64,000 bases of DNA from Pseudomonadota bacterium. Its GTDB lineage: Bacteria > Pseudomonadota > Alphaproteobacteria > Micropepsales > Micropepsaceae. Location: assembly GCA_021804785.1 (NCBI GenBank), contig JAJZGY010000002.1:124001-188000 (forward strand). The letters run 5' to 3'. This document shows, piece by piece, positions 1 to 64,000 of the stretch. Made by a program: the position numbers and the translations under genes. The notes beneath the pieces are model-generated. The model had not been told where the DNA came from and did no database searches. It saw nothing but the letters and a program-made list of their open reading frames with translations. How positions within the stretch are numbered: the first letter of the stretch is position 1; every line of letters starts with the position of its first letter.

Positions 1-1153
1 AAAGCAGGACGAGGACACCACACAGCGCGAGCGTGCCCACGATATTGGCCCTTCCAAGGCCCGCCAGCCAGCTGCGGCGCCTTAGGCTCTCTAAACCGGC
101 CACACCATAGCCCAAGGCAAAGACGACACAGACAGCGAGCGCACCGCTTCCCACAACCCGGCGCACGCTGAGGCCAAAGGCCTCGATGCGTACCATGAGG
201 GCATAGGCCGCAAGCCCGACCAGCGGCAGCACGAGACAAGCCGCGAGCGTGCCCGTGTGGCGCAGTATCGGACCCGGAGACTGTGCCCCGTCCTGCCACA
301 GGGCATTGGTCAGTACGATCAAGCCTGCCGCGAGGGCCAGCATGAGCGCGCTGGCACCGGCGTGCTGCCAGGCCAGATCAAGACCAGCAAAGGCGGCACC
401 GAACAGAAAGGCGAGCGCAACCAAAGAGGCTACGGGCAGGAGCCAGGCGAGCTGAAAAAGCAGGCCATTGTCCGGTTCCGCCATGGCCGCCCCACGCGAC
501 CGCCCAAGGGTGAGGCCCAGCAGCGCGCCAACCGCACTCAGCGGCACGCAAACGACCGGCTGCCCGATGAGCCTTGCCGCAGCCGGTAAGGCGAGGAGCC
601 CACACAGCCCGGCGGCCACCTTCAGGATAAACCACAGGGCGACAACAAACCCCGCGCTGAGGATTAGCTTGCGGCAAAGCCGGCTCGCCCGCCCGAAATA
701 AACACGATAGGGCGTCCGGATCCCGTCCTTACCCGACCACACAGCCACCATGACCTGTCCGCTGGCGACAATAACGATGGCAGCTGTCACGACCCCGGGG
801 CTGGGCAGCAACGCCCACACCGAAGGGGCAGAGCCGGAGGGTGCGGGCGGCAGGTAAAGCCGCAGCCGGTCCCAGGCCCCCATGGCGGCAAGAAGGACAC
901 TCGCCAACCCACACCACAGCCCAAGGGCCAGCTTGGGGATGTCCCCATATCCCTCCACGAGCAAAAGCGGCGCCAGGAACACCGCGAGGACACAGCCGGA
1001 CACCAGCGGCGCTGCTGCCCATGGCACGCCCCCGCCTTGCGCCGCGCCAAGCACGAGCGCCAGCACCACCACCTGGCCCGCACCGACGAGCAGCTCTTGC
1101 CTTTGCTGCGACGGTGACGGCCCTGTCACGGTCAGCCTGTCTGGTTGCGTCAT
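1..1153 (-). CDS. DUF4153-family membrane protein (C-terminus outside window)
   Basis: An open frame runs without a stop from an ATG at 1153 to the left edge, giving about 384 residues. It starts MTQPDRLTVTGPSP and then consists mostly of hydrophobic segments (about ten likely membrane helices) separated by short Arg-rich loops. The stretch around nt 150-230 reads AAYALMVRIEAFGLSVRRV, which resembles the YALxLRIxxYGLTpeR signature of DUF4153 proteins. That family consists of polytopic inner-membrane proteins of unknown function, common in alphaproteobacteria. The gene is transcribed away from the zinc-protein/polA pair and shares a short divergent intergenic region with it. The family call rests on motif memory only; the membrane nature is clear. 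Confidence 0.7.
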   Translation of the reverse strand, partial: MTQPDRLTVTGPSPSQQRQELLVGAGQVVVLALVLGAAQGGGVPWAAAPLVSGCVLAVFLAPLLLVEGYGDIPKLALGLWCGLASVLLAAMGAWDRLRLYLPPAPSGSAPSVWALLPSPGVVTAAIVIVASGQVMVAVWSGKDGIRTPYRVYFGRASRLCRKLILSAGFVVALWFILKVAAGLCGLLALPAAARLIGQPVVCVPLSAVGALLGLTLGRSRGAAMAEPDNGLLFQLAWLLPVASLVALAFLFGAAFAGLDLAWQHAGASALMLALAAGLIVLTNALWQDGAQSPGPILRHTGTLAACLVLPLVGLAAYALMVRIEAFGLSVRRVVGSGALAVCVVFALGYGVAGLESLRRRSWLAGLGRANIVGTLALCGVLVLL

Positions 1154-1329
1154 TTGGCAGGTCCCGCAGAGCGTCAGAGGCCAGTTTACTCTCTGTGCGC
1201 TCCGCTACGATATGGTGTACTGACAGAACCGGCCAGACCTGCCGGTGGCAGCACTCCCGCTGAAGCGGTTGCGGGAATAGCTGTCCTGGCTATGATCCGC
1301 CGCGCCTGCAATCTGCAATGAGAGTACTC

Positions 1330-1509
1330 ATGTCCCCCGACGTGCCCGAAATCATCGAAGTCGACGATACGCGCATTGCCTGTGATGGTGGCGGTGGCGC
1401 ACTCGGCCATCCGCGCGTTTTTCTCGAAATGGGCGATAGAAACTTTGTCGAATGCCCCTATTGCGACCGGCGGTTTGTGCTACGCGAAGGGGCAGAGGCA
1501 CATCATTGA
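1330..1509 (+). CDS. Small zinc-finger domain protein (zf-CHCC, NDUFS6-like)
   Basis: A 59-residue protein starting MSPDVPEIIEVDD; an in-frame ATG 12 nt upstream is less likely because the conserved family begins near this second Met. It holds the pattern C-x(6)-G-x-LGHP...VECPYCDRRFVL, matching the zf-CHCC family (PF10276) that includes the zinc-binding mitochondrial complex I subunit NDUFS6. The likely zinc ligands are the first Cys, the His of LGHP and the two Cys of CPYC. In bacteria the role is not firmly settled. Its stop codon overlaps the proposed TTG start of polA (TTGA at 1506-1509), so the two are probably co-translated. Confidence 0.85.
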   Translation: MSPDVPEIIEVDDTRIACDGGGGALGHPRVFLEMGDRNFVECPYCDRRFVLREGAEAHH

Positions 1510-4433
1510 TCGGGTCTGAAGCGAACCGCCAGGGCCCGGGTGGCCACATTTATCTGGTCGATGGCTCAGGCTTCCTGTTTCGTGCCTATCATGCACTGCC
1601 CCCGCTGACGCGCAAATCCGACGGCCTTCCCACCGGAGCGGTGTCGGGGTACTGCAACATGCTGTGGAAGCTGCTGGAAGACATGCGCGGCGGCGACCAG
1701 CCGACGCATCTCGCGGTCATCTTCGATGCCGCAAGGCACACTTTTCGTAACGACATCTACCCCGAATACAAGGCCCAGCGACCGGAACCTCCGGACGACC
1801 TCGTTCCCCAGTTTGCACTGGTGCGCGAAGCCACCCGCGCCTTTGGTATCCCCTGCATCGAACAGAGTGGCTTCGAAGCCGATGACCTGATCGCCAGCTA
1901 CGCCCGCCAGGCGCACGAGACGGGCATGAGGGTCACCATCGTCTCCTCCGACAAGGATCTGATGCAGCTGGTTGTCGACGGCGCGGTCGAGCTGTTCGAT
2001 ACCATGAAGAACAAGCGCATCGGCACGGCCGAGGTGATCGAACGCTTCGGGGTGCCTCCGGTCAAGGTGGTGGAGGTGCAGGCCCTGGCTGGCGATTCCG
2101 TCGACAATGTTCCTGGCGTCAAGGGCATCGGTATCAAGACCGCTGCTGAACTGATTAACGCCTACGGCGACCTTGAGAACCTGCTGGCCCACGCCCAAGA
2201 CATCAAGCAGCCAAAGCGGCGCCAAAACCTGCTGGAAGGCGCGGAGCTGGCGCGCGTGTCGCGTCGCCTCGTTGCGCTCGACGACCACGTGGATCTGCCC
2301 GTGCCCCTTGCGCAGATGCGCGTTCATGAACCTGACCCCACGCAGCTGATCGGCTTTTTTAAGGCCATGGACTTTGCCGCGCTGACAAGGCGGGCGGCAA
2401 CGCATTTTGGCATTGAGGACAGCGAGACGATCGCGCCGAGCCCTGATCCGGCGAAACGCAGCCAAGTTGGAGGCGAGACTGAGCCTGTCGCACCAGTCTC
2501 CACACCCACACCGCTCGCATCCTCTGAGCCGAGCGCAGGGGGCAAGCCTGGAAGCTTGATGGACCGCGGGGCCATCATGAGGCCCATCGCTTACGAGCAG
2601 TATGAGTGCGTGACCACGGCCGATCGCCTCGCTGATTGGGTGGCACGGGCTTACGAGGCTGGCCTGGTTTGCGTTGACACGGAGACGACTTCACTCGATG
2701 CGATGCAGGCATCCTTGTGCGGAGTGTCCCTGTGCGTCGCACCGGGCGAGGCCTGCTACATACCTTGCGGCCATCGCCACCCCGAGGGCCTTAATCTGGC
2801 GGCCCAGGGCGCCATTCACCAGCTCTCGGAGCGCGAATTACTTGATGCCCTAAAGCCCCTACTTGTGGATCCGGGCGTGCTCAAGATCGCGCAAAACATG
2901 AAATATGACTACCTGATACTTGCCCGTCGCAATATTCATGTGACGCCGTTCGACGACACCATGCTGATGTCCTATGTGCTGGATTCGGCGCTGCACGGAC
3001 ACGGCATGGATGAGTTGTCCGTGCTTCATCTTCAGCATACTCCGATCGCCTACAAGGAGGTGACGGGTCGCGGCAGGGACAAGATCGGGTTTGAGCTGGT
3101 GAGCCTTGAGGCAGCCACGCGCTATGCGGCTGAAGATGCGGATGTCACCTTCCGGCTGCATGGCTTGCTCAAGGCGCGTTTGATCGCTGAAGGCAAACAG
3201 ACGGTTTATGAGACCCTTGAACGGCCGCTGGTTGCCATTCTCGCTGCCATGGAAGAGGCCGGCATTGCCATCGATGGTGAGCTCCTGCGCCGTCTTTCCC
3301 ATGAGTTCGCCAACGAAATGGTCGAACTGGAGCGCCATATCCATCACAGCGCGGGCCGGAGTTTCAATATCGCCTCGCCCAAACAGCTCGGTGACATTCT
3401 TTTTGGTAGGCTTGGCCTGCCCGGAGGCAAGAAGACCAAGACTGGAGCCTGGTCGACTGACGCCGATACCCTCGAAACCCTCGCCGCCGCAGGTCATGAG
3501 ATCGCGCAGAAAATCCTCGACTGGCGTCAATTGGCCAAGCTGCGCGGCACCTACACCGACGCTCTGCCAGGCTACGTCAATCGCGAAAGTGGCCGGGTTC
3601 ACACCAGTTTTGCCATGGCCGCAACCTCGACGGGCCGGCTGGCCTCAAGCGATCCCAATCTGCAGAACATCCCCATCCGCACCAGTGCCGGACGCAAGAT
3701 CCGCACGGCGTTTGTTGCTCCAGCGGGCAGGCTCCTCATCAGTGCCGACTACAGCCAGATCGAGCTGCGCCTGCTTGCCCACATAGCCGATATCCCTGCA
3801 CTCAAGACCGCGTTTGCCCGTGGTATAGATATTCATGCAATGACCGCCTCCGAGGTCTTCGGGGTTCCCGTCGAGGGCATGCCCGCCGACATCAGGCGCC
3901 GGGCCAAGGCTATCAATTTCGGTATCGTGTATGGCATTTCCGGATTCGGTCTTGCCAATCAGTTGGGCATCGAGCGCGACGAAGCCAGCGCCTATATCCG
4001 TCGCTATTTCGAACGCTTCCCTGGCATTCGCAGCTATATGGATCGTACCAAGGAGCTTGCCCGCGCGCAGGGCTTCGTCGAAACCCTTTTCGGTCGGCGC
4101 ATTCACCTCCGCGAAATCGCCTCCAAGGTACCCGGATTGCGGGCCGGTGCCGAGCGCGCAGCGATCAACGCACCGATCCAGGGCAGCGCCGCTGACATCA
4201 TACGACGCGCTATGATCCGTCTACCTGATGCCCTGGCCGAGGCGCGCCTCAGCGCCCGCATGCTGCTGCAGGTCCATGACGAGCTTGTCTTTGAAGTTCC
4301 CGAAACCGACGCCGAAGCAAGCTGCGCGCTCATTGCCAAGGTCATGGAACAGGCGGCGCTGCCGGCAATCGACCTGTCCGTGCCACTCGTGGTCGAAGCC
4401 CATGCGGCGGCCAATTGGGACGCCGCGCACTAG
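1506..4433 (+). CDS. polA: DNA polymerase I
   Basis: Replication and repair polymerase that removes RNA primers and fills gaps; about 975 residues from a TTG start. Three domains are seen: the 5'-3' nuclease (YLVDGSGFLFRAYHALPPLT near residue 16), a 3'-5' exonuclease with an intact CVDTETTSLD motif near 390, and the polymerase with motif A DYSQIELR near 747, motif B RRAKAINFGIVYG near 797 and motif C QVHDELVFE near 923. Proofreading residues look present. The reading frame is open back to an ATG at 1452, but the 18 extra residues have no family character and overlap the zinc-protein frame. TTG at 1506, overlapping the upstream TGA, fits normal PolA length. Translational coupling is inferred. 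Confidence 0.97.
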   Translation: MIGSEANRQGPGGHIYLVDGSGFLFRAYHALPPLTRKSDGLPTGAVSGYCNMLWKLLEDMRGGDQPTHLAVIFDAARHTFRNDIYPEYKAQRPEPPDDLVPQFALVREATRAFGIPCIEQSGFEADDLIASYARQAHETGMRVTIVSSDKDLMQLVVDGAVELFDTMKNKRIGTAEVIERFGVPPVKVVEVQALAGDSVDNVPGVKGIGIKTAAELINAYGDLENLLAHAQDIKQPKRRQNLLEGAELARVSRRLVALDDHVDLPVPLAQMRVHEPDPTQLIGFFKAMDFAALTRRAATHFGIEDSETIAPSPDPAKRSQVGGETEPVAPVSTPTPLASSEPSAGGKPGSLMDRGAIMRPIAYEQYECVTTADRLADWVARAYEAGLVCVDTETTSLDAMQASLCGVSLCVAPGEACYIPCGHRHPEGLNLAAQGAIHQLSERELLDALKPLLVDPGVLKIAQNMKYDYLILARRNIHVTPFDDTMLMSYVLDSALHGHGMDELSVLHLQHTPIAYKEVTGRGRDKIGFELVSLEAATRYAAEDADVTFRLHGLLKARLIAEGKQTVYETLERPLVAILAAMEEAGIAIDGELLRRLSHEFANEMVELERHIHHSAGRSFNIASPKQLGDILFGRLGLPGGKKTKTGAWSTDADTLETLAAAGHEIAQKILDWRQLAKLRGTYTDALPGYVNRESGRVHTSFAMAATSTGRLASSDPNLQNIPIRTSAGRKIRTAFVAPAGRLLISADYSQIELRLLAHIADIPALKTAFARGIDIHAMTASEVFGVPVEGMPADIRRRAKAINFGIVYGISGFGLANQLGIERDEASAYIRRYFERFPGIRSYMDRTKELARAQGFVETLFGRRIHLREIASKVPGLRAGAERAAINAPIQGSAADIIRRAMIRLPDALAEARLSARMLLQVHDELVFEVPETDAEASCALIAKVMEQAALPAIDLSVPLVVEAHAAANWDAAH

Positions 4434-4493
4434 GCAAGGGCGGCAATACCCGCTTGTTGCAGGTGCGCCAGAGAAAGTGTCCTTGGCTTCGAC

Positions 4494-6233
4494 TTATACG
4501 GTGTCAGCTTTGGCCTCTCCGGCAATGCCGGACTTTGCCAGGGATGTCAGCAACTCGCTGAGGGCCTCAGCCTCGGCAAGCCCGGACTGGGCGACAAAGC
4601 ATTCGATAAAGCCGGGCGCGTTGACCAGGGCGAGGGTCAACGAGCGGGCGCGGTTGAGGAGCTTGCCCTCTGTGAACACCCCATTGCCCGCCAGCTTGAT
4701 AAGTGTCTGGACCTTTTCCACTGGATCCATCGCTCTGGCAGAGAGCCCTTGAAGAATGTGGGCCTTGACCTCTACCTCGCTGGCAACGTGATCCAGCCCA
4801 TCGGCAAGCTCGCGCCGCTTGGGGTCAGGTATGGACGAGCGCAGCACGCGCTGCTGCAGTTCGCAGAGCCGGCGCAGGCGCACAAGCACCGGAGAACTGG
4901 TATTGAAGAAGTGCGCAGCAAAGGCCTGACCATTGGCAATCAGGAGCATCACAGCTGCGAGCTGGCGCTTGTTGGCAGCACCGACAATACTCTCTTCAAG
5001 CAGCAGCAGTTTCTCGAATTTTTCGTCGGGAAGTCTGATCGGATCGAGAAAGCGTGTCAGGACCTCATCGGTCACCATGCGCTGCGAACGCCGTGTGAAG
5101 GCGGCAATGACGTCGTCGTGACTGAGGTATTTGCCCTGACCGGCGACCAGTTTGTTGGCCATCTTGCGCAGGACGCCGATTTCTTCGAGCAGATTGTCGC
5201 CGGAGAGTTTCTTGTTGCTCTTGAGTTCCGCCATCAGGCGATTGGCGAGCGCAGTACGTGCCTCTGGCAACAGATCGGCGGCAAAGTGACGGGTCAGCAA
5301 CACGACACCCGGGCCACACTCCTTATCGGGACGCAGCTGGCCAAGAAACAGATGAATGAGCGTGGACAGCGCGTCGCCGAGATTCTCGTGCGGGCCGATC
5401 AATTCGTGTAACGCAGCCGAACCACTCAGGATTTCCGCCGTGATGCCATCGATCGAGGCACGCAGGACAAGATTACCCTGTGACTGCGATGGCTCTTTTT
5501 CCTCACAGCTGATCAGAAGGCTCAACAGCCGCGAAAGCTTTTCATCCCAGCCCTTGGCATCAGCAAGATGGCGGGCAAGCGCGCCATTGATCAGGTAGCC
5601 GGCATTGCCCGCGGAGGCAATCTTGGCGGCGAAGCGGTGAAAACCTTCTGGACCGAGGTTCGGAAACGCCCCCGCACGGTCATCGCGGTAAACCCGACCG
5701 ATCGCCTTGGAGACAAGCTCATTGAGATCCTTGATGAGCTGCGCAACCGGCTTCTTCGTGGATGCAGCCTGGGCTACAGCAATACGTTGAATCGCATGTT
5801 GATAAAGCGTGCCGGTCGCCTCGAATTTTTCCAGCGCATCGGCGCGATGAATGAGTTCGGTGACCGTGATCTTCTGCCGGGCAAGATAGTCACTGAGCAG
5901 CCGCGTGATCGTCGCCCTGGCGTGATAGGAATAAAGATCATCCGGCTTGAAGCAGGGCAGGCTTGAGGGCACGTCATCTGCGTCGGGGGCGACACTGGTC
6001 TTGTTGTGTCCGTCCTCGAAAATCTTGATCGACAGGTAGTCCCCGTTCTGGTTGTCGTAACTTTCCTTGACCACCTTGACCCCGGTCGCATTGCCGCTTT
6101 GCAGGAGGGTACGGGCCGTGCTGACAGCCTCGTCGCGCAGCTGGGCGATCTCGTGCAATTTCCAACTGCCCCGGGCGCCCTGGCGTGTAAAAATTTCAAA
6201 GTGAATTTCCCTGGCGGCGCCAGCCATTCCCAT
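4494..6233 (-). CDS. Conserved alphaproteobacterial protein of unknown function (579 aa)
   Basis: I do not know a function for this protein. It begins MGMAGAAREIHFEIFTRQG and has no signal peptide or membrane helix, so it is probably cytoplasmic. The N-terminal 80 residues look like a small alpha/beta module (EIFTRQGARGSWKLHEIAQL ... GVKVVKES). They are followed by a helical body with conserved-looking segments such as CFKPDDLYSYHARATITRLL, where a Cys/Tyr-rich turn precedes helices. I recall similar large hypothetical proteins in other alphaproteobacteria, but could not test this. It stands alone, convergent with polA and downstream of the ThiF/MoeB-family gene on the same strand. A TTAA-N7-TTAA site lies about 40 bp upstream of the start. 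Confidence 0.85.
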   Translation of the reverse strand: MGMAGAAREIHFEIFTRQGARGSWKLHEIAQLRDEAVSTARTLLQSGNATGVKVVKESYDNQNGDYLSIKIFEDGHNKTSVAPDADDVPSSLPCFKPDDLYSYHARATITRLLSDYLARQKITVTELIHRADALEKFEATGTLYQHAIQRIAVAQAASTKKPVAQLIKDLNELVSKAIGRVYRDDRAGAFPNLGPEGFHRFAAKIASAGNAGYLINGALARHLADAKGWDEKLSRLLSLLISCEEKEPSQSQGNLVLRASIDGITAEILSGSAALHELIGPHENLGDALSTLIHLFLGQLRPDKECGPGVVLLTRHFAADLLPEARTALANRLMAELKSNKKLSGDNLLEEIGVLRKMANKLVAGQGKYLSHDDVIAAFTRRSQRMVTDEVLTRFLDPIRLPDEKFEKLLLLEESIVGAANKRQLAAVMLLIANGQAFAAHFFNTSSPVLVRLRRLCELQQRVLRSSIPDPKRRELADGLDHVASEVEVKAHILQGLSARAMDPVEKVQTLIKLAGNGVFTEGKLLNRARSLTLALVNAPGFIECFVAQSGLAEAEALSELLTSLAKSGIAGEAKADTV

Positions 6234-6272
6234 CCCACCTCAAGCGTGATCAGCACTATTTGGCGGGCCGGC

Positions 6273-6287
6273 TTAAGCACGGGTTAA
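6273..6287. promoter_or_regulatory. Candidate CtrA-binding site upstream of the 579-aa unknown gene
   Basis: TTAA at 6273-6276 and TTAA at 6284-6287 are separated by exactly 7 nt, matching the TTAA-N7-TTAA core recognised by the alphaproteobacterial cell-cycle regulator CtrA. The site is 40-54 bp upstream of the start at 6233. Read on the gene's strand, the first half is TTAAC. One site can occur by chance, so this is only suggestive. Confidence 0.4.
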
Positions 6288-6307
6288 AGAACAGAGTTTT
6301 CGGGACC

Positions 6308-7075
6308 TTAGTCCTCATTCCCGGAACCACATAAAATACAGTGTGGGTCTTTGCGTACTTTCACTTCGCGCAGACGGGCGCCCAAAGCGTCATAAATCAG
6401 GAGCCGACCGGCCATGCCCTGCCCGATATTGAGGATTTCCTTGAGGACCTCCACCGCCTGCAGGGTCCCCATCACCCCGGCGACAGCGCCCAGAACTCCA
6501 GCTTCCGAGCAGGATGGGGCGCTTCCCGCCGGCGGGGGCGCCGGGAACAGACACCGGTAGCATGGAAACTCCCCCGCATGGGGCTTGAATGTCGCCAGCT
6601 GGCCGTCAAAGGCGGTGACAGCCGCCGAAACCAGCGTGCGGCGCACCGCAAAGGCAGCATCATTCACCATAAAGCGGGTTTCAAAATTGTCTGAGCCGTC
6701 CGCAACCAGATCATACGCGCGCAGGAGCGCCGGCGCGGTCGCAGCGGTAAGGCGCAGCTCGTGGCGTATGATTTCCACGTGAGGATTGATGGCAGATGCC
6801 GCATGCGCGGCAGAAAGGGTCTTTGGCAATCCCACATCTTGGCTGCGATGGGCAATCTGACGCTGCAGGTTGGACAGGGCGACGGTGTCGAAATCCACCA
6901 CCCCGATACGGCCAACCCCGGCAGCAGCCAGATAGAGGATCAGCGGCGAACCGAGCCCTCCCGCGCCTATCACGAGCACGGATGCTGCCTTCAGCCGGGC
7001 CTGCCCGGGCCCGCCCACCTCTTTGAGCACAATATGCCGCGCGTAGCGCTCAAGTTCATCATCGCTGAGGGCCAT
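6308..7075 (-). CDS. HesA/MoeB/ThiF family adenylyltransferase
   Basis: 255 residues starting MALSDDELERYARHIVLKEV. The family activates the C-terminal glycine of a ubiquitin-like sulfur carrier (MoaD or ThiS) by adenylation. Seen here are the nucleotide loop GAGGLGSP (37-44), an Arg-rich NLQRQIAHR segment (69-77), DGSDNFETR (127-135), and two CxxC pairs (C172/C175 and C246/C249) typical of the structural zinc site in MoeB. The conserved SEAGVLGAVAGVMG stretch (190-203) is present. No sulfur-carrier gene is adjacent, so MoeB versus ThiF cannot be decided from context. A longer frame reaching 7264 is open, but the MALSD start matches the family. Confidence 0.88.
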   Translation of the reverse strand: MALSDDELERYARHIVLKEVGGPGQARLKAASVLVIGAGGLGSPLILYLAAAGVGRIGVVDFDTVALSNLQRQIAHRSQDVGLPKTLSAAHAASAINPHVEIIRHELRLTAATAPALLRAYDLVADGSDNFETRFMVNDAAFAVRRTLVSAAVTAFDGQLATFKPHAGEFPCYRCLFPAPPPAGSAPSCSEAGVLGAVAGVMGTLQAVEVLKEILNIGQGMAGRLLIYDALGARLREVKVRKDPHCILCGSGNED

Positions 7076-7278
7076 GTCCTCTCTTATCCCTTGGTAAAGG
7101 CGAAGGAAAGTCGCCCTGCGGCGTTGCGTCTTGACGCTTTGCTCTGGACAGGACCTCGGGATTTTGCAGTAGGGATAAGGATCAGTTTGCACCAATTGCC
7201 TCCGCCGGCCTATCTTCCGGGAAGATGGGCCGGGACGGATCTCGACCGGCCAGGTGGGGGACAAAACCAGGAGTGATC

Positions 7279-8895
7279 ATGTCTCACGACAACGGGCATC
7301 CGAACGCATTTGGTCTCGAAAAGCAGGGTTTTCGTAATCTGAAGTCAGTTCATTGGAATCTGGAGGCTCCTGCACTTTATGAGGCGGCTGTCGCCCGTGG
7401 CGAAGGCCACGTCGCCAAGAACGGCCCCCTGGTCGTCCTGACGGGACAGCACACCGGCCGTTCGGCATCCGACAAATACGTCGTGCGCGATGACAGCACC
7501 GAAAGCACCATCTGGTGGGAAAACAACAAGGCGATGACGCCTGGGCATTTCGAGGCGCTCTATCACTCGATGCTGTCCTACGCCCAGGGCCGGGAACTCT
7601 TCGTACAGGATCTCTTCGGCGGTGCGGATGCCGCCCACCGGGTCGCGGTGCGCGTGGTCACGGAATTTGCCTGGCACTCGCTGTTTATCCAGCACCTGCT
7701 CATTCCGCCGACCGCCGGCGAACACACCGACTTCGCCCCGGAATACACCATCATCGATTTGCCGGGGTTCACGTCCGACCCCGCCGCCCATGGCTGCAAG
7801 TCCGGCACGGTGATCGCGGTGAATTTCGCCCGCAAGCTGGTCCTGATCGGTGGTACCTCCTACGCCGGCGAGATGAAGAAGTCGGTGTTCACCATCCTGA
7901 ATTACCTGCTGCCCGCCAAGCGGGTGATGCCGATGCACTGCTCGGCCAATGTTGGCCACTCACGCGACACCGCGATCTTTTTCGGCCTCAGCGGCACCGG
8001 CAAAACGACATTGTCCGCAGATGCGTCCAGAACCCTCGTCGGTGACGACGAGCATGGCTGGAGCGAGAACGGCGTTTTCAACTTCGAAGGCGGTTGCTAT
8101 GCAAAGGTGATTCACCTGTCGCGCGAAGCCGAGCCGGAAATCTATTCCACTACGGAACGCTTCGGCACTGTGCTTGAAAACGTGGTCATGAATCCGGTCA
8201 CCCGCGAACTCGATCTTGACGATACGCGCTATACCGAAAACACCCGTGCGGCCTATCCCATCGACTTTATCCCCAACGCATCGAGCACCGGGACGGCGGG
8301 CCATCCCAAGAATGTCATCATGCTCACCGCGGACGCCTTTGGCGTTTTGCCTCCGATCTCCAAGCTGACCCCAAGCCAGGCGATGTATCACTTCCTCTCG
8401 GGGTTCACAGCAAAGGTCGCAGGCACCGAAAAGGGTCTCGGCAATGAGCCACAGCCGACCTTCTCCACCTGCTTTGGCGCGCCGTTTATGCCCCGCCATC
8501 CGACCGAATATGGCAATCTGCTGCGCGACCTGATCGCTGAACACGGCGCCGATTGCTGGCTCGTCAATACCGGCTGGACCGGTGGCGCCTTCGGCGTCGG
8601 TCGCCGCATGCCGATCAAGGCGACACGGGCACTGCTTGCCGCCGCACTCGATGGCAGCCTCGCCCATGCCGAGATGCGGATCGACCCCCACTTCAAGTTC
8701 CGGGTGCCAGTGGCGGTACCCGGCGTGGACGGGAACATTCTCAATCCTCGCGATACCTGGGCCGACAAGGCTGCCTACGATGCCCAGGCAAAAAAACTGG
8801 TCGGGATGTTCCGGGACAACTTCAGGACCTTTGAAAAGCACGTCGGCCAGGATGTGCTGGAGGCCGCCCCGGTTCTCGCAGAAGCCGCCGAATAG
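7279..8895 (+). CDS. pckA: Phosphoenolpyruvate carboxykinase (ATP)
   Basis: Converts oxaloacetate and ATP to phosphoenolpyruvate, CO2 and ADP, the first committed gluconeogenic step; cytoplasmic. The 538-residue length is normal for the ATP-dependent family. Visible are the nucleotide P-loop [13 protein letters not shown] (about 236-248), the metal and substrate region [20 protein letters not shown] just after it, and the C-terminal [13 protein letters not shown] at 7279 is preceded by AGGAG about 6 nt upstream, so the longer open frame starting at 7225 is rejected. It is divergent from the ThiF/MoeB-family gene, so its promoter must lie within 7076-7278. I could not identify a clear -35/-10 pair there. 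Confidence 0.97.
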
Positions 8896-8985
8896 TCGCG
8901 GTTCAGGACTGACAGAGCCTGCTTGGCGCCAACGCCTCAGGCTCTGTTGTCCCTGACCGCGTAACCCCAGGGTAAGGAGCCCCTC

Positions 8986-9939
8986 ATGCAACATCGCCAG
9001 ATCGGCGCCAGCGATATTCGCATCGCCCCCATCATGCTTGGCGGCAATGTCTTTGGCTGGACCGCAGATGAGCCGACCAGCTTTGCTGTGCTCGATGCCT
9101 TTGTTGCGGCCGGCTTCAATGCGATTGATACCGCGGACGTCTATTCGCTATGGGTCCCAGGGCATAAGGGCGGGGAATCCGAGACGGTCCTCGGCAACTG
9201 GATGGCAGCGCGCAAAAATCGCAGCCGCGTCGTCCTGGCCACCAAGGTTGGCATGCTGCCTATAGGCAGCAAGCCGGGTCTGTCGGCGGCACAGATCACC
9301 GAAGCGGCCGAAGCTTCACTGCGGCGTCTCAAGAGTGACTACATCGACATCTATTTTGCACATCGTGATCATGAGGACACGCCACTCGAGGAAACCCTCG
9401 AGGCCTTTGCCGGCCTGGTGCGCGCGGGCAAGGTGCGCATGATCGGAGCTTCCAACTATAGCGCGCCGCGCCTGTCTGAGGCCCTGAAAACAGCGAGCAC
9501 GCGGGCGATCCCGCGCTACGAGATCCTGCAGCCGCTTTACAATCTCTACGATCGCACCGTGTTCGAAGATGAGCTTGCAGAGCTGTGCCTGCGCGAGAAA
9601 GTTGGCGTGGTTCCCTATTACGGTCTTGCCGCCGGCTATCTGACCGGCAAGTACCGCTCTCAGGACGACGCGGCCAAAAGCCCAAGAGGCGCGGGTATCG
9701 TCAAAAAATATCTGAACCCGCGCGGGGAGCGCATTTTGGCGGCGCTTGATGCTGTTGCCGCACGGCTCTCGGCCAGCCCGGCGCAAGTGGCCCTGGCCTG
9801 GCTCATGGCGCAGCCAGCGGTCACCGCGCCGATTGCCAGCGCCAGCGCACCATCCCAAGTGGAAGATCTTGCTGCGGCGGCCACGCTGAAACTCGATGCC
9901 GCGGCGACGGCCCTTCTGGCGGAGGCCAGCGCGCCCTGA
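8986..9939 (+). CDS. Aldo/keto reductase
   Basis: A 317-residue NADPH-dependent oxidoreductase of the aldo/keto reductase superfamily, (beta/alpha)8 barrel. The catalytic tetrad can be followed: Asp and Tyr in NAIDTADVYSLW, Lys in LATKVG and His in YFAHRDHEDTP. The GASNYSAPRL segment, a family signature after the sixth strand, is also present. It resembles the YajO/Tas-like group that acts on small aldehydes, but the physiological substrate cannot be told. GTAAGGAG lies just before the ATG. It stands 90 bp after pckA on the same strand and could be read through from it. Confidence 0.92.
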   Translation: MQHRQIGASDIRIAPIMLGGNVFGWTADEPTSFAVLDAFVAAGFNAIDTADVYSLWVPGHKGGESETVLGNWMAARKNRSRVVLATKVGMLPIGSKPGLSAAQITEAAEASLRRLKSDYIDIYFAHRDHEDTPLEETLEAFAGLVRAGKVRMIGASNYSAPRLSEALKTASTRAIPRYEILQPLYNLYDRTVFEDELAELCLREKVGVVPYYGLAAGYLTGKYRSQDDAAKSPRGAGIVKKYLNPRGERILAALDAVAARLSASPAQVALAWLMAQPAVTAPIASASAPSQVEDLAAAATLKLDAAATALLAEASAP

Positions 9940-9941
9940 GC

Positions 9942-10538
9942 CTAGCGGGAGCGGTAGACCCAAACCCGCGCTGGTGGCAGGTTGGCCCAGATCACAGCAG
10001 CCCGACGCACCTCGAAGCGGTCGGTGGCAGGCATGGGTGGTGTCAGGCCATAGGAGAACTGGATAAATGGTGCGTGCGGCCTGACCCGGTCGAGAGCGGC
10101 CTCGATCAGGGCCTGACGCCGTTCCTGGGGCCAGTTCAAAAGAGGAATGCCCGAAATGACGGCGCAGCAGCCGCTGTCCTCGGGGCGCAGCGTACGGTCG
10201 AGGGCAAAAGCGTCGCCCTCAATCACATGAACACCCGGACAGCGCTCCCGCACCCGACGCACGAATTCGGGGTCATATTCGATGGCGGTAATGCGCTCGG
10301 GCCGAAAGCCCCGGGCGATGAGCGCCTCGGTAACAACACCGGTTCCCGGACCAAGTTCAAGCACGTCGCCAGGCTGATCCGGATCTGCCTGCAAGGCGAT
10401 GGCCCTTGCCAGAGCAGCGCTGGACGGGGCGATGGCGCCTACCCCTTTGGGGCTCGCAATCAAGCCGCGAAGGAATTCGAAGTGTTCAGCAAGAGGGCTT
10501 GTGCGCGTTGAGATCTTCACTGCGGCCTTGTGGGGCAT
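9942..10538 (-). CDS. pmtA: S-type phospholipid N-methyltransferase (PmtA family)
   Basis: 198 residues starting MPHKAAVKIS, with AGGAGA at good spacing upstream; an open frame extends to 10748 but lacks family similarity there. PmtA uses SAM to methylate phosphatidylethanolamine towards phosphatidylcholine at the inner membrane. Sinorhizobium-type features are visible: SPKGVGAIAPSS (29-40) before the SAM loop VLELGPGTGVV (59-69), then IEYDPEF, GDAFALD, a VISGIPLLNWP segment and the C-terminal PPARVWVYR. The GVGAIAPSS/VISGIPLLNWP pair separates it from ordinary KsgA-like methyltransferases. Substrate is inferred from family; monomethyl and dimethyl steps may differ. Confidence 0.85.
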   Translation of the reverse strand: MPHKAAVKISTRTSPLAEHFEFLRGLIASPKGVGAIAPSSAALARAIALQADPDQPGDVLELGPGTGVVTEALIARGFRPERITAIEYDPEFVRRVRERCPGVHVIEGDAFALDRTLRPEDSGCCAVISGIPLLNWPQERRQALIEAALDRVRPHAPFIQFSYGLTPPMPATDRFEVRRAAVIWANLPPARVWVYRSR

Positions 10539-10748
10539 GTCTTTAAGTTCTCCTCTCGCAGGCGCTCTCTTAGTCGCTGCCTCTGCCCAGAACGGACAAT
10601 ACCGCCATGGATTATGAACGCGCCAACCGCGGTAATGGCGGGCGCTCCGCGGTGAGTGCGACAGAGCTGCCTGATCCGGTACCGCAGGACAAAAACCCGG
10701 GTCGTCCAAACCGCGGGGCTTACTATCACGGCCCCCTGGCACCACCAA

Positions 10749-10769
10749 GCCCTGCCCTTTCGGCAGGGC
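10749..10769 (-). terminator. Hairpin downstream of dnaJ
   Basis: An 8-bp perfect stem GCCCTGCC/GGCAGGGC closes a 5-nt loop about 25 nt beyond the dnaJ stop. Read on the dnaJ strand it is followed by only two T residues, so it is either a weak intrinsic terminator or an RNA 3'-end stabiliser. Confidence 0.45.
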
Positions 10770-10794
10770 CGCAGCCCAGCGAACCCAGGCTCGG

Positions 10795-11925
10795 CTATGG
10801 GGCGCTGCCGCCCAGGAAATCCTTTACCTTGGCAAAGAAGCCTTCGGATTCAGGCTGACTTTCGGGCGTGCAGTCCTGTTCGAAGGCGCGCAACAATTCC
10901 TTCTGACGCTTGGAGAGCTTGACCGGTGTTTCCACCATGATCTCAACATAAAGATCGCCGGCAGCGCCACCACCGCGCAGTACCGGCATTCCCTTGCCCT
11001 TCATCTTGATCTGCCGTCCTGACTGCGTGCCCTCTGGGACCTTCACACTCAGCCTTTCGCCTCCAAGTGTCGGTACCTCAACCACGCCGCCCAGTGCTGC
11101 GGTCACAATCGAGACCGGGCAACGGCAATAAAGATCGTGACCATCGCGCTGGAAGATCGCATGTGGCGCCAGTGCGATGAAAATGTAGAGGTCTCCCGGT
11201 GGGCCACCGTTCAGTCCGGCCTGTCCTTCACCGGCAAGACGAATGCGGGTGCCCTCTTCGACGCCCGCCGGAATATCGACGGCGAGCGTGCGCTCCTTCT
11301 GCACCTGGCCCATGCCGTGGCACTGCTTGCAGGGTCGGCGGATGACGCGGCCATTGCCCCGACAGGTTGGGCAAGTGCGTTCGATGCTGAAGAAGCCCTG
11401 CTGGGCACGCACCCGCCCGGTGCCAGAGCAGCTCGGGCATTGTTCGGGCGCATGGCCCGCCTCTGCACCGCTCCCCTTGCACACCTCGCAGGCAATCGCA
11501 GAGGGAACATTGATTTCGGCACGATAGCCGTTGAAGGCATCTTCAAGACGGATTTCGAGATTATAGCGCAGATCCGCTCCGCGATTTTGCCGGCGGCCAC
11601 GACGTCCGCCGGCAAAATCGCCAAATAGATCGTCAAAAATATCACTGAAGGAGCTTGCGAAATCGCTAAACCCGGGGCCTGCGCGTCCGCCCGCTCCGTT
11701 CTCAAAGGCGGCATGACCAAAGCGGTCATAGGCGGCCCGCTTCTGCTCGTCCTTGAGCACGTCATAGGCTTCGTTGATCTGCTTGAAAGCCTGCTCAGAC
11801 TCAGGATTTCCGGGATTACGGTCCGGATGCAGCTCCTTGGCGAGCTTGCGGTAGGCGCCCTTGATCACCTCAACGGATGCGCCGCGCTCGACACCAAGGA
11901 TCTCATAATAACAGCGCTTGCTCAT
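10795..11925 (-). CDS. dnaJ: Chaperone protein DnaJ
   Basis: Hsp40 co-chaperone that delivers unfolded clients to DnaK and stimulates its ATPase. The 376-residue protein has the full domain order: J domain with HPD at 34-36 ([10 protein letters not shown]), Gly/Phe-rich linker ([19 protein letters not shown]), four zinc repeats starting CEVCKGSG then [16 protein letters not shown] and CKQCHGMG, and the C-terminal beta domains. It lies 109 bp downstream of dnaK on the same strand, the usual dnaK-dnaJ order, with a strong hairpin in the gap. Confidence 0.98.
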
Positions 11926-11953
11926 TGAAGATCATCAGCCCGATTAAATGGCG

Positions 11954-11987
11954 GCCCCCGTCATTCCGTTCTACGGAATGCGGGGGC
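11954..11987 (-). other. Strong hairpin in the dnaK-dnaJ gap
   Basis: The arms GCCCCCG-t-CATTCCG and CGGAATG-CGGGGGC pair over 14 bp with one bulged base around a 5-nt loop TTCTA. It lies between the dnaK stop and the dnaJ start. There is no T-run, so full termination is unlikely. Partial termination or mRNA protection, lowering dnaJ relative to dnaK, is the likelier role (inference). Confidence 0.7.
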
Positions 11988-12034
11988 GCCCGTCACGCTT
12001 GGACTTCAGCTTAATGCCCCCGTCACACCGAGGT

Positions 12035-13942
12035 TCAGCTGGACTTCTTGCTGTCGTCAACCTCGGAAAACTCGGCATCGACCACATTGTCGTCGGGCTT
12101 TCCTGCTTCGGCTCCGCTGTCGGGCTCGCCAGCAGCCTGGGCCTTGTACATGGCTTCACCGAGCTTCATCGAGGCCTGGGCCAGGTTCTGGGTCTTGGCC
12201 TTAATGTCGTCGGCGTCGCTGCCTTTGACCGCTTCCTTGAGATTGGCAAGCGCCGTCTCAATCGCTGTGCGTTCATCAGCACCAATCTTGTCGCCATGTT
12301 CGCTGAGGGCCTTTTCGGTCGAGTGCACCAGCGCCTCAGCGTGGTTCTTGGATTCCACCGCTTCCTTACGCTTCTTGTCCTCGGCCGCATGGACTTCGGC
12401 ATCCTTGACCATCTTCTGGATATCGGCGTCAGACAGCCCACCACTGGCCTGGATGCGGATCTGCTGTTCCTTGTTGGTGGCCTTGTCCTTGGCTGTCACG
12501 CTGACGATTCCATTGGCATCAATGTCGAAGGTGACTTCGATTTGGGGAATGCCCCGCGGTGCCGGTGGAATGCCCATCAGGTCGAACTGGCCCAGCATCT
12601 TGTTGTCAGCGGCCATCTCACGCTCGCCCTGGAAGACGCGGATGGTCACCGCCGTCTGGTTGTCTTCGGCGGTCGAGAATACCTGGCTCTTCTTGGTCGG
12701 GATCGTCGTATTGCGATCGATCAATCGTGTAAACACGCCGCCCAGGGTTTCGATGCCCAGTGACAACGGGGTCACATCGAGCAGAAGCACGTCCTTGACT
12801 TCGCCCTGCAGCACGCCGGCCTGAATTGCAGCACCCACCGCAACCACTTCGTCGGGATTGACGCCCTTATGGGGCTCCTTTCCGAACAGCTGCTTGACGA
12901 TCTCCTGGACCTTGGGCATGCGGGTCATACCGCCAACGAGGATCACCTCGTCGATCTGGCTGGCACTGACCCCAGCATCCTTGAGCGCCTGCTTCACCGG
13001 CCCGATGGTACGCTGGACCAGATCATCAACGAGGGCTTCGAGCTTAGCCCGCGTGATCTTCATCGTCAGGTGCTTGGGCCCGCTCGCATCGGCTGTGATA
13101 AAGGGCAGATTGACTTCGGTCTGGGTCGAGGACGACAGCTCAATCTTGGCCTTCTCTGCCGCTTCCTTGAGCCGCTGCAGCGCCAGACGGTCCTGGCGCA
13201 GATCAATGCCCTGCTCTTTCTTGAATTCGTCGGCAAGGTAATTCACCAGCCGCATATCAAAGTCTTCACCGCCTAGAAAGGTGTCGCCGTTGGTCGACTT
13301 GACCTCAAACACGCCGTCACCAATCTCCAGCACGGAGATGTCGAAGGTACCACCACCGAGATCGTAAACCGCAATCGTGCCGCTGGATTTTTTGTCGAGA
13401 CCATAGGCCAGAGCTGCCGCCGTGGGCTCGTTGATGATGCGCAGAACCTCGAGCCCCGCGATCTTGCCGGCATCTTTGGTTGCCTGGCGCTGGGCGTCGT
13501 TAAAGTAGGCCGGCACGGTGATCACCGCTTGGCTTACCTTTTCACCAAGATGGGCCTCGGCGGTCTCCTTCATTTTCTGCAGGATGAAGCCGGAAATCTC
13601 CGACGGCGCAAAACGACGATTGTCACGTCCGCCAACCCAGGCGTCGCCATTATCGGCCTTGACGATCTTGTAGGGCACCATGCCGATGTCCTTCTGGGTC
13701 ATCGGGTCGTCAAAGCGACGTCCAATCAGGCGCTTGATCGCAAAGTAAGTGTGCTCGGGATTGGTGACGCCCTGCCGTTTGGCGGCCTGTCCGACCAGAC
13801 GTTCTCCATCCTGGGTGAAGGCAACGATCGACGGTGTCGTCCGTCCGCCTTCTGAATTCTCAATGACCTTGGGGCTTGAGCCCTCCATCACGGCCACACA
13901 CGAATTGGTGGTGCCGAGGTCGATGCCGATGACCTTCGCCAT
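12035..13942 (-). CDS. dnaK: Chaperone protein DnaK (Hsp70)
   Basis: ATP-dependent Hsp70 chaperone of the cytoplasm, 635 residues. It starts [20 protein letters not shown], the canonical N-terminus, with AAGGAAAGGA upstream; an open frame to 14260 is rejected. The ATPase domain shows the phosphate loops GIDLGTTNS and [14 protein letters not shown]. The linker [19 protein letters not shown] leads into the substrate-binding domain, and the acidic C-terminal tail ends in EVDD. A sigma-32-like promoter is seen upstream at 14068-14097. Neighbour dnaJ follows. Confidence 0.98.
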
Positions 13943-14067
13943 TTGAAATTCCTTTCCTTGGGCGGACGGTTGTCGGGCCTCTTGCCGAGCGCCCCTTGCC
14001 CGTCCCCTTGATTTGTTTGACGAATTGAGGCCGTCGCGTAGGGCCCGCCTCGCCATACTCTGGCGGG

Positions 14068-14097
14068 TATATAGGTGGGCGGCTCCGCAGCTGCAAG
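14068..14097 (-). promoter_or_regulatory. Heat-shock (sigma-32 type) promoter of dnaK
   Basis: On the dnaK strand the sequence reads CTTGCAG (14097-14091), a 15-nt spacer, then CCTATATA (14075-14068). This fits the alphaproteobacterial RpoH consensus of CTTG in the -35 and CYTATNT in the -10. It lies about 125 bp before the ATG, leaving a long 5' leader. Assignment is by consensus only. Confidence 0.6.
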
Positions 14098-14231
14098 GCA
14101 AACGGGCGCCAAAGCAGACGCTAAAATCAGCTCTGGAGCCAAGCGTCGCAGGCCCTGCTCGGGCTACGGCCCTGCTGGTGAAGGGCGCCACAGTCATGCA
14201 AGTGGCCACATTGCCTCCCGTCGTCCGATGG

Positions 14232-14669
14232 TCAGGCTGATCTGTCGGCGCCAGCTGCATTCAGTACTGCCAGCCGCTCAGCGGCAACCCGGCCAAACCG
14301 CAAGGTGACGGCCCTGCGCCGGCTGGCATGCAGAGCGACGCGGGGCGACGGGCGCAGAATTGCGCCACCGTAACGGTCGGCGACGATCAAACCCGTGGAG
14401 TCCGGCACCAGTTCCTCAGGAAACCCTGGAGGGATAGCGAAATAGAAGAGTTCGCAGAACTCGAGATAGTCGGGCCATTTGGCGTCCGCCTTGAGGTCGG
14501 CCGTTGCCACCTTGATCTCAACGCCCAACATGGTTCCATCGGCGCCAAGCGCTGCCACATCAAGGCGCCGACCATTGGCCAGGCTAAACTCAAGAAGCGG
14601 CGAAAAGCCTTCCTGAAGGAGAAGGCGAAAGACGCCACGCGCGACCTCAGCTGCTGTATGTCCGCTCAT
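14232..14669 (-). CDS. mmcB: MmcB family DNA repair protein
   Basis: 145 residues starting [20 protein letters not shown]. It matches the MmcB family (PF06319), a predicted PD-(D/E)xK-like nuclease fold needed for mitomycin C resistance in Caulobacter. Candidate catalytic residues are in [12 protein letters not shown] and [13 protein letters not shown], giving a D...ExK pattern, followed by [12 protein letters not shown]. An ATG 27 nt further upstream is in frame, but it falls next to the LexA box, so the start at 14669 is preferred. Expression is probably induced by DNA damage through that box. Confidence 0.87.
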
Positions 14670-14679
14670 CGCCACATCA

Positions 14680-14694
14680 GAACAGTACGGGAAC
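14680..14694 (-). promoter_or_regulatory. LexA (SOS) box of mmcB
   Basis: On the gene strand GTTC-N7-GTTC is exact (GTTC, CCGTACT, GTTC), the alphaproteobacterial LexA operator. It ends 11 bp upstream of the mmcB start codon at 14669. MmcB is a known LexA target in Caulobacter, so position and family agree. Confidence 0.85.
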
Positions 14695-14813
14695 ATAAGT
14701 CAACACTGCGACCTCCGCAGGCCTCATTCCCCGGCCGCCCTTATTGCAGAAAGGCAAGCATGCGACGCCAGGCCGAACCATCCGGGCAGCGTCTGCCAAA
14801 TTGATGTAAACAT

Positions 14814-15629
14814 GTGCTCCTCAGGAGGCTCTGGCAGCTGAGGGGTATTGCCTTGTTGCCGCGCGGCGGAGAGGTTTCAGCGAACGAATTCGCACCCGGT
14901 CACGCACGGGCTCATCCTGCGATCGCGTTCACACTCGCACTTGTCATACAAGCTTGTGTTTTCCTTATTCTTGCGCCCGGACCAACGGGTGTCACCATCT
15001 CTGCCGACCACGCTCACGAAGTCGATATTGAGATATTGCATGCTGCGCCGCCAAGCAGGGCGCGGACCGACTTACGTCCAAGCCGCCCACTGCATTCCCT
15101 TAGGCGTCGCACTGCTCTTGTCCCACCCGCGCCCACGCGTGGCGCGGCGAGCCAAGTGGTGCACTCTGAGTCAAACTTGCAGGGGCTTGCGCGCACCCTA
15201 TTCGGTTGCGGACCGGGAACAACGCCTTTGTCTGCGCGCAAGGCGCGGCCATGCTCCGGCATCGCACTTTATGCGCGGGCGGGTTCTGCGTTGGGGAGCT
15301 ATCACAGTCGACCCCAGGCCAAGCACGCCCTCAGATGGGCCCTGGCTCTTGCGCAGGAACGTTCGCCGCTCCTGCTACCTGGAGCGCTTCTTGCCCCTCT
15401 CTTTTATCTGGGGTCGGTGGTGAGCCGATCGATCATGGACAAAAACAGTCTCGCCCGAGATCCGGCGCGCTGGCCAACCTATCTGACACCAGGGCGCTTT
15501 CTTCCGAGGTCACAGCCAGCTGATGCACCCATTCCAGCAAAACAAGCGCAGTCACGGTCAATGGCCCCAGCACCGCCGCCACCCAATGCCGGTGCTTCGC
15601 AGCACTTCAATACGGATCACGGGCATTAA
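14814..15629 (+). CDS. Unrecognised membrane-anchored protein, TonB-like layout
   Basis: An open frame of up to 271 residues; the start is uncertain (GTG at 14814, or TTG at 14852 after GAGGGG). The N-terminus carries one hydrophobic segment, AIAFTLALVIQACVFLILAP, followed by a Pro/Arg/Ala-rich region. That is the layout of small single-pass periplasmic proteins of alphaproteobacteria. A LFGC...LSARKARPC stretch recalls the GC...LSxEERxxC motif of some such hypothetical proteins. I cannot name a family. Codon composition is less extreme than its neighbours, and the frame overlaps no other good gene. Convergent with the diiron gene. Confidence 0.45.
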   Translation: MLLRRLWQLRGIALLPRGGEVSANEFAPGHARAHPAIAFTLALVIQACVFLILAPGPTGVTISADHAHEVDIEILHAAPPSRARTDLRPSRPLHSLRRRTALVPPAPTRGAASQVVHSESNLQGLARTLFGCGPGTTPLSARKARPCSGIALYARAGSALGSYHSRPQAKHALRWALALAQERSPLLLPGALLAPLFYLGSVVSRSIMDKNSLARDPARWPTYLTPGRFLPRSQPADAPIPAKQAQSRSMAPAPPPPNAGASQHFNTDHGH

Positions 15630-15691
15630 ACGTCTATCTGCAGCTGCGGTGATTACCGCCTGTTGCGACACTCTTGGCTCATGCAATGGAA

Positions 15692-15715
15692 AAGCCCGGC
15701 GCAAGCGCCGGGCTT
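15692..15715 (-). terminator. Intrinsic terminator of the diiron gene
   Basis: A 10-bp perfect GC-rich stem (AAGCCCGGCG/CGCCGGGCTT) closes a 4-nt loop. On the minus strand it runs into TTTTCC. It begins about 23 nt past the diiron gene stop. It may also end transcripts of the forward gene at 14814. Confidence 0.75.
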
Positions 15716-15737
15716 GTTCACATGCAAAATTCGAAAC

Positions 15738-16850
15738 CTATTCGGCGGCAAGAAGGGTCTTCGCCTTGTCACCGGTAAAATTGATGGTCTGGAGGAATTT
15801 GATGCCGTCTTCGGCAATTTCATCGCCAATCATGCGATCGCCTTCAGCCTTGAGCCCGTTCATGTCGACATACATGCCATAGAACGCCTTGGTGCGATCG
15901 GTGATGATGCCGGCATTCAGAAGGGTCTTGATCAGCACACGGAATATATTGGCTGATTCCTTCATTTGCTCACGGCGCGAATCGTCACCAAATGCTTCCT
16001 GTATGGCATTCATTCCTTCCTGTGGATCGATGCCAACAGCGCGATAGACATGATGCATCTGCAGGGGATTGACGAGATTGAAGAGTAACGTCTGGAAACA
16101 CTGCGCGGCCCAATCCTCGACACGAGCATGTTCCTCCTCGGAAAGCTTGGGAATGGTCCGATCAGCCCATATCTTTCCGAACTTGTGATGGAACGCCTCG
16201 TCCGTCATCACCAGCTGGCACAGCTTGCGCAGCAGGGGATCGTGCGACTTCTGATAGAGCGTCGCAAACGCCCCCATGGCAAGACCTTCGACCAGCATCT
16301 GCATGCCCACGATCTTTTTGTAGACCTCCGGCGCCAGCACCATTTCGGTGAGCAAGGTCTGCAGCGTCTCACCGCAAGGAAGCGGTGTGCCCCAACGCGA
16401 CTTGATGTAGGCCGAAAACGCGGTGACGTGGCGCGCTTCTTCGCGTGTCTGATTGGCGGCATATTCCTGCGCGCCTGGATCCTTCAGAATATGACACAGC
16501 GAGGCTGAGAGCGCGAGGGCGCCCTGCTCCCCATGAAGGATGGCCGAAAGCTGCCAGCGACTTGATTCACGGGCGAACAGAAGACGCTTCTCGGTTCCCA
16601 TCGTATCACCGAGCTTGGTGGCAAAGATCGGAAAGAAATCCTCTGGCAGGAGCATATGCTGGCTCTGATCAAAGGCTTCCGTGAAGTCGATGTATTTCTT
16701 GTCGAGCGGATCCCAGAAATGGTCGTGCGTGGCCGAGATGATCTTGTCAAAGGCGGTGGAGCGGCACCCGTAGCGCTCTACATCCATCATCGCCGGGAAA
16801 TCTTTGGGGTCTACGGCGTCGTAAGCGGGATCCTTGGTAATCTGCGACAT
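15738..16850 (-). CDS. Ferritin-like diiron protein, probable oxidase or oxygenase
   Basis: 370 residues beginning MSQITKDPAYDAVDPKDF. It has a four-helix ferritin-like pattern with metal-ligand candidates in order: Glu in ILHGEQGALAL, EExRH in TREEARHVTAF, Glu in LVEGLAMGAF and DExxHH in MTDEAFHHKFG. These E, ExxH, E, ExxH sets are typical of class I diiron carboxylate enzymes related to ribonucleotide reductase R2 and AurF-like oxygenases. AurF's extra His ligand is not evident. No signal peptide is seen. The substrate is unknown and no redox partner is adjacent. The promoter is bracketed by two palindromic operators, so expression is probably tightly induced. Confidence 0.8.
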   Translation of the reverse strand: MSQITKDPAYDAVDPKDFPAMMDVERYGCRSTAFDKIISATHDHFWDPLDKKYIDFTEAFDQSQHMLLPEDFFPIFATKLGDTMGTEKRLLFARESSRWQLSAILHGEQGALALSASLCHILKDPGAQEYAANQTREEARHVTAFSAYIKSRWGTPLPCGETLQTLLTEMVLAPEVYKKIVGMQMLVEGLAMGAFATLYQKSHDPLLRKLCQLVMTDEAFHHKFGKIWADRTIPKLSEEEHARVEDWAAQCFQTLLFNLVNPLQMHHVYRAVGIDPQEGMNAIQEAFGDDSRREQMKESANIFRVLIKTLLNAGIITDRTKAFYGMYVDMNGLKAEGDRMIGDEIAEDGIKFLQTINFTGDKAKTLLAAE

Positions 16851-16884
16851 GAGGCCTCCGGACAGGCAAGAGCATTGGCAAAAA

Positions 16885-16898
16885 TGACGACCCCGTCA
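16885..16898. promoter_or_regulatory. Operator 1 (TGACG-N4-CGTCA) of the diiron gene
   Basis: TGACGACCCCGTCA is a 14-bp interrupted palindrome. It lies directly after the predicted -10 and would cover the transcription start. Its flanks match operator 2 (AAAAA before, CAT after), making a 23-bp near-direct repeat. Confidence 0.65.
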
Positions 16899-16925
16899 AC
16901 ATATTGGAATGCGTCTGAGAGTCAA
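16898..16925 (-). promoter_or_regulatory. Predicted sigma-70 promoter of the diiron gene
   Basis: On the minus strand TTGACT (16925-16920), a 16-nt spacer and TATGTT (16903-16898) form a reasonable -35/-10 pair. It lies exactly between the two operators. Confidence 0.55.
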
Positions 16926-16931
16926 GAAAAA

Positions 16932-16945
16932 TGACGGCGTCGTCA
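16932..16945. promoter_or_regulatory. Operator 2 (TGACG-N4-CGTCA) of the diiron gene
   Basis: TGACGGCGTCGTCA is a second copy of the palindrome, 47 bp from operator 1 and immediately upstream of the predicted -35. It is also close to the end of hisB. Confidence 0.65.
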
Positions 16946-16962
16946 CCATTCCTGACGCCGAG

Positions 16963-17568
16963 TCACAAACTGTCGTCGCCTTCGAGGATGCCCTTGGTTG
17001 AGGCAACTGCTCCCTCCAGCCGCTCGTCGGGGCTCACCGCCTGGCGCAGGGCCCTTGCCACGGACTTGAAGCAGCTCTCCACGATGTGGTGACTGTTGAC
17101 GCCATAAAGATTTTCCACGTGCAGGCAAAGACCGGCATTCTGGGCAAAGGCTTGGAACCATTCCTTGAACAGCTCACTGTCCATTTCTCCCAGGCGCGGT
17201 GAGGGAACGCTGACCTTCCAGACCAGATAAGGCCGGCCCGAGGCGTCGATCACGGCCCGCGTCAGCGTCTCGTCCATCGGAATGAGGGCCGCACCAAAGC
17301 GGGTGATCCCGGCAAAATCGCCCAGCGCGCGGGCCACCGCCTTGCCGATCACGATGCCGGTGTCTTCGGTCGTATGATGAAAATCGACATGCAGATCGCC
17401 GCTCGCGCGCACCTTGAGGTCAATCATCGCATGCCGGGCAAAGCTCTCCAGCATGTGATCGAGAAAGCCGATACCAGTATCGATGTCGCCGTCGCCCGAG
17501 CCATCCAGATCCAGCCAGACCGAAATCTCGGTCTCGCGGGTCTTGCGCTCGATGGTTGCGGTACGCAT
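16963..17568 (-). CDS. hisB: Imidazoleglycerol-phosphate dehydratase
   Basis: Sixth step of histidine synthesis, dehydrating imidazole glycerol phosphate to imidazole acetol phosphate. 201 residues, the normal length for the monofunctional enzyme. The two metal-binding histidine motifs are present: [16 protein letters not shown] in the first half and [17 protein letters not shown] in the second. [20 protein letters not shown] near the N-terminus is also conserved. It is divergent from hslV with about 57 bp between, an arrangement known in other alphaproteobacteria. Confidence 0.97.
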
Positions 17569-17625
17569 GGGGCCGCCCTATGTGAGAACCTGCGTGACAT
17601 ATAGCAGCCCAAGGCAGCAGAACAA

Positions 17626-18183
17626 ATGCCGACCCAAGATGAATCCAGACGCTGGCGCTCCACCACCATCCTCAGCGTCCGCAAGGCTGGCCAGGTGGTG
17701 GTCGCCGGCGACGGCCAGGTCACACTCGGACAGACCGTCATGAAGGCCAATGCGCGTAAAGTGCGCCGCCTGGGCAAGGGTGATGTCCTGACCGGCTTTG
17801 CGGGGGCAACTGCCGATGCCTTTGCCCTTTTCGAGCGACTGGAAAGCAAGCTGGAGCAGCACCCAGGCAATCTCGCCAGAGCCTGCGTCGAGCTGGCCAA
17901 GGACTGGCGTACCGATCGCTACCTGCGCCGCCTCGAAGCCATGCTCGCCGTGGCCGATGCCCGCACCTCACTGATACTTTCGGGCACCGGAGATGTTGTC
18001 GAGCCGGAGGATGGCATCATCGGCATTGGATCGGGTGGCCCCTTTGCCCTGGCCGCAGCGCGGGCCCTGATTGATACGGAGCTCAGTGCGGAGGCAATCG
18101 TGCGCCGGGCCATGACAATTGCCGCCGACATCTGCATTTATACGAACGCCAACATCGTTCTGGAAAGCATTCCCACCACATGA
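17626..18183 (+). CDS. hslV: ATP-dependent protease subunit HslV
   Basis: Proteolytic subunit of the HslUV (ClpYQ) heat-shock protease; forms a double hexamer in the cytoplasm. 185 residues. The mature N-terminal threonine follows the short propeptide in [12 protein letters not shown], with Thr as nucleophile. The family normally has HGTT; here the preceding residues are Arg-Ser, a small deviation. [21 protein letters not shown] and [17 protein letters not shown] are characteristic. Its stop overlaps the hslU start (ATGA). Confidence 0.97.
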
Positions 18184-19487
18184 ACGCCTTCTTCACGCCA
18201 CGCGAAATCGTCTCTGAACTCGACCGCTTCATCATCGGCCAAACCGATGCCAAGCGCGCAGTGGCCATCGCCTTGCGCAATCGTTGGCGACGCCAGCAAT
18301 TGCCGGCCGAATTGCGTGAAGAAATATTACCCAAGAACATTCTGATGATCGGGCCCACGGGCGTTGGCAAGACCGAAATCTCACGTCGACTTGCCAAGCT
18401 CGCTCAGGCTCCGTTCCTCAAGGTCGAAGCCACCAAATTCACCGAAGTCGGCTATGTCGGCCGTGATGTCGAACAGATCGTCCGCGATCTGCTTGAGGTT
18501 GGCATTGCCCAGGTTCGCGCGCAAAAGCGCAAGGACGTGGAAGCCCGTGCCGAGGCGGCCGCGGAAGAACGCATCCTTGATGCCCTGGTGGGGGCCAGCG
18601 CCAGTCAGTCTACGCGCGATTCCTTTCGCCGACGCCTGCGTTCAGGTGAACTCGATGACAAGGAAGTCGAACTTGAAATGCGTGACAGCGGCAGCGCGCC
18701 CACCTTCGAAATCCCTGGCATGCCTGGAGCCCAGGTTGGCGTCCTCAACCTCGGCGAGCTCTTCGGTAAGTTCGCCGGACGGGCTGTACCGCGTAAACTC
18801 ACGGTTGCAGCAGCCCATGACCCGCTGGTTGCCGAAGAAGCTGACAAGCTGGTCGACCAGGACGCGATTGTGCGCGAGGCCATTGCCACGGTTGAGAACA
18901 ATGGCATCGTTTTCCTGGATGAGATCGACAAGATCTGCGCCCGCTCTGAACAGCGTGGCGGTGGCGATGTCAGTCGCGAAGGCGTACAGCGCGATCTTTT
19001 GCCGCTGATCGAAGGTTCCGCAGTGGCCACAAAGCATGGTCAGGTCAAGACGGACCACATCCTGTTCATCGCCTCTGGCGCATTTCATACTGCCAAGCCT
19101 TCCGACCTCCTGCCGGAACTGCAGGGTCGGCTGCCCATCCGTGTGGAACTCACCGCTCTCAGCCGCGACGACTTCAAACGCATTTTGACTGAACCGGAAG
19201 CGAGCCTCATTCAGCAGTACACAGCGCTCCTGGCAACCGAAGGGGTCGATCTCAATTTCTCGGAAGATGGCATTGGGGCGCTCGCTGACGTGGCCGCGCA
19301 CGTCAACGCCAATGTGGAGAACATTGGTGCCCGCAGACTGCATACCATCATGGAACGGGTTCTGGACGAGATCAGCTTCTCGGCCAATGACCACGAAGGT
19401 CAGACCATCACCATCGACGCCGCCTATGTGCACGACCGCGTCGATGAACTCGCCCATGATCAGGACCTTTCGCGGTTCATCCTTTAG
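18180..19487 (+). CDS. hslU: ATP-dependent protease ATPase subunit HslU
   Basis: AAA+ unfoldase that feeds substrates to HslV. The 435-residue length is normal. Seen are the Walker [16 protein letters not shown], the pore loop GYVGRDVEQ, the intermediate I-domain (about 110-230), Walker B FLDEIDKI and the C-terminal sensor-2 region, ending QDLSRFIL whose last residues insert into HslV pockets. Co-translated with hslV through a 4-nt overlap. Confidence 0.98.
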
Positions 19488-19623
19488 GGGGCGCCGCGGC
19501 ATCCTCCCCAGACCTGGCGCCAGCCCATCATGAGGGGCCAGCCATTGACCCCGAGCCTCATCCTTGCAAAAAGACGCGCCAACCGTCCCCATCCGGCCAA
19601 TCTAATCCATGAAAGGGGTGTCG

Positions 19624-20814
19624 ATGTCCCGCGCCAATTACCTTTTCACCAGTGAAAGCGTCTCCGAAGGTCATCCCGACAAGGTCTGTGACCGGATTTC
19701 AGATGAGGTGGTGGATCTGTTCTTTGGCCTTGGCCCCAAGCATGGCGTCAGTCCCAAGGACATCCGCGTGGCCTGCGAATCCCTTGCCACTACCAATCGT
19801 GTGGTCATTGCCGGTGAGACCCGTGGCCCCAAGGAGATCACGCCGGAGCTCATCGTTGAAGCCGCCCGCAGCGCGATCAAGGACATTGGCTACGAGCAGG
19901 ACGGCTTTCACTGGAAAACCGCCAGCATTGAAGTGCTGCTGCATGAGCAGTCACCCCATATCGCGCAAGGCGTCGACGCGGTGGGCAACAAGGATGAGGG
20001 TGCCGGCGATCAGGGCATCATGTTCGGCTATGCCTGCAATGAAACCCCTGAACTGATGCCAGCACCTCTTGCCTTCAGCCACCGCATCCTGCGCCTGTTG
20101 GCCGAAGCGCGCAAAACTGGCCGTGAACCCAAACTCGGGCCAGACGCCAAAAGCCAGGTGACACTGCGCTATGTCGACCACAAGCCGGTCCATGCCACCC
20201 AGATCGTGGTGTCCACCCAGCATCTGGATCCCGACATGACCTCCGCAGACGTACGTGCGGTCATCGAGCCCTATGTGCGCGAGGCGCTGCCGGGCGACCT
20301 CATCACCAAGGACACCATCTGGCACGTCAATCCCACTGGCGCCTTCGTGGTGGGTGGACCAGATGGTGACTGCGGGCTGACCGGCCGCAAAATCATTGTC
20401 GACACATATGGCGGCGCCGCCCCCCATGGTGGTGGCGCCTTTTCTGGCAAGGATTCCACCAAGGTTGACCGTTCCGCCGCCTATGCCGCGCGCTATCTGG
20501 CAAAGAATGTCGTCGCCGCAGGCCTCGCGCAACGCTGCACCATCCAGCTCTCCTATGCCATCGGTGTTTCCGATCCTCTGTCGGTCTATGTCGATCTGCA
20601 TGACACGGGAAAGGTCGATGAAAGCAAGCTCGAAGCGCTCCTGCCACAGATCATGAGCCTCAAACCGCGCGGCATTCGCGAGCACCTGCAGCTGCTGCGT
20701 CCGATTTACGCGCGCACAGCAGCCTATGGTCATTTCGGGCGCACGCCCGATGTCGACGGCGGCTTTTCGTGGGAAAAAACCGATCTCGTCGACGTCCTGA
20801 AGAGGGCATTCTGA
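19624..20814 (+). CDS. metK: S-adenosylmethionine synthetase
   Basis: Makes S-adenosylmethionine from methionine and ATP; cytoplasmic tetramer. 396 residues starting [20 protein letters not shown], the canonical N-terminus, with AAGGGG upstream. An in-frame ATG 15 nt earlier would put that ribosome site inside the gene. The ATP-binding [12 protein letters not shown] and the P-loop-like [19 protein letters not shown] are present. The 136-bp leader after hslU shows no SAM riboswitch I can recognise. The trmB frame overlaps its end. Confidence 0.97.
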
Positions 20815-21500
20815 GTTCTCATCCGGAACGTGCACGCGGCCAGCTCTATGGTCGGCGCAAAGGCCCTAGGCTGCGCGGTGCGCAGGCCGAACTTCTGACA
20901 CAGCTGTTGCCGGCTCTCAACCTTGAGCCGGCGCGCGCGCGCTGTCCGCATGCCTGTTTCGCGGTACCGGTGAACGATGTCTGGCTTGAGGTAGGTTTCG
21001 GCGCCGGCGAACATCTTTACGCCCTGGCCCGGAACCACACCGATGTCGGCCTCATCGGCGCCGAACCCTTTGTCAATGGCGTCGCCAAGTTGCTTTCAAA
21101 GCTGAAGGACGACCCCCTCAGCCAAGAGCGCATCCGCATCCACATGGGTGACGCACGCGACATCCTGGCGGCGCTTCCGGCGGCAAGCCTCGGGAGGGTG
21201 ATGATACTGTTCCCTGACCCCTGGCCCAAAGCCCGCCACCACAAACGCCGCTTCCTGCAGACCGCAATGCTTGATGCCATCGCCAGCGCATTGCGCGAGG
21301 GCGGGCAATTGCGCTTTGCCAGCGACAATCCCGACTATGTCGCCTGGACCCTGGAACGGGTGCTGGCGCACGAGGCCTTTCGCTGGCCCGCACGCCGCGC
21401 AGAGGACTGGCGTAGCCGGCCAGCCGATTGGCCCCAGTCCCGCTATGAGGCCAAGGCACTGTGCGGACCGCCGTCTTATTTCGTGTTCGAACGGCGCTGA
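20769..21500 (+). CDS. trmB: tRNA (guanine-N7-)-methyltransferase
   Basis: Methylates G46 in the variable loop of tRNAs using SAM, the product of the preceding gene. Features are [16 protein letters not shown] (SAM loop), [13 protein letters not shown], and the signature [17 protein letters not shown]. The start is uncertain. The only in-frame GTG is at 20769, 46 nt inside metK, while homology begins near a CTG at 20811 that overlaps the metK stop and has AGAGGG before it. No ATG is available near the conserved N-terminus. Confidence 0.93.
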
Positions 21501-21505
21501 CGGGC

Positions 21506-23545
21506 TCAGTGGCCGCGGCCCAGGATGGAATTGATGATGCTTTCCACGCTCATGCCCGGCGCTGGCGCTGAAGCGGTTGACGGTGCAGTGTCGGACGGTG
21601 CAGCCAGAGGTTGAGCTTGGGGTGACACCAACGGCGCGGGCAAAGCGGTAATAAGGTTCATCCCCGGTAATGGACGTGGTGGCAGACCCTGTTCCGCCGC
21701 GCTCATAAAACCATGAAAGATCGAGGCCGGAAGCGTACCTCCCACCACCCGCCGCATGGGCGCATTGTTGTCATTTCCCACCCAGACACCGCAGACATAA
21801 TCCGCAGTGAAGCCAACGAACCAAGCGTCATGGTAGTCCTGCGTGGTTCCTGTCTTGCCTGCAGTCTCGCGCCCCACAAGGCCTGCGTCCCGTCCGGTAC
21901 CGCTCAGCACGGTCGCCTGCATGATCTCCGTCATCTGCGCTTCGGCGCTCTGGGGGATTATCCGCCGTGCTGGCGGCGCGCGACGCCGATAAAGTACCCG
22001 TCCATCGGCGTTGCTGATTTCGGTGATGGCATAGGGCACCGTTTTCATGCCCCCATTGGCAAAAGTCGCATAGGCTCCCGTGAGTTCGAGAGCTGTTACC
22101 GGGGAGGTACCGAGTGCCAGGGACGGTACCGGATCAAGCGGGGTGTGAATGCCCAGCAATCGAGCCGTGCGCACGACCGCCACGGGCCTTACAGCCATCA
22201 TGAGCTTGGCTGCAATGACATTCGAAGATTGGGCAAAGGCCTCAATCAGCGGCATGGGTCCGGCGAAGCGTCGTTCATAATCAACTGGTTTCCAGCCATC
22301 GATGTCGACGGGCCCGTCGACCATGACCTCGTCCGGGGTATGGCCCTGTTCGAACGCCGTCAGATAGAGGAATGCCTTAAAGGCAGACCCAGGTTGGCGC
22401 AGCGCATCGGTCGCCCGGTTATAGGGACTCGTGTCATAGGACCGGCCACCTACCATGGCGACAATCGCGCCATTCGGACGCAACGCCACAAGTGCGGCCT
22501 CATGGGCGCGGTCACGCGCACCATATTTGGTCAGGATCTGATTGACGGACTGTTCTGCCTTGGCCTGCAAGGTGAGGTCGAAGGTCGTGTGCACGATGAT
22601 CGTGCCATGCACATCCGCGACGAGGTGCGGAATCTGGGCCATAATCCAATCAGTGAAATACCCCGAATCTGGCGTTCCCGCATTGCGGATGATGTGCGGC
22701 GGCGTTGCCGCTGCCTGTCTGGCCTGGGCGGCCGTGATGAAGCCGCAGTCGACCATCGCGGCCAGCACCACCTTCGCCCGCGCCGTTGAGGCGTCGATAT
22801 TGCTGAGCGGATTATAATAGCCAGGCGCCTTTACGCTTCCGGCGAGCATCGCAGCTTCGGTCAGCGAGAGCTTCGCTGCCGGCGTGCCAAAGAACCGTTC
22901 GGCAGCCGCTTCAATGCCATAGGCCCCCGCGCCAAAATACACCCGGTTGAGATAGAGGGTCAGGATCTGGTTTTTCGAGTAGTGGGCGTCGAGATAGAGC
23001 GCCAGCAAGGCTTCCTGGATCTTGCGGTCGAGGGTACGGCGTGGCGTCAGGAACAGGTTCTTGGCCAGCTGCTGCGTCAGGGTCGACCCACCCTGCACGA
23101 CATGACCGTGAACGAGATCCTCAAACGCCGCACGCACGATACCAATGGGGTCGATCCCGATATTGTAGCGAAAGCTGCGATCCTCGATGGCGATGAAGGC
23201 ATTGGCGACGTAAGGCGGCAATGCTTCGACCGGAACGATCCGCCCATGGTGAAGCCCTCGCCTGGCTATAAGCCGTCCCGAACGATCGAGGATGCTGATT
23301 TCGCGCGCCGGCCCTTTGGCCAGAAGATGAGTGGCATCAGGCAGCGTCTCGATCCAGCGCAACCATGCCAATGCGCCAAGAATGAGAACCCACGCGAGCA
23401 AAATAACTATGATCAGTCGCCCCCGGCCGCGCCGCCGGACGGCAGCCGCGCCCTGGGTACGCCCGCGCTGGCCCGCCACCTGTCCCAGAGGCGGCCGCTT
23501 CTGTCGTTCCGCAGCTGATGGGGTTGGCCGCTGAGGACGGGCCAT
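21506..23545 (-). CDS. Class A penicillin-binding protein (PBP1A family)
   Basis: Bifunctional peptidoglycan synthase of the inner membrane, 679 residues starting MARPQRPTPS; GGAGA precedes this Met, so the Met 18 nt upstream is rejected. It has a basic cytoplasmic tail, one membrane helix (LIIVILLAWVLILGALAWL), a GT51 glycosyltransferase domain (AIEDRSF with catalytic Glu, GGSTLTQQLAKNLFL, RKIQEALLALYL), and a transpeptidase domain with SAFK near 384, SSN and AGKTGTTQD motifs. A Pro/Ala-rich tail ends at ILGRGH. Convergent with trmB and divergent from the MacA-like gene. The main family features are intact. Confidence 0.96.
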   Translation of the reverse strand: MARPQRPTPSAAERQKRPPLGQVAGQRGRTQGAAAVRRRGRGRLIIVILLAWVLILGALAWLRWIETLPDATHLLAKGPAREISILDRSGRLIARRGLHHGRIVPVEALPPYVANAFIAIEDRSFRYNIGIDPIGIVRAAFEDLVHGHVVQGGSTLTQQLAKNLFLTPRRTLDRKIQEALLALYLDAHYSKNQILTLYLNRVYFGAGAYGIEAAAERFFGTPAAKLSLTEAAMLAGSVKAPGYYNPLSNIDASTARAKVVLAAMVDCGFITAAQARQAAATPPHIIRNAGTPDSGYFTDWIMAQIPHLVADVHGTIIVHTTFDLTLQAKAEQSVNQILTKYGARDRAHEAALVALRPNGAIVAMVGGRSYDTSPYNRATDALRQPGSAFKAFLYLTAFEQGHTPDEVMVDGPVDIDGWKPVDYERRFAGPMPLIEAFAQSSNVIAAKLMMAVRPVAVVRTARLLGIHTPLDPVPSLALGTSPVTALELTGAYATFANGGMKTVPYAITEISNADGRVLYRRRAPPARRIIPQSAEAQMTEIMQATVLSGTGRDAGLVGRETAGKTGTTQDYHDAWFVGFTADYVCGVWVGNDNNAPMRRVVGGTLPASIFHGFMSAAEQGLPPRPLPGMNLITALPAPLVSPQAQPLAAPSDTAPSTASAPAPGMSVESIINSILGRGH

Positions 23546-23794
23546 GGTTTGGCGTCTCCACATGAGCCTGCCGCTTGTAGGGCAAGATGGTTAATGCGCG
23601 TTAAACATTCCTAAAATTCCGTTACGTGACCAAGCAACACCGCCTGAAAAAATATTTATTGCCTGATCGGCAACAAAACAGAGGTCTTGCCCTTGACGAA
23701 CTAAAGGTGCGTTCAGAAATAGGGAGGCATAGAGAAAAACGATCACTGTCGTCGATCGGCCTTTATTTCTTTCTGCTTCTCTTACGGACAGATT

Positions 23795-24979
23795 ATGACC
23801 ACTCCTTCCACTCCCACAGACCCGGGTGCCGACATTCGCGCACATATTGGCCCGGGGCGACGCAAACGTAGCATGCGCCGAAGGCTCCTGATCTGGGGTG
23901 GCCTCGTGAGCGTTTTGGGCGTCACTGCCTGGGCCATTCTCGCCCGTAGCCATCCCATCCACTATCTGACCGCTCCGGTGATTCGGGGTCCGATGGCCAT
24001 CACCGTCACGGCCACCGGGACGCTGGCACCACGCGACAAGGTCGAAGTCGGCGCCGAAGTCTCCGGCAAGCTCGATGCCATCAATGTCGACTTCAACGAT
24101 CCGGTCAAAAAGGGCGAGGTACTCGCTCAGATCAATACCGATCAGCTCGAAGCGCAACTCGCCCAGTCCGAAGCACTGTTGATGCAGAACCGGGCAACGG
24201 TCGAGCAGGATCTTGAAACCTATCGCCGCTATCGCGCGCTGCTCAAGGATCAAGCAATCTCGCCCCAGAGCATGGATCAGGCCAAAGCCGATCTGGACCG
24301 TGCGCGCGCGTCGGTGCAGCTGGCCAAGGCACAAGCCGACTATGACCGCACCTTGATCGGCAAGGCGACGATCAAATCGCCGATCGACGGTATTGTCCTC
24401 AATCGCAAGGTCTCGGTCGGGCAGACCGTTACCGCGGGCTTTCAGACCCCCATCCTGTTCACTCTGGCGAGTGATCTGCGCGAGATGGAACTCGACGTTA
24501 ATATCGATGAAGCCGACGTCGGAGAGGTTCGCGCCGGAGACAAAGCCACCTTTACCGTCGACGCCTATCCCAATCAGATCTTCCACGCCACGCTGATCTC
24601 CGTGCACAATGCCGCCGAAACCGTGCAGAATGTCGTCAGCTACAAGGGTGTGCTGCGGGTCAATAATGCCAAGCTTCTGCTCAAGCCGGGCATGACTGCA
24701 ACCGCGACCATCCTGGCAGACACCATCACAAACGCGCTTCAAGTTCCCAATGCCGCGTTGCGCTTTATTGCGCCAAAGGCAATCCGCGCCAAGGCGCCAC
24801 CTCCACCCAGCGATCCGGGCGAAGGACAGGTGTGGACCATCGCAGGCAAAACCCTCAAGGCGCATGATCTGAAACTCGGTCCGACCGACGGACAGAATAC
24901 CAGAATCACCAAGGGCAACCTGAAGGTGGGTACAAGGGTAGTTACGGCGATCAAATCGAGCACGACGACGCAGCAATGA
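23795..24979 (+). CDS. MacA-like periplasmic adaptor (membrane fusion protein)
   Basis: 394 residues that join an inner-membrane ABC transporter to an outer-membrane channel. A basic N-terminus is followed by one membrane anchor (LLIWGGLVSVLGVTAWAIL), then a lipoyl/barrel-sandwich half (ATGTLAPRDKVEVGAEVSGK), an alpha-helical hairpin (about 120-190) and the second lipoyl half (KATIKSPIDGIVLNRKV). The C-terminal beta-barrel contains DEADVGEVRAGDKA. The order adaptor-ATPase-permease with 4-nt overlaps marks one operon. The leader at 23546-23794 is AT-rich. No outer-membrane TolC gene is adjacent. Confidence 0.92.
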   Translation: MTTPSTPTDPGADIRAHIGPGRRKRSMRRRLLIWGGLVSVLGVTAWAILARSHPIHYLTAPVIRGPMAITVTATGTLAPRDKVEVGAEVSGKLDAINVDFNDPVKKGEVLAQINTDQLEAQLAQSEALLMQNRATVEQDLETYRRYRALLKDQAISPQSMDQAKADLDRARASVQLAKAQADYDRTLIGKATIKSPIDGIVLNRKVSVGQTVTAGFQTPILFTLASDLREMELDVNIDEADVGEVRAGDKATFTVDAYPNQIFHATLISVHNAAETVQNVVSYKGVLRVNNAKLLLKPGMTATATILADTITNALQVPNAALRFIAPKAIRAKAPPPPSDPGEGQVWTIAGKTLKAHDLKLGPTDGQNTRITKGNLKVGTRVVTAIKSSTTTQQ

Positions 24980-25676
24980 ACCCGCCTCTGATCGAGCTCA
25001 AGAAGGTATGTAAATCCTATGGCTCAGGGGAAGCCCAGGTGATTGCCCTTGGCGGCATCGATCTTGCGATCGCCAACGGCGAATTTGTGGCAGTGATGGG
25101 ACCTTCGGGCTCGGGCAAATCCACCACCATGAACATTCTGGGCTGCCTCGATACGCCGACAAGCGGCCAGTATTTTTTCCGTGGCGTGGACGTCAGCAGC
25201 CTGGACCGTGACCAGCGTGCCCGGCTGCGCCGCTATTATATCGGCTTCGTATTCCAGGGCTTCAATCTGCTCAAACGCACCAGCGCGCTTGAAAACCTCG
25301 AGCTGCCCCTGCTTTATCGCGGCGTTCCACGGCGTGAGCGGCGCGAGCGCGCGATGCAGGCGCTGGACCAGGTTGGCCTTGCGGATCGCGCCCATCACAG
25401 CTCAGCGGAAATGTCGGGAGGGCAGCAGCAGCGCGTTGCGATTGCCCGCGCCCTCGTGACCGAGCCATCAGTGATGTTCGCCGACGAGCCCACCGGAAAT
25501 CTCGATACACGGCGCAGTCACGAAATCATGGAGTTACTGGTCCGGCTCAACCGCGAACGGCAGCTGTCAATCGTGCTCGTCACCCACGAGGAGGACATTG
25601 CAGCCTATGCGCGCCGTCAGGTACGCTTTCTGGACGGTACGATCGCCTCTGATAGCGCAGGGGATGCGCGCACAGC

Positions 25677-25680
<4 letters not shown>
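24976..25680 (+). CDS. MacB-like ABC transporter ATPase
   Basis: 234 residues; the nucleotide-binding subunit of a MacB/LolD-type exporter. Walker [12 protein letters not shown]-loop VFQGFNLL, signature SGGQQQR, Walker [13 protein letters not shown] and the switch His in VTHEED are all present. In E. coli MacB the ATPase is fused to the permease; here they are separate genes, as is common in alphaproteobacteria. Overlaps the adaptor by ATGA and the permease by ATGA. Confidence 0.95.
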
Positions 25681-26876
<1,196 letters not shown>

Positions 26877-26881
26877 GTTTC

Positions 26882-27868
26882 TCAGTGCCGGACGGAGGTA
26901 TTGGATTTGTTTTGGCCAACGCTGAGATGAACGTTACCGCTCGTCGACAGATTGCCGCTGTAGGAGCTCAGCCACACCGAGCCCGAACCCAGAGCACTCA
27001 GATGAGGATCAACGGCATGACCACCGAACGCGAAGTTACCCGAGCCCATGATGTCGAGATGAAGCGGATCGGCGTTGCCCGCAGCGATGTGCACGGAGCC
27101 GGAACCCGCGATATCGACCTTGACCGGGCCGTTGACGCTTTGCGCGACAGCATTGCCGGAACCGGCGATATCTAGAATAAGTCCACCGTTGATCTGTCCC
27201 AGATGTGCATCGCCCGCCCCGGCCAGATCCGCATGCACAGGTCCGCTTTGACCAACGGTAATTTTTCCTGAACCTGCGATATCGAGCTTGAGCGGACCAT
27301 GGACACCGGCAAGCTGCAAGGTTCCGGAGCCCGCCAAGCGGATGTGCGCCTGGTCCACTTGGCCGATATTGGAATGGGTGCTGATTGCCCCGAAATCGAG
27401 ACGGCCCATGGTGTTGCCAATCTGGGCGTTGCCAATCAGCGAATGCACGCTCAGGTCCGTGCCCGCTGGCACCCGCAGCGTCACTTTGAGCTGGCTGGGC
27501 GCGCGATTGCGGGTGTCGCCGAAACTAAACCAGTCGTGCCAGTCCCAAACCCCGTAATGAGAGTGGCCCGAGATCATCAGCACATCACCATCCTTGTGTA
27601 CATCCACCGCATCCAGGCGGTGCTTGTCCCCGGACATCTGAAGGGTGACCGGGCCTGGGCCTACCTGGACGCTGATATTGGCGACCAGATCCTTCAGGCG
27701 CACCCGCTGCACCTCGAAGCTGCGGGAAGGAAGCGTGATCCAGCTGCTCTGGGTCTCCGCCGCCAATGCCGAAGGCACCGTGTGTCCAGTGGTGGGTAGG
27801 ATCAGCGCAGCAGCCAACAAGGCTCCGCGCAGCAATTGGTGGAAATTTTCACTGCGACCTGGTTTCAT
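26882..27868 (-). CDS. Secreted GIN-domain (DUF2807) protein
   Basis: 328 residues starting MKPGRSENF; a longer frame begins 27 nt upstream. A signal peptide (LLRGALLAAALILPTTGHTVPSALA) precedes a DUF2807 region. Repeats of the form LDIAGSGN and VDIAGSGSVHIA occur several times between about residues 170 and 290, as expected of a right-handed beta-helix. Family members are predicted periplasmic or outer-membrane proteins of unknown role (auto-transporter head-like). It lies downstream of the response regulator on the same strand and may be read from the same transcript. Confidence 0.85.
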   Translation of the reverse strand: MKPGRSENFHQLLRGALLAAALILPTTGHTVPSALAAETQSSWITLPSRSFEVQRVRLKDLVANISVQVGPGPVTLQMSGDKHRLDAVDVHKDGDVLMISGHSHYGVWDWHDWFSFGDTRNRAPSQLKVTLRVPAGTDLSVHSLIGNAQIGNTMGRLDFGAISTHSNIGQVDQAHIRLAGSGTLQLAGVHGPLKLDIAGSGKITVGQSGPVHADLAGAGDAHLGQINGGLILDIAGSGNAVAQSVNGPVKVDIAGSGSVHIAAGNADPLHLDIMGSGNFAFGGHAVDPHLSALGSGSVWLSSYSGNLSTSGNVHLSVGQNKSNTSVRH

Positions 27869-27967
27869 CTGGCATCCCGCCTCTAGTAGCAACACCCATA
27901 TAGTGGGTTCCTACTAGTTCACCAAAGCTGCAAAATATGCATGTGAGCTATGGTGTAATTGCACCCC

Positions 27968-28651
27968 TTATGCGACCAGACGATAGCCGCCGGTTTCGGT
28001 GATCAGGATCTGTGCGGACGACGGATTGGGCTCGATCTTCTGGCGCAGCCGGTAGATATGGGTCTCCAGAGTATGGGTGGTGACCGCCGGGTTATAGCCC
28101 CAGACCTCGTGCAGAAGCTGTTCGCGGGGCACCGTCTCGCCGGAGCGGTATAAAAACTTGAGGATATTGGTTTCTTTCTCGGTCAGCCGCACCCGCTTGC
28201 CGCCCTGGTCGATCAGAACCTTGGCACTGGGCCGGAAGGTATAGGGCCCGATGCGGTACACCGCATCCTCGCTTTGCTCGTGACTGCGCAGATGGGCGTG
28301 GATCCGTGCCATCAGCACCGCAAAACGGAATGGCTTGGCGACATAGTCATTGGCTCCAGATTTCAGCCCGGCGATCATGTCAGCGTCGCCATCCTTGGCG
28401 GTCAGAAGAATGATCGGGCAGGAGACTCCGGCTTCGCGCAGTTCGGCACACAACACCCTGCCATCGCCATCGGGAAGACCGACATCGAGGATCATGAACT
28501 CGTAGAGTCCCTCCTTGGCGCGGGCGCGGGCTTCGGCCAGGTTCCCTGCCTCAACCGCGACATAGTCCCCTTCGGCCTCGAGCTGCTCGGCCAGGGAATT
28601 CCGCAGCATCTGGTCATCATCCAGGAGCAAAATACGCTTCTTGCTTGCCAT
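27968..28651 (-). CDS. OmpR/PhoB-family response regulator (orphan)
   Basis: 227 residues starting MASKKRILLLDDDQML, with GGTGGAG upstream. Receiver domain with the acidic pair DDD (11-13), phospho-acceptor D56 in MILDVGLPDGDG, a Thr in LLTAKD and a Lys in VAKPFR. The C-terminal winged helix shows LTEKETNILKFLYR and TTHTLETHIYRLRQKIEP. No histidine kinase is nearby, so its partner is elsewhere. The target is unknown; the downstream GIN-domain gene is one candidate. Divergent from ribA. Confidence 0.94.
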   Translation of the reverse strand: MASKKRILLLDDDQMLRNSLAEQLEAEGDYVAVEAGNLAEARARAKEGLYEFMILDVGLPDGDGRVLCAELREAGVSCPIILLTAKDGDADMIAGLKSGANDYVAKPFRFAVLMARIHAHLRSHEQSEDAVYRIGPYTFRPSAKVLIDQGGKRVRLTEKETNILKFLYRSGETVPREQLLHEVWGYNPAVTTHTLETHIYRLRQKIEPNPSSAQILITETGGYRLVA

Positions 28652-28780
28652 CTCATCTCCACCGCACGGTCGCTGTCCGCGCAGCCACCTGTCGTTGAAA
28701 TCAGCTACCGTGCCCGGCGGCCGCATCAGCCCCCGCGCGAAACTCTACCCGCATTCGCCGCGACGGTGTATGTCGGGCCC

Positions 28781-29890
28781 ATGGATCCTGCCGTTCCTGA
28801 TACTGCGACCGAAACCGCCGCTACGCGCGTTGCCACCACCCTTGCCGCCGCCGGCACCTTGCGCCGAGGGCTGCCGGTTGCCGTGACAGAGGCCGAGAGC
28901 ACCAGCATCGTTCTCAGCGTTGAGACCGCGCAGTCTGACAGCTTGGCGGCTCTTGATCGCAGTGCGGTCGAACCCGGCCTTCTTATCCTAACCCATCCAC
29001 GGGCCGCCACGCTCAAGATTCGTCTCTATACACCGGAAGTCATCGCCATCCGGCGCGAGCCCTCGTGGTCCGCCGATCACATTCGCGCCATTGCCGATCC
29101 CACCATCGATCTGGCGGCACCGCTCAAGGGACCGTTCAGCGCCCTGCGCGCGCCCTTGCCCGTAGGCGCGGCCACAGCCGTCAAACTTGCCAAACTGGCC
29201 GGCCTACTGCCGTCGGTATTACTGTGGCCCCATGTCCATCCGGATCCGGCAGTGACGCCAATCCGCACCGAGGTAATCGACGCCTATGATGCGGACAGCG
29301 TCGCCGCCTTGCGTCTGGTAGCCCGGGCCCCCGTGCCTCTGGAAGGCGCTCCTCAGAGCGAGATCGCCGCCTTCCGTCCGGCCGGCGGCGGGCCTGAACA
29401 TTATGCCATCATCATCAACAGTCCTGCGCCGCATGAACCGGTGCTGACACGGCTGCATTCAGAATGCTTTACGGGCGATCTGCTCGGCTCGCTCAAATGT
29501 GACTGTGGACAGCAGTTGCGCGGTGCCATCGCCGCCATCGCCGCAGCCGGAGGCGGCATTCTGCTCTATCTGGCGCAGGAAGGGCGCGGTATCGGACTGA
29601 TCAACAAGCTGCGCGCCTATCGCCTGCAGGACCAGGGCTTCGATACGGTGGAAGCCAATGAGCGCCTCGGCTTTGCCAGTGATGAGCGGCTCTATGGTGT
29701 GGCGGCGCGCATGCTCACCCTCCTCGGCTACAGCAAGGTGCGGCTTTTGACCAACAACCCCGACAAGCTCAAGGGCCTTGCCGCAGCGGGCGTCGAGGTC
29801 GTGGCGCGCGTCCCCCACATCTTTGCCAGCAATCCCCATAACGATGCCTATCTGCGGACCAAGGCAGAAAAAGCCGGCCATCTGTTTTGA
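28781..29890 (+). CDS. ribA: GTP cyclohydrolase II with N-terminal degenerate RibB-like domain
   Basis: First step of riboflavin synthesis: GTP to 2,5-diamino-6-ribosylamino-pyrimidinone phosphate. 369 residues. The C-terminal half has zinc ligands C229, C240 and C242 (HSECFTGDLLGSLKCDCG), the catalytic region AQEGRGIGLINKLRAY and TNNPDKLKGL. The N-terminal ~190 residues lack the DHBP synthase acidic signature but occupy its place, as in other long alphaproteobacterial RibA proteins. The ATG start is weakly supported; a GTG 15 nt earlier is in frame. No FMN riboswitch is seen. Confidence 0.93.
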   Translation: MDPAVPDTATETAATRVATTLAAAGTLRRGLPVAVTEAESTSIVLSVETAQSDSLAALDRSAVEPGLLILTHPRAATLKIRLYTPEVIAIRREPSWSADHIRAIADPTIDLAAPLKGPFSALRAPLPVGAATAVKLAKLAGLLPSVLLWPHVHPDPAVTPIRTEVIDAYDADSVAALRLVARAPVPLEGAPQSEIAAFRPAGGGPEHYAIIINSPAPHEPVLTRLHSECFTGDLLGSLKCDCGQQLRGAIAAIAAAGGGILLYLAQEGRGIGLINKLRAYRLQDQGFDTVEANERLGFASDERLYGVAARMLTLLGYSKVRLLTNNPDKLKGLAAAGVEVVARVPHIFASNPHNDAYLRTKAEKAGHLF

Positions 29891-29978
29891 GTCACCCGGC
29901 AAATATTGCCACCTAGGTCCGACCCGCTGACGGATCCCCGCCCGGGTACGCTGGCCCGAAGCTTGCTTGGCCTGGGCA

Positions 29979-30614
29979 ATGACACAACCGCTGATGCAAC
30001 CGGCGCTGGCCAATGCTGTCGGGGCCGCGGCCACCGCCCCGGCAAAGCCAGCTGCGTCCAGCGGCGGCTCGCTATTTTCCGATCTTCTGGAAATCGTCAA
30101 TCCGCTTCAGCATCTGCCGATCATCTCGACGCTCTACCGGGCCATCACGGGCGACAAAATCGGCAGCGTTGAACAGATCGCGGGCGATACCTTGTTCGGT
30201 GGGCTCTATGGTGCGGTCTCCTCCTTCGTCAATCTCGCCGTCAAGGATCTGACCGGCGAGGACATCGGTTCGCGCATTCTTGCCTTTGCCGAAAACCTCA
30301 CCGGCATCCATCTGCCGGGCCCGTCCACGCCACGGCCCACAAAGCTAGCCGATCTCGCGGCCAGCAAGCTCAATCCCTCCCGCCCTTTGACGGCTGGGGC
30401 CCTCGCCCCCACACCAAGCCTCAGCGCGCTCAGCCTTGCGGACCTGCCATCGGTGCACACCGCCGCGCCCGTCGTCCGGGCCCGGCTTCCACTTCAGCCT
30501 CAGATCGAAGGTGGCGCGGCTCTCCTCGCCGCCCTCGCATCAAAGTCGATCCCGCGCACGCTGGCGCTCCGCGCACTCGCGGCGTATCAAAAGTCGCTGC
30601 AGCTGAAAGGCTAG
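29979..30614 (+). CDS. Conserved hypothetical protein (NPLQHxP/YRxITGD motif)
   Basis: 211 residues starting MTQPLMQPALANAV. I do not know the function. Residues about 35-90 hold NPLQHLPIISTLYRAITGDK and GDTLFGGLYGAVSSFVNLAV, which I recognise as a recurring motif of hypothetical proteins in alphaproteobacteria. The Gly-rich part could be a membrane-associating helix pair. The C-terminal half is Pro/Ala/Leu-rich and looks disordered, then helical (LAALASKSIPRTLALRALAAY). Follows ribA on the same strand. Its stop codon lies in the CTAG shared with the convergent yggS-like gene. Confidence 0.78.
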   Translation: MTQPLMQPALANAVGAAATAPAKPAASSGGSLFSDLLEIVNPLQHLPIISTLYRAITGDKIGSVEQIAGDTLFGGLYGAVSSFVNLAVKDLTGEDIGSRILAFAENLTGIHLPGPSTPRPTKLADLAASKLNPSRPLTAGALAPTPSLSALSLADLPSVHTAAPVVRARLPLQPQIEGGAALLAALASKSIPRTLALRALAAYQKSLQLKG

Positions 30615-31285
30615 TGGCGAGCACCAAAGAGCGCGCTGCCAACACGCACATGCGTCGCGCCAAAGGCGATGGCGGTCTCAAAGTCGGCACTCATGCCCAT
30701 GCTGAGACACTCAAGAGCGCGCTCGCGGGCCAGGTTGGCCAGAAAGGCAAAATGTGGCGCCGGCACCTCCTGCGCAGGCGGAATGCACATCAGCCCAATT
30801 ACCGGCAGCCTCAGCTCGTCGCGCGCAAGGCGTACAAGCTCGGGCACCATGGGCGGTAACACCCCCGATTTTTGTGCCTCCTCGCCGGTATTGACCTGGA
30901 CGAACAGGTCCGGACAACGTCCTGTGGCATCGCGCTCACTGGCAAGAGCATGGGCGAGCTTCGGCCGGTCCAGCGAATGAATGCAGTCGAAGAGCGCGAC
31001 AGCATCGTGCACCTTGTTGGTCTGCAGGGGGCCAATCAGATGCAGTTCAAGACCTCGTTCGCGGGCCTGAAGTCCTGCAAACTTGGCCTTGGCCTCCTGC
31101 ACCCGATTCTCACCAAAGCGATGCTGACCTGCCTTGATTAGCGCCTCGATCTCTTCAGGTCCGTGGGTCTTGGAAACCGCGATCAGGTGGGTAAATGGCG
31201 CCGGTCTGACGCTGCGCTTTCGCGCAGCCTCGATGCGCGCCAGAATGGCATGAAGGCGGCTTTGGGGATCTTGTGGGAGGGACAT
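30611..31285 (-). CDS. YggS-family pyridoxal phosphate homeostasis protein
   Basis: 224 residues starting MSLPQDPQSRLHAIL. Single-domain PLP-binding TIM barrel of the YggS/PROSC family, which carries PLP without known catalysis and balances B6 and amino-acid pools. The PLP lysine is in LIAVSKTHGPEEI; GENRVQEAKAKF, HLIGPLQTNK and the phosphate-binding LSMGMSADFETAI with HVRVGSALFG are all present. Start chosen because upstream residues to 31321 lack conservation. Divergent from the ThiE-like gene with no spacer beyond the start codons. Confidence 0.94.
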   Translation of the reverse strand: MSLPQDPQSRLHAILARIEAARKRSVRPAPFTHLIAVSKTHGPEEIEALIKAGQHRFGENRVQEAKAKFAGLQARERGLELHLIGPLQTNKVHDAVALFDCIHSLDRPKLAHALASERDATGRCPDLFVQVNTGEEAQKSGVLPPMVPELVRLARDELRLPVIGLMCIPPAQEVPAPHFAFLANLARERALECLSMGMSADFETAIAFGATHVRVGSALFGARH

Positions 31286-31287
31286 GA

Positions 31288-31908
31288 ATGGCCGAATTGC
31301 GCGAGCGCATAAAACTAGCAAGGGCTGCCGCGCAGCTCAACGCGCAATCGCGTTCGACCAGACACATGCCTGCATTGGCACTGCTGAGCGATGATCTGCG
31401 TCTGCCGGCTCCGGCCGAGGCGATCAAAGCCCTGCCGAAGGGCAGCCTCGTCATCCTGCGCGCAAAAGATCCGCTGCGACGTGCGCAGCTGGCACAGATC
31501 TGCGTGCCCATCTGCCGGATCAGGAAGCACGTGCTGCTGATCGCCGATGATCCCGCGCTGGCCGGACGCTGTGGTGCTGCGGGCCTTCACCTTCCACAGG
31601 CCCGCCATGATGCCCTCTCCTATTGGCGCATACGCCGCCCCACCTGGTTCATCAGCTACGCCGTGCATGATCTTGCGGCCCTGCATCACGCGGCCAGGGG
31701 GGGAGCCGACGTCGCACTGGTCTCACCGGTTTTTGCCACGCAGAGCCATCAGGACGGCAACCCGCTGGGTCCCCTGCGGCTCGCAGCGTTCGCCCGCGCC
31801 GCCCAGCTGCCGGTCTATGGTCTGGGCGGCATCAATGGACGGAACTGCCAGCGGCTCCGCGGCTTGAAGCTTGCGGGTATTGCCGCAATCGGCGCACTTT
31901 CGCCCTAA
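31288..31908 (+). CDS. ThiE-like (thiamine phosphate synthase/TenI) protein
   Basis: 206 residues with the TMP-TENI barrel: GLHLPQARH, WFISYAVHDL, DVALVSPVFATQSHQDG and VYGLGGING appear in order. True ThiE couples HMP-PP and HET-P to thiamine phosphate. Here the N-terminal pyrophosphate-binding region is not the usual strong match, so it may be a divergent ThiE or a TenI-like relative. It starts 2 bp from the divergent yggS-like start, and its stop overlaps that of the convergent porin. No other thi genes are near. Confidence 0.75.
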   Translation: MAELRERIKLARAAAQLNAQSRSTRHMPALALLSDDLRLPAPAEAIKALPKGSLVILRAKDPLRRAQLAQICVPICRIRKHVLLIADDPALAGRCGAAGLHLPQARHDALSYWRIRRPTWFISYAVHDLAALHHAARGGADVALVSPVFATQSHQDGNPLGPLRLAAFARAAQLPVYGLGGINGRNCQRLRGLKLAGIAAIGALSP

Positions 31909-33092
31909 ACATGCAGCTGGGCAAAGAGGAACACGGCATTGAACCCCAGGCTGCTCGGGCCGCCGTAAAGCGCAGCGGCGCTGTGCACGAAATGCTCATG
32001 CTGAAAACCCAGGGTCAGTTGCAGGTTGCGATTGACGACGTACGCGGTGCTCAGCTCGTAGCCGGCAAGATGCAAATGCGGCAAGCCCGCAGCCGCTCCA
32101 ACCGTACCGTCGGAATATTCGACACCGATCTTGTAGGGTCCAGACACCAAGGTGGCACTACCATGCAGCACATCACTGTGACCAGTTTTCGTCGCCGCAA
32201 ACGGATCAAAGGCATAGGTGTTGCTTTGCCGATAGGCCCCGCCCAGCGCTGCAGTCAGGCTGTCGCTGAAGGCATAGTCAACCTCGCCGCCCAGGCCCCA
32301 ATCGAGGAGATCCGATTGGCCGAGCTCTGGATGCACAAGTTGGCCACGCACAACCCCTGCATAAAGACCAACTGAGGTGCGGCCAAAATAGCCGGTGTAA
32401 TTGAGAGCGGCATCAACGAGATCGCTTTGCCGGCCGCCGCCCGAGGGAGCGGAGGCGGGCACGCGAAGAGGTCCGCGCGCCAGCGACGGAGTAAACGAAA
32501 CCCCCAGTTGCACGCCCAAAAGCCGGGGAGAGAAGTAGGTCAGCTTGCTGTCATTTGACGTGGAGAACACGGCACTGCGTGGAGCAAAGATGGCGTGCAG
32601 ATTGATGCCGGAGCGCGGATCGGCAAAGAAGCTGATATTGGCGTCATCGATGGCAGTTTGTGGTGCGATCAAAGGTCCGGTGATGGCCATCGTGTAGGCG
32701 GCACCGTCCTGCTTTCCCACCTCAATCTCACCATAAGGCGTGCGGACAAAGCCATAGACCTTGGCAAAAAAGCGGTTGCCGTAATTATCCCCGGAAAAGC
32801 GATCGTGATAAAGATTGAGCCGCGTCGCCACGCCAACGCGCCATTCATTGGCAAAGAGTTTGTCGATCCTGGCCGCAGCAAATATGGAGGCGGTTGGGCG
32901 GCTGCGCCACCGCGACCAGCTTTGGGATGCGGAAAATTCCGTGACGTTGACATCGCCGCCCAGATGCGCGGTCCACTCCTGACCAAGATCAAGCTTGATG
33001 GGAGCAAGCCAGCGCTGCTGGGCCAAGGCCGGTGGCGCCGCCAGCAGCAACATCCCCGCCAGCAGGCTTAACCGGGATGGGCGCCACACCAT
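31905..33092 (-). CDS. Outer-membrane porin
   Basis: 395 residues starting MVWRPSRLSLLAGMLLLAAP with a clear signal peptide ending ALA-QQ. The rest shows alternating hydrophobic/polar beta strands (for example VGLYAGVVRGQLV, DYAFSDSLTAALGGAYRQ), a NYGNRFFAKVYGFVRTPYGEIEVGKQDG segment like the strand 3-4 region of general Gram-negative porins, and a C-terminus NAVFLFAQLHV, although the last residue is Val rather than the more usual Phe. Start chosen because it falls 5 bp after the upstream DUF3828 stop. Pore selectivity cannot be read from sequence. Confidence 0.85.
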   Translation of the reverse strand: MVWRPSRLSLLAGMLLLAAPPALAQQRWLAPIKLDLGQEWTAHLGGDVNVTEFSASQSWSRWRSRPTASIFAAARIDKLFANEWRVGVATRLNLYHDRFSGDNYGNRFFAKVYGFVRTPYGEIEVGKQDGAAYTMAITGPLIAPQTAIDDANISFFADPRSGINLHAIFAPRSAVFSTSNDSKLTYFSPRLLGVQLGVSFTPSLARGPLRVPASAPSGGGRQSDLVDAALNYTGYFGRTSVGLYAGVVRGQLVHPELGQSDLLDWGLGGEVDYAFSDSLTAALGGAYRQSNTYAFDPFAATKTGHSDVLHGSATLVSGPYKIGVEYSDGTVGAAAGLPHLHLAGYELSTAYVVNRNLQLTLGFQHEHFVHSAAALYGGPSSLGFNAVFLFAQLHV

Positions 33093-33096
33093 GGCG

Positions 33097-33630
33097 TCAT
33101 CGGCCGCGCGCATTGACGAGGGCGAAAGCAAGATTGGATTTCAGCGTACCTTGATTGGTAAAGGGCACACCTCCGCCATAGACGACATTGTCAACACGCC
33201 AGCCGTCCTCGCTGCGCGTCAAGACAAGCTTGTCCTGCCAGTGATAGGCCCGCCCTCCTGCATTGCGATAGCTGAGCGCGGCCGGACACACCGCCTGCGT
33301 CTTCCTGAGCACACAGTGACCGACACTGGCTGCACTCACTCCATCGAAGAGAGATACGAAGATATTGCCCTCCAGCAAGGGCGGAACCGCGTGCCGGGAA
33401 TTATGTGCGTAGGCAAGCTCCGCCTCATTCGCACGCGCAAGAGCCCTTGCCAGCGATGGAGAAATAAACGGCATGAGACGCGCGCGTCCGGCACTGTCGG
33501 GAATTCCACCCTCCTCCAAGGAGATGACCGCCTGATAGAAACCGTCTGCGATGGCCTTGGGCGTATCAGCAGCCTTGGCCACTACCGGCGCACAAAGGAC
33601 AAGGAGGGCAAAAAGTGCGCCACGGCTCAT
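33097..33630 (-). CDS. Secreted DUF3828-domain protein
   Basis: 177 residues with a signal peptide (GALFALLVLCAPVVAKAADT). The mature part has the pattern FYQAVISLEEGGIPDSAGRARLMPFISPSLA, then PPLLEGNIFVSLFDGVSAASVG and DGWRVDNVVYGGGVPF, which matches my memory of DUF3828 periplasmic proteins. The conserved W-R-V-D near the end suggests an NTF2-like fold, as in other family members. Two Cys at about 106 and 115 could form a disulfide. Function unknown. Between mscL and the porin on one strand, probably one transcript. Confidence 0.78.
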   Translation of the reverse strand: MSRGALFALLVLCAPVVAKAADTPKAIADGFYQAVISLEEGGIPDSAGRARLMPFISPSLARALARANEAELAYAHNSRHAVPPLLEGNIFVSLFDGVSAASVGHCVLRKTQAVCPAALSYRNAGGRAYHWQDKLVLTRSEDGWRVDNVVYGGGVPFTNQGTLKSNLAFALVNARGR

Positions 33631-34044
33631 TCAGGCCTGCCTCTGCAGAAGGTCACGGATCTCGCGAAGCAGCAGGATCTCTTCACTGGGCGGCGGGGGC
33701 GCCGCCGGCGCAGGGGCCTTCAGCCGGTTGATCTGACGCACAATGAGGAACAGCGTCAGCGCGACAATTAGAAAATTGATCACCGAGGTGACAAAAGCGC
33801 CATAGCCCAGGATGACCGCGCCCGCCTTCTGCGCCGCAGCCAGCGTCGGGTAGGGCCCGCCGCCCCGCAGCACGAGAAAATAATTGGTGAAGTCTGCCCC
33901 GCCAGTGACCAATCCAATGAGGGGATTAAGAACATCCTTAACCAGCGTCGTGACGATCCCGGTGAACGAGGCGCCGATAATGACACCTACGGCCAGATCG
34001 ACGACGCTGCCACGCATGGCAAATTTCTTGAATTCTTCAAACAT
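33631..34044 (-). CDS. mscL: Large-conductance mechanosensitive channel
   Basis: 137-residue inner-membrane channel that opens on membrane tension during osmotic downshock. It starts [20 protein letters not shown], the canonical N-terminal helix, with GAGGGGT upstream (an open frame extends to 34101). TM1 [17 protein letters not shown] and TM2 [18 protein letters not shown] are clear, with a periplasmic loop [19 protein letters not shown] between. The cytoplasmic bundle [14 protein letters not shown] follows a Pro-rich linker. First gene of a set with the DUF3828 and porin genes. Confidence 0.97.
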
Positions 34045-34232
34045 GGACCCCTCTTGCGTCGGGATTGCGGCGCTAACGTATTGATGAACACGGTCTTTCA
34101 CAAGAACCGGGGGATAACCGCGGGACCCGCCGCCCCCGCGGCGGCGCTCCGCGCCAAGGCCCGCGCGGGCCCTGTGCGGCGGGGGGCAAGTCGCCCTCCC
34201 ACCGGGTCCGACGCCAGGGAACTCGCGGCAGC

Positions 34233-34260
34233 TTGCAAATTATGGGCTTTTGCTTATAAG
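34233..34260 (+). promoter_or_regulatory. Predicted promoter of rpmI-rplT
   Basis: TTGCAA (34233-34238), 16-nt spacer, TATAAG (34255-34260) gives a good -35/-10 match, about 80 bp before the rpmI ATG at 34344. The leader between, about 34265-34340, contains GC-rich inverted segments, possibly for L20-type autoregulation; I could not fold it confidently. Confidence 0.6.
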
Positions 34261-34343
34261 CAGCGCCCTTTCGGGCCGTCCGGCGCACGGACATGCCGTG
34301 GCGGCCCAGAACGCAACCGGGCCAACGCCCCGAGGAACGCAAA

Positions 34344-34541
34344 ATGTCCAAGCTGAAGACCAAGTCCAGCGCCAAAAAGCGCTTTAGATTCACCGCAAGC
34401 GGCAAGATCAAAAAGGGCCAGGCTGGCAAGCGCCATGGCATGATCAAACGCTCCAATGAACAGATCCGGGAATTGCGCGGCACCTCGACGCTGAGCAACT
34501 CCGAAACCCAGCGCATTAAGCGCTGGATGCCCTACGCGTAA
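34344..34541 (+). CDS. rpmI: 50S ribosomal protein bL35
   Basis: 65 residues starting [20 protein letters not shown], the canonical bL35 N-terminus, with GAGGAACGC before the ATG. Lys/Arg-rich, ending IKRWMPYA as in other bacterial bL35. A longer frame upstream to 34293 is rejected because the family begins here. infC, often the first gene of this operon, is not adjacent. rplT follows after 11 bp. Confidence 0.97.
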
Positions 34542-34552
34542 GGAGGGATAGG

Positions 34553-34900
34553 ATGTCCAAGTCACCCCGCTCGGTTCCGAGCCACGCCCGCCGCAAACGC
34601 GTTTTCAAGCAGGTCAAGGGCTTCTACGGTCGCCGCAAGAACACGATCCGCGCCGCCAACGCTGCCGCCGATCGCTCGCTGCAGCACAATTATGTCGGTC
34701 GCAAGCTGAAGAAGCGCAATTTCCGCGCGCTCTGGATTCAGCGCATCAACGCGGCGTGCCGCGAGAACGGCCTCTCCTACAGCCGATTTATCGCCGGTCT
34801 CGCCAAGGCCGGGATCGAGATCGACCGTAAGGTCCTTGCCGATCTCGCCGTGCGCGAGCCCGAAGCCTTCAAGGCGCTGGTTGACCAGGCAACGGCCTGA
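34553..34900 (+). CDS. rplT: 50S ribosomal protein bL20
   Basis: 115 residues with the normal bL20 helical layout: [20 protein letters not shown] near the N-terminus, then [47 protein letters not shown]. The extreme N-terminus ([10 protein letters not shown]) differs from the common MARVKRGV. Early 50S assembly protein and, in many bacteria, autoregulator of its operon. AGGAGGGATAGG gives a strong ribosome site. Confidence 0.97.
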
Positions 34901-35037
34901 GGTGCGCGGGTAGCGCCGCACGCAGGTCCACGCGCCGTCCAGATCGATCAGTCGCCCGGTGCGCGGCCGCCGCCGGCGAGCCGGGCGAGTTCATCGACAT
35001 CCTTCACAGGATGTCCTTCAAGCTCAGGTGATAAGGC

Positions 35038-36117
35038 ATGTCGGCCCTGCAAAGCCTTGAGACCGAGATCCTTGCTGCGATCGGCGCAGCTGCGGATGAA
35101 AGCGCTCTGGATGCCGTGCGCGTAGCTGCGCTCGGCAAAAAGGGCAGCATCAGCGACCTGCTGAAGACGCTGGGGGGCATGACCGCCGCTGAGCGGAAGG
35201 AAAACGGCCCGCTCTTCAATGGCGTACGCGACCGTGTCAGCGAGGCCATCGCCCAGCGCAAGCGTGCGTTGGCGGATCTGGCGCTCGACGCCCGTCTGAA
35301 TTTGGAGCGCGTCGACGTTACCTTGCCGGCGCGGCCGCTGGCGCAGGGCACAGTGCATCCCATCTCGCAGGTTCTCGACGAAGTGACCGCAATCTTTGCC
35401 GATCTCGGCTTTGCGGTGGCCGAAGGGCCTGACGTCGAATATGACGATTACAACTTCACCAAGCTCAACATCCCGCCTGATCATCCGGCCCGTCAGATGC
35501 ACGATACATTCTATCTGGCGCCACAGGCCGATGGTGCGCGTCACGTGCTGCGCACCCATACATCACCTGTGCAGGTCCGCACCATGCTGACCCAGAAGCC
35601 GCCCATCCGCGTCATCGCTCCAGGCCGTACCTATCGCGTCGACAATGATGCCACGCATTCCCCGATGTTTCACCAGATCGAAGCTCTGGTGATCGACGAG
35701 AATACCCATCTTGGTCATCTCAAATGGGTGGTGGAGGAATTCTGCAAGGCCTTTTTCGAAATCGAGAGCGTCGAGCTGCGCGGGCGCCCAAGCTTTTTTC
35801 CCTTCACCGAGCCCAGCGTGGAATGGGATCTACGCTGTGACCGCTCGGTCGCCGGACGCATCGAATTCGGGCGTGGCAATGACTGGCTCGAGCTCGGTGG
35901 TTCGGGCATGGTCCATCCCAATGTCCTAGCCATGTGTGGTGTCGATGCCAGCCGATACCAGGGCTTTGCCTTCGGTCTTGGTCTCGACCGCCTCGCCATG
36001 CTGAAATATGGCGCGCCGGACTTGCGCCCATTTTTTGACGGTGACCTGCGCTGGCTGAAGCATTTCGGCTTTACCGCGTTCGATGTGCCCACCCTCGACG
36101 CAGGACTGAGCCGATGA
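35038..36117 (+). CDS. pheS: Phenylalanyl-tRNA synthetase alpha subunit
   Basis: 359 residues, the class II catalytic subunit of the (alpha-beta)2 enzyme. The N-terminal coiled coil (about 1-85, [12 protein letters not shown]) binds tRNA. Motif 2-type region [26 protein letters not shown] and motif 3 [25 protein letters not shown] are clear. GATAAGG precedes the ATG. Overlaps pheT by 4 nt. The 137-bp gap after rplT has a small hairpin near 34998-35013 but no recognisable leader peptide. Confidence 0.98.
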
Positions 36118-38543
36118 AGCTGACCTATTCGTGGCTGCTTGAGCACCTCGACACCGAGGCCGATGCCGCAAGCCTCGCGGCCAAGCTGACCGCCATCGGT
36201 CTTGAAGTGGAGACGCTGGAAGATGCTGGCGCGCGTCTCGCCGACTTCACCGTCGCCCATGTGGTTTCGGCCGAAAAACATCCCAATGCCGACAAGCTCA
36301 AACTCTGCATGGTTGATACCGGCACCGACATCGTACAGGTGATCTGCGGCGCACCCAATGCCCGTACCGGCATCAAGGCTGTCTTCGCCCGGCCCGGGGT
36401 GGTCATTCCCTATAGTGGAGATGTGCTCAAGATCGGCGCTATCCGCGGCCTTGAATCGCGCGGCATGCTGTGTTCGGCCCGCGAACTGCTCCTGTCGGAT
36501 GAGCATGACGGCATCATCGAATTGCCGGCCGACGCTGAAATCGGCACCCCCATCGCCCGCGCACTGGGGCTTGATGATCCGGTGATCGAGATTTCACTGA
36601 CCCCCAATCGAGGTGATTGCACCGGGGTACACGGAATAGCCCGCGATCTTGCCGCTGCCGCGATGGGGCAGCTGCGTACAAAGGAACCGCAGCCGGTTGC
36701 CGGACGCTTCCCTGCCCCGATCGGCGTACGCATCAGCGCACCCGCTGCAGCCGCCGGCGCCAGCCCGCTCTTCGCCGGTCGCCTGATCCGCGGTGTCCGC
36801 AATGGCCCCTCGCCGCAATGGCTGCAGGAGCGTCTGCGTGCTGTCGGGCTAAGGCCGATCTCCGCGCTCGTCGACCTCACCAACCTGATGAGCCTTGATC
36901 GGGGCCGGCCACTGCACGTCTTCGATGCCGATACCCTGCAGGGCGGCATCTGTGTGCGCATGGCGGCCGAAGGTGAAAGTCTGCGTGCCCTCGATGGCAA
37001 GACCTACGACCTCGATTCGTCAATGTGCGTGATCGCAGATGACAACGCGGTTCTGAGCCTCGGTGGCATCATGGGCGGAGAGGCAAGCAGCTGTACCGAG
37101 GCGACCGTCAACGTGTTTGTTGAAGCAGCCCTGTTCGATCCGGCACGCATCGCCGCCACCGGGCGCAAGCTCGGAATTCTCTCAGACGCCCGCTACCGCT
37201 TCGAGAGGGGCGTGGACCCGCAGTTCTGCATTCCCGGACTGGAACTGGCCACGCAGTGGATCCTGGAGCTATGCGGCGGAGAGCCAAGCGAGATCGTCAT
37301 TGCCGGGCAGTCGCCGGACTGGCGGCGCGAGATCGTGCTTGCCGCCGACACCGTGAAGCGTCTGACTGGCCTTAGCCTCGACATCATCCAGATCGAGCAG
37401 ATTCTGATGCGCCTGGGCTTTACCATCAAGCGCCAGGATCCTGAGCTGCTGGTCACGCCACCGTCCTGGCGCAGCGATGTGCACGGTCCCGCCGATCTCG
37501 TTGAAGAGGTGGTGCGCATTCACGGCATCGAGCATGTTCCAGCCGTGCCTTTGCCCCGTCCCTTCGCGGTGGCTCGCGGTGTCCTGACCCCAGCGCAGCG
37601 GCGCATGCGTCTGTGCCGTCGGGTGCTCGCAGCGCGCGGGTTCCATGAGTGCGTGCAATACTCCTTCATCGCCCGCACCAAGGCCGCGCTTTTTGGCGGT
37701 GGCGACGCGGCGCGACAGCTGGAAAATCCCATTGCCGCTGATCTGGATGCCCTGCGACCAACACCATTGCCTTCTCTTCTGGACGCTGCCGCGCGCAATC
37801 AGGCCCGCGGTCTTGGCCATCTCAATCTCTTCGAGGTTGGCGCCGGCTTTGCCAGCGGCGTGCCAGGTGAGCAGGAAAACATCGCGGTCGCGCTGCGGGC
37901 CGGCCTACCTGCGCCCGAGTGGACCAAATCGCAGCGTGCCCCCGACGTCTTTGATGCCAAAGCCGACGTGTTTGCGCTGCTGGAGACTCTCATGGGTGGC
38001 GCGATGACGGCCCCGGTGCGCGCAGGCGCACCCGGCTGGTACCACCCCGGACGCTCCGGAGTGCTGGCACTGGGACCCCGCGTCATTGCCCACTTCGGCG
38101 AATTACATCCGCGCATTGTCGAGGCTTTTGACCTCAAGGGGCCAGTGCTCGCCTGCGAACTCTTCCTTGACCGCATTCCCGAACCAAAGATCAAGGGTAA
38201 GGCTCGCCCGGTTTTTGCGCCAAGCCCGCTGCAGCCGGTCGAACGCGACTTTGCCTTCCTGGTCGCTGACGCGGTGGGTGCAGAAGAGATCTTGAAGGCG
38301 GTGCGCATGGCCGAACGCACGCTGATCGAAAGCGTCAGCGTGTTTGATCTTTACGCCGGGGAGGCTGTGCCACCAGGTAAGAAGTCGATCGCGATCCGCG
38401 TGCGCCTCCAACCGAAGGAAAAGACCCTTACCGACGAGCAGATCGAGGCGATTGCGGCCAGCATCATCGCCGCGGTGGCCAAGGCCACCGGCGGGATATT
38501 GCGCAGCCAGGACACGGGAGCAGATCAAGGCGATGCAGCGTGA
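36114..38543 (+). CDS. pheT: Phenylalanyl-tRNA synthetase beta subunit
   Basis: 809 residues. Domain order: N-terminal structural module ([13 protein letters not shown]), EMAP/OB-type tRNA-binding domain ([19 protein letters not shown]), B3/4 editing region ([23 protein letters not shown]), B5 and catalytic-like core ([34 protein letters not shown]), and the C-terminal ferredoxin-fold anticodon domain ([14 protein letters not shown]). Co-translated with pheS through ATGA. Its last 11 nt overlap the start of the MFS gene. Confidence 0.98.
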
Positions 38544-39711
38544 CTTTGATAGCCGGTCTGCGCTCGCCTTCATCATCGCCTTTGGTGCTGTCAGCTTTTT
38601 CGCCGACATGGCCTATGAAGGCATGCGCGCTATTACCGGACCATTCCTCGGCAGTCTGGGCGCAACCGGGCTGATCGTCGGCTTGATCGCAGGCGGTGGA
38701 GAACTCTTCGGCTATGTACTGCGGCTAGGCAGCGGCCGGCTGGCCGAACGCACGCACCGCTACTGGGCGATCACCCTTTTGGGATATGTCATCCAGATGT
38801 CCGCCGTGCCGCTTCTGGCTTTGGCTGGCAATCTCTGGTCCGCTGCCGCCTTCATCGTGATGGAGCGGGTGGGAAAGGCTGTTCGCAGCCCCGCAGCCTC
38901 CACCTTGAAATCGCGCGCGGGCCATCACATCGGACAGGGCTGGGCCTTTGGTCTGCATGAAGCCATGGATCAGACGGGGGCCATGGGCGGCCCCCTGATT
39001 GCGGCGTTGGTACTTGCCATCCATCATGATTATCGCGCGGCCTTTGCCTGGCTTGCCATTCCTGCAGTCTGCGCGCTCCTCGCCGTGATCATCCTGCGGG
39101 TGCGCTTTGACTTTGCCGGTCGGGTGGCTCCTGCGCCCTCAGCTGCCACAGACAGCCAGTTACCGCGCGCCTTCTGGCTTTACGCAGGCACCGCCGGGCT
39201 CATTGCGGCGGGCTTTTGCGATTATCCTCTCATTGCCTATCACTACATGCAGGCGCGGCTCATGAGCGCCCATTGGGTGCCGATCCTCTACGCCGCTGCG
39301 ATGGCCGCCGCGGGGATCGGCAGCCTTGCCTTCGGTCGCGCCTATGACCGGCGCGGGTTGAGTGTCTTGGTACCTGGAACCTTGATCGGTGCCGCCGTAG
39401 CTCCGCTGGTGTTTCTGGGCGGGTTTGCTGCGGCGATTGTCGGCACCATTTTGTGGGGGCTGGCGCTCGGAGTTCATGACGCGGTGATGAATGCGGGGCT
39501 GGCAGATCTTGTGGCCGAACATGCCCGGGCGCGGGCCTACGGTATCTTCACAGCGTTCTATGGCGTGGCCTGGTTTGCCGGCAGTGCGCTATGCGGCGAA
39601 CTCTATGACCTCTCCCCTTGGGGACTGGTGGGGGTGTCCGTGGTGCTGCAGCTGGCCGCCTTGTTCCCACTACGAAGCTTGCTGCGCGCCCTGCCAGGGC
39701 CGGGGCGCTGA
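38533..39711 (+). CDS. MFS transporter
   Basis: 392 residues starting [20 protein letters not shown]. About 11-12 membrane helices, with the A-like loop LRLGSGRLAERTHRYW and a second half repeating the pattern around FGRAYDRRG. An AVRSPAAST stretch after TM4 and GLHEAMDQTGAMGGPL in TM5 recall the group of MFS proteins annotated as permeases of unknown substrate. The ATG is inside the pheT 3' end with AAGG before it, so it is translated with pheST, though a functional link to tRNA charging is not implied. Confidence 0.88.
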   Translation: MQRDFDSRSALAFIIAFGAVSFFADMAYEGMRAITGPFLGSLGATGLIVGLIAGGGELFGYVLRLGSGRLAERTHRYWAITLLGYVIQMSAVPLLALAGNLWSAAAFIVMERVGKAVRSPAASTLKSRAGHHIGQGWAFGLHEAMDQTGAMGGPLIAALVLAIHHDYRAAFAWLAIPAVCALLAVIILRVRFDFAGRVAPAPSAATDSQLPRAFWLYAGTAGLIAAGFCDYPLIAYHYMQARLMSAHWVPILYAAAMAAAGIGSLAFGRAYDRRGLSVLVPGTLIGAAVAPLVFLGGFAAAIVGTILWGLALGVHDAVMNAGLADLVAEHARARAYGIFTAFYGVAWFAGSALCGELYDLSPWGLVGVSVVLQLAALFPLRSLLRALPGPGR

Positions 39712-39801
39712 GGTGATAGAGGACTGCGGGCATGGCACCGACCTCCACCGACGCTGCAGCTTCGCTTTACGCGGTTCCGGCAGGCCTATATATCGCGCTC
39801 C

Positions 39802-41604
<1,803 letters not shown>

Positions 41605-41612
41605 CCTCGGCC

Positions 41613-42548
41613 TCAGGACGGCGTCTTGCGGTTGCGCCCGAAATTGGCTTCAGCGCTTTCCTGTCCGGCGCTGACGATCGACCGGCGGATAGCCCGCGTG
41701 CGCGTGAAAAGATTGAACAATGTGTCGCCATCGCCCCAGCGGATGGCGCGTTGAAGTACGTTCAGATCCTCGGTGAAGCGTCCGAGCATCTCGAGAACCG
41801 CCTCGCGATTGTTGAGGAACACGTCCCGCCACATTGTGGGATCAGAGGCAGCAATGCGGGTAAAATCGCGAAACCCGCCCGCTGAATATTTGATTACCTC
41901 TCCCTCGGCGACGGTCTGCAGATCATCAGCTGTGCCGACGATATTGTAGGCAATGAGGTGCGGTACATGACTGGTGATCGCGAGCACCAGATCGTGATGG
42001 CGAGCTTCCATCAGCTCCACCTCGCTGCCGCAGCCCCGCCAGAACTCCGTCAACCTGGACAACGCCCCGGCGTCGGTACCAGCCACCGGCGTCAAAATGC
42101 ACCAATGGCCGTCAAACAGCTCTGCAAACCCCGCGCGCGGGCCGGACTGTTCGGTACCGGCCACCGGATGTGATGGAATGAAGTGCACACCCTCAGGCAC
42201 GAAGGGCCCGACATCGCGGATGACGCAGCCCTTTACCGAACCGGTGTCGGAGAGGATCGCACCCGCCTTCAGCGCAGGCGCCATCCGTTGCGCCAGCGGG
42301 CCAAAACTGCCGAGCGGTGTGGCCAATACCACGAGATCTGCATCAGCAACGGCGGCACCAAGATCGCTGAATACCTGGTCTGCCAGACCAAGCTCCACAA
42401 CCTCAGCCAGGACCTGCGCGCTCGCATCATGGATGGCAACCTCGCCAGCCAGCCCGGCCCGGCGTATGGCAAGGGCCAGTGAGGAGCCGATGAGCCCGGC
42501 ACCGATCAGGGTAACCTTGTTGAACACGGCAGACGGCGTCGTACCCAT
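41613..42548 (-). CDS. tyrA: Prephenate/arogenate dehydrogenase
   Basis: 311 residues starting [24 protein letters not shown](P) loop GAGLIGSSLALAIRR; the substrate region shows PSHPVAGTEQSGPRAG and HHDLVLAITSHVPHLIAYNIV, both family signatures. Oxidatively decarboxylates prephenate (or arogenate) for tyrosine synthesis. No ACT domain or fused chorismate mutase. Start overlaps the hisC stop (ATGA), completing a three-gene aromatic operon. Cofactor and substrate choice cannot be settled here. Confidence 0.94.
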   Translation of the reverse strand: MGTTPSAVFNKVTLIGAGLIGSSLALAIRRAGLAGEVAIHDASAQVLAEVVELGLADQVFSDLGAAVADADLVVLATPLGSFGPLAQRMAPALKAGAILSDTGSVKGCVIRDVGPFVPEGVHFIPSHPVAGTEQSGPRAGFAELFDGHWCILTPVAGTDAGALSRLTEFWRGCGSEVELMEARHHDLVLAITSHVPHLIAYNIVGTADDLQTVAEGEVIKYSAGGFRDFTRIAASDPTMWRDVFLNNREAVLEMLGRFTEDLNVLQRAIRWGDGDTLFNLFTRTRAIRRSIVSAGQESAEANFGRNRKTPS

Positions 42549-43642
42549 CAAGCAGCCTTTCCCAGAAAGGCCCGTAACGCCTCCACCACGAGACGATTGG
42601 CCTCTTCGCTGCCAACCGTCAGACGCAGACAATGCGGAAGAGCATAATTGGCAACCGCGCGCAGAATGAGCCCACGCTGCGACAGAAACTGATCGGCCTT
42701 GTCGGCCGTGAAGGGCCCCTCCGCTGCAAAGTGGATCAACAGAAAATTCCCGGCACTGTCATCAACACGCAATCCTAGGCTGCGCAGCTCCCCGCTCAAC
42801 CAGTGAAGCCACTTGTCGTTGTGCGCCAGCGCCCGTTCAAGATGAGCCCGGTCGCGCACCGCCGCTGCCGCTGCGGCCTGCGCCGGTACCGAGACGTTGA
42901 AGGGGCCACGGATGCGATTAAGGGTGGCTGCAACCTCTGCCGGGCAAAAGGCCCAACCGACGCGCAGACCCGCAAGCCCGTAGACCTTCGAGAAGGTACG
43001 GGTCATCACCACATTGTCGTATTGCGACACCAGTTCGATACCGCTCTCATAGTCATTGCGGCGGACATACTCGGCATAGGCCGCATCAATCACGAGCAGC
43101 ACCTGTTCGGGCAAACCGCGATGCAGCCGGCGCAATTCCTGGCTGGACAGGTAGCTGCCAGTGGGATTGTTGGGATTGGCGATATAGACAAGACGGGTGC
43201 GCCCGTTCACCGCTGCCAGCATGGCATCAACATCGCAGTGCAGATCGCGTTCGTCCACAGCCACCGGTATCGCGGAATTGGCGAGCGTGGCGATGCGATA
43301 TACGAGAAAGCCATGCTGGCTGAACACCACCTCATCGCCCGGGCGCAGATAGGCATTGGCGAGCAAAGTGAGAAGCTCATCAGAACCATTGCCGCAGACG
43401 ATGCGCTCGGGATGGAGGCCATGGGCTTCGGCGATCGCCTCCCGCAGGAGGCGGGCACTGCCTTCTGGATAGATTTCAAGATTTTCCGCCGCCCGCACGA
43501 ATGCCTCGCGCGCAGCAGGACTTGGACCAAGCGGCGATTCATTCGAGGAGAGCTTGAACACGCGGGGCAGCCCACCAACGCTGGCGCGCCCACCGACATA
43601 AGGTGAGATCTTCGAAATCCCGGGACGGGGCGATAGGGTCAT
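42548..43642 (-). CDS. hisC: Histidinol-phosphate/aromatic aminotransferase
   Basis: 364-residue fold-type I PLP enzyme. [45 protein letters not shown] and the PLP lysine in [17 protein letters not shown] are all present. HisC family members accept histidinol phosphate and often aromatic keto acids; between chorismate mutase and tyrA, it likely serves tyrosine and phenylalanine transamination as well. Overlaps both neighbours by 4 nt. Confidence 0.95.
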
Positions 43643-44499
43643 GGACGCAGGTCCTTGTTCGAAATCTGCATATCGGCGTAGCCGCCAACGGTGACGGCAC
43701 GCAGAATGGCCTCGCCGCCCGCCACCAGCAAGGCAGTGAGGCGCGGATCGCTTTCGCTTACAAAATCCTGCGCTTCGATCAGCAGTTCGCGGCTGGTGCT
43801 GCGGCCCCCCTCCTGGCCGGCAGCGACGATACGTGCCGTGATCCCGACCTGCTTAAGCAAAGCCTGAAGACGGGCGCGGCTCAGTTCCTGGTTGGTTTCG
43901 ACAAACAGCACGGAGCTGTCGGCCCCCGTCGCTTCCTGCATTATGGAGCCAATTGCGTAGGCATCAGGGTAATCGAAGCGCCCGCCGTCCTGCTTGAGCA
44001 GCGGCAGGCGGGCAATGATGCGCGGGCCACCTTCGCCTGCAGCCGCGAGTTGCGCCCACCAGGGCGAGACATTTTCGGCGCTTTCCGGAAACGGCACCAC
44101 ACCGCAAGACAAACGGTCTTCGGCACAGGCATGAACGACCGCCGCCGCTGTTGCGTGGCCAATCACAGGCAGGGCCGCGCCAAAATAGAAACGGGCGAGA
44201 TCCCAGAATGCGAGTGCGTTTTCGCCGGCATAGACGTGAACCGAAAAATTCTCCTTGCCGGCAAGGGCCGACATCTGGATTTCGCGCCAAATGTGCAAGG
44301 CCACCCGCAATGGAAAACTACCGCGATGGCGGGCGACAAGCCTGCGCACCTCTGCCCCATCTGCCGGGCGCAGGCCCCAATAGACGCCCGGCTGCTTTCT
44401 CAGCGTCTCCACAGCGGTCGCACGCTGCATCAGGAGATTATGGATCTGCTCGTCGATGGCAAGAATATCGGCGATGGTACTGGATTCAGGCGGTGCCAT
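43639..44499 (-). CDS. Chorismate mutase with C-terminal prephenate dehydratase-like domain
   Basis: 286 residues starting [20 protein letters not shown]. The first ~90 residues form an AroQ-type helical mutase ([32 protein letters not shown]). The rest resembles a substrate-binding or dehydratase fold ([24 protein letters not shown] ... [17 protein letters not shown]), as in many alphaproteobacterial chorismate mutases; the canonical TRF motif of prephenate dehydratase is not seen. Converts chorismate to prephenate. Start chosen at the Met next to mutase homology; the frame is open to 44712. Operon with hisC and tyrA. Confidence 0.85.
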
Positions 44500-44907
44500 T
44501 CGAGATGTCGGTGTCCAACCATCGGTGATGCGCAGCGCACACGGCGTCAGTGCCGGGATTGCCCTTCCCCATGCGGGGCCGAGCGCCGCTGGGCGCGGTA
44601 GCAGCGGGGCGTATTGATAGAGGCGCCGGATCAAAAAGGCAAAGCATCCTGACGCCGGCCGCGGCCTGACTGGGGACAAGGCGTGGAAACACCCAGAGGC
44701 GCAAGGCCGCAACGCGGAGGGCCGAAGCCGCTCAAGACATTTTGGGAGCGACGGCGTTCAGCCCCTGGCACGCGGATTTGCGCCCAGGGCCGCATGGTCA
44801 TAGCAGAGGTTTGATGGCGTGACCGCCACTACAGGAGACTTCACGCGCGTGCTGAACGGAGCGCGCGTGAAGCCCGGAGCTGATGGCGAACCGTACGCCA
44901 TCCCTGA
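44500..44907. other. 408-bp gap upstream of the chorismate mutase gene
   Basis: No convincing gene. It must carry the promoter of the mutase-hisC-tyrA operon, but I found no clear -35/-10 pair. One strong hairpin lies at 44839-44872 (CTTCACGCGCG/CGCGCGTGAAG, 11 bp, 12-nt loop), without a T-run. Scanning the operon strand for a short Phe- or Tyr-rich leader peptide gave none, so classical attenuation is not supported. Confidence 0.6.
44839..44872 (-). other. 11-bp perfect hairpin between secreted-protein gene and mutase operon
   Basis: CTTCACGCGCG pairs perfectly with CGCGCGTGAAG over a 12-nt loop. It lies 36 nt downstream of the small secreted-protein stop (same strand), so a factor-assisted terminator or 3'-end stabiliser for that gene is the simplest reading. 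Confidence 0.5.
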
Positions 44908-45195
44908 TCATGATGAGGTGTGACTGTTGTCTGCCTCCTTCAGCATCTTGAGTGCGACCTCGTAATGATAGATGCCGAGACGATAAAATCCGCTGCTGCA
45001 TTCGCGCAGGGCCTGGCCGCGCTTGATGCGCACGGCCTCGAGATCAGCGGCATCTCGATGCTTTGCCATGGCGTGCGCGAGGGTCCGAGCCTTGTGTGCG
45101 CAGGTTTGCCAATCGGCATTCTGTGCCTGCGCTGCTCCGCTCAGTGCAATCAACGTGACAAGCGCGGCAGTGCTGGCAAAACCGTAAGACATCAT
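44908..45195 (-). CDS. Small secreted protein of unknown function
   Basis: 95 residues starting MMSYGFASTAALVTLIALSG, with a Sec signal peptide ending AAQA-QN. GAAAGGAACC precedes the start. The mature part of about 70 residues is helical and basic: WQTCAHKARTLAHAMAKHRD and VRIKRGQALRECSSGFYRLG. Two Cys (WQTC, REC) may form a disulfide between helices. No family recognised. It stands alone with wide gaps on both sides. An upstream Met (45225) would lengthen the N-terminus without improving the signal. Confidence 0.72.
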   Translation of the reverse strand: MMSYGFASTAALVTLIALSGAAQAQNADWQTCAHKARTLAHAMAKHRDAADLEAVRIKRGQALRECSSGFYRLGIYHYEVALKMLKEADNSHTSS

Positions 45196-45405
45196 CGATG
45201 GGTTCCTTTCCTGAACTGGGGCCAATGGCCCGGTAGTCAGTCAGATAGGAACCCCTGGCGCACAGCGTCAGTGACAGACATGGCACAATTGCGCGGCATC
45301 ACGCAGACCGGTTCATGCAAAGCTGCAAAATTCAGGCAATGCGGGCTTGAAGCGTGTACCGCGTCTGGTGCAGACGCACCATGCAACAATTGGTGGAGCA
45401 AACTT

Positions 45406-46116
45406 CTAGCCCGAGACCCGCGCCGGCATGAAGCGCCGGCGCATCGCCGGAGCCAGAGTTGGAGCGCCGTAAAGGGTCTTGCGCGCCTCCACGAGATGAA
45501 CCCCGGCAAGACCTGGCCACAGGCGCTGACCGATGCGGGCCCAGCCTCTGCCGGTCCGTACCAGCCTCCTGCCGGGAAGGGGCGGAAATAGCAGCGCATA
45601 GTCCCAGCGCTCCGGCACAAACAGGCCGTCCCCTAGTACGCGGGCAAGCTGGGCGGCGGTAAAGGGCCGCCCCTGGGCAAAAGGCGAGGTCTCGGCCAGA
45701 GACCACGGTGAGCGGCGATTGGGCGCCACGATCACAAGGCGCCCTCCGGGCTGAAGCACGCGCCAGATCTGACGCATCAAGGTGCGCGAGGCCTCGGCCG
45801 TCTCCAGCGCATGGATCATGAGAATGCGGTCGAACAGGGCGTCTGAAAAGGGCAGGGCGTCTTCCTCGCCGAGGACGGAAAGAACCTTCTCGGAGGGCCA
45901 TGCCAGCACCCCCTGCTGCGCCGGCATCAAGGCGATGACCCGTTCGGCCTCACTGAGGAAGGTCCGCAGGTAAGGTGTTGCAAAACCGTATCCAAGAACA
46001 CGCTGGCCATGTACATCCGGCCAGAGCACGCGGATGCGCCGAAGGATCGTGCGGCGCGCGACCTGCCCGAGGGACGTCTCGTAGAAATTTGCCAGCTCGC
46101 CCGCGTCGATCTGCAT
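45406..46116 (-). CDS. Class I SAM-dependent methyltransferase
   Basis: 236 residues. The usual Gly-rich motif I is weak (VLGYGFATPYLRTFL), while later motifs are clear: GEEDALPFSDALFDRILMIHALE and LMRQIWRVLQPGGRLVIVAPNRRSPW. A C-terminal region RRRFMPARVSG is basic. It resembles the methyltransferase found next to gloB in many alphaproteobacteria, whose substrate is unknown. It is divergent from gloB, with 86 bp between start codons. Confidence 0.86.
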   Translation of the reverse strand: MQIDAGELANFYETSLGQVARRTILRRIRVLWPDVHGQRVLGYGFATPYLRTFLSEAERVIALMPAQQGVLAWPSEKVLSVLGEEDALPFSDALFDRILMIHALETAEASRTLMRQIWRVLQPGGRLVIVAPNRRSPWSLAETSPFAQGRPFTAAQLARVLGDGLFVPERWDYALLFPPLPGRRLVRTGRGWARIGQRLWPGLAGVHLVEARKTLYGAPTLAPAMRRRFMPARVSG

Positions 46117-46202
46117 GTCACCTGCCTACTCCGGCAAAGGATGTGGTTCAACGGGCGCGGTCCGACTGCTAAAACACTTGCTGCCATGTCAAGGAATGCC
46201 AG

Positions 46203-46958
46203 ATGCCGCTGAAAATCGAACTCGTTCCCTGCCTGACCGACAATTATGCCTATCTGATCGAAGAGGCCCAGACCGGCCTTTGTGCCGTCGTCGATCCCTC
46301 CGAAGCAGAACCGGTACGCCGAGCGCTTGCCGGTCGCAAGCTCACCTATATCCTCAATACCCATCATCACCCCGATCACGTGGGTGGCAATCTCGAACTC
46401 AAGGCGCAGTTCGGTGCCCAGGTCGTGGGTCCGGCCATGGATCGTGCCCGCATTCCCGGGATCGACACTGGCGTCGACGAGGCCAGCGGCTGGCAGTTTG
46501 GTCCTCTGGCCGTGCAGGTACTCGAAATTCCGGCTCACACCCGCTCGCACATCGCCTTCATGATGGATGGTGCCGTCTTTACCGGCGATACGCTCTTCGC
46601 GATGGGCTGTGGCCGCCTCTTTGAAGGCACCGCACAGATGCTGTGGCAGGCCCTGGAAAAACTGACGCGGCTGCCCGATGCGACGAGAATTTATTGCGGC
46701 CACGAATATACCTTGAACAATGGGCGCTTTGCCCTGACGCTGGAACCAGGCAATGCTGCGCTCAGGGCCCGCATGGCCGAAGTCGAGCGGCTGAGGACCC
46801 ACCACACTCCCACCATCCCCTCGACCATGGCCCTCGAAAAGGCCACCAATCCGTTTCTGAGGCCGATGTCGATCGAACTCCGGCGCAGTCTCGGGCTGGA
46901 ACACGCGACCACCATCGAGGTCATCGCCGAAACCCGTCGGCGCAAGGACACGTTCTGA
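46203..46958 (+). CDS. gloB: Hydroxyacylglutathione hydrolase (glyoxalase II)
   Basis: 251 residues; hydrolyses S-lactoylglutathione to lactate and glutathione in methylglyoxal detoxification. The binuclear metal site THHHPDHVGG (residues about 56-65), later His in AHTRSHIAF, Asp in FTGDTLFAMGCGRLFEG and His in YCGHEYTLNN are all seen. C-terminal substrate domain ends RRKDTF. Lone start with canonical MPLKIELVPCLTDNYAYLI. Confidence 0.97.
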   Translation: MPLKIELVPCLTDNYAYLIEEAQTGLCAVVDPSEAEPVRRALAGRKLTYILNTHHHPDHVGGNLELKAQFGAQVVGPAMDRARIPGIDTGVDEASGWQFGPLAVQVLEIPAHTRSHIAFMMDGAVFTGDTLFAMGCGRLFEGTAQMLWQALEKLTRLPDATRIYCGHEYTLNNGRFALTLEPGNAALRARMAEVERLRTHHTPTIPSTMALEKATNPFLRPMSIELRRSLGLEHATTIEVIAETRRRKDTF

Positions 46959-46964
46959 TTTGGC

Positions 46965-47570
46965 CTAATGGACGGGCTTGAAAAGACCGGTCTCCTTGTC
47001 CAGCCATTCGAGCTGGCCGTCAGCGATTCCGAAACGGGCACCTTCAAGCCTGAGAACGCCTTGGCTCACGCGCTCGGCGATGAAGGGGAAGCTCATGAGC
47101 CGCTCCAAAGACAGGCGCACGCCTTCGCGCTCTACCTCGGTGTGGCGGTCGCCACCATCTTGCGCACAGCGCGCCACCGCCGGTTCCAGAAGCGAGATCC
47201 ATTCGGACAGAAATGGCATCGGCGCGACGACCTCCCGGTCGAGCGCCGCCGCGATCCCTCCGCATTTGGCGTGCCCCATGACCACGACAGTGCTGACCTT
47301 GAGCTGAAGGATGGCGAAGGCGATGGCCGAGGAGGTGCCATGATAACCGCCACCCTGCTCGAAGGGCGGCACGATATTGGCAACATTGCGCAGGACAAAA
47401 AGCTCCCCCGGACGGGCGCTGAAAATCAGCGCGGGATCGGCGCGGCTGTCGCAGCAGGAAATGATGAGATATTCGGGCGCCTGCCCCTTGGCGAGCTCAG
47501 CGTAAAGTGCCCGCTCACGCGGCCAACCCGTGCGGCGAAACTGACGATAGCCCTCGATCAGCCGTTTCAT
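46965..47570 (-). CDS. Beta-class carbonic anhydrase
   Basis: 201 residues starting MKRLIEGYRQFRR. Zinc ligands are predicted at C39, H100 and C103 (ISCCDSRADP; VMGHAKCGGI) with D41 and R43 forming the catalytic dyad. Interconverts CO2 and bicarbonate, supporting carboxylases. Cytoplasmic; no signal peptide. The extra Cys at 40 is unusual but tolerated. Convergent with gloB, 6 bp apart. Confidence 0.95.
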   Translation of the reverse strand: MKRLIEGYRQFRRTGWPRERALYAELAKGQAPEYLIISCCDSRADPALIFSARPGELFVLRNVANIVPPFEQGGGYHGTSSAIAFAILQLKVSTVVVMGHAKCGGIAAALDREVVAPMPFLSEWISLLEPAVARCAQDGGDRHTEVEREGVRLSLERLMSFPFIAERVSQGVLRLEGARFGIADGQLEWLDKETGLFKPVH

Positions 47571-47763
47571 CCTGCCCTCCGGTTTTGCGGGGCGGACGCT
47601 AATCAATTGCAGTCGCGTTGGCCAGCGTTGCGAGGAGCGTGGCGCGTCCGCTCCCGACTATTCACGTAACATTCTGATATTAAAGATATTTTCCTGAAGA
47701 CAGCCCGATTATAGCGGGATCGGCGCACGGCGTTGTTGGCGCGAGAGCAAGCGCCGCCCACCT

Positions 47764-47973
47764 TCAATTGTGCGTGCTGGCGCTGGAGCCACCCGAGCCG
47801 GCAACGGTCTGCGCTGCCCCCTTGACCACTGCGGCGCCGGTCTGGGCAGCAGTCCCCACCACATCCGCGGTAGCCGAAACCGCGGCACCGGTCACGTCGA
47901 CCGCGGCCCCGACCACCGAACAGCCTGAAACCAACGCCGCGACCACAAGCAGTATTGCCGCCTGCCACTTCAT
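47764..47973 (-). CDS. Small lipoprotein
   Basis: 69 residues starting MKWQAAILLVVAALVSGCSV. The LVSGC lipobox predicts lipidation of Cys18. The short mature part is a low-complexity repeat of Val/Ala/Thr/Gly (VVGAAVDVTGAAVSATADVV) ending in a Gly/Ser tail. I recall similar proteins of unknown function in alphaproteobacteria. The reading frame extends upstream to 48108 but only the part from this Met looks like a protein. About 190 bp of gene-free sequence follows to the carbonic anhydrase start, with no feature I can name. Confidence 0.75.
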   Translation of the reverse strand: MKWQAAILLVVAALVSGCSVVGAAVDVTGAAVSATADVVGTAAQTGAAVVKGAAQTVAGSGGSSASTHN

Positions 47974-48098
47974 GACTGCTCCTGTGTCCCACCAAGGCGA
48001 GCATAGCCTGTCGCCGGTTCTAGCAAAATCTGCAATATCACTTGACGAAAGCAGGCAGAGCCGCTGCGATATGCCACGTCTCCAGGGGGAACTGTTCC

Positions 48099-48521
48099 AT
48101 GACCACAATCAGCTTTGGCGGTCTTTCGAGCGAGCTGTCGATGCTCGTCGTAGCGATCGTGCTTGGCCTGGTTCATATTTTGCTTGCCGCGCATTTCGTC
48201 ACTGCGGAACGCGGCGTCGCCTGGAATATTGGGCCCCGCGATACGAGTGCTCCACTGACCGGCAAGCTTGCCGGCCGCTTGCTGCGCGCGCAGGAGAACT
48301 TCAAGGAAACCTTCATCTTCTTTGCCGCCCTGGTGCTTGCGCTGGCGCTGAGCGGGCGGCATTCGGCGCTTACCGTTGGCAGCTGCGAACTCTATGTGGC
48401 GGCGCGCATCCTCTATCTTCCTCTTTACGCACTGGGCATTACGGGTCTGCGCACACTGGTCTGGATGGCGTCACTGCTGGGCATCATCGGTCTGATCGCC
48501 GCGCTTTTCGGCGCGGGCTAG
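48099..48521 (+). CDS. MAPEG-family membrane protein
   Basis: 140 residues starting MTTISFGGLSSELSM. Four membrane helices (LVVAIVLGLVHILLAAHFV; FIFFAALVLALALSG; a third around AARILYLPLYAL; LLGIIGLIAALFG). RLLRAQENFKETFIFFAA matches the conserved R-x-x-x-N-x-x-E motif of MAPEG proteins (glutathione transferase-like membrane enzymes). Start is supported by GGGGGAAC upstream. The stop codon sits in the CTAG shared with the convergent hemolysin-III gene. Confidence 0.86.
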   Translation: MTTISFGGLSSELSMLVVAIVLGLVHILLAAHFVTAERGVAWNIGPRDTSAPLTGKLAGRLLRAQENFKETFIFFAALVLALALSGRHSALTVGSCELYVAARILYLPLYALGITGLRTLVWMASLLGIIGLIAALFGAG

Positions 48522-49153
48522 CGTACGAATTCGGCGGCAATGGCAGAAAACTGCAGCGCCGCGGCTGCGAGAACAAAGCCGTGCCAGATCGCCTTGTGAT
48601 AGGGCAGGCGCTCGGCGAGATAGAACACGACGCCCAGCGAATAGACCAAACCGCCACCGATCAGCAGCCAGAAGTCCAGCCGTGCCAGATGGTCAGAGAG
48701 CGGCCGCAGTACGGTGAGGATCATCCAGCCCATGGCGAGATAGAGCCCGACACTGATCCGCTCCAGGCGCCGTGACTCCAGCAGCTTCATGGTCACTCCG
48801 GCCATGGCCAGGAACCAGATGGCGCTGAGGATGATATCGCCGGCGAGCGGTCCCAGACGGTTGACGGCGAAGGGCGTATAGGTAGCCGCAATCATCACGA
48901 AGATCGCGGCATGATCGAGCCGGCGCAGGACCGCCTTGGAGGGACGGTGATGCGGCATCATATTGTAGGCAGCGGAACAGATGGTCATCGCCAAAAGACC
49001 AAGACAATAGACCGTAACCGAGAGCACCACCGGAACACCGGTGACATTGGCGAGCAGCCAGACACTGGCATTGATCGCAAAAAGTACGCCGAGGACGTGG
49101 ACGACGGCATCGGCTCGATGCTCGACGGTCGAGTAGATGCGGGCGGGCTTCAT
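48518..49153 (-). CDS. Hemolysin III (YqfA/PAQR) family membrane protein
   Basis: 211 residues starting MKPARIYSTVEHRADAVVHV. Seven hydrophobic helices. The PAQR-type residues are present: E-x-x-x-D-x-x-x-H in VEHRADAVVHVLG, SAAYNMMPHHRPSKAVLRRLDHAAIFVMIAATYTPF, and the C-terminal YHKAIWHGFVLAAAALQF with conserved His. A metal-dependent hydrolase role is proposed for the superfamily; lysis activity should not be assumed. Frame to 49276 is open but not conserved. Confidence 0.88.
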   Translation of the reverse strand: MKPARIYSTVEHRADAVVHVLGVLFAINASVWLLANVTGVPVVLSVTVYCLGLLAMTICSAAYNMMPHHRPSKAVLRRLDHAAIFVMIAATYTPFAVNRLGPLAGDIILSAIWFLAMAGVTMKLLESRRLERISVGLYLAMGWMILTVLRPLSDHLARLDFWLLIGGGLVYSLGVVFYLAERLPYHKAIWHGFVLAAAALQFSAIAAEFVR

Positions 49154-49274
49154 CAGCGAACTCCAGAACCAGCCGTCTTCCCGGCACAATTTTAGCCGAT
49201 CCTGGGCGTGAAGACAGCTTTGGCCTTGCCAGATGGCGATTGCGCCCACAGAGGTTGCGCGGCTAGGTTGCCGC

Positions 49275-49892
49275 ATGCCCAGCTTTCGCCTCGATCCGCT
49301 CTTTGCCAGTCCGCTCTATCGCGCCCGGCTCGGCGCCCGGGCGCTCAACCTGGCCCTCGAGCATGCCTGCCTGTCGATCGCACGGGACGATGCCGCCGGC
49401 CAGCGCTGGTGCCAGGAGCACGGCTACCAAGGCTATACTTCGTATGCCTCGCTCGATGACCTGCCACAGCGCGCCCCCGAATTTGCCGAACTGGCCCACA
49501 GGCTTCAGCGCCACGCCAAGAGCTTCTGTCGCGCGCTGGCCTATGATCTGGATGGGCGGCGGCTGAACCTTGATTCACTCTGGATCAACGTGTTGAAGCC
49601 GGGTGGTCAGCACAGCGCGCATCTGCACCCACACGCGATTATCTCGGGCACATATTACGTGTGTGTGCCACCAGGAGCCGGCGCGATCCGCTTCGAGGAT
49701 CCGCGCCTGGCGCTGTTCATGGCCGCACCACCGCGCAAGGCGCATGCGCCCTTGGCCCGCAAGAGCTTTGTAACCATCGCACCCAAGGTGGGCACGCTCC
49801 TGCTCTGGGAAAGCTTTCTGCGTCATGACGTACCGACCAATGCCGGCAAATCTCCTCGCATCTCAATCAGCTTCAATTTCGCCGCACGCTGA
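49275..49892 (+). CDS. TIGR02466-family putative 2-oxoglutarate/Fe(II) oxygenase
   Basis: 205 residues starting MPSFRLDPLFASPLYRARL. The family signature of an early F-x-P/S-L-Y, then SLWINVLKPGGQHSAHLHPHAIISGTYYV and a C-terminal WESFLRHDVPTN...RISISFNF is present, giving a possible H-x-H...H iron set and the Arg for 2-oxoglutarate. Function of TIGR02466 proteins is not established. Start chosen where homology begins; an ATG 42 nt upstream is less likely. Confidence 0.82.
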   Translation: MPSFRLDPLFASPLYRARLGARALNLALEHACLSIARDDAAGQRWCQEHGYQGYTSYASLDDLPQRAPEFAELAHRLQRHAKSFCRALAYDLDGRRLNLDSLWINVLKPGGQHSAHLHPHAIISGTYYVCVPPGAGAIRFEDPRLALFMAAPPRKAHAPLARKSFVTIAPKVGTLLLWESFLRHDVPTNAGKSPRISISFNFAAR

Positions 49893-49952
49893 GCGAGGGT
49901 CCTCTGGCACAGCGCCGCTGCGCGCAATGGCGGCCTCACGCGGGGCTGAAAC

Positions 49953-52508
49953 TCAGCTGTCCAGAAAGCTGCGCAGCTTGCGACTGCGGCTTGGGTGCTT
50001 GAGCTTGCGCAGAGCCTTCGCTTCGATCTGGCGAATACGCTCGCGGGTCACGCTGAACTGCTGGCCCACTTCCTCAAGCGTATGATCGGTATTCATGCCA
50101 ATGCCAAAACGCATGCGCAGTACGCGCTCTTCGCGCGGAGTCAGGGTTGCCAGGACCCGCGTCGTGGTTTCACGCAGATTGGCCTGGATTGCCGCATCGA
50201 TCGGCAACACCGCATTCTTGTCCTCGATGAAGTCGCCAAGATGGGAATCTTCCTCGTCACCGATCGGTGTCTCGAGGCTGATTGGCTCCTTGGCGATCTT
50301 GAGTACCTTGCGCACCTTTTCCAAAGGCATGGCGAGGCGCTCGGCCAGCTCCTCGGGCGTCGGCTCTCGACCAATCTCATGGAGCATCTGTCGCGACGTG
50401 CGGACGAGCTTGTTGATGGTCTCGATCATGTGCACCGGAATACGGATGGTGCGCGCCTGATCGGCGATCGAGCGGGTAATGGCCTGCCGGATCCACCACG
50501 TGGCATAGGTCGAAAACTTGTAGCCACGGCGGTACTCGAATTTGTCGACCGCCTTCATCAGACCGATATTGCCTTCCTGGATGAGGTCGAGAAACTGCAG
50601 ACCGCGATTGGTGTATTTCTTGGCAATCGAGATCACCAGGCGCAAATTGGCCTCGATCATCTCTTTCTTGGCCTGGCTGCTTTCGCGTTCGCCCTTCTGT
50701 ACCGTCTGCACGATGCGCCGGAAGTCGACGATTGAAGTCCGCATCTCCTGTGCGAGCGTCTGGATCTCGTCGCGCAGCTGGTGCAGCCGTTCGCGCTCCT
50801 CGGCCACGAATTCCTTCCAGCCTGATGATGACAGCCGGCCGACGCGTCGTGCCCAGTTGGGGTCAAGCTCATTGCCAAAATGCTGCTTCAGGAAATCGGC
50901 GCGATCCACCCCATGGGCTTCCGCCAGGCGCAGCAGCCTTCCCTCAAGACTGACCAGACGCCGGTTGATGCCATACATCTGGTCAACCAGGGCCTCGATA
51001 CGGTTGTTGTTAAGCTTGAGGCTCTTGACGAGATCTACCGTGTCATTGCGCAGCTTCTTGAAGCGCCGCTCCTGGCTGGTCGAAAGTTCATCGTCGGCGA
51101 GTTGGGCTTCAACGCTCGCATCCTGCAGTTTGCCAAGCTTCTTGTAGAGGTTGGCAATCTGATCGAGAGTCTCGAGCACCTGCGGCTTGAGTGCAGCTTC
51201 CATCGCCGAAAGCGGCAGGGTGCCCTCGTCATCTTCATCCGCGTCGGCATCGGCCGCCGCAGCCGCCTCACCTGGATCTGTGGGTTCCTCGTTGCGCGGC
51301 ATGCGCGGGACATCCGCAAGGCTCGGCGCCGGCACGACCGGTTTGAGCCTGTCCTCGCCACTACCATCCCCGCTGTCCATGCCCACTGGTGGCGCAGAGG
51401 GTGCACCGTCGGGGCCCGCGCCATACATCGCTTCCAGATCGATAATATCGCGCAGCAGGACCTTGCCTTCATTGAGTTCGTCGCGCCACACCGTCAGGGC
51501 CTCGAAGGTGAGCGGACTTTCGCACAATGCGCCGATCATGAGTTCGCGACCCGCCTCGATGCGTTTGGCAATCGCAATCTCGCCTTCACGCGACAACAGC
51601 TCGACCGAGCCCATTTCACGCAAATACATGCGCACCGGATCATCGGTGCGATCATACTGCTCGGAGGCGCCGTTCTTCTGGGTTAGCTCACGACCTTCGG
51701 CAACGGCGGGAAGCTCACTGTCGGTCCCTTCTTCCTGCTCCTCACTTTCGATGACGTTGATGCCCATCTCGCTGAGCATCGACATCGTGTCTTCGATCTG
51801 TTCGGAAGACACCTTGTCAGAGGGCAGAACCTTGTTCAGCTCGTCATAGGTGACGTAGCCGCGCGTCTTGGCGCGCTGGATCATCTTGCGCACGCCAACA
51901 TCGGACATGTCGAGCAAGGGAGAATCTGCATCTTCCCGCGCCGGCGTAGCCTCACCATCCTTGGCTGCAGGCTTGACCTTGGCCTCAGGCTTGACCTTTA
52001 CCTCAAGCTTCCCCACCGCCTCGGGCTTGGCTTTGGTCTCCGGCTTCGCCACCAGCTCAACCTTGGCCTTCGTCTCAGCCTTTGCCTTCACCTCGGGCTT
52101 GCGCTCGGGTTCTGAGGGCTTGACCGCAACCTTTGCCTCAGCAGTTTTGCCTGGCTTGACGCTGTCTTTTTCTTTTTTGATCGTAGCGGAGTCTGCGGCT
52201 GATTTTTTTTGCACGTGTTCTGTCTGTCTGAGAGCAGCGGGGCTGGTGGAATGATCCGTCTTGCCACCCTTCTTGGCGGCGGCTGGCGCCTTGGTCTTCG
52301 GCTTGGGTGCGGTCTTCTTGGCAGCAACCTTTGCGGTCGCAGCCTTGGCTCGGGCCGTGGCAGGTTTGGCCGCGGACGTGTCCGGCTTGTTGACCGCTTT
52401 CTTCACTGGCGCAGCCTTCTTCGCGGCAGCAGGACGTGCCGCAGCCGTTTTAGCTTTCTTGGTCTTGGCAGCCGGCTTGGCTGCCTTGCTGGTTTTCTTC
52501 GTGACCAC
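49953..52508 (-). CDS. rpoD: RNA polymerase primary sigma factor RpoD, long Lys/Ala/Pro-rich N-terminus
   Basis: Housekeeping sigma factor, 851 residues, starting at a GTG. Region 1.1-like [22 protein letters not shown] begins near 205; region 1.2 [21 protein letters not shown], region 2 ([40 protein letters not shown]), region 3 and region 4.2 ([22 protein letters not shown]) follow. The N-terminal ~195 residues are low complexity: histone H1-like [11 protein letters not shown] and repeats such as KAKPEAV and [10 protein letters not shown]. This makes it much longer than E. coli RpoD. Stops upstream in frame and a GGAA ribosome site support the GTG start. Confidence 0.96.
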
Positions 52509-52632
52509 CGCGCTATTCCGTTACTCGCATCGCCATACAACCCGACCGGTCCAGGTCAGTGTGCCCGATGTGGGGTAGAGGATCGGCACTATCAATCCCC
52601 TGTTGCTCGCCCGGCGCAAGCCCGCGGCCCAT

Positions 52633-54507
52633 TCACGTGTCCTGTCGCTGGGCTGCCTGTACCAGACGCTGTAAATCACGCCAATTCTCTTCGCTTGGCT
52701 CACGGTTGAAACGATCCAGCGCCCTAGCCCTCTCCGCTCCGAGATCCGCCAGAAGGCGAAGCTGGGCAACTGCAGCCAGCCAACGCGTCTCGCTCTCTTC
52801 GACATCGGCAGTTCCCCCTTGCCGCGCCGACACGCCGTCCGGCACCTGTTCCGCCGCACCAGCTCCGATCGCCCGCCTCGCAGCCAGTCGCTGCACAAGT
52901 TCGGCCAAACCCGCGCGTTCCAAGTGGTGTTGCAGCCCCGGAATTTCAAGCCTGATCCCGGAGGCGGCGAGGTTTAGAAGTTCATGACGCAATCTGTCAA
53001 GCTGTGCATCTGCCAATGGCAGGGCCGCCACGAGCTCGGAATGGGTCAGAACCAGGGTGGGAGCCTCAAGGAGCAGCGCCATGACTTCGGTCTCCTTGAG
53101 CGGGCGCGCGGCACCGGCACGAGCCATGGGACTGTTCTTGACCGCGGCCGAGACCGTATCCCGCCTATAGGCAGGCAGCTGGGCTCCCCGCCAAGTTGGC
53201 CGTCCTGGCGTCAGACCGCGCGGTACCCGGGCCGGCACGGACGAAAAAGTCTCCGCGAGCTTCTGGCGAAAGGCCCGGCGATAATACTCGGCAATGCTGC
53301 GGTCACCCATCCGGGCAACCAGGTCCATCAGACTCTTCTCGAGGCCGGCGCGGCGCTCCGGCGTCGCAAAATCCTTGTTCTCGGTCAGCTCGCGCCACAG
53401 GACCTCCATCAGAGGGTCAGCCTGCTCGAGGCGCTGGCGCATGGTGGAGGGCCCGAAGGTTGCGATCAGGCTGTCCGGATCCTCACCTGCCGGCAGGAAG
53501 GCAAAACGCAAGGACTGACCTGGCTTCAGGTGCGGCAGGGCAAGATGTGCGGCGCGGCTGGCAGCGCGCCGCCCCGCCTCGTCGCCATCGAAGGCGAGGA
53601 TGGGCTCGGCCGCGACACGCCACAGCAGCGCCAGCTGGTCCTCGGTTAGCGCGGTTCCCAGGGGTGCCACGGCATGTGCAAAGCCGGCACGCTCCAGCGC
53701 GATCACGTCCATATAGCCTTCTGCGAGGATGATGGTGCCGTTCTTGAGCGCCGCAGCGCGGGCCGCAGCAAGATTGTAAAGATTCTGCCCCTTCGAAAAC
53801 AGCACCGTATCCGCAGTGTTGAGGTATTTGGGCTTGGTGGCCGGATCAAGAGCACGGGCGCCAAAGCCGATCACCCGGCCGCGACTATCCGTGATCGGGA
53901 ACATCAGCCGATGGAAGAAGAAATCGCGCGCAGGCCGTTCGGCTTCAGCCGGGCGGGCAAGTCCGGCAGCGACCAGATCAGCAAGCGCAATCCCGAGTCC
54001 GCTCAAATGCGTGATCAGCCCGGCCCGGCCCTGTGGAGCATAGCCCAGCCGGAACCGCGCCGTCGTCGCCCGGTCGACCCCGCGTTGGTCGAGATAGCCC
54101 CGCGCCACTGCGCCCTGCGGGGCTGCAAGCTCGCGCTCGAAATAACTGGCGGCGGCTTCAACCACGTCATAGAGCGATTTTCTCTTCTCTTGGCGGGCCT
54201 CATCCTCGTCTGACCATTTGGGCAGCTCGATGCCAGCCCTCTCCGCCAGCTGTGCCACCGCCTCAGGAAAGCTCAGCGCCTCGCTCTCCATCAGCCAGCG
54301 AAACGCATCTCCTCCCGCTCCGCAGCCAAAACATTTGTAACTGCGCCGTTCATTGTCGACCTTGAAGGAGGGAGATTTTTCGGCGTGAAAGGGGCAACAG
54401 CCCCACATCACCTTGCCCTTGCGCACCAGCTTGACGCGCCGGCTCACAAGCTGGACGAGATCCGTCCGCAGCAGGATTTCTTCGAGTAGGCCCTGTCCGT
54501 AGCGCAT
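52633..54507 (-). CDS. dnaG: DNA primase
   Basis: 624 residues; makes RNA primers at the replication fork. CHCC zinc finger CCPFHAEKSPSFKVDNERRS followed by YKCFGCG, RNA polymerase core FRLGYAPQ and RDFFFHRLMFPITD, Toprim ILAEGYMDVIALERAG with AFDGDEAGRRAA, and a C-terminal DnaB-interacting region. Precedes rpoD on the same strand with 124 bp between, the common macromolecular synthesis order (here without rpsU; yqeY lies upstream). Confidence 0.98.
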   Translation of the reverse strand: MRYGQGLLEEILLRTDLVQLVSRRVKLVRKGKVMWGCCPFHAEKSPSFKVDNERRSYKCFGCGAGGDAFRWLMESEALSFPEAVAQLAERAGIELPKWSDEDEARQEKRKSLYDVVEAAASYFERELAAPQGAVARGYLDQRGVDRATTARFRLGYAPQGRAGLITHLSGLGIALADLVAAGLARPAEAERPARDFFFHRLMFPITDSRGRVIGFGARALDPATKPKYLNTADTVLFSKGQNLYNLAAARAAALKNGTIILAEGYMDVIALERAGFAHAVAPLGTALTEDQLALLWRVAAEPILAFDGDEAGRRAASRAAHLALPHLKPGQSLRFAFLPAGEDPDSLIATFGPSTMRQRLEQADPLMEVLWRELTENKDFATPERRAGLEKSLMDLVARMGDRSIAEYYRRAFRQKLAETFSSVPARVPRGLTPGRPTWRGAQLPAYRRDTVSAAVKNSPMARAGAARPLKETEVMALLLEAPTLVLTHSELVAALPLADAQLDRLRHELLNLAASGIRLEIPGLQHHLERAGLAELVQRLAARRAIGAGAAEQVPDGVSARQGGTADVEESETRWLAAVAQLRLLADLGAERARALDRFNREPSEENWRDLQRLVQAAQRQDT

Positions 54508-54625
54508 AGTTGCAGTCTAGGGGTTTTGGGCGCGTCCGTCTCAGGGCGAATCTGTATTCAGCTGTGCATGGCTGTCATGGGGACACATAAACCAGCTTGC
54601 AGTCAGCTTATGTTCCCCCCTACCC

Positions 54626-55159
54626 CTACGCGAAAGAGCGCATCAGATAGACGCCAACCTCATCTCCATGGCCACTTCCGTCGTAGAGCGCCAGATCCAG
54701 CCCGGCAAAATCAAAGCCATGGGCGCGATACCAGGCGATAGCGGGGGCATTCAGGTTGGAGGTTTCGAGCCAGACCGAGACGGCAGACTTGGCCTGCGCC
54801 TGTTTGAGGATCCACAGGAGCAAGGCTGTGCCCATGCCGCTGCGCCGACATTCGGGCGCAACATAGAGGTGCCAGAGCACATAACGCCGGTTCCAGAACT
54901 GATAGCCTCCGGCAGCAAAGGCGCAGATCCGTCCTTCCTCTTCTGCGACATACCCATCCTGCCAGTCCCGCGTCTCGCGGTTCAGGTCATAGACCCCAAA
55001 GGCCTTGGTAAACGCTGGCCTGCTCGCCAGTTCGAGCCGGAAGCTTTGGCCCGCATGCTCCACCCGCCAGTACTGGTCGCTGGCAAAGCTGGTATCAATT
55101 GCCGCGATGGCGGGGGCATCCTGTGGCAGTTGCGCCGGACGGATTACAAAAGGGGCCAC
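54626..55159 (-). CDS. GNAT-family N-acetyltransferase
   Basis: 177 residues from a GTG placed one base after the yqeY-like stop. GNAT motifs are VLWHLYVAPECRRSGMGTALLLWIL (motif A with R-x-x-G-x-G/A) and WLETSNLNAPAIAWYRAHGFDFAG (motif B). The extended frame upstream (to 55225) lies inside the yqeY-like gene. Acetyl acceptor is unknown. Likely translated with the upstream gene. Confidence 0.87.
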   Translation of the reverse strand: MAPFVIRPAQLPQDAPAIAAIDTSFASDQYWRVEHAGQSFRLELASRPAFTKAFGVYDLNRETRDWQDGYVAEEEGRICAFAAGGYQFWNRRYVLWHLYVAPECRRSGMGTALLLWILKQAQAKSAVSVWLETSNLNAPAIAWYRAHGFDFAGLDLALYDGSGHGDEVGVYLMRSFA

Positions 55160-55160
55160 G

Positions 55161-55625
55161 TTACTTGGCACTGAGGCGGACTTTGACGCTGGCCGAGGCC
55201 TTGGCAAAATCCATGGTTCCGGCATGGTGCTCCTTCAGATACGCCATAACGGCGCCCATCTCCTTCATCGAGCCGGCTCCGGTGACCGCAATCGCCGCCT
55301 CGATGGCAGCCCGGACCTCATCCTCCCCCATCTGACGCGGCAGAAACTCGCGGATGATGTCGATTTCCGCGCGCTCCTGCCCAGCCAGTTCCGGCCGTCC
55401 GCCGGCCTCGTAGGTGACCGCCGACTCTTCGCGCTGCTTGATCATCTTGGCGAGGACATTGAGGAGTTCCTCGTCGCTGACCAGCTCACGACTCGCTTCG
55501 CTGCGCGCCGCTATGTCGCGATCCTTGATCCCTGCGAGCACCATGCGCAGAGTTCCCACGCGGCGTGGATCCTTGGCTTTCATCGCCTCTTTGAGTGCGG
55601 CATTGAGGCTGTCGCGCAGGCCCAT
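55161..55625 (-). CDS. GatB/YqeY domain-containing protein
   Basis: 154 residues starting MGLRDSLNAALKEAMKAKD. The YqeY fold resembles the tRNA-binding tail of GatB; LRMVLAGIKDRDIAA, EELLNVLAKMIKQREES and AGRPELAGQERAEIDIIREFLPRQM are family segments. Role is not firmly known. It is divergent from carA (146 bp) and precedes dnaG in the conserved yqeY-(GNAT)-dnaG-rpoD run. Confidence 0.93.
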   Translation of the reverse strand: MGLRDSLNAALKEAMKAKDPRRVGTLRMVLAGIKDRDIAARSEASRELVSDEELLNVLAKMIKQREESAVTYEAGGRPELAGQERAEIDIIREFLPRQMGEDEVRAAIEAAIAVTGAGSMKEMGAVMAYLKEHHAGTMDFAKASASVKVRLSAK

Positions 55626-55714
55626 GATGTGCTCCTTGATGCGTATCGGTGGCCGATTTTAGCGGTCTGCCGCTGCGCAAGGCAACGTGGCTGCAGGAAC
55701 TGCTATCTCTTCGC

Positions 55715-55743
55715 TTGACCCCACACCGGCTCATTTCTATTTT
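55715..55743 (+). promoter_or_regulatory. Predicted promoter of carA
   Basis: TTGACC (55715-55720), 17-nt spacer and TATTTT (55738-55743) form a good sigma-70 promoter. It lies 28 bp before the carA ATG, giving a short leader of about 20 nt. Confidence 0.6.
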
Positions 55744-55771
55744 CCCGCAAATCGCGAAGGACATCCCCACC

Positions 55772-56950
55772 ATGGCCGATATCACGCCCGTTCCCGCTGT
55801 TGAGACAGCGGGCAAAGCTTCGCGCGCCACTGCCGTGCTCGTGCTCGCCGATGGAACTGTCTTTGACGGCCAGGGCTTTGGTGCAGCCACTGCGGCGGTG
55901 GGCGAAGTCTGCTTCAACACTGCGATGTCAGGATATCAGGAAATCCTCTCCGACCCCTCCTATGCAGGCCAAATCATCGCCTTCACCTTTCCGCATATCG
56001 GCATTGTCGGCACCAATTCTGAGGATGTGGAGACCACGACACCGGTCGTCCGCGCCATGGTGGTGCGGGCCGATGCCGAAATCCCCTCCAACTGGCGCTC
56101 TCTGGCCACGCTGGATGACTGGCTGAAACAGCACCACATACCGGGCATTTGCGGTCTGGATACGCGGGCCCTGACCAATCGCATCCGCAAGAGCGGCATG
56201 CCGCACGGGGTCGTAGCGCATGACCCGGACGGGCGCTTCGATCTGCCCGCCCTCATCAAGATGGCGCAGGGCTTTCCCGGCCTGGTGGGGCTTGATCTGG
56301 CCAAGGAGGTCAGCTGCCAGCAAATGTATCGCTGGGACGAGACCCCTTGGGTCCATGGCGACGGCTATGGCCGCCAGACCGCGCCAAGTTGGCGGGCCGT
56401 GGTCCTCGACTATGGTGTCAAACGCAACATCCTGCGGCTTCTGGCTGGCCACGGCGCCGAGGTGATTGTGCTTCCGGCTACAGCAAGCTACGAAGACGTG
56501 ATGCGCCAGTCCCCGGACGGTGTCCTGCTCTCCAACGGCCCGGGCGATCCCGATGCCACCGGCAGCTATGCGCTGAAGACGATCCGTGGACTGATTGATG
56601 CGGGCGTGCCCATGTTTGGCATCTGCCTCGGTCACCAGTTGCTGTCACTGGCACTGGGTGCGCGGACCCGCAAAATGGCGCAGGGCCATCATGGTGCCAA
56701 TCATCCGGTCAAGGATCTTGAGACTGGCAAGGTCGAGATCGTATCGATGAACCACGGCTTCACCGTGGATTCGCAGAGCCTGCCCAAGGGCCTAATCGAA
56801 ACCCACGTCTCGCTGTTTGACGGCAGCAATTGCGGTCTGAAACTCGACGGCCGTCCCATTTTCTCCGTCCAGTATCATCCTGAGGCTTCGCCCGGACCGA
56901 TGGATTCGCATTATCTGTTCGAGCGTTTCGCGCAGTCAGCGCGGCGCTGA
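55772..56950 (+). CDS. carA: Carbamoyl-phosphate synthase small subunit
   Basis: Glutaminase subunit that supplies ammonia to CarB for carbamoyl phosphate (pyrimidine and arginine synthesis). 392 residues starting MADITPVPAV. The CarA-specific N-terminal half (ADGTVFDGQGFGA, SGYQEILSDPSYAGQIIAFT) is followed by the class I amidotransferase with nucleophile C285 in FGICLGHQLL and the His/Glu in QYHPEASPGP. carB is not adjacent, so the subunits are encoded apart or further away. Convergent with fabI. Confidence 0.97.
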   Translation: MADITPVPAVETAGKASRATAVLVLADGTVFDGQGFGAATAAVGEVCFNTAMSGYQEILSDPSYAGQIIAFTFPHIGIVGTNSEDVETTTPVVRAMVVRADAEIPSNWRSLATLDDWLKQHHIPGICGLDTRALTNRIRKSGMPHGVVAHDPDGRFDLPALIKMAQGFPGLVGLDLAKEVSCQQMYRWDETPWVHGDGYGRQTAPSWRAVVLDYGVKRNILRLLAGHGAEVIVLPATASYEDVMRQSPDGVLLSNGPGDPDATGSYALKTIRGLIDAGVPMFGICLGHQLLSLALGARTRKMAQGHHGANHPVKDLETGKVEIVSMNHGFTVDSQSLPKGLIETHVSLFDGSNCGLKLDGRPIFSVQYHPEASPGPMDSHYLFERFAQSARR

Positions 56951-56972
56951 GGGCGCCGGGGCAGGCAACCGC

Positions 56973-57833
56973 CTAGGTGTTGCTTTCGCCAGCAGGACTG
57001 TCGGCGGAAGGTTGCCAGCCCCTCAATTCGGTGGTCGCCGGCATGCCCACCACATTGAAGCCGGAATCGACGTAATGGATTTCGCCGGTGACGCCCGCGG
57101 CCAGGGCGCTGAGCAGATAGAGTGCAGCACCCCCCACATGATCAAGCTCGATCGATTTGCCCAGTGGTGATTGCGCCTTCGTCCATTTGAAGACGGTGCG
57201 CGCATCGCCCACAGCACTGCCGGCCAGCGTGCGCATGGGACCCGCCGAAATCGCATTGACCCGAATGCCGTCGCGCCCCAGATCGGCCGCCAGATAGCGC
57301 ACGCTGGCTTCAAGTGCGGCCTTGGCAACGCCCATGACATTGTAATTGGGCATGACCCTCTGTGCGCCCAGATAGGACAGGGTCAGTATCGCGCCGCCGC
57401 CATGCCCCGCCTTAGTCGACATCAGCCGTGCTGCACGTTGGGCCACTGCGGTAAAGGAGTAGCAGGAGATATCGAGTGTCCGGCGGAAATTGTCACGGCT
57501 GGTATCGATATAGCGCCCCTTCAGCTCTTCCTTGTCGGAAAAAGCGATGGCGTGAACCAGAAAATCGATCTGTCCCCAGTCACGGGCGAGCATGGCAAAG
57601 ACGGTGTCGAGTTGGGCGTCATCCTCAACGTCTGCCGGCATGATCAGCGTTGAGCCGATCGAGGCGGCCAGCGGTTTGAGGCGCTTGGCCTGGGCTTCGC
57701 CTTGATAGGTGAATGCAATCTGCGCGCCGGCCTGTGCCAGCGTGCGCGCAATTCCCCAGGCGATGGAATGATCGTTGGCCACGCCCATTACGAGGCCACG
57801 TCGCCCCGCCATCATGCCTTGCTCGTCGGCCAT
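56973..57833 (-). CDS. fabI: Enoyl-[acyl-carrier-protein] reductase (NADH)
   Basis: 286 residues; last reduction of the fatty-acid elongation cycle and the usual triclosan target. NAD loop GVANDHSIAWGIA, active-site Y164 and K171 (YNVMGVAK, Tyr-x6-Lys) with a second Tyr at 154, and SAGPMRTLAGSAV are present. Third gene after fabA and fabB on the same strand; gap 75 bp. Confidence 0.97.
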   Translation of the reverse strand: MADEQGMMAGRRGLVMGVANDHSIAWGIARTLAQAGAQIAFTYQGEAQAKRLKPLAASIGSTLIMPADVEDDAQLDTVFAMLARDWGQIDFLVHAIAFSDKEELKGRYIDTSRDNFRRTLDISCYSFTAVAQRAARLMSTKAGHGGGAILTLSYLGAQRVMPNYNVMGVAKAALEASVRYLAADLGRDGIRVNAISAGPMRTLAGSAVGDARTVFKWTKAQSPLGKSIELDHVGGAALYLLSALAAGVTGEIHYVDSGFNVVGMPATTELRGWQPSADSPAGESNT

Positions 57834-57908
57834 GCTGATTACCCTTCGCCGGTGCGCCGAAACGGGCCGTTGCCGCGCCCCACCCGGCGATGAAACATAG
57901 GTTGTGTG

Positions 57909-59126
57909 TTAGAGGCGCCGGAATACCAATGAGGCATTGGTACCGCCGAAACCGAAACTGTTGGACATTGCCGTCTCAAGCGCGACCCCGTCGATGCGCT
58001 GGCGCACAATGTTGGCATCACCAACCGCCGGATCGAGTTCGTCGATATTGGCGCTCTGACAGATGAAGCCGTGCTGCATCATGAGCAGCGTGTAGATGGC
58101 CTCGTGCACCCCCGCCGCACCCTGGCTGTGACCGGTGAGCGACTTGGTCGCGCTGATGGGTGGCATGGTCTTTCCGAACACTTCGCGGATTGCCTGAATT
58201 TCCGGGACATCGCCAACTGGTGTCGAGGTAGCATGCGGATTGATGTAGTCGATCCTTGAACCGGCCTGGGCAAGCGCCATCTTCATGCAGCGCACCGCCC
58301 CTTCGCCGGAGGGAGCTACCATGTCGGCGCCGTCGGCGGTTGCGCCGTAACCCACGAGCTCAGCATAGATCTTGGCTCCGCGCGCCCGTGCGTGTTCGAG
58401 TTCCTCGAGAATCACAATGCCGCCGCCTCCCGAAATCACAAAGCCATCGCGATCAACGTCATAGGCCCGGCTTGCACTTTGGGGCGTGGCATTGCGCTTG
58501 GACGACATCGCGCCCATGGCATCGAACAGAACCGACAAGGTCCAGTCGAGTTCTTCGCCACCACCGGCGAACATGATGTCCTGCTTGCCCCACTGGATTA
58601 GTTCGGCGGCATTGCCGATGCAGTTGGCCGAGGTCGAGCAGGCTGAGCTGATCGAGTAATTGACGCCCTTGGTCTTGAACCAGGTCGACAGGTTGGCGGA
58701 GCAGGTCGAGGACATGGCTTTGGGGACTGCGAACGGACCCACACGCTTGGGACCCTTGCCAGGCTCACGGGTGACATCCGCAGCAGCCACGATGGCCCGC
58801 GTTGAAGGCCCGCCGGAGCCGACGATCAGACCGGTACGCTCGTGGCTGACATCGCCCGGTTCCAGGCCTGCATCGCGGATGGCCTGGGTCATGGCCAAAA
58901 AGGCATAGGCTGCACCATCGCCCATGAATCGTCTGGCGCGGCGATCGACCACCGCATCGACATCAAGCTTGATGCTGCCATGAACCTGGGAACGAAATCC
59001 CAGGCGGGCATATTCTTCGCAGGCGACGATGCCCGAGCGGGCATCGCGCAGTGACTGGGTGACCTCGGCGGCATCGTTGCCAATGGAAGAGACAATCCCA
59101 AGCCCGGTAATGGCGACGCGCCTCAT
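57909..59126 (-). CDS. fabB: Beta-ketoacyl-ACP synthase I
   Basis: 405-residue condensing enzyme. Active-site C163 in [14 protein letters not shown], with catalytic His in NPHATSTP and [14 protein letters not shown]. Pairing with fabA identifies it as FabB rather than FabF, required to elongate the cis-3-decenoyl-ACP made by FabA. GGGAGGAAAG gives a strong ribosome site. Gap to fabA 81 bp, to fabI 75 bp. Confidence 0.95.
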
Positions 59127-59207
59127 CGCAACAACTTTCCTCCCTCTCGTCCTGTCCGACGGCGACGACCTGTTAGCAGACAGATCGGGATCCTATGCGC
59201 GCGCGCG

Positions 59208-59735
59208 TCATGCCGAGACCGGCTGCTGACCGTCCCGGAACAGGCCCACGCGCAGATCCTGGACCTCATAGATGGTATCCCCATCTACCTTCATGATGCC
59301 ATCGGCAATACCTACTACAAGCTTGCGCATGATGACGCGCTTGAAGTCGACGTAATAGCTGACGAGGCGATGGGAGGGTAGCACCATACCCGAAAGCTTG
59401 ACCTGGCCAACGCCAAGAGCCCGGCCACGTCCAAGCCCACCCATCCAGCCGAGGAAGAAGCCCGCCATCTGCCACAGGGCATCAAGACCGAGGCAGCCGG
59501 GCATGACCGGATCATCCTGGAAGTGACATTTGAAAAACCACAGGTCGGGTTTGATGTCGAATTCGGCTTCAACCGAGCCCTTGCCGTGAATACCGCCGCT
59601 GTTCGTGATCTTGGTGATGCGGTCCAGCATCAACATTGGCGGCAATGGCAGACGGGCATTGCCAGGACCGAATAATTCTCCGCGGGCGCAGGCCAGCAAC
59701 CCTTCCTTGTCGAAACTCTCTTCTTTCTGCGCCAT
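59208..59735 (-). CDS. fabA: 3-hydroxydecanoyl-ACP dehydratase/isomerase
   Basis: 175 residues; introduces the double bond of anaerobic unsaturated fatty-acid synthesis. Catalytic H71 and D85 lie in [30 protein letters not shown] and VMRKLVVG-like segments fit FabA. First gene of fabA-fabB-fabI. The start is 80 bp from the Irr box, which lies between fabA and divergent irr. Confidence 0.97.
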
Positions 59736-59814
59736 CTCACTCGCCCACCCGGTTACAATCGCATCACACTTTGAGCCCTGGATTTAAAGGGCTTGGCAGA
59801 CCCGGACTTGTTTG

Positions 59815-59829
59815 TTAGAAGCATTCTAA
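59815..59829. promoter_or_regulatory. Irr/ICE box between fabA and irr
   Basis: TTAGAA-GCA-TTCTAA is a perfect 15-bp inverted repeat matching the iron-control element TTTAGAA-N3-TTCTAAA minus the outer base pair. It would permit Irr autoregulation and could touch the fabA promoter. Confidence 0.75.
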
Positions 59830-59944
59830 TAAACAACGGGTCGGCTGCACCTTAGCAGACTTGCAAGCCGAGTGTCAGCCTTGCAAGTATCGTTGTCCAC
59901 CAGGGCGCATCGTCCCGTCGCCTGATGGAATTGGAGCCCCGCTG

Positions 59945-60370
59945 ATGGTCGAAAAGGCTGCTTACGTCACTGCCGATGATCTGTGCCAGCGTTTGCGCGC
60001 AGCATCGCTGCGGCCAACACGTCAGCGCCTGGTCTTGGCAGAATTGCTGTTTGCTCGCGGCCACCGGCATATCACCGCCGAAGCCCTGCATGGCGAGGCC
60101 ACCCGCGCCGGCATCGGCGTGTCATTGGCCACGGTCTACAACACGCTGCACCAGTTCACCGCCGCGGGCATCCTGCGTCAAGTTGCCGTGGATGCGACGC
60201 GCACTTATTTCGACACCAATGTCGACGCGCACCAGCATTTCTATGTCGAGGACACGGGCATGCTGATCGACATTCCCGGCGACAGCATTGCGGTATCCGG
60301 CCTGCCGCACCCGCCCAGGGGGACGCGGATTGATCGGGTCGACGTCGTGGTGCGTATCAGCAAGGCATGA
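59945..60370 (+). CDS. irr: Fur-family iron response regulator Irr
   Basis: 141 residues starting MVEKAAYVTADDLCQRL; an open frame reaches 59861 but lacks conservation. Fur-type winged helix: LRPTRQRLVLAELLFARGHRHITAEALH and GIGVSLATVYNTLHQF. DTNVDAHQHFYVEDTG has His at 96 and 98 in place of the usual Fur metal site, as in Irr. Position next to fabA-fabB-fabI repeats the Rhizobiales order. Irr senses heme-dependent iron status. A heme regulatory Cys-Pro motif is absent, as in the Rhizobium-type Irr. Confidence 0.9.
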   Translation: MVEKAAYVTADDLCQRLRAASLRPTRQRLVLAELLFARGHRHITAEALHGEATRAGIGVSLATVYNTLHQFTAAGILRQVAVDATRTYFDTNVDAHQHFYVEDTGMLIDIPGDSIAVSGLPHPPRGTRIDRVDVVVRISKA

Positions 60371-60391
60371 CGCCTCGTCACGATAATCTTC

Positions 60392-60408
60392 TTTAGAATT
60401 GTTCTAAA
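60392..60408. promoter_or_regulatory. Irr/ICE box upstream of rubrerythrin
   Basis: TTTAGAATTGTTCTAAA is a perfect 17-bp inverted repeat with a 3-nt centre, identical to the ICE consensus. It ends 4 nt before TTGACA (60412-60417), a likely -35, so Irr bound here would act on the rubrerythrin promoter. The -10 is less clear (near 60435-60440). Confidence 0.82.
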
Positions 60409-60514
60409 CTGTTGACAGCGATGGTGGGAACAGGGCAAATTGCCCGCGCCCGCAAGGCCCGCCTCTGGCAGAGAGCGGCTACAGCCCTTGCCCGACCGCA
60501 AAAGGAGAACTCCC

Positions 60515-60937
60515 ATGGCTGCCCTGAAAGGCTCCAAGACTGCAAAAAATCTGGCCGATGCTTTCGCTGGTGAAAGCCAGGCCAATCGTCGTTACCTCTA
60601 TTTCGCGCAAAAGGCGGATATCGAGGGCTATAATGACGTCTCGACCGTGTTCCGTTCAACTGCAGAGGGTGAAACCGGCCACGCCCATGGTCACCTCGAA
60701 TTTCTCGAGGCCGTTGGCGATCCGGCCACGGGTCAGCCCATCGGCGACACCTCGCTCAACCTGAAAGCAGCCATCGCTGGCGAGACCCACGAATACACCG
60801 ACATGTATCCGGGCATGGCCAAGACGGCGCGTGACGAAGGTTTCGATGAAATCGCCGACTGGTTCGAAACCCTGGCCAAGGCCGAAAAGTCGCATGCCGG
60901 CCGTTTCCAGAAGGCCCTTGATACACTGGGCAAGTAA
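60515..60937 (+). CDS. Rubrerythrin (short form, no rubredoxin domain)
   Basis: 140 residues starting [27 protein letters not shown] precedes. Diiron ligands in order: E20, E53 and H56 ([10 protein letters not shown]), E90 and E93 (AGETHEY), E124 and H127 (AEKSH). No C-terminal CxxC rubredoxin pair, so it needs an external electron donor. Reduces hydrogen peroxide. Irr box upstream implies iron control. A large hairpin follows. Confidence 0.93.
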
Positions 60938-60944
60938 CCTCCTT

Positions 60945-60972
60945 GCGGCGCAGCACCTTTGTGCTGCGCCGC
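60945..60972 (+). other. 12-bp perfect hairpin after rubrerythrin
   Basis: GCGGCGCAGCAC and GTGCTGCGCCGC pair perfectly around a 4-nt loop, 7 nt after the rubrerythrin stop. No T-run follows. It could end part of the transcripts or protect the rubrerythrin 3' end, giving more rubrerythrin than the downstream Fe-S protein. Confidence 0.7.
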
Positions 60973-61033
60973 CCCTGGCCGCAGCACCCGCGCCGCAGGC
61001 GGCCCGATACACGCCAAACACTGATGGTGGACC

Positions 61034-62401
61034 ATGTCTCGCGAAGGCAGTCTTGATGCGCCAACCCGCCACGCGCTCGCCTGGCGTGATGCGGAATTCT
61101 ACGATGCGGACAAGATCGACGCCGAGATGCGTCGCGTCTTTGACATCTGTCACGGCTGTCGACGTTGCTTCAACCTCTGCGATTCCTTTCCCCGCCTGTT
61201 CGATCTGATCGACAATTCCGAAAGTGGCGAACTCGACGCCGTACCCTCCGAAGCATTCGCATCAGTGGTTGAAGCCTGCACGCTCTGCGATATGTGCTTC
61301 ATGACCAAATGTCCCTACGTGCCACCGCACGAATTCAATCTCGACTTTCCCCATTTGATGCTGCGGTACCGCGCTGCCGAGGTCAAAGCCGGAAAAAGGG
61401 ATTTCACCAGCCATCAGCTTGCAGAGATGGATCGCAACGGACGCATCGGCAGCCTTGCCGCCCCGCTCGTCAACTGGGCGAGCCAGAAAGAAAATCGGCT
61501 GACCCGCGGGGTTTTAAGCGCCGCCGCCGGCATCGACCGCGATGCCAACCTGCCCCAATTCCATCATCGCACTTTTATCGCTGCCGACAAGCGCGCGCCA
61601 CTCTCGGCAAATACCGCCGCACCAGCCTTCGGCCAGCGCAAGGCTGCGCTCTTTGCCACCTGCTTCGTCAATTACAACAAGCCAGACACAGGCCTGGATG
61701 CCCGTGCCGTCCTCAATCATCTTGGTGTCGAAACCAAAGCCTCGTATCCGGGCTGCTGCGGCATGCCCTTTCTCGAGCAGGCCGAACTTGCTCGCGTCGC
61801 AAAACAGGCCGAAACCGTGGCCAAAAGCCTCTGCGCCTTGATCGACGACGGCTACGACATCATCACCCTGACTGCGTCCTGTGGGCTGATGCTCAAATTC
61901 GAGTGGCCTCTGATTGTGCCAGAAAATGCCGACGTGCAACGCCTCAGCCAACACTGCTTTGACATCAACGAGTATGTCGTGGACATCGTCAAGAGTTTTG
62001 GTCTGCCCGCGCCGCTGACACCTTTGCCAGAAGGCGTCACCGTTCATCTGCCCTGCCACGCCCGCGCGCAAAACATGGGGCCCAAGGCGGCCGAGATGCT
62101 GCGCCTCATTCCCGACACGACGGTGGACGTGATCGAACGCTGTTCAGGTCATGGCGGCACCTTTGGTGTCATGCGCCAGAGCCACGATACCGCCATGAAG
62201 GTGGGCAGGCCGGTGTTCCGCACCGCCCTCAGCCAGGCTCGCGGCCACGTCGCCTCAGATTGCCCGCTCGCCGCCTTGCATATCGTCAACGGCGCTCAGG
62301 CGCTCGCCGCCAAGGAAGGAAAATCCTTTGCGCCGAAAGACGCCGAGCATCCCATCCAGATCTTTGCCCGCGCCTGCGGTCTGAAAGGAGACGGGTCATG
62401 A
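61034..62401 (+). CDS. GlpC/heterodisulfide-reductase-like Fe-S protein
   Basis: 455 residues. N-terminal double 4Fe-4S set: [15 protein letters not shown] and [17 protein letters not shown], each with C-x2-C-x2-C-x3-C. The C-terminal half has a CCG-domain motif ([12 protein letters not shown]) plus PCHARAQ and a variant [10 protein letters not shown] in place of the second CCG. Such proteins pass electrons between flavoproteins, quinones and Fe-S enzymes. Position after rubrerythrin suggests it is the reductant supplier (inference). Overlaps the DUF3501 gene by ATGA. Confidence 0.9.
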
Positions 62402-62997
62402 GCACGACCCCGCGACGCATCCTGCCAGAAGCGCTCATGCCTCTGGACGAATACGCCCAGAAGCGCGCGCTCATTCGCAAGCACATGGTCGAGCTGAAAC
62501 GCGACCGGCGCATCGCCGTTGGCCCCTTTGCCACCTTCCACTTTGAAAATTATGAGACGATGTGGGCGCAGGTGATGGAAATGCTGCACATCGAAAAGGG
62601 CGGACCGGAACAGATCGAAGGCGAACTCGAGGCCTATAATCCACTCATTCCCCAAGGCGGCGAACTGATCGCGACCCTGATGCTCGAGATCGAGGATCCC
62701 GCGCGGCGCAATCGCGAACTCGTCCGCCTGGCCGGCATCGAAACCTGCTGCTACATCGAACTGGGAGATCTGCGTCTCGCCGGAACTCCGACCGAATATG
62801 GCGAGCGCACCAGCGCCGACGGCAAGACCTCCTCGGTACACTGGATAAGGTTTTCCTTCAGCGGTACCGCCCGGCAGCGATTTGCCAATCCCGCGGTTCC
62901 GGCAATGCTCGGCATCGCCCATCCCGCCTATGGCCATATCGCGGTCGTCCCCGCGGCGACACGCGCAGCGCTCGCCAAGGATTTCAGCGCGTCCTGA
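62398..62997 (+). CDS. DUF3501-family protein
   Basis: 199 residues starting [20 protein letters not shown]. Features: KRDRRIAVGPFATFHFENYETMWAQVMEML and IPQGGELIATLMLEIED, typical of DUF3501. Function unknown; family members occur next to rubrerythrin and the Fe-S protein in alphaproteobacteria, as here. No signal peptide. Co-translated with the Fe-S gene. Convergent with the HAD gene. Confidence 0.88.
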   Translation: MSTTPRRILPEALMPLDEYAQKRALIRKHMVELKRDRRIAVGPFATFHFENYETMWAQVMEMLHIEKGGPEQIEGELEAYNPLIPQGGELIATLMLEIEDPARRNRELVRLAGIETCCYIELGDLRLAGTPTEYGERTSADGKTSSVHWIRFSFSGTARQRFANPAVPAMLGIAHPAYGHIAVVPAATRAALAKDFSAS

Positions 62998-63007
62998 TCA
63001 GACCACC

Positions 63008-63646
63008 TCAATCCTCGAGCGCAAACCCGAGAAGGCGACTTAAATTGTCGATCGCGGGCTGGGCCTCATCGACCTTGATCGTGGTCATGCCCAGCTCCCG
63101 CGCTGGCTTGAGATTGATGCCAAGATCATCAAGATAAATGCAGTTTCGCGGATTGACCGCCAAGACGTCGCACATCTGCAGGTAAATCCGTGGATCAGGC
63201 TTTCTCACACCGATCTTGGAACTTTCGAGTACGGCGTCGAACAGCGCCATGACCTCACCGCGATAAAGGCGATTGTCCTTTCCCCTGTCCGCGCCAAGTC
63301 CCGGCACATTGTTGGTGATACAGCCGGTCTTTAATCCAGACGCCTTGATGCAACGCAGCGCCGTCACCATGTTCTCGCGCAGCTCACCGGCCAAGAGCTC
63401 CACCACATCGCGGCCCGGTACCTCATAGCCAAGTGCGCGTGCCTCGGCCGCAAAGGCGCGGTCAAATCCATCGAGATCGATTTCCGCCCGTTCGAAGCGC
63501 GCCCAGGCATTGTCGTGTGGATTGGTCGCGTTGATCCGGCGAATGAAGTTCTCCGGCAAAAGGTGCGCCCGCTCATATGCCGCAAACGCGGCAAAGGGCG
63601 AAGAGGTAAAGACGCCGCCAAAATCGAACAGGACTGCGGTGATCAC
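63008..63646 (-). CDS. HAD-IA family hydrolase
   Basis: 212 residues from GTG at 63646, with GGAG upstream. HAD motif I is VLFDFGGVF (Asp8 nucleophile), motif II TGCITNNVPG, motif III Lys in KIGVRKPDPRIY, motif IV YLDDLGINLKPA. FxxRxxxxx and the GVFTSSPF cap resemble the epoxide-hydrolase-like/ACAD10 N-terminal subfamily. Phosphatase or epoxide hydrolase activity not determined. Confidence 0.9.
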   Translation of the reverse strand: MITAVLFDFGGVFTSSPFAAFAAYERAHLLPENFIRRINATNPHDNAWARFERAEIDLDGFDRAFAAEARALGYEVPGRDVVELLAGELRENMVTALRCIKASGLKTGCITNNVPGLGADRGKDNRLYRGEVMALFDAVLESSKIGVRKPDPRIYLQMCDVLAVNPRNCIYLDDLGINLKPARELGMTTIKVDEAQPAIDNLSRLLGFALED

Positions 63647-63785
63647 GCGTAACTCCAGCGTTGTGATGCGAAAGAGCGCATGGTGAGGGTTGTCACGGCC
63701 CCGTCAAGACGGTGGAAAAACTTTGTGCTTGAGGCGGCCCCTGCGATCAGGCCCACTTGCAAAGCAGCCTTCACCCTATTCGGCG

Positions 63786-64000
63786 ATGGACGAGACCTGT
63801 ACCGTATCCCATGACTGCGCCCTTGGCCGGCTCACCGGGCTGAACCAGAACGGCATCTTCCGCTTTGCGGGCATTCCCTATGGATGGGCCCAGCGCTGGC
63901 GCCTGCCACAGCCAGCAGAGCCCTGGCAGGGCCTTCTCGATGCAACCAGATTTGGCCCTGTCTGCCCGCAGGCGCCACACCGGCTCGATCGCGTCTTCGG
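63786..64000 (+). CDS. Carboxylesterase/lipase family protein (5' end only)
   Basis: The first 71 residues of a protein starting MDETCTVSHDCALGRLTG. FAGIPYGWAQRWRLPQP and ATRFGPVCPQAP match the N-terminal signature of type B carboxylesterases, whose GxSxG nucleophile would lie beyond the edge. It continues to the end of the window. The ribosome site is weak. A reverse-strand open frame over the same bases looks like a shadow. Confidence 0.72.
   Translation, partial: MDETCTVSHDCALGRLTGLNQNGIFRFAGIPYGWAQRWRLPQPAEPWQGLLDATRFGPVCPQAPHRLDRVF

Follow-up and report, generated by a model that had tools for sequence, protein, structure and literature searches.

The described CYP153 system consists of three components, a P450, a [2Fe-2S] ferredoxin and a ferredoxin reductase, and the diiron protein considered here is neither one of these nor a heme enzyme; the two are nevertheless alike in having a common operator in several genera, in co-occurring in the host family and in being able to form operons together. 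On the regulatory side, the TetR-type lipid repressors PsrA, DesT and FabR recognize 5-4-5 palindromes with the half-sites GAAAC or TGAAC, and the palindrome ahead of the diiron gene resembles theirs in its two 5-bp halves, its 4-bp gap and its association with fatty-acid metabolism genes, but differs in its half-site, TGACG. Among ferritin-like enzymes, R2lox proteins carry a Val-Tyr cross-link beside the metal site. The R2lox of Geobacillus (GK2771) has been reported to be an alkane monooxygenase (PMC10867098), and our protein shares with it a predicted two-metal site and a similar gene setting, a cluster of alkane-oxidation and beta-oxidation genes. Against this background, the operator that the diiron gene shares with genes for the breakdown of oily chains offers the first testable clue to the job of this enzyme, and places a widespread family that lacks an assigned family or substrate in a pathway, the oxidation of alkanes or other alkyl chains next to CYP153. 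We consider it probable that a lipid-responsive dimeric regulator switches this regulon and that the diiron enzyme oxygenates alkyl chains alongside CYP153.

The gene occupies 15738..16850 on the minus strand of the 64,000-nucleotide stretch that was analysed (the window) and encodes 370 residues behind a ribosome-binding-site-like GGAGG read from the sequence ahead of the ATG (16855..16859, minus strand). The E/ExxH/E/ExxH diiron ligands that the sequence-only reading had assigned to it are confirmed as E108, E138, H141, E188, E218 and H221, which are invariant in 46 homologues, two at 25-26% identity included. This 2-His/4-carboxylate pattern fits the ferritin-like diiron carboxylate oxygenases in the broad sense, and most diiron hydroxylases have the same six ligands (PMC12101540). 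In an AlphaFold2 model (pLDDT 89), one ligand set falls on each of four long helices, and comparison by VIA-align gave Z scores of 20.8 for the R2lox of Geobacillus (241 residues), 20.6 for R2 and 19.9 for AurF, a tie at the top; the protein is thus predicted to have the R2/R2lox/AurF fold. The earlier view that no recognized family claims the protein also held up, as Pfam and NCBIfam searches with the window protein reached no family cut-off, and our literature search on the enzyme found no description of the family. In sequence, the protein resembles enzymes of known reaction only weakly. R2lox itself is a poor match (NF006200, 17.2 against a cut-off of 194 bits), and Ala111 and Met183 appear to stand at the places of its cross-linking Val and Tyr, judged by spacing from the ligands.

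Two better-known enzyme types have to be weighed for this protein. One would make it a fatty-aldehyde oxygenase of the deformylating ADO type, which would remove or shorten the aldehydes arising downstream of CYP153. When the family profile was compared with solved structures, cyanobacterial aldehyde decarbonylases came out best by sequence (E 1.4e-7), the ligand order is similar, and the Pfam ADO model gives weak matches to 44 of the 46 members; yet the window protein scores 22.3 against 222.65 bits for the NCBIfam model TIGR04059 and 21.3 against 28 for PF11266, it exceeds the 220-position model by about 150 residues, R2lox, R2 and AurF rank together on top in the fold comparison, and the cyanobacterial enzyme belongs to an alkane-synthesis context. 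We regard this assignment as unlikely. The other type, an AurF-like N-oxygenase or CylC-type halogenase rather than a lipid oxygenase, draws on the fold score of AurF and on its standing as the nearest Pfam model, with E below 0.01 for all 46 members, although the window protein itself stays below the gathering threshold of PF11583 (25.8 against 29.6 bits); CylC-type halogenases are similar to AurF, and one of them, NocO, acts on a fatty acyl chain, which it chlorinates (PMC12101540). The third histidine ligand of AurF and CylC (PMC12101540), four residues before the last ligand Glu in HxxDExxH, is replaced by valine (Val214) in 45 of the 46 members and by alanine in one, and the glutamine of the CylC motif QExxH by Glu or Asp, leaving the family with E/D-ExxH and VxxDExxH and with the ligand set of hydroxylases. 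Given these substitutions, we judge an AurF or CylC activity to be very improbable.

Upstream of the gene, the two exact TGACG-N4-CGTCA palindromes claimed from the sequence alone are present within a 23-bp direct repeat (16880-16902 and 16927-16949, 83% identical, spacing 47). They are the only exact copies in the whole window, where shuffled windows held a mean of 0.07 and reached two in 1 of 100. The hexamers named in the same reading also lie between them on the gene strand, with TTGACT as the -35 element (16920..16925, minus strand) and TATGTT as the -10 element (16898..16903, minus strand) after a 16-nt spacer; roughly one chance match to TTGACT-N16-TATGTT is expected in the region (0.9 per shuffle), so that support for the promoter comes from its conserved arrangement among relatives, including the spacing between the -35 and the palindrome. 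The palindromes do flank the promoter as proposed, but the upstream copy, TGACGGCGTCGTCA (16932..16945), stops 6 nt short of the -35 instead of ending at it. The downstream copy, TGACGACCCCGTCA (16885..16898), starts at the last base of the -10 (16898) and covers the expected start site. The upstream position is the one most widely kept among orthologues, and the downstream position occurs only in close relatives.

The neighboring genes are hisB, named from its sequence and located 112 bp upstream on the same strand, and on the other side mmcB, which matches the Pfam MmcB-like family. A terminator-like hairpin lies 3' of the diiron gene (15687..15720, minus strand), a G+C-rich inverted repeat followed by a short T tail, and no separate terminator was seen between hisB and the diiron gene. 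The diiron gene is probably an independent transcription unit, though with hisB on the same strand and this close that is not certain. A scan also flags both palindromes as terminator-like, and they might be weak intrinsic terminators of hisB, each a hairpin with a T run, rather than protein-binding sites. Their core stem is just 5 bp, their sequence is fixed and not merely paired, they also stand ahead of P450, GMC and ferredoxin reductase genes that have no hisB upstream, and their set distance to the -35 is often kept, all of which makes this explanation extremely unlikely.

The palindrome was sought upstream of the relatives of the diiron gene, which number in the hundreds in alphaproteobacteria and, within the host family, are found in 50 of 96 genomes. 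Of 91 homologous alphaproteobacterial genes, 68 have an exact core in the 250 nt ahead of them, 12 of these two or more, while only 13 other exact cores occur in 0.9 Mb of loci, several of them between P450 and diiron genes; by our own estimate from this background rate, fewer than one upstream site would be expected by chance. Copies at orthologous upstream regions are therefore common, and the earlier suggestion that the palindrome binds a regulator gains support from this conservation. With up to one mismatch allowed, a hand count gave a palindrome within 250 nt upstream of 69 of the 78 main matches. The sole close relative in the plasmid collection, 52% identical and carried on Tistrella plasmid pTM3, also has an exact palindrome upstream. 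From these sites we derived the symmetrized 24-bp consensus AAAAATGACGCnnGCGTCATTTTT. The flanked pattern gave 21 sites in seven named genomes against none for the reversed control, and within the host family it occurs in 19 of 50 genomes that carry the diiron gene but in only 1 of 46 that lack it (p 8e-6, a value that, like the others for this family, overstates independence because the genomes are related to each other). Most of the genomes compared are metagenome assemblies, and genes in the loci were called by simple ORF picking, which leaves some start codons in doubt. These counts mark the palindrome as a conserved operator. A CRP/FNR-type site was rejected, as in such sites the TGA core occupies -6 to -4 relative to the dyad and the TGA here stands at -7 to -5; the CgrA and DriD sites likewise differ from it, and our literature search on the motif returned no description.

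Sites also precede other genes in genera that include Parvibaculum, Phenylobacterium, Caulobacter and Tepidicaulis. Here the operator is found ahead of paralogues of the diiron gene, a second AurF-like diiron family, CYP153 alkane hydroxylases (PDB match CYP153A7, E 1e-175), [2Fe-2S] ferredoxin and ferredoxin reductase genes, a GMC dehydrogenase, an acyl-CoA ligase/enoyl-CoA hydratase pair and acyl-CoA dehydrogenases. Together these genes make up a path from alkane into beta-oxidation, and the diiron gene belongs to a lipid- and alkane-oxidation regulon. The terminator had earlier been taken to make the gene a self-contained unit; the hairpin stands, but the gene is better described as a regulon member, since the same site lies ahead of CYP153, ferredoxin, reductase, GMC and acyl-CoA genes. 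The operator also provides a handle for listing the whole pathway and fishing out its regulator.

The association with CYP153 extends to gene content. CYP153 is present in 38 of the 50 host-family genomes that have the diiron gene and in none of the 46 that lack it (p 2e-16), and within the host genus the corresponding counts are 20 of 30 and 0 of 39. Ten genomes with a diiron gene of this family (P0001) have no P450 match at threshold and two more have only distant P450s, indicating that the enzyme does not require CYP153. Several genomes have the diiron gene and CYP153 on one strand at a distance of about 90-1400 bp, in some with a [2Fe-2S] ferredoxin between or beside the two. Four loci (L319, L320, L322 and L324) hold operons of the diiron gene, a [2Fe-2S] ferredoxin and one or two copies of CYP153; no palindrome at up to one mismatch was found in these operons, suggesting that they are switched by something else. 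Across the group, CYP153, ferredoxin, reductase and diiron genes have the operator in common, but no palindrome lies upstream of the window genome's own CYP153, and with the palindrome-free operons this shows that CYP153 and the diiron gene are not under one switch everywhere. The functional link between them is broader than a common switch. The diiron protein is most likely a ferredoxin-fed oxygenase of alkyl chains. More tentatively, it may represent a new class of soluble diiron (or Mn/Fe) enzyme in alphaproteobacteria that oxygenates alkyl chains with electrons from ferredoxin, acting with or in place of CYP153 under a new lipid-responsive operator. If a soluble alkyl oxygenase is indeed what the gene encodes, it would be a new enzyme type in hydrocarbon turnover by alphaproteobacteria of soil and sea and a possible biocatalyst.

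How the operator acts can be approached from its position. TTGAC lies 6-8 nt downstream of the palindrome in 33 of 81 sites, against a single case at that distance on the opposite side, and is often followed by a -10-like hexamer 16-17 nt later; orthologues with one site retain solely the palindrome upstream of the -35. With its most conserved position just upstream of the -35, the palindrome could serve activation, a dimeric regulator recruiting RNA polymerase there upon an alkyl signal and the start-site copy tuning or limiting expression, much as the Caulobacter regulator DriD activates from sites at -35 (PMC12340889). Other sites, however, fit repression better: in another clade the second palindrome overlies the -35, further copies lie over the -35 or the spacer, and some regulon members have their site just 30-60 nt before the start codon. 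Since second palindromes cover the start site or the -35 and sites come as close as 30 nt to the start codon, we favor repression, holding it about twice as probable as activation, which is a possible but less likely mode. The layout had been read as that of a dimeric TetR- or MarR-like repressor; TetR-like repression remains plausible, but only close relatives show the twin arrangement in which one palindrome covers the start site (L016, L018 and L020, with one mismatch in L019).

The claim that no regulator gene adjoins the locus was upheld, and a wider search for the regulator found none. TetR genes near diiron genes are scattered and not conserved, and none of the 27 TetR-type matches in the window genome has a site upstream. 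One TetR gene, P0002 in G099, does lie under a site, but is an unlikely candidate for the regulator: its only close relatives, in two Parvibaculum genomes (about 52% identity), have no site, and one of them adjoins the same desaturase-like gene as in G099, the probable target of this TetR. About 40 further sites were examined for neighboring regulator genes and yielded only two kinds: in L261 and L265 a TetR gene lies one gene away from one-mismatch sites, and in L269 one site is followed by an XRE-like regulator. In the repressor reading that we prefer, an unlinked dimeric regulator, most likely of TetR type, would bind the operator and hold the genes silent until alkyl substrates appear, being released by fatty acyl-CoA or a similar lipid signal. 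The diiron protein would hold two metal ions in a four-helix bundle, receive electrons from the [2Fe-2S] ferredoxin and ferredoxin reductase pair of the CYP153 system and activate O2, and an alkane, a fatty alcohol or aldehyde or another alkyl chain may then be hydroxylated or deformylated alongside CYP153.

Within the window genome itself sites are few. Those before genes that it shares with a near relative (97% identical in the protein) are the two ahead of the diiron gene and one each ahead of an acyl-CoA dehydrogenase, a tandem ferritin-like pair and a PAS-domain gene. The tandem genes (L203:1021-2765, on the genome's own contig C171) have the conserved palindrome upstream, and one product is weakly similar to R2lox, the other to ADO/phenol hydroxylase. 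In L126:1-3300 (own contig C29), the conserved palindrome lies about 250 nt upstream of the gene for a 311-residue PAS-domain protein. A 64%-identical paralogue of the diiron gene is located near pnp (L125:14633-15829; own contig C92:119172-120251), and the halves of its palindrome are separated by 3 bp (TGACGCCACGTCA), against the usual 4 in the near relative. In L250:1417-3627 (own contig C38), another P450 adjoins a different, ferritin-like-looking protein of 286 residues. Elsewhere in the family, one genome has a site ahead of a gene that reads like fabI, the enoyl-ACP reductase gene (L169:1505), hinting at a link to fatty-acid synthesis.
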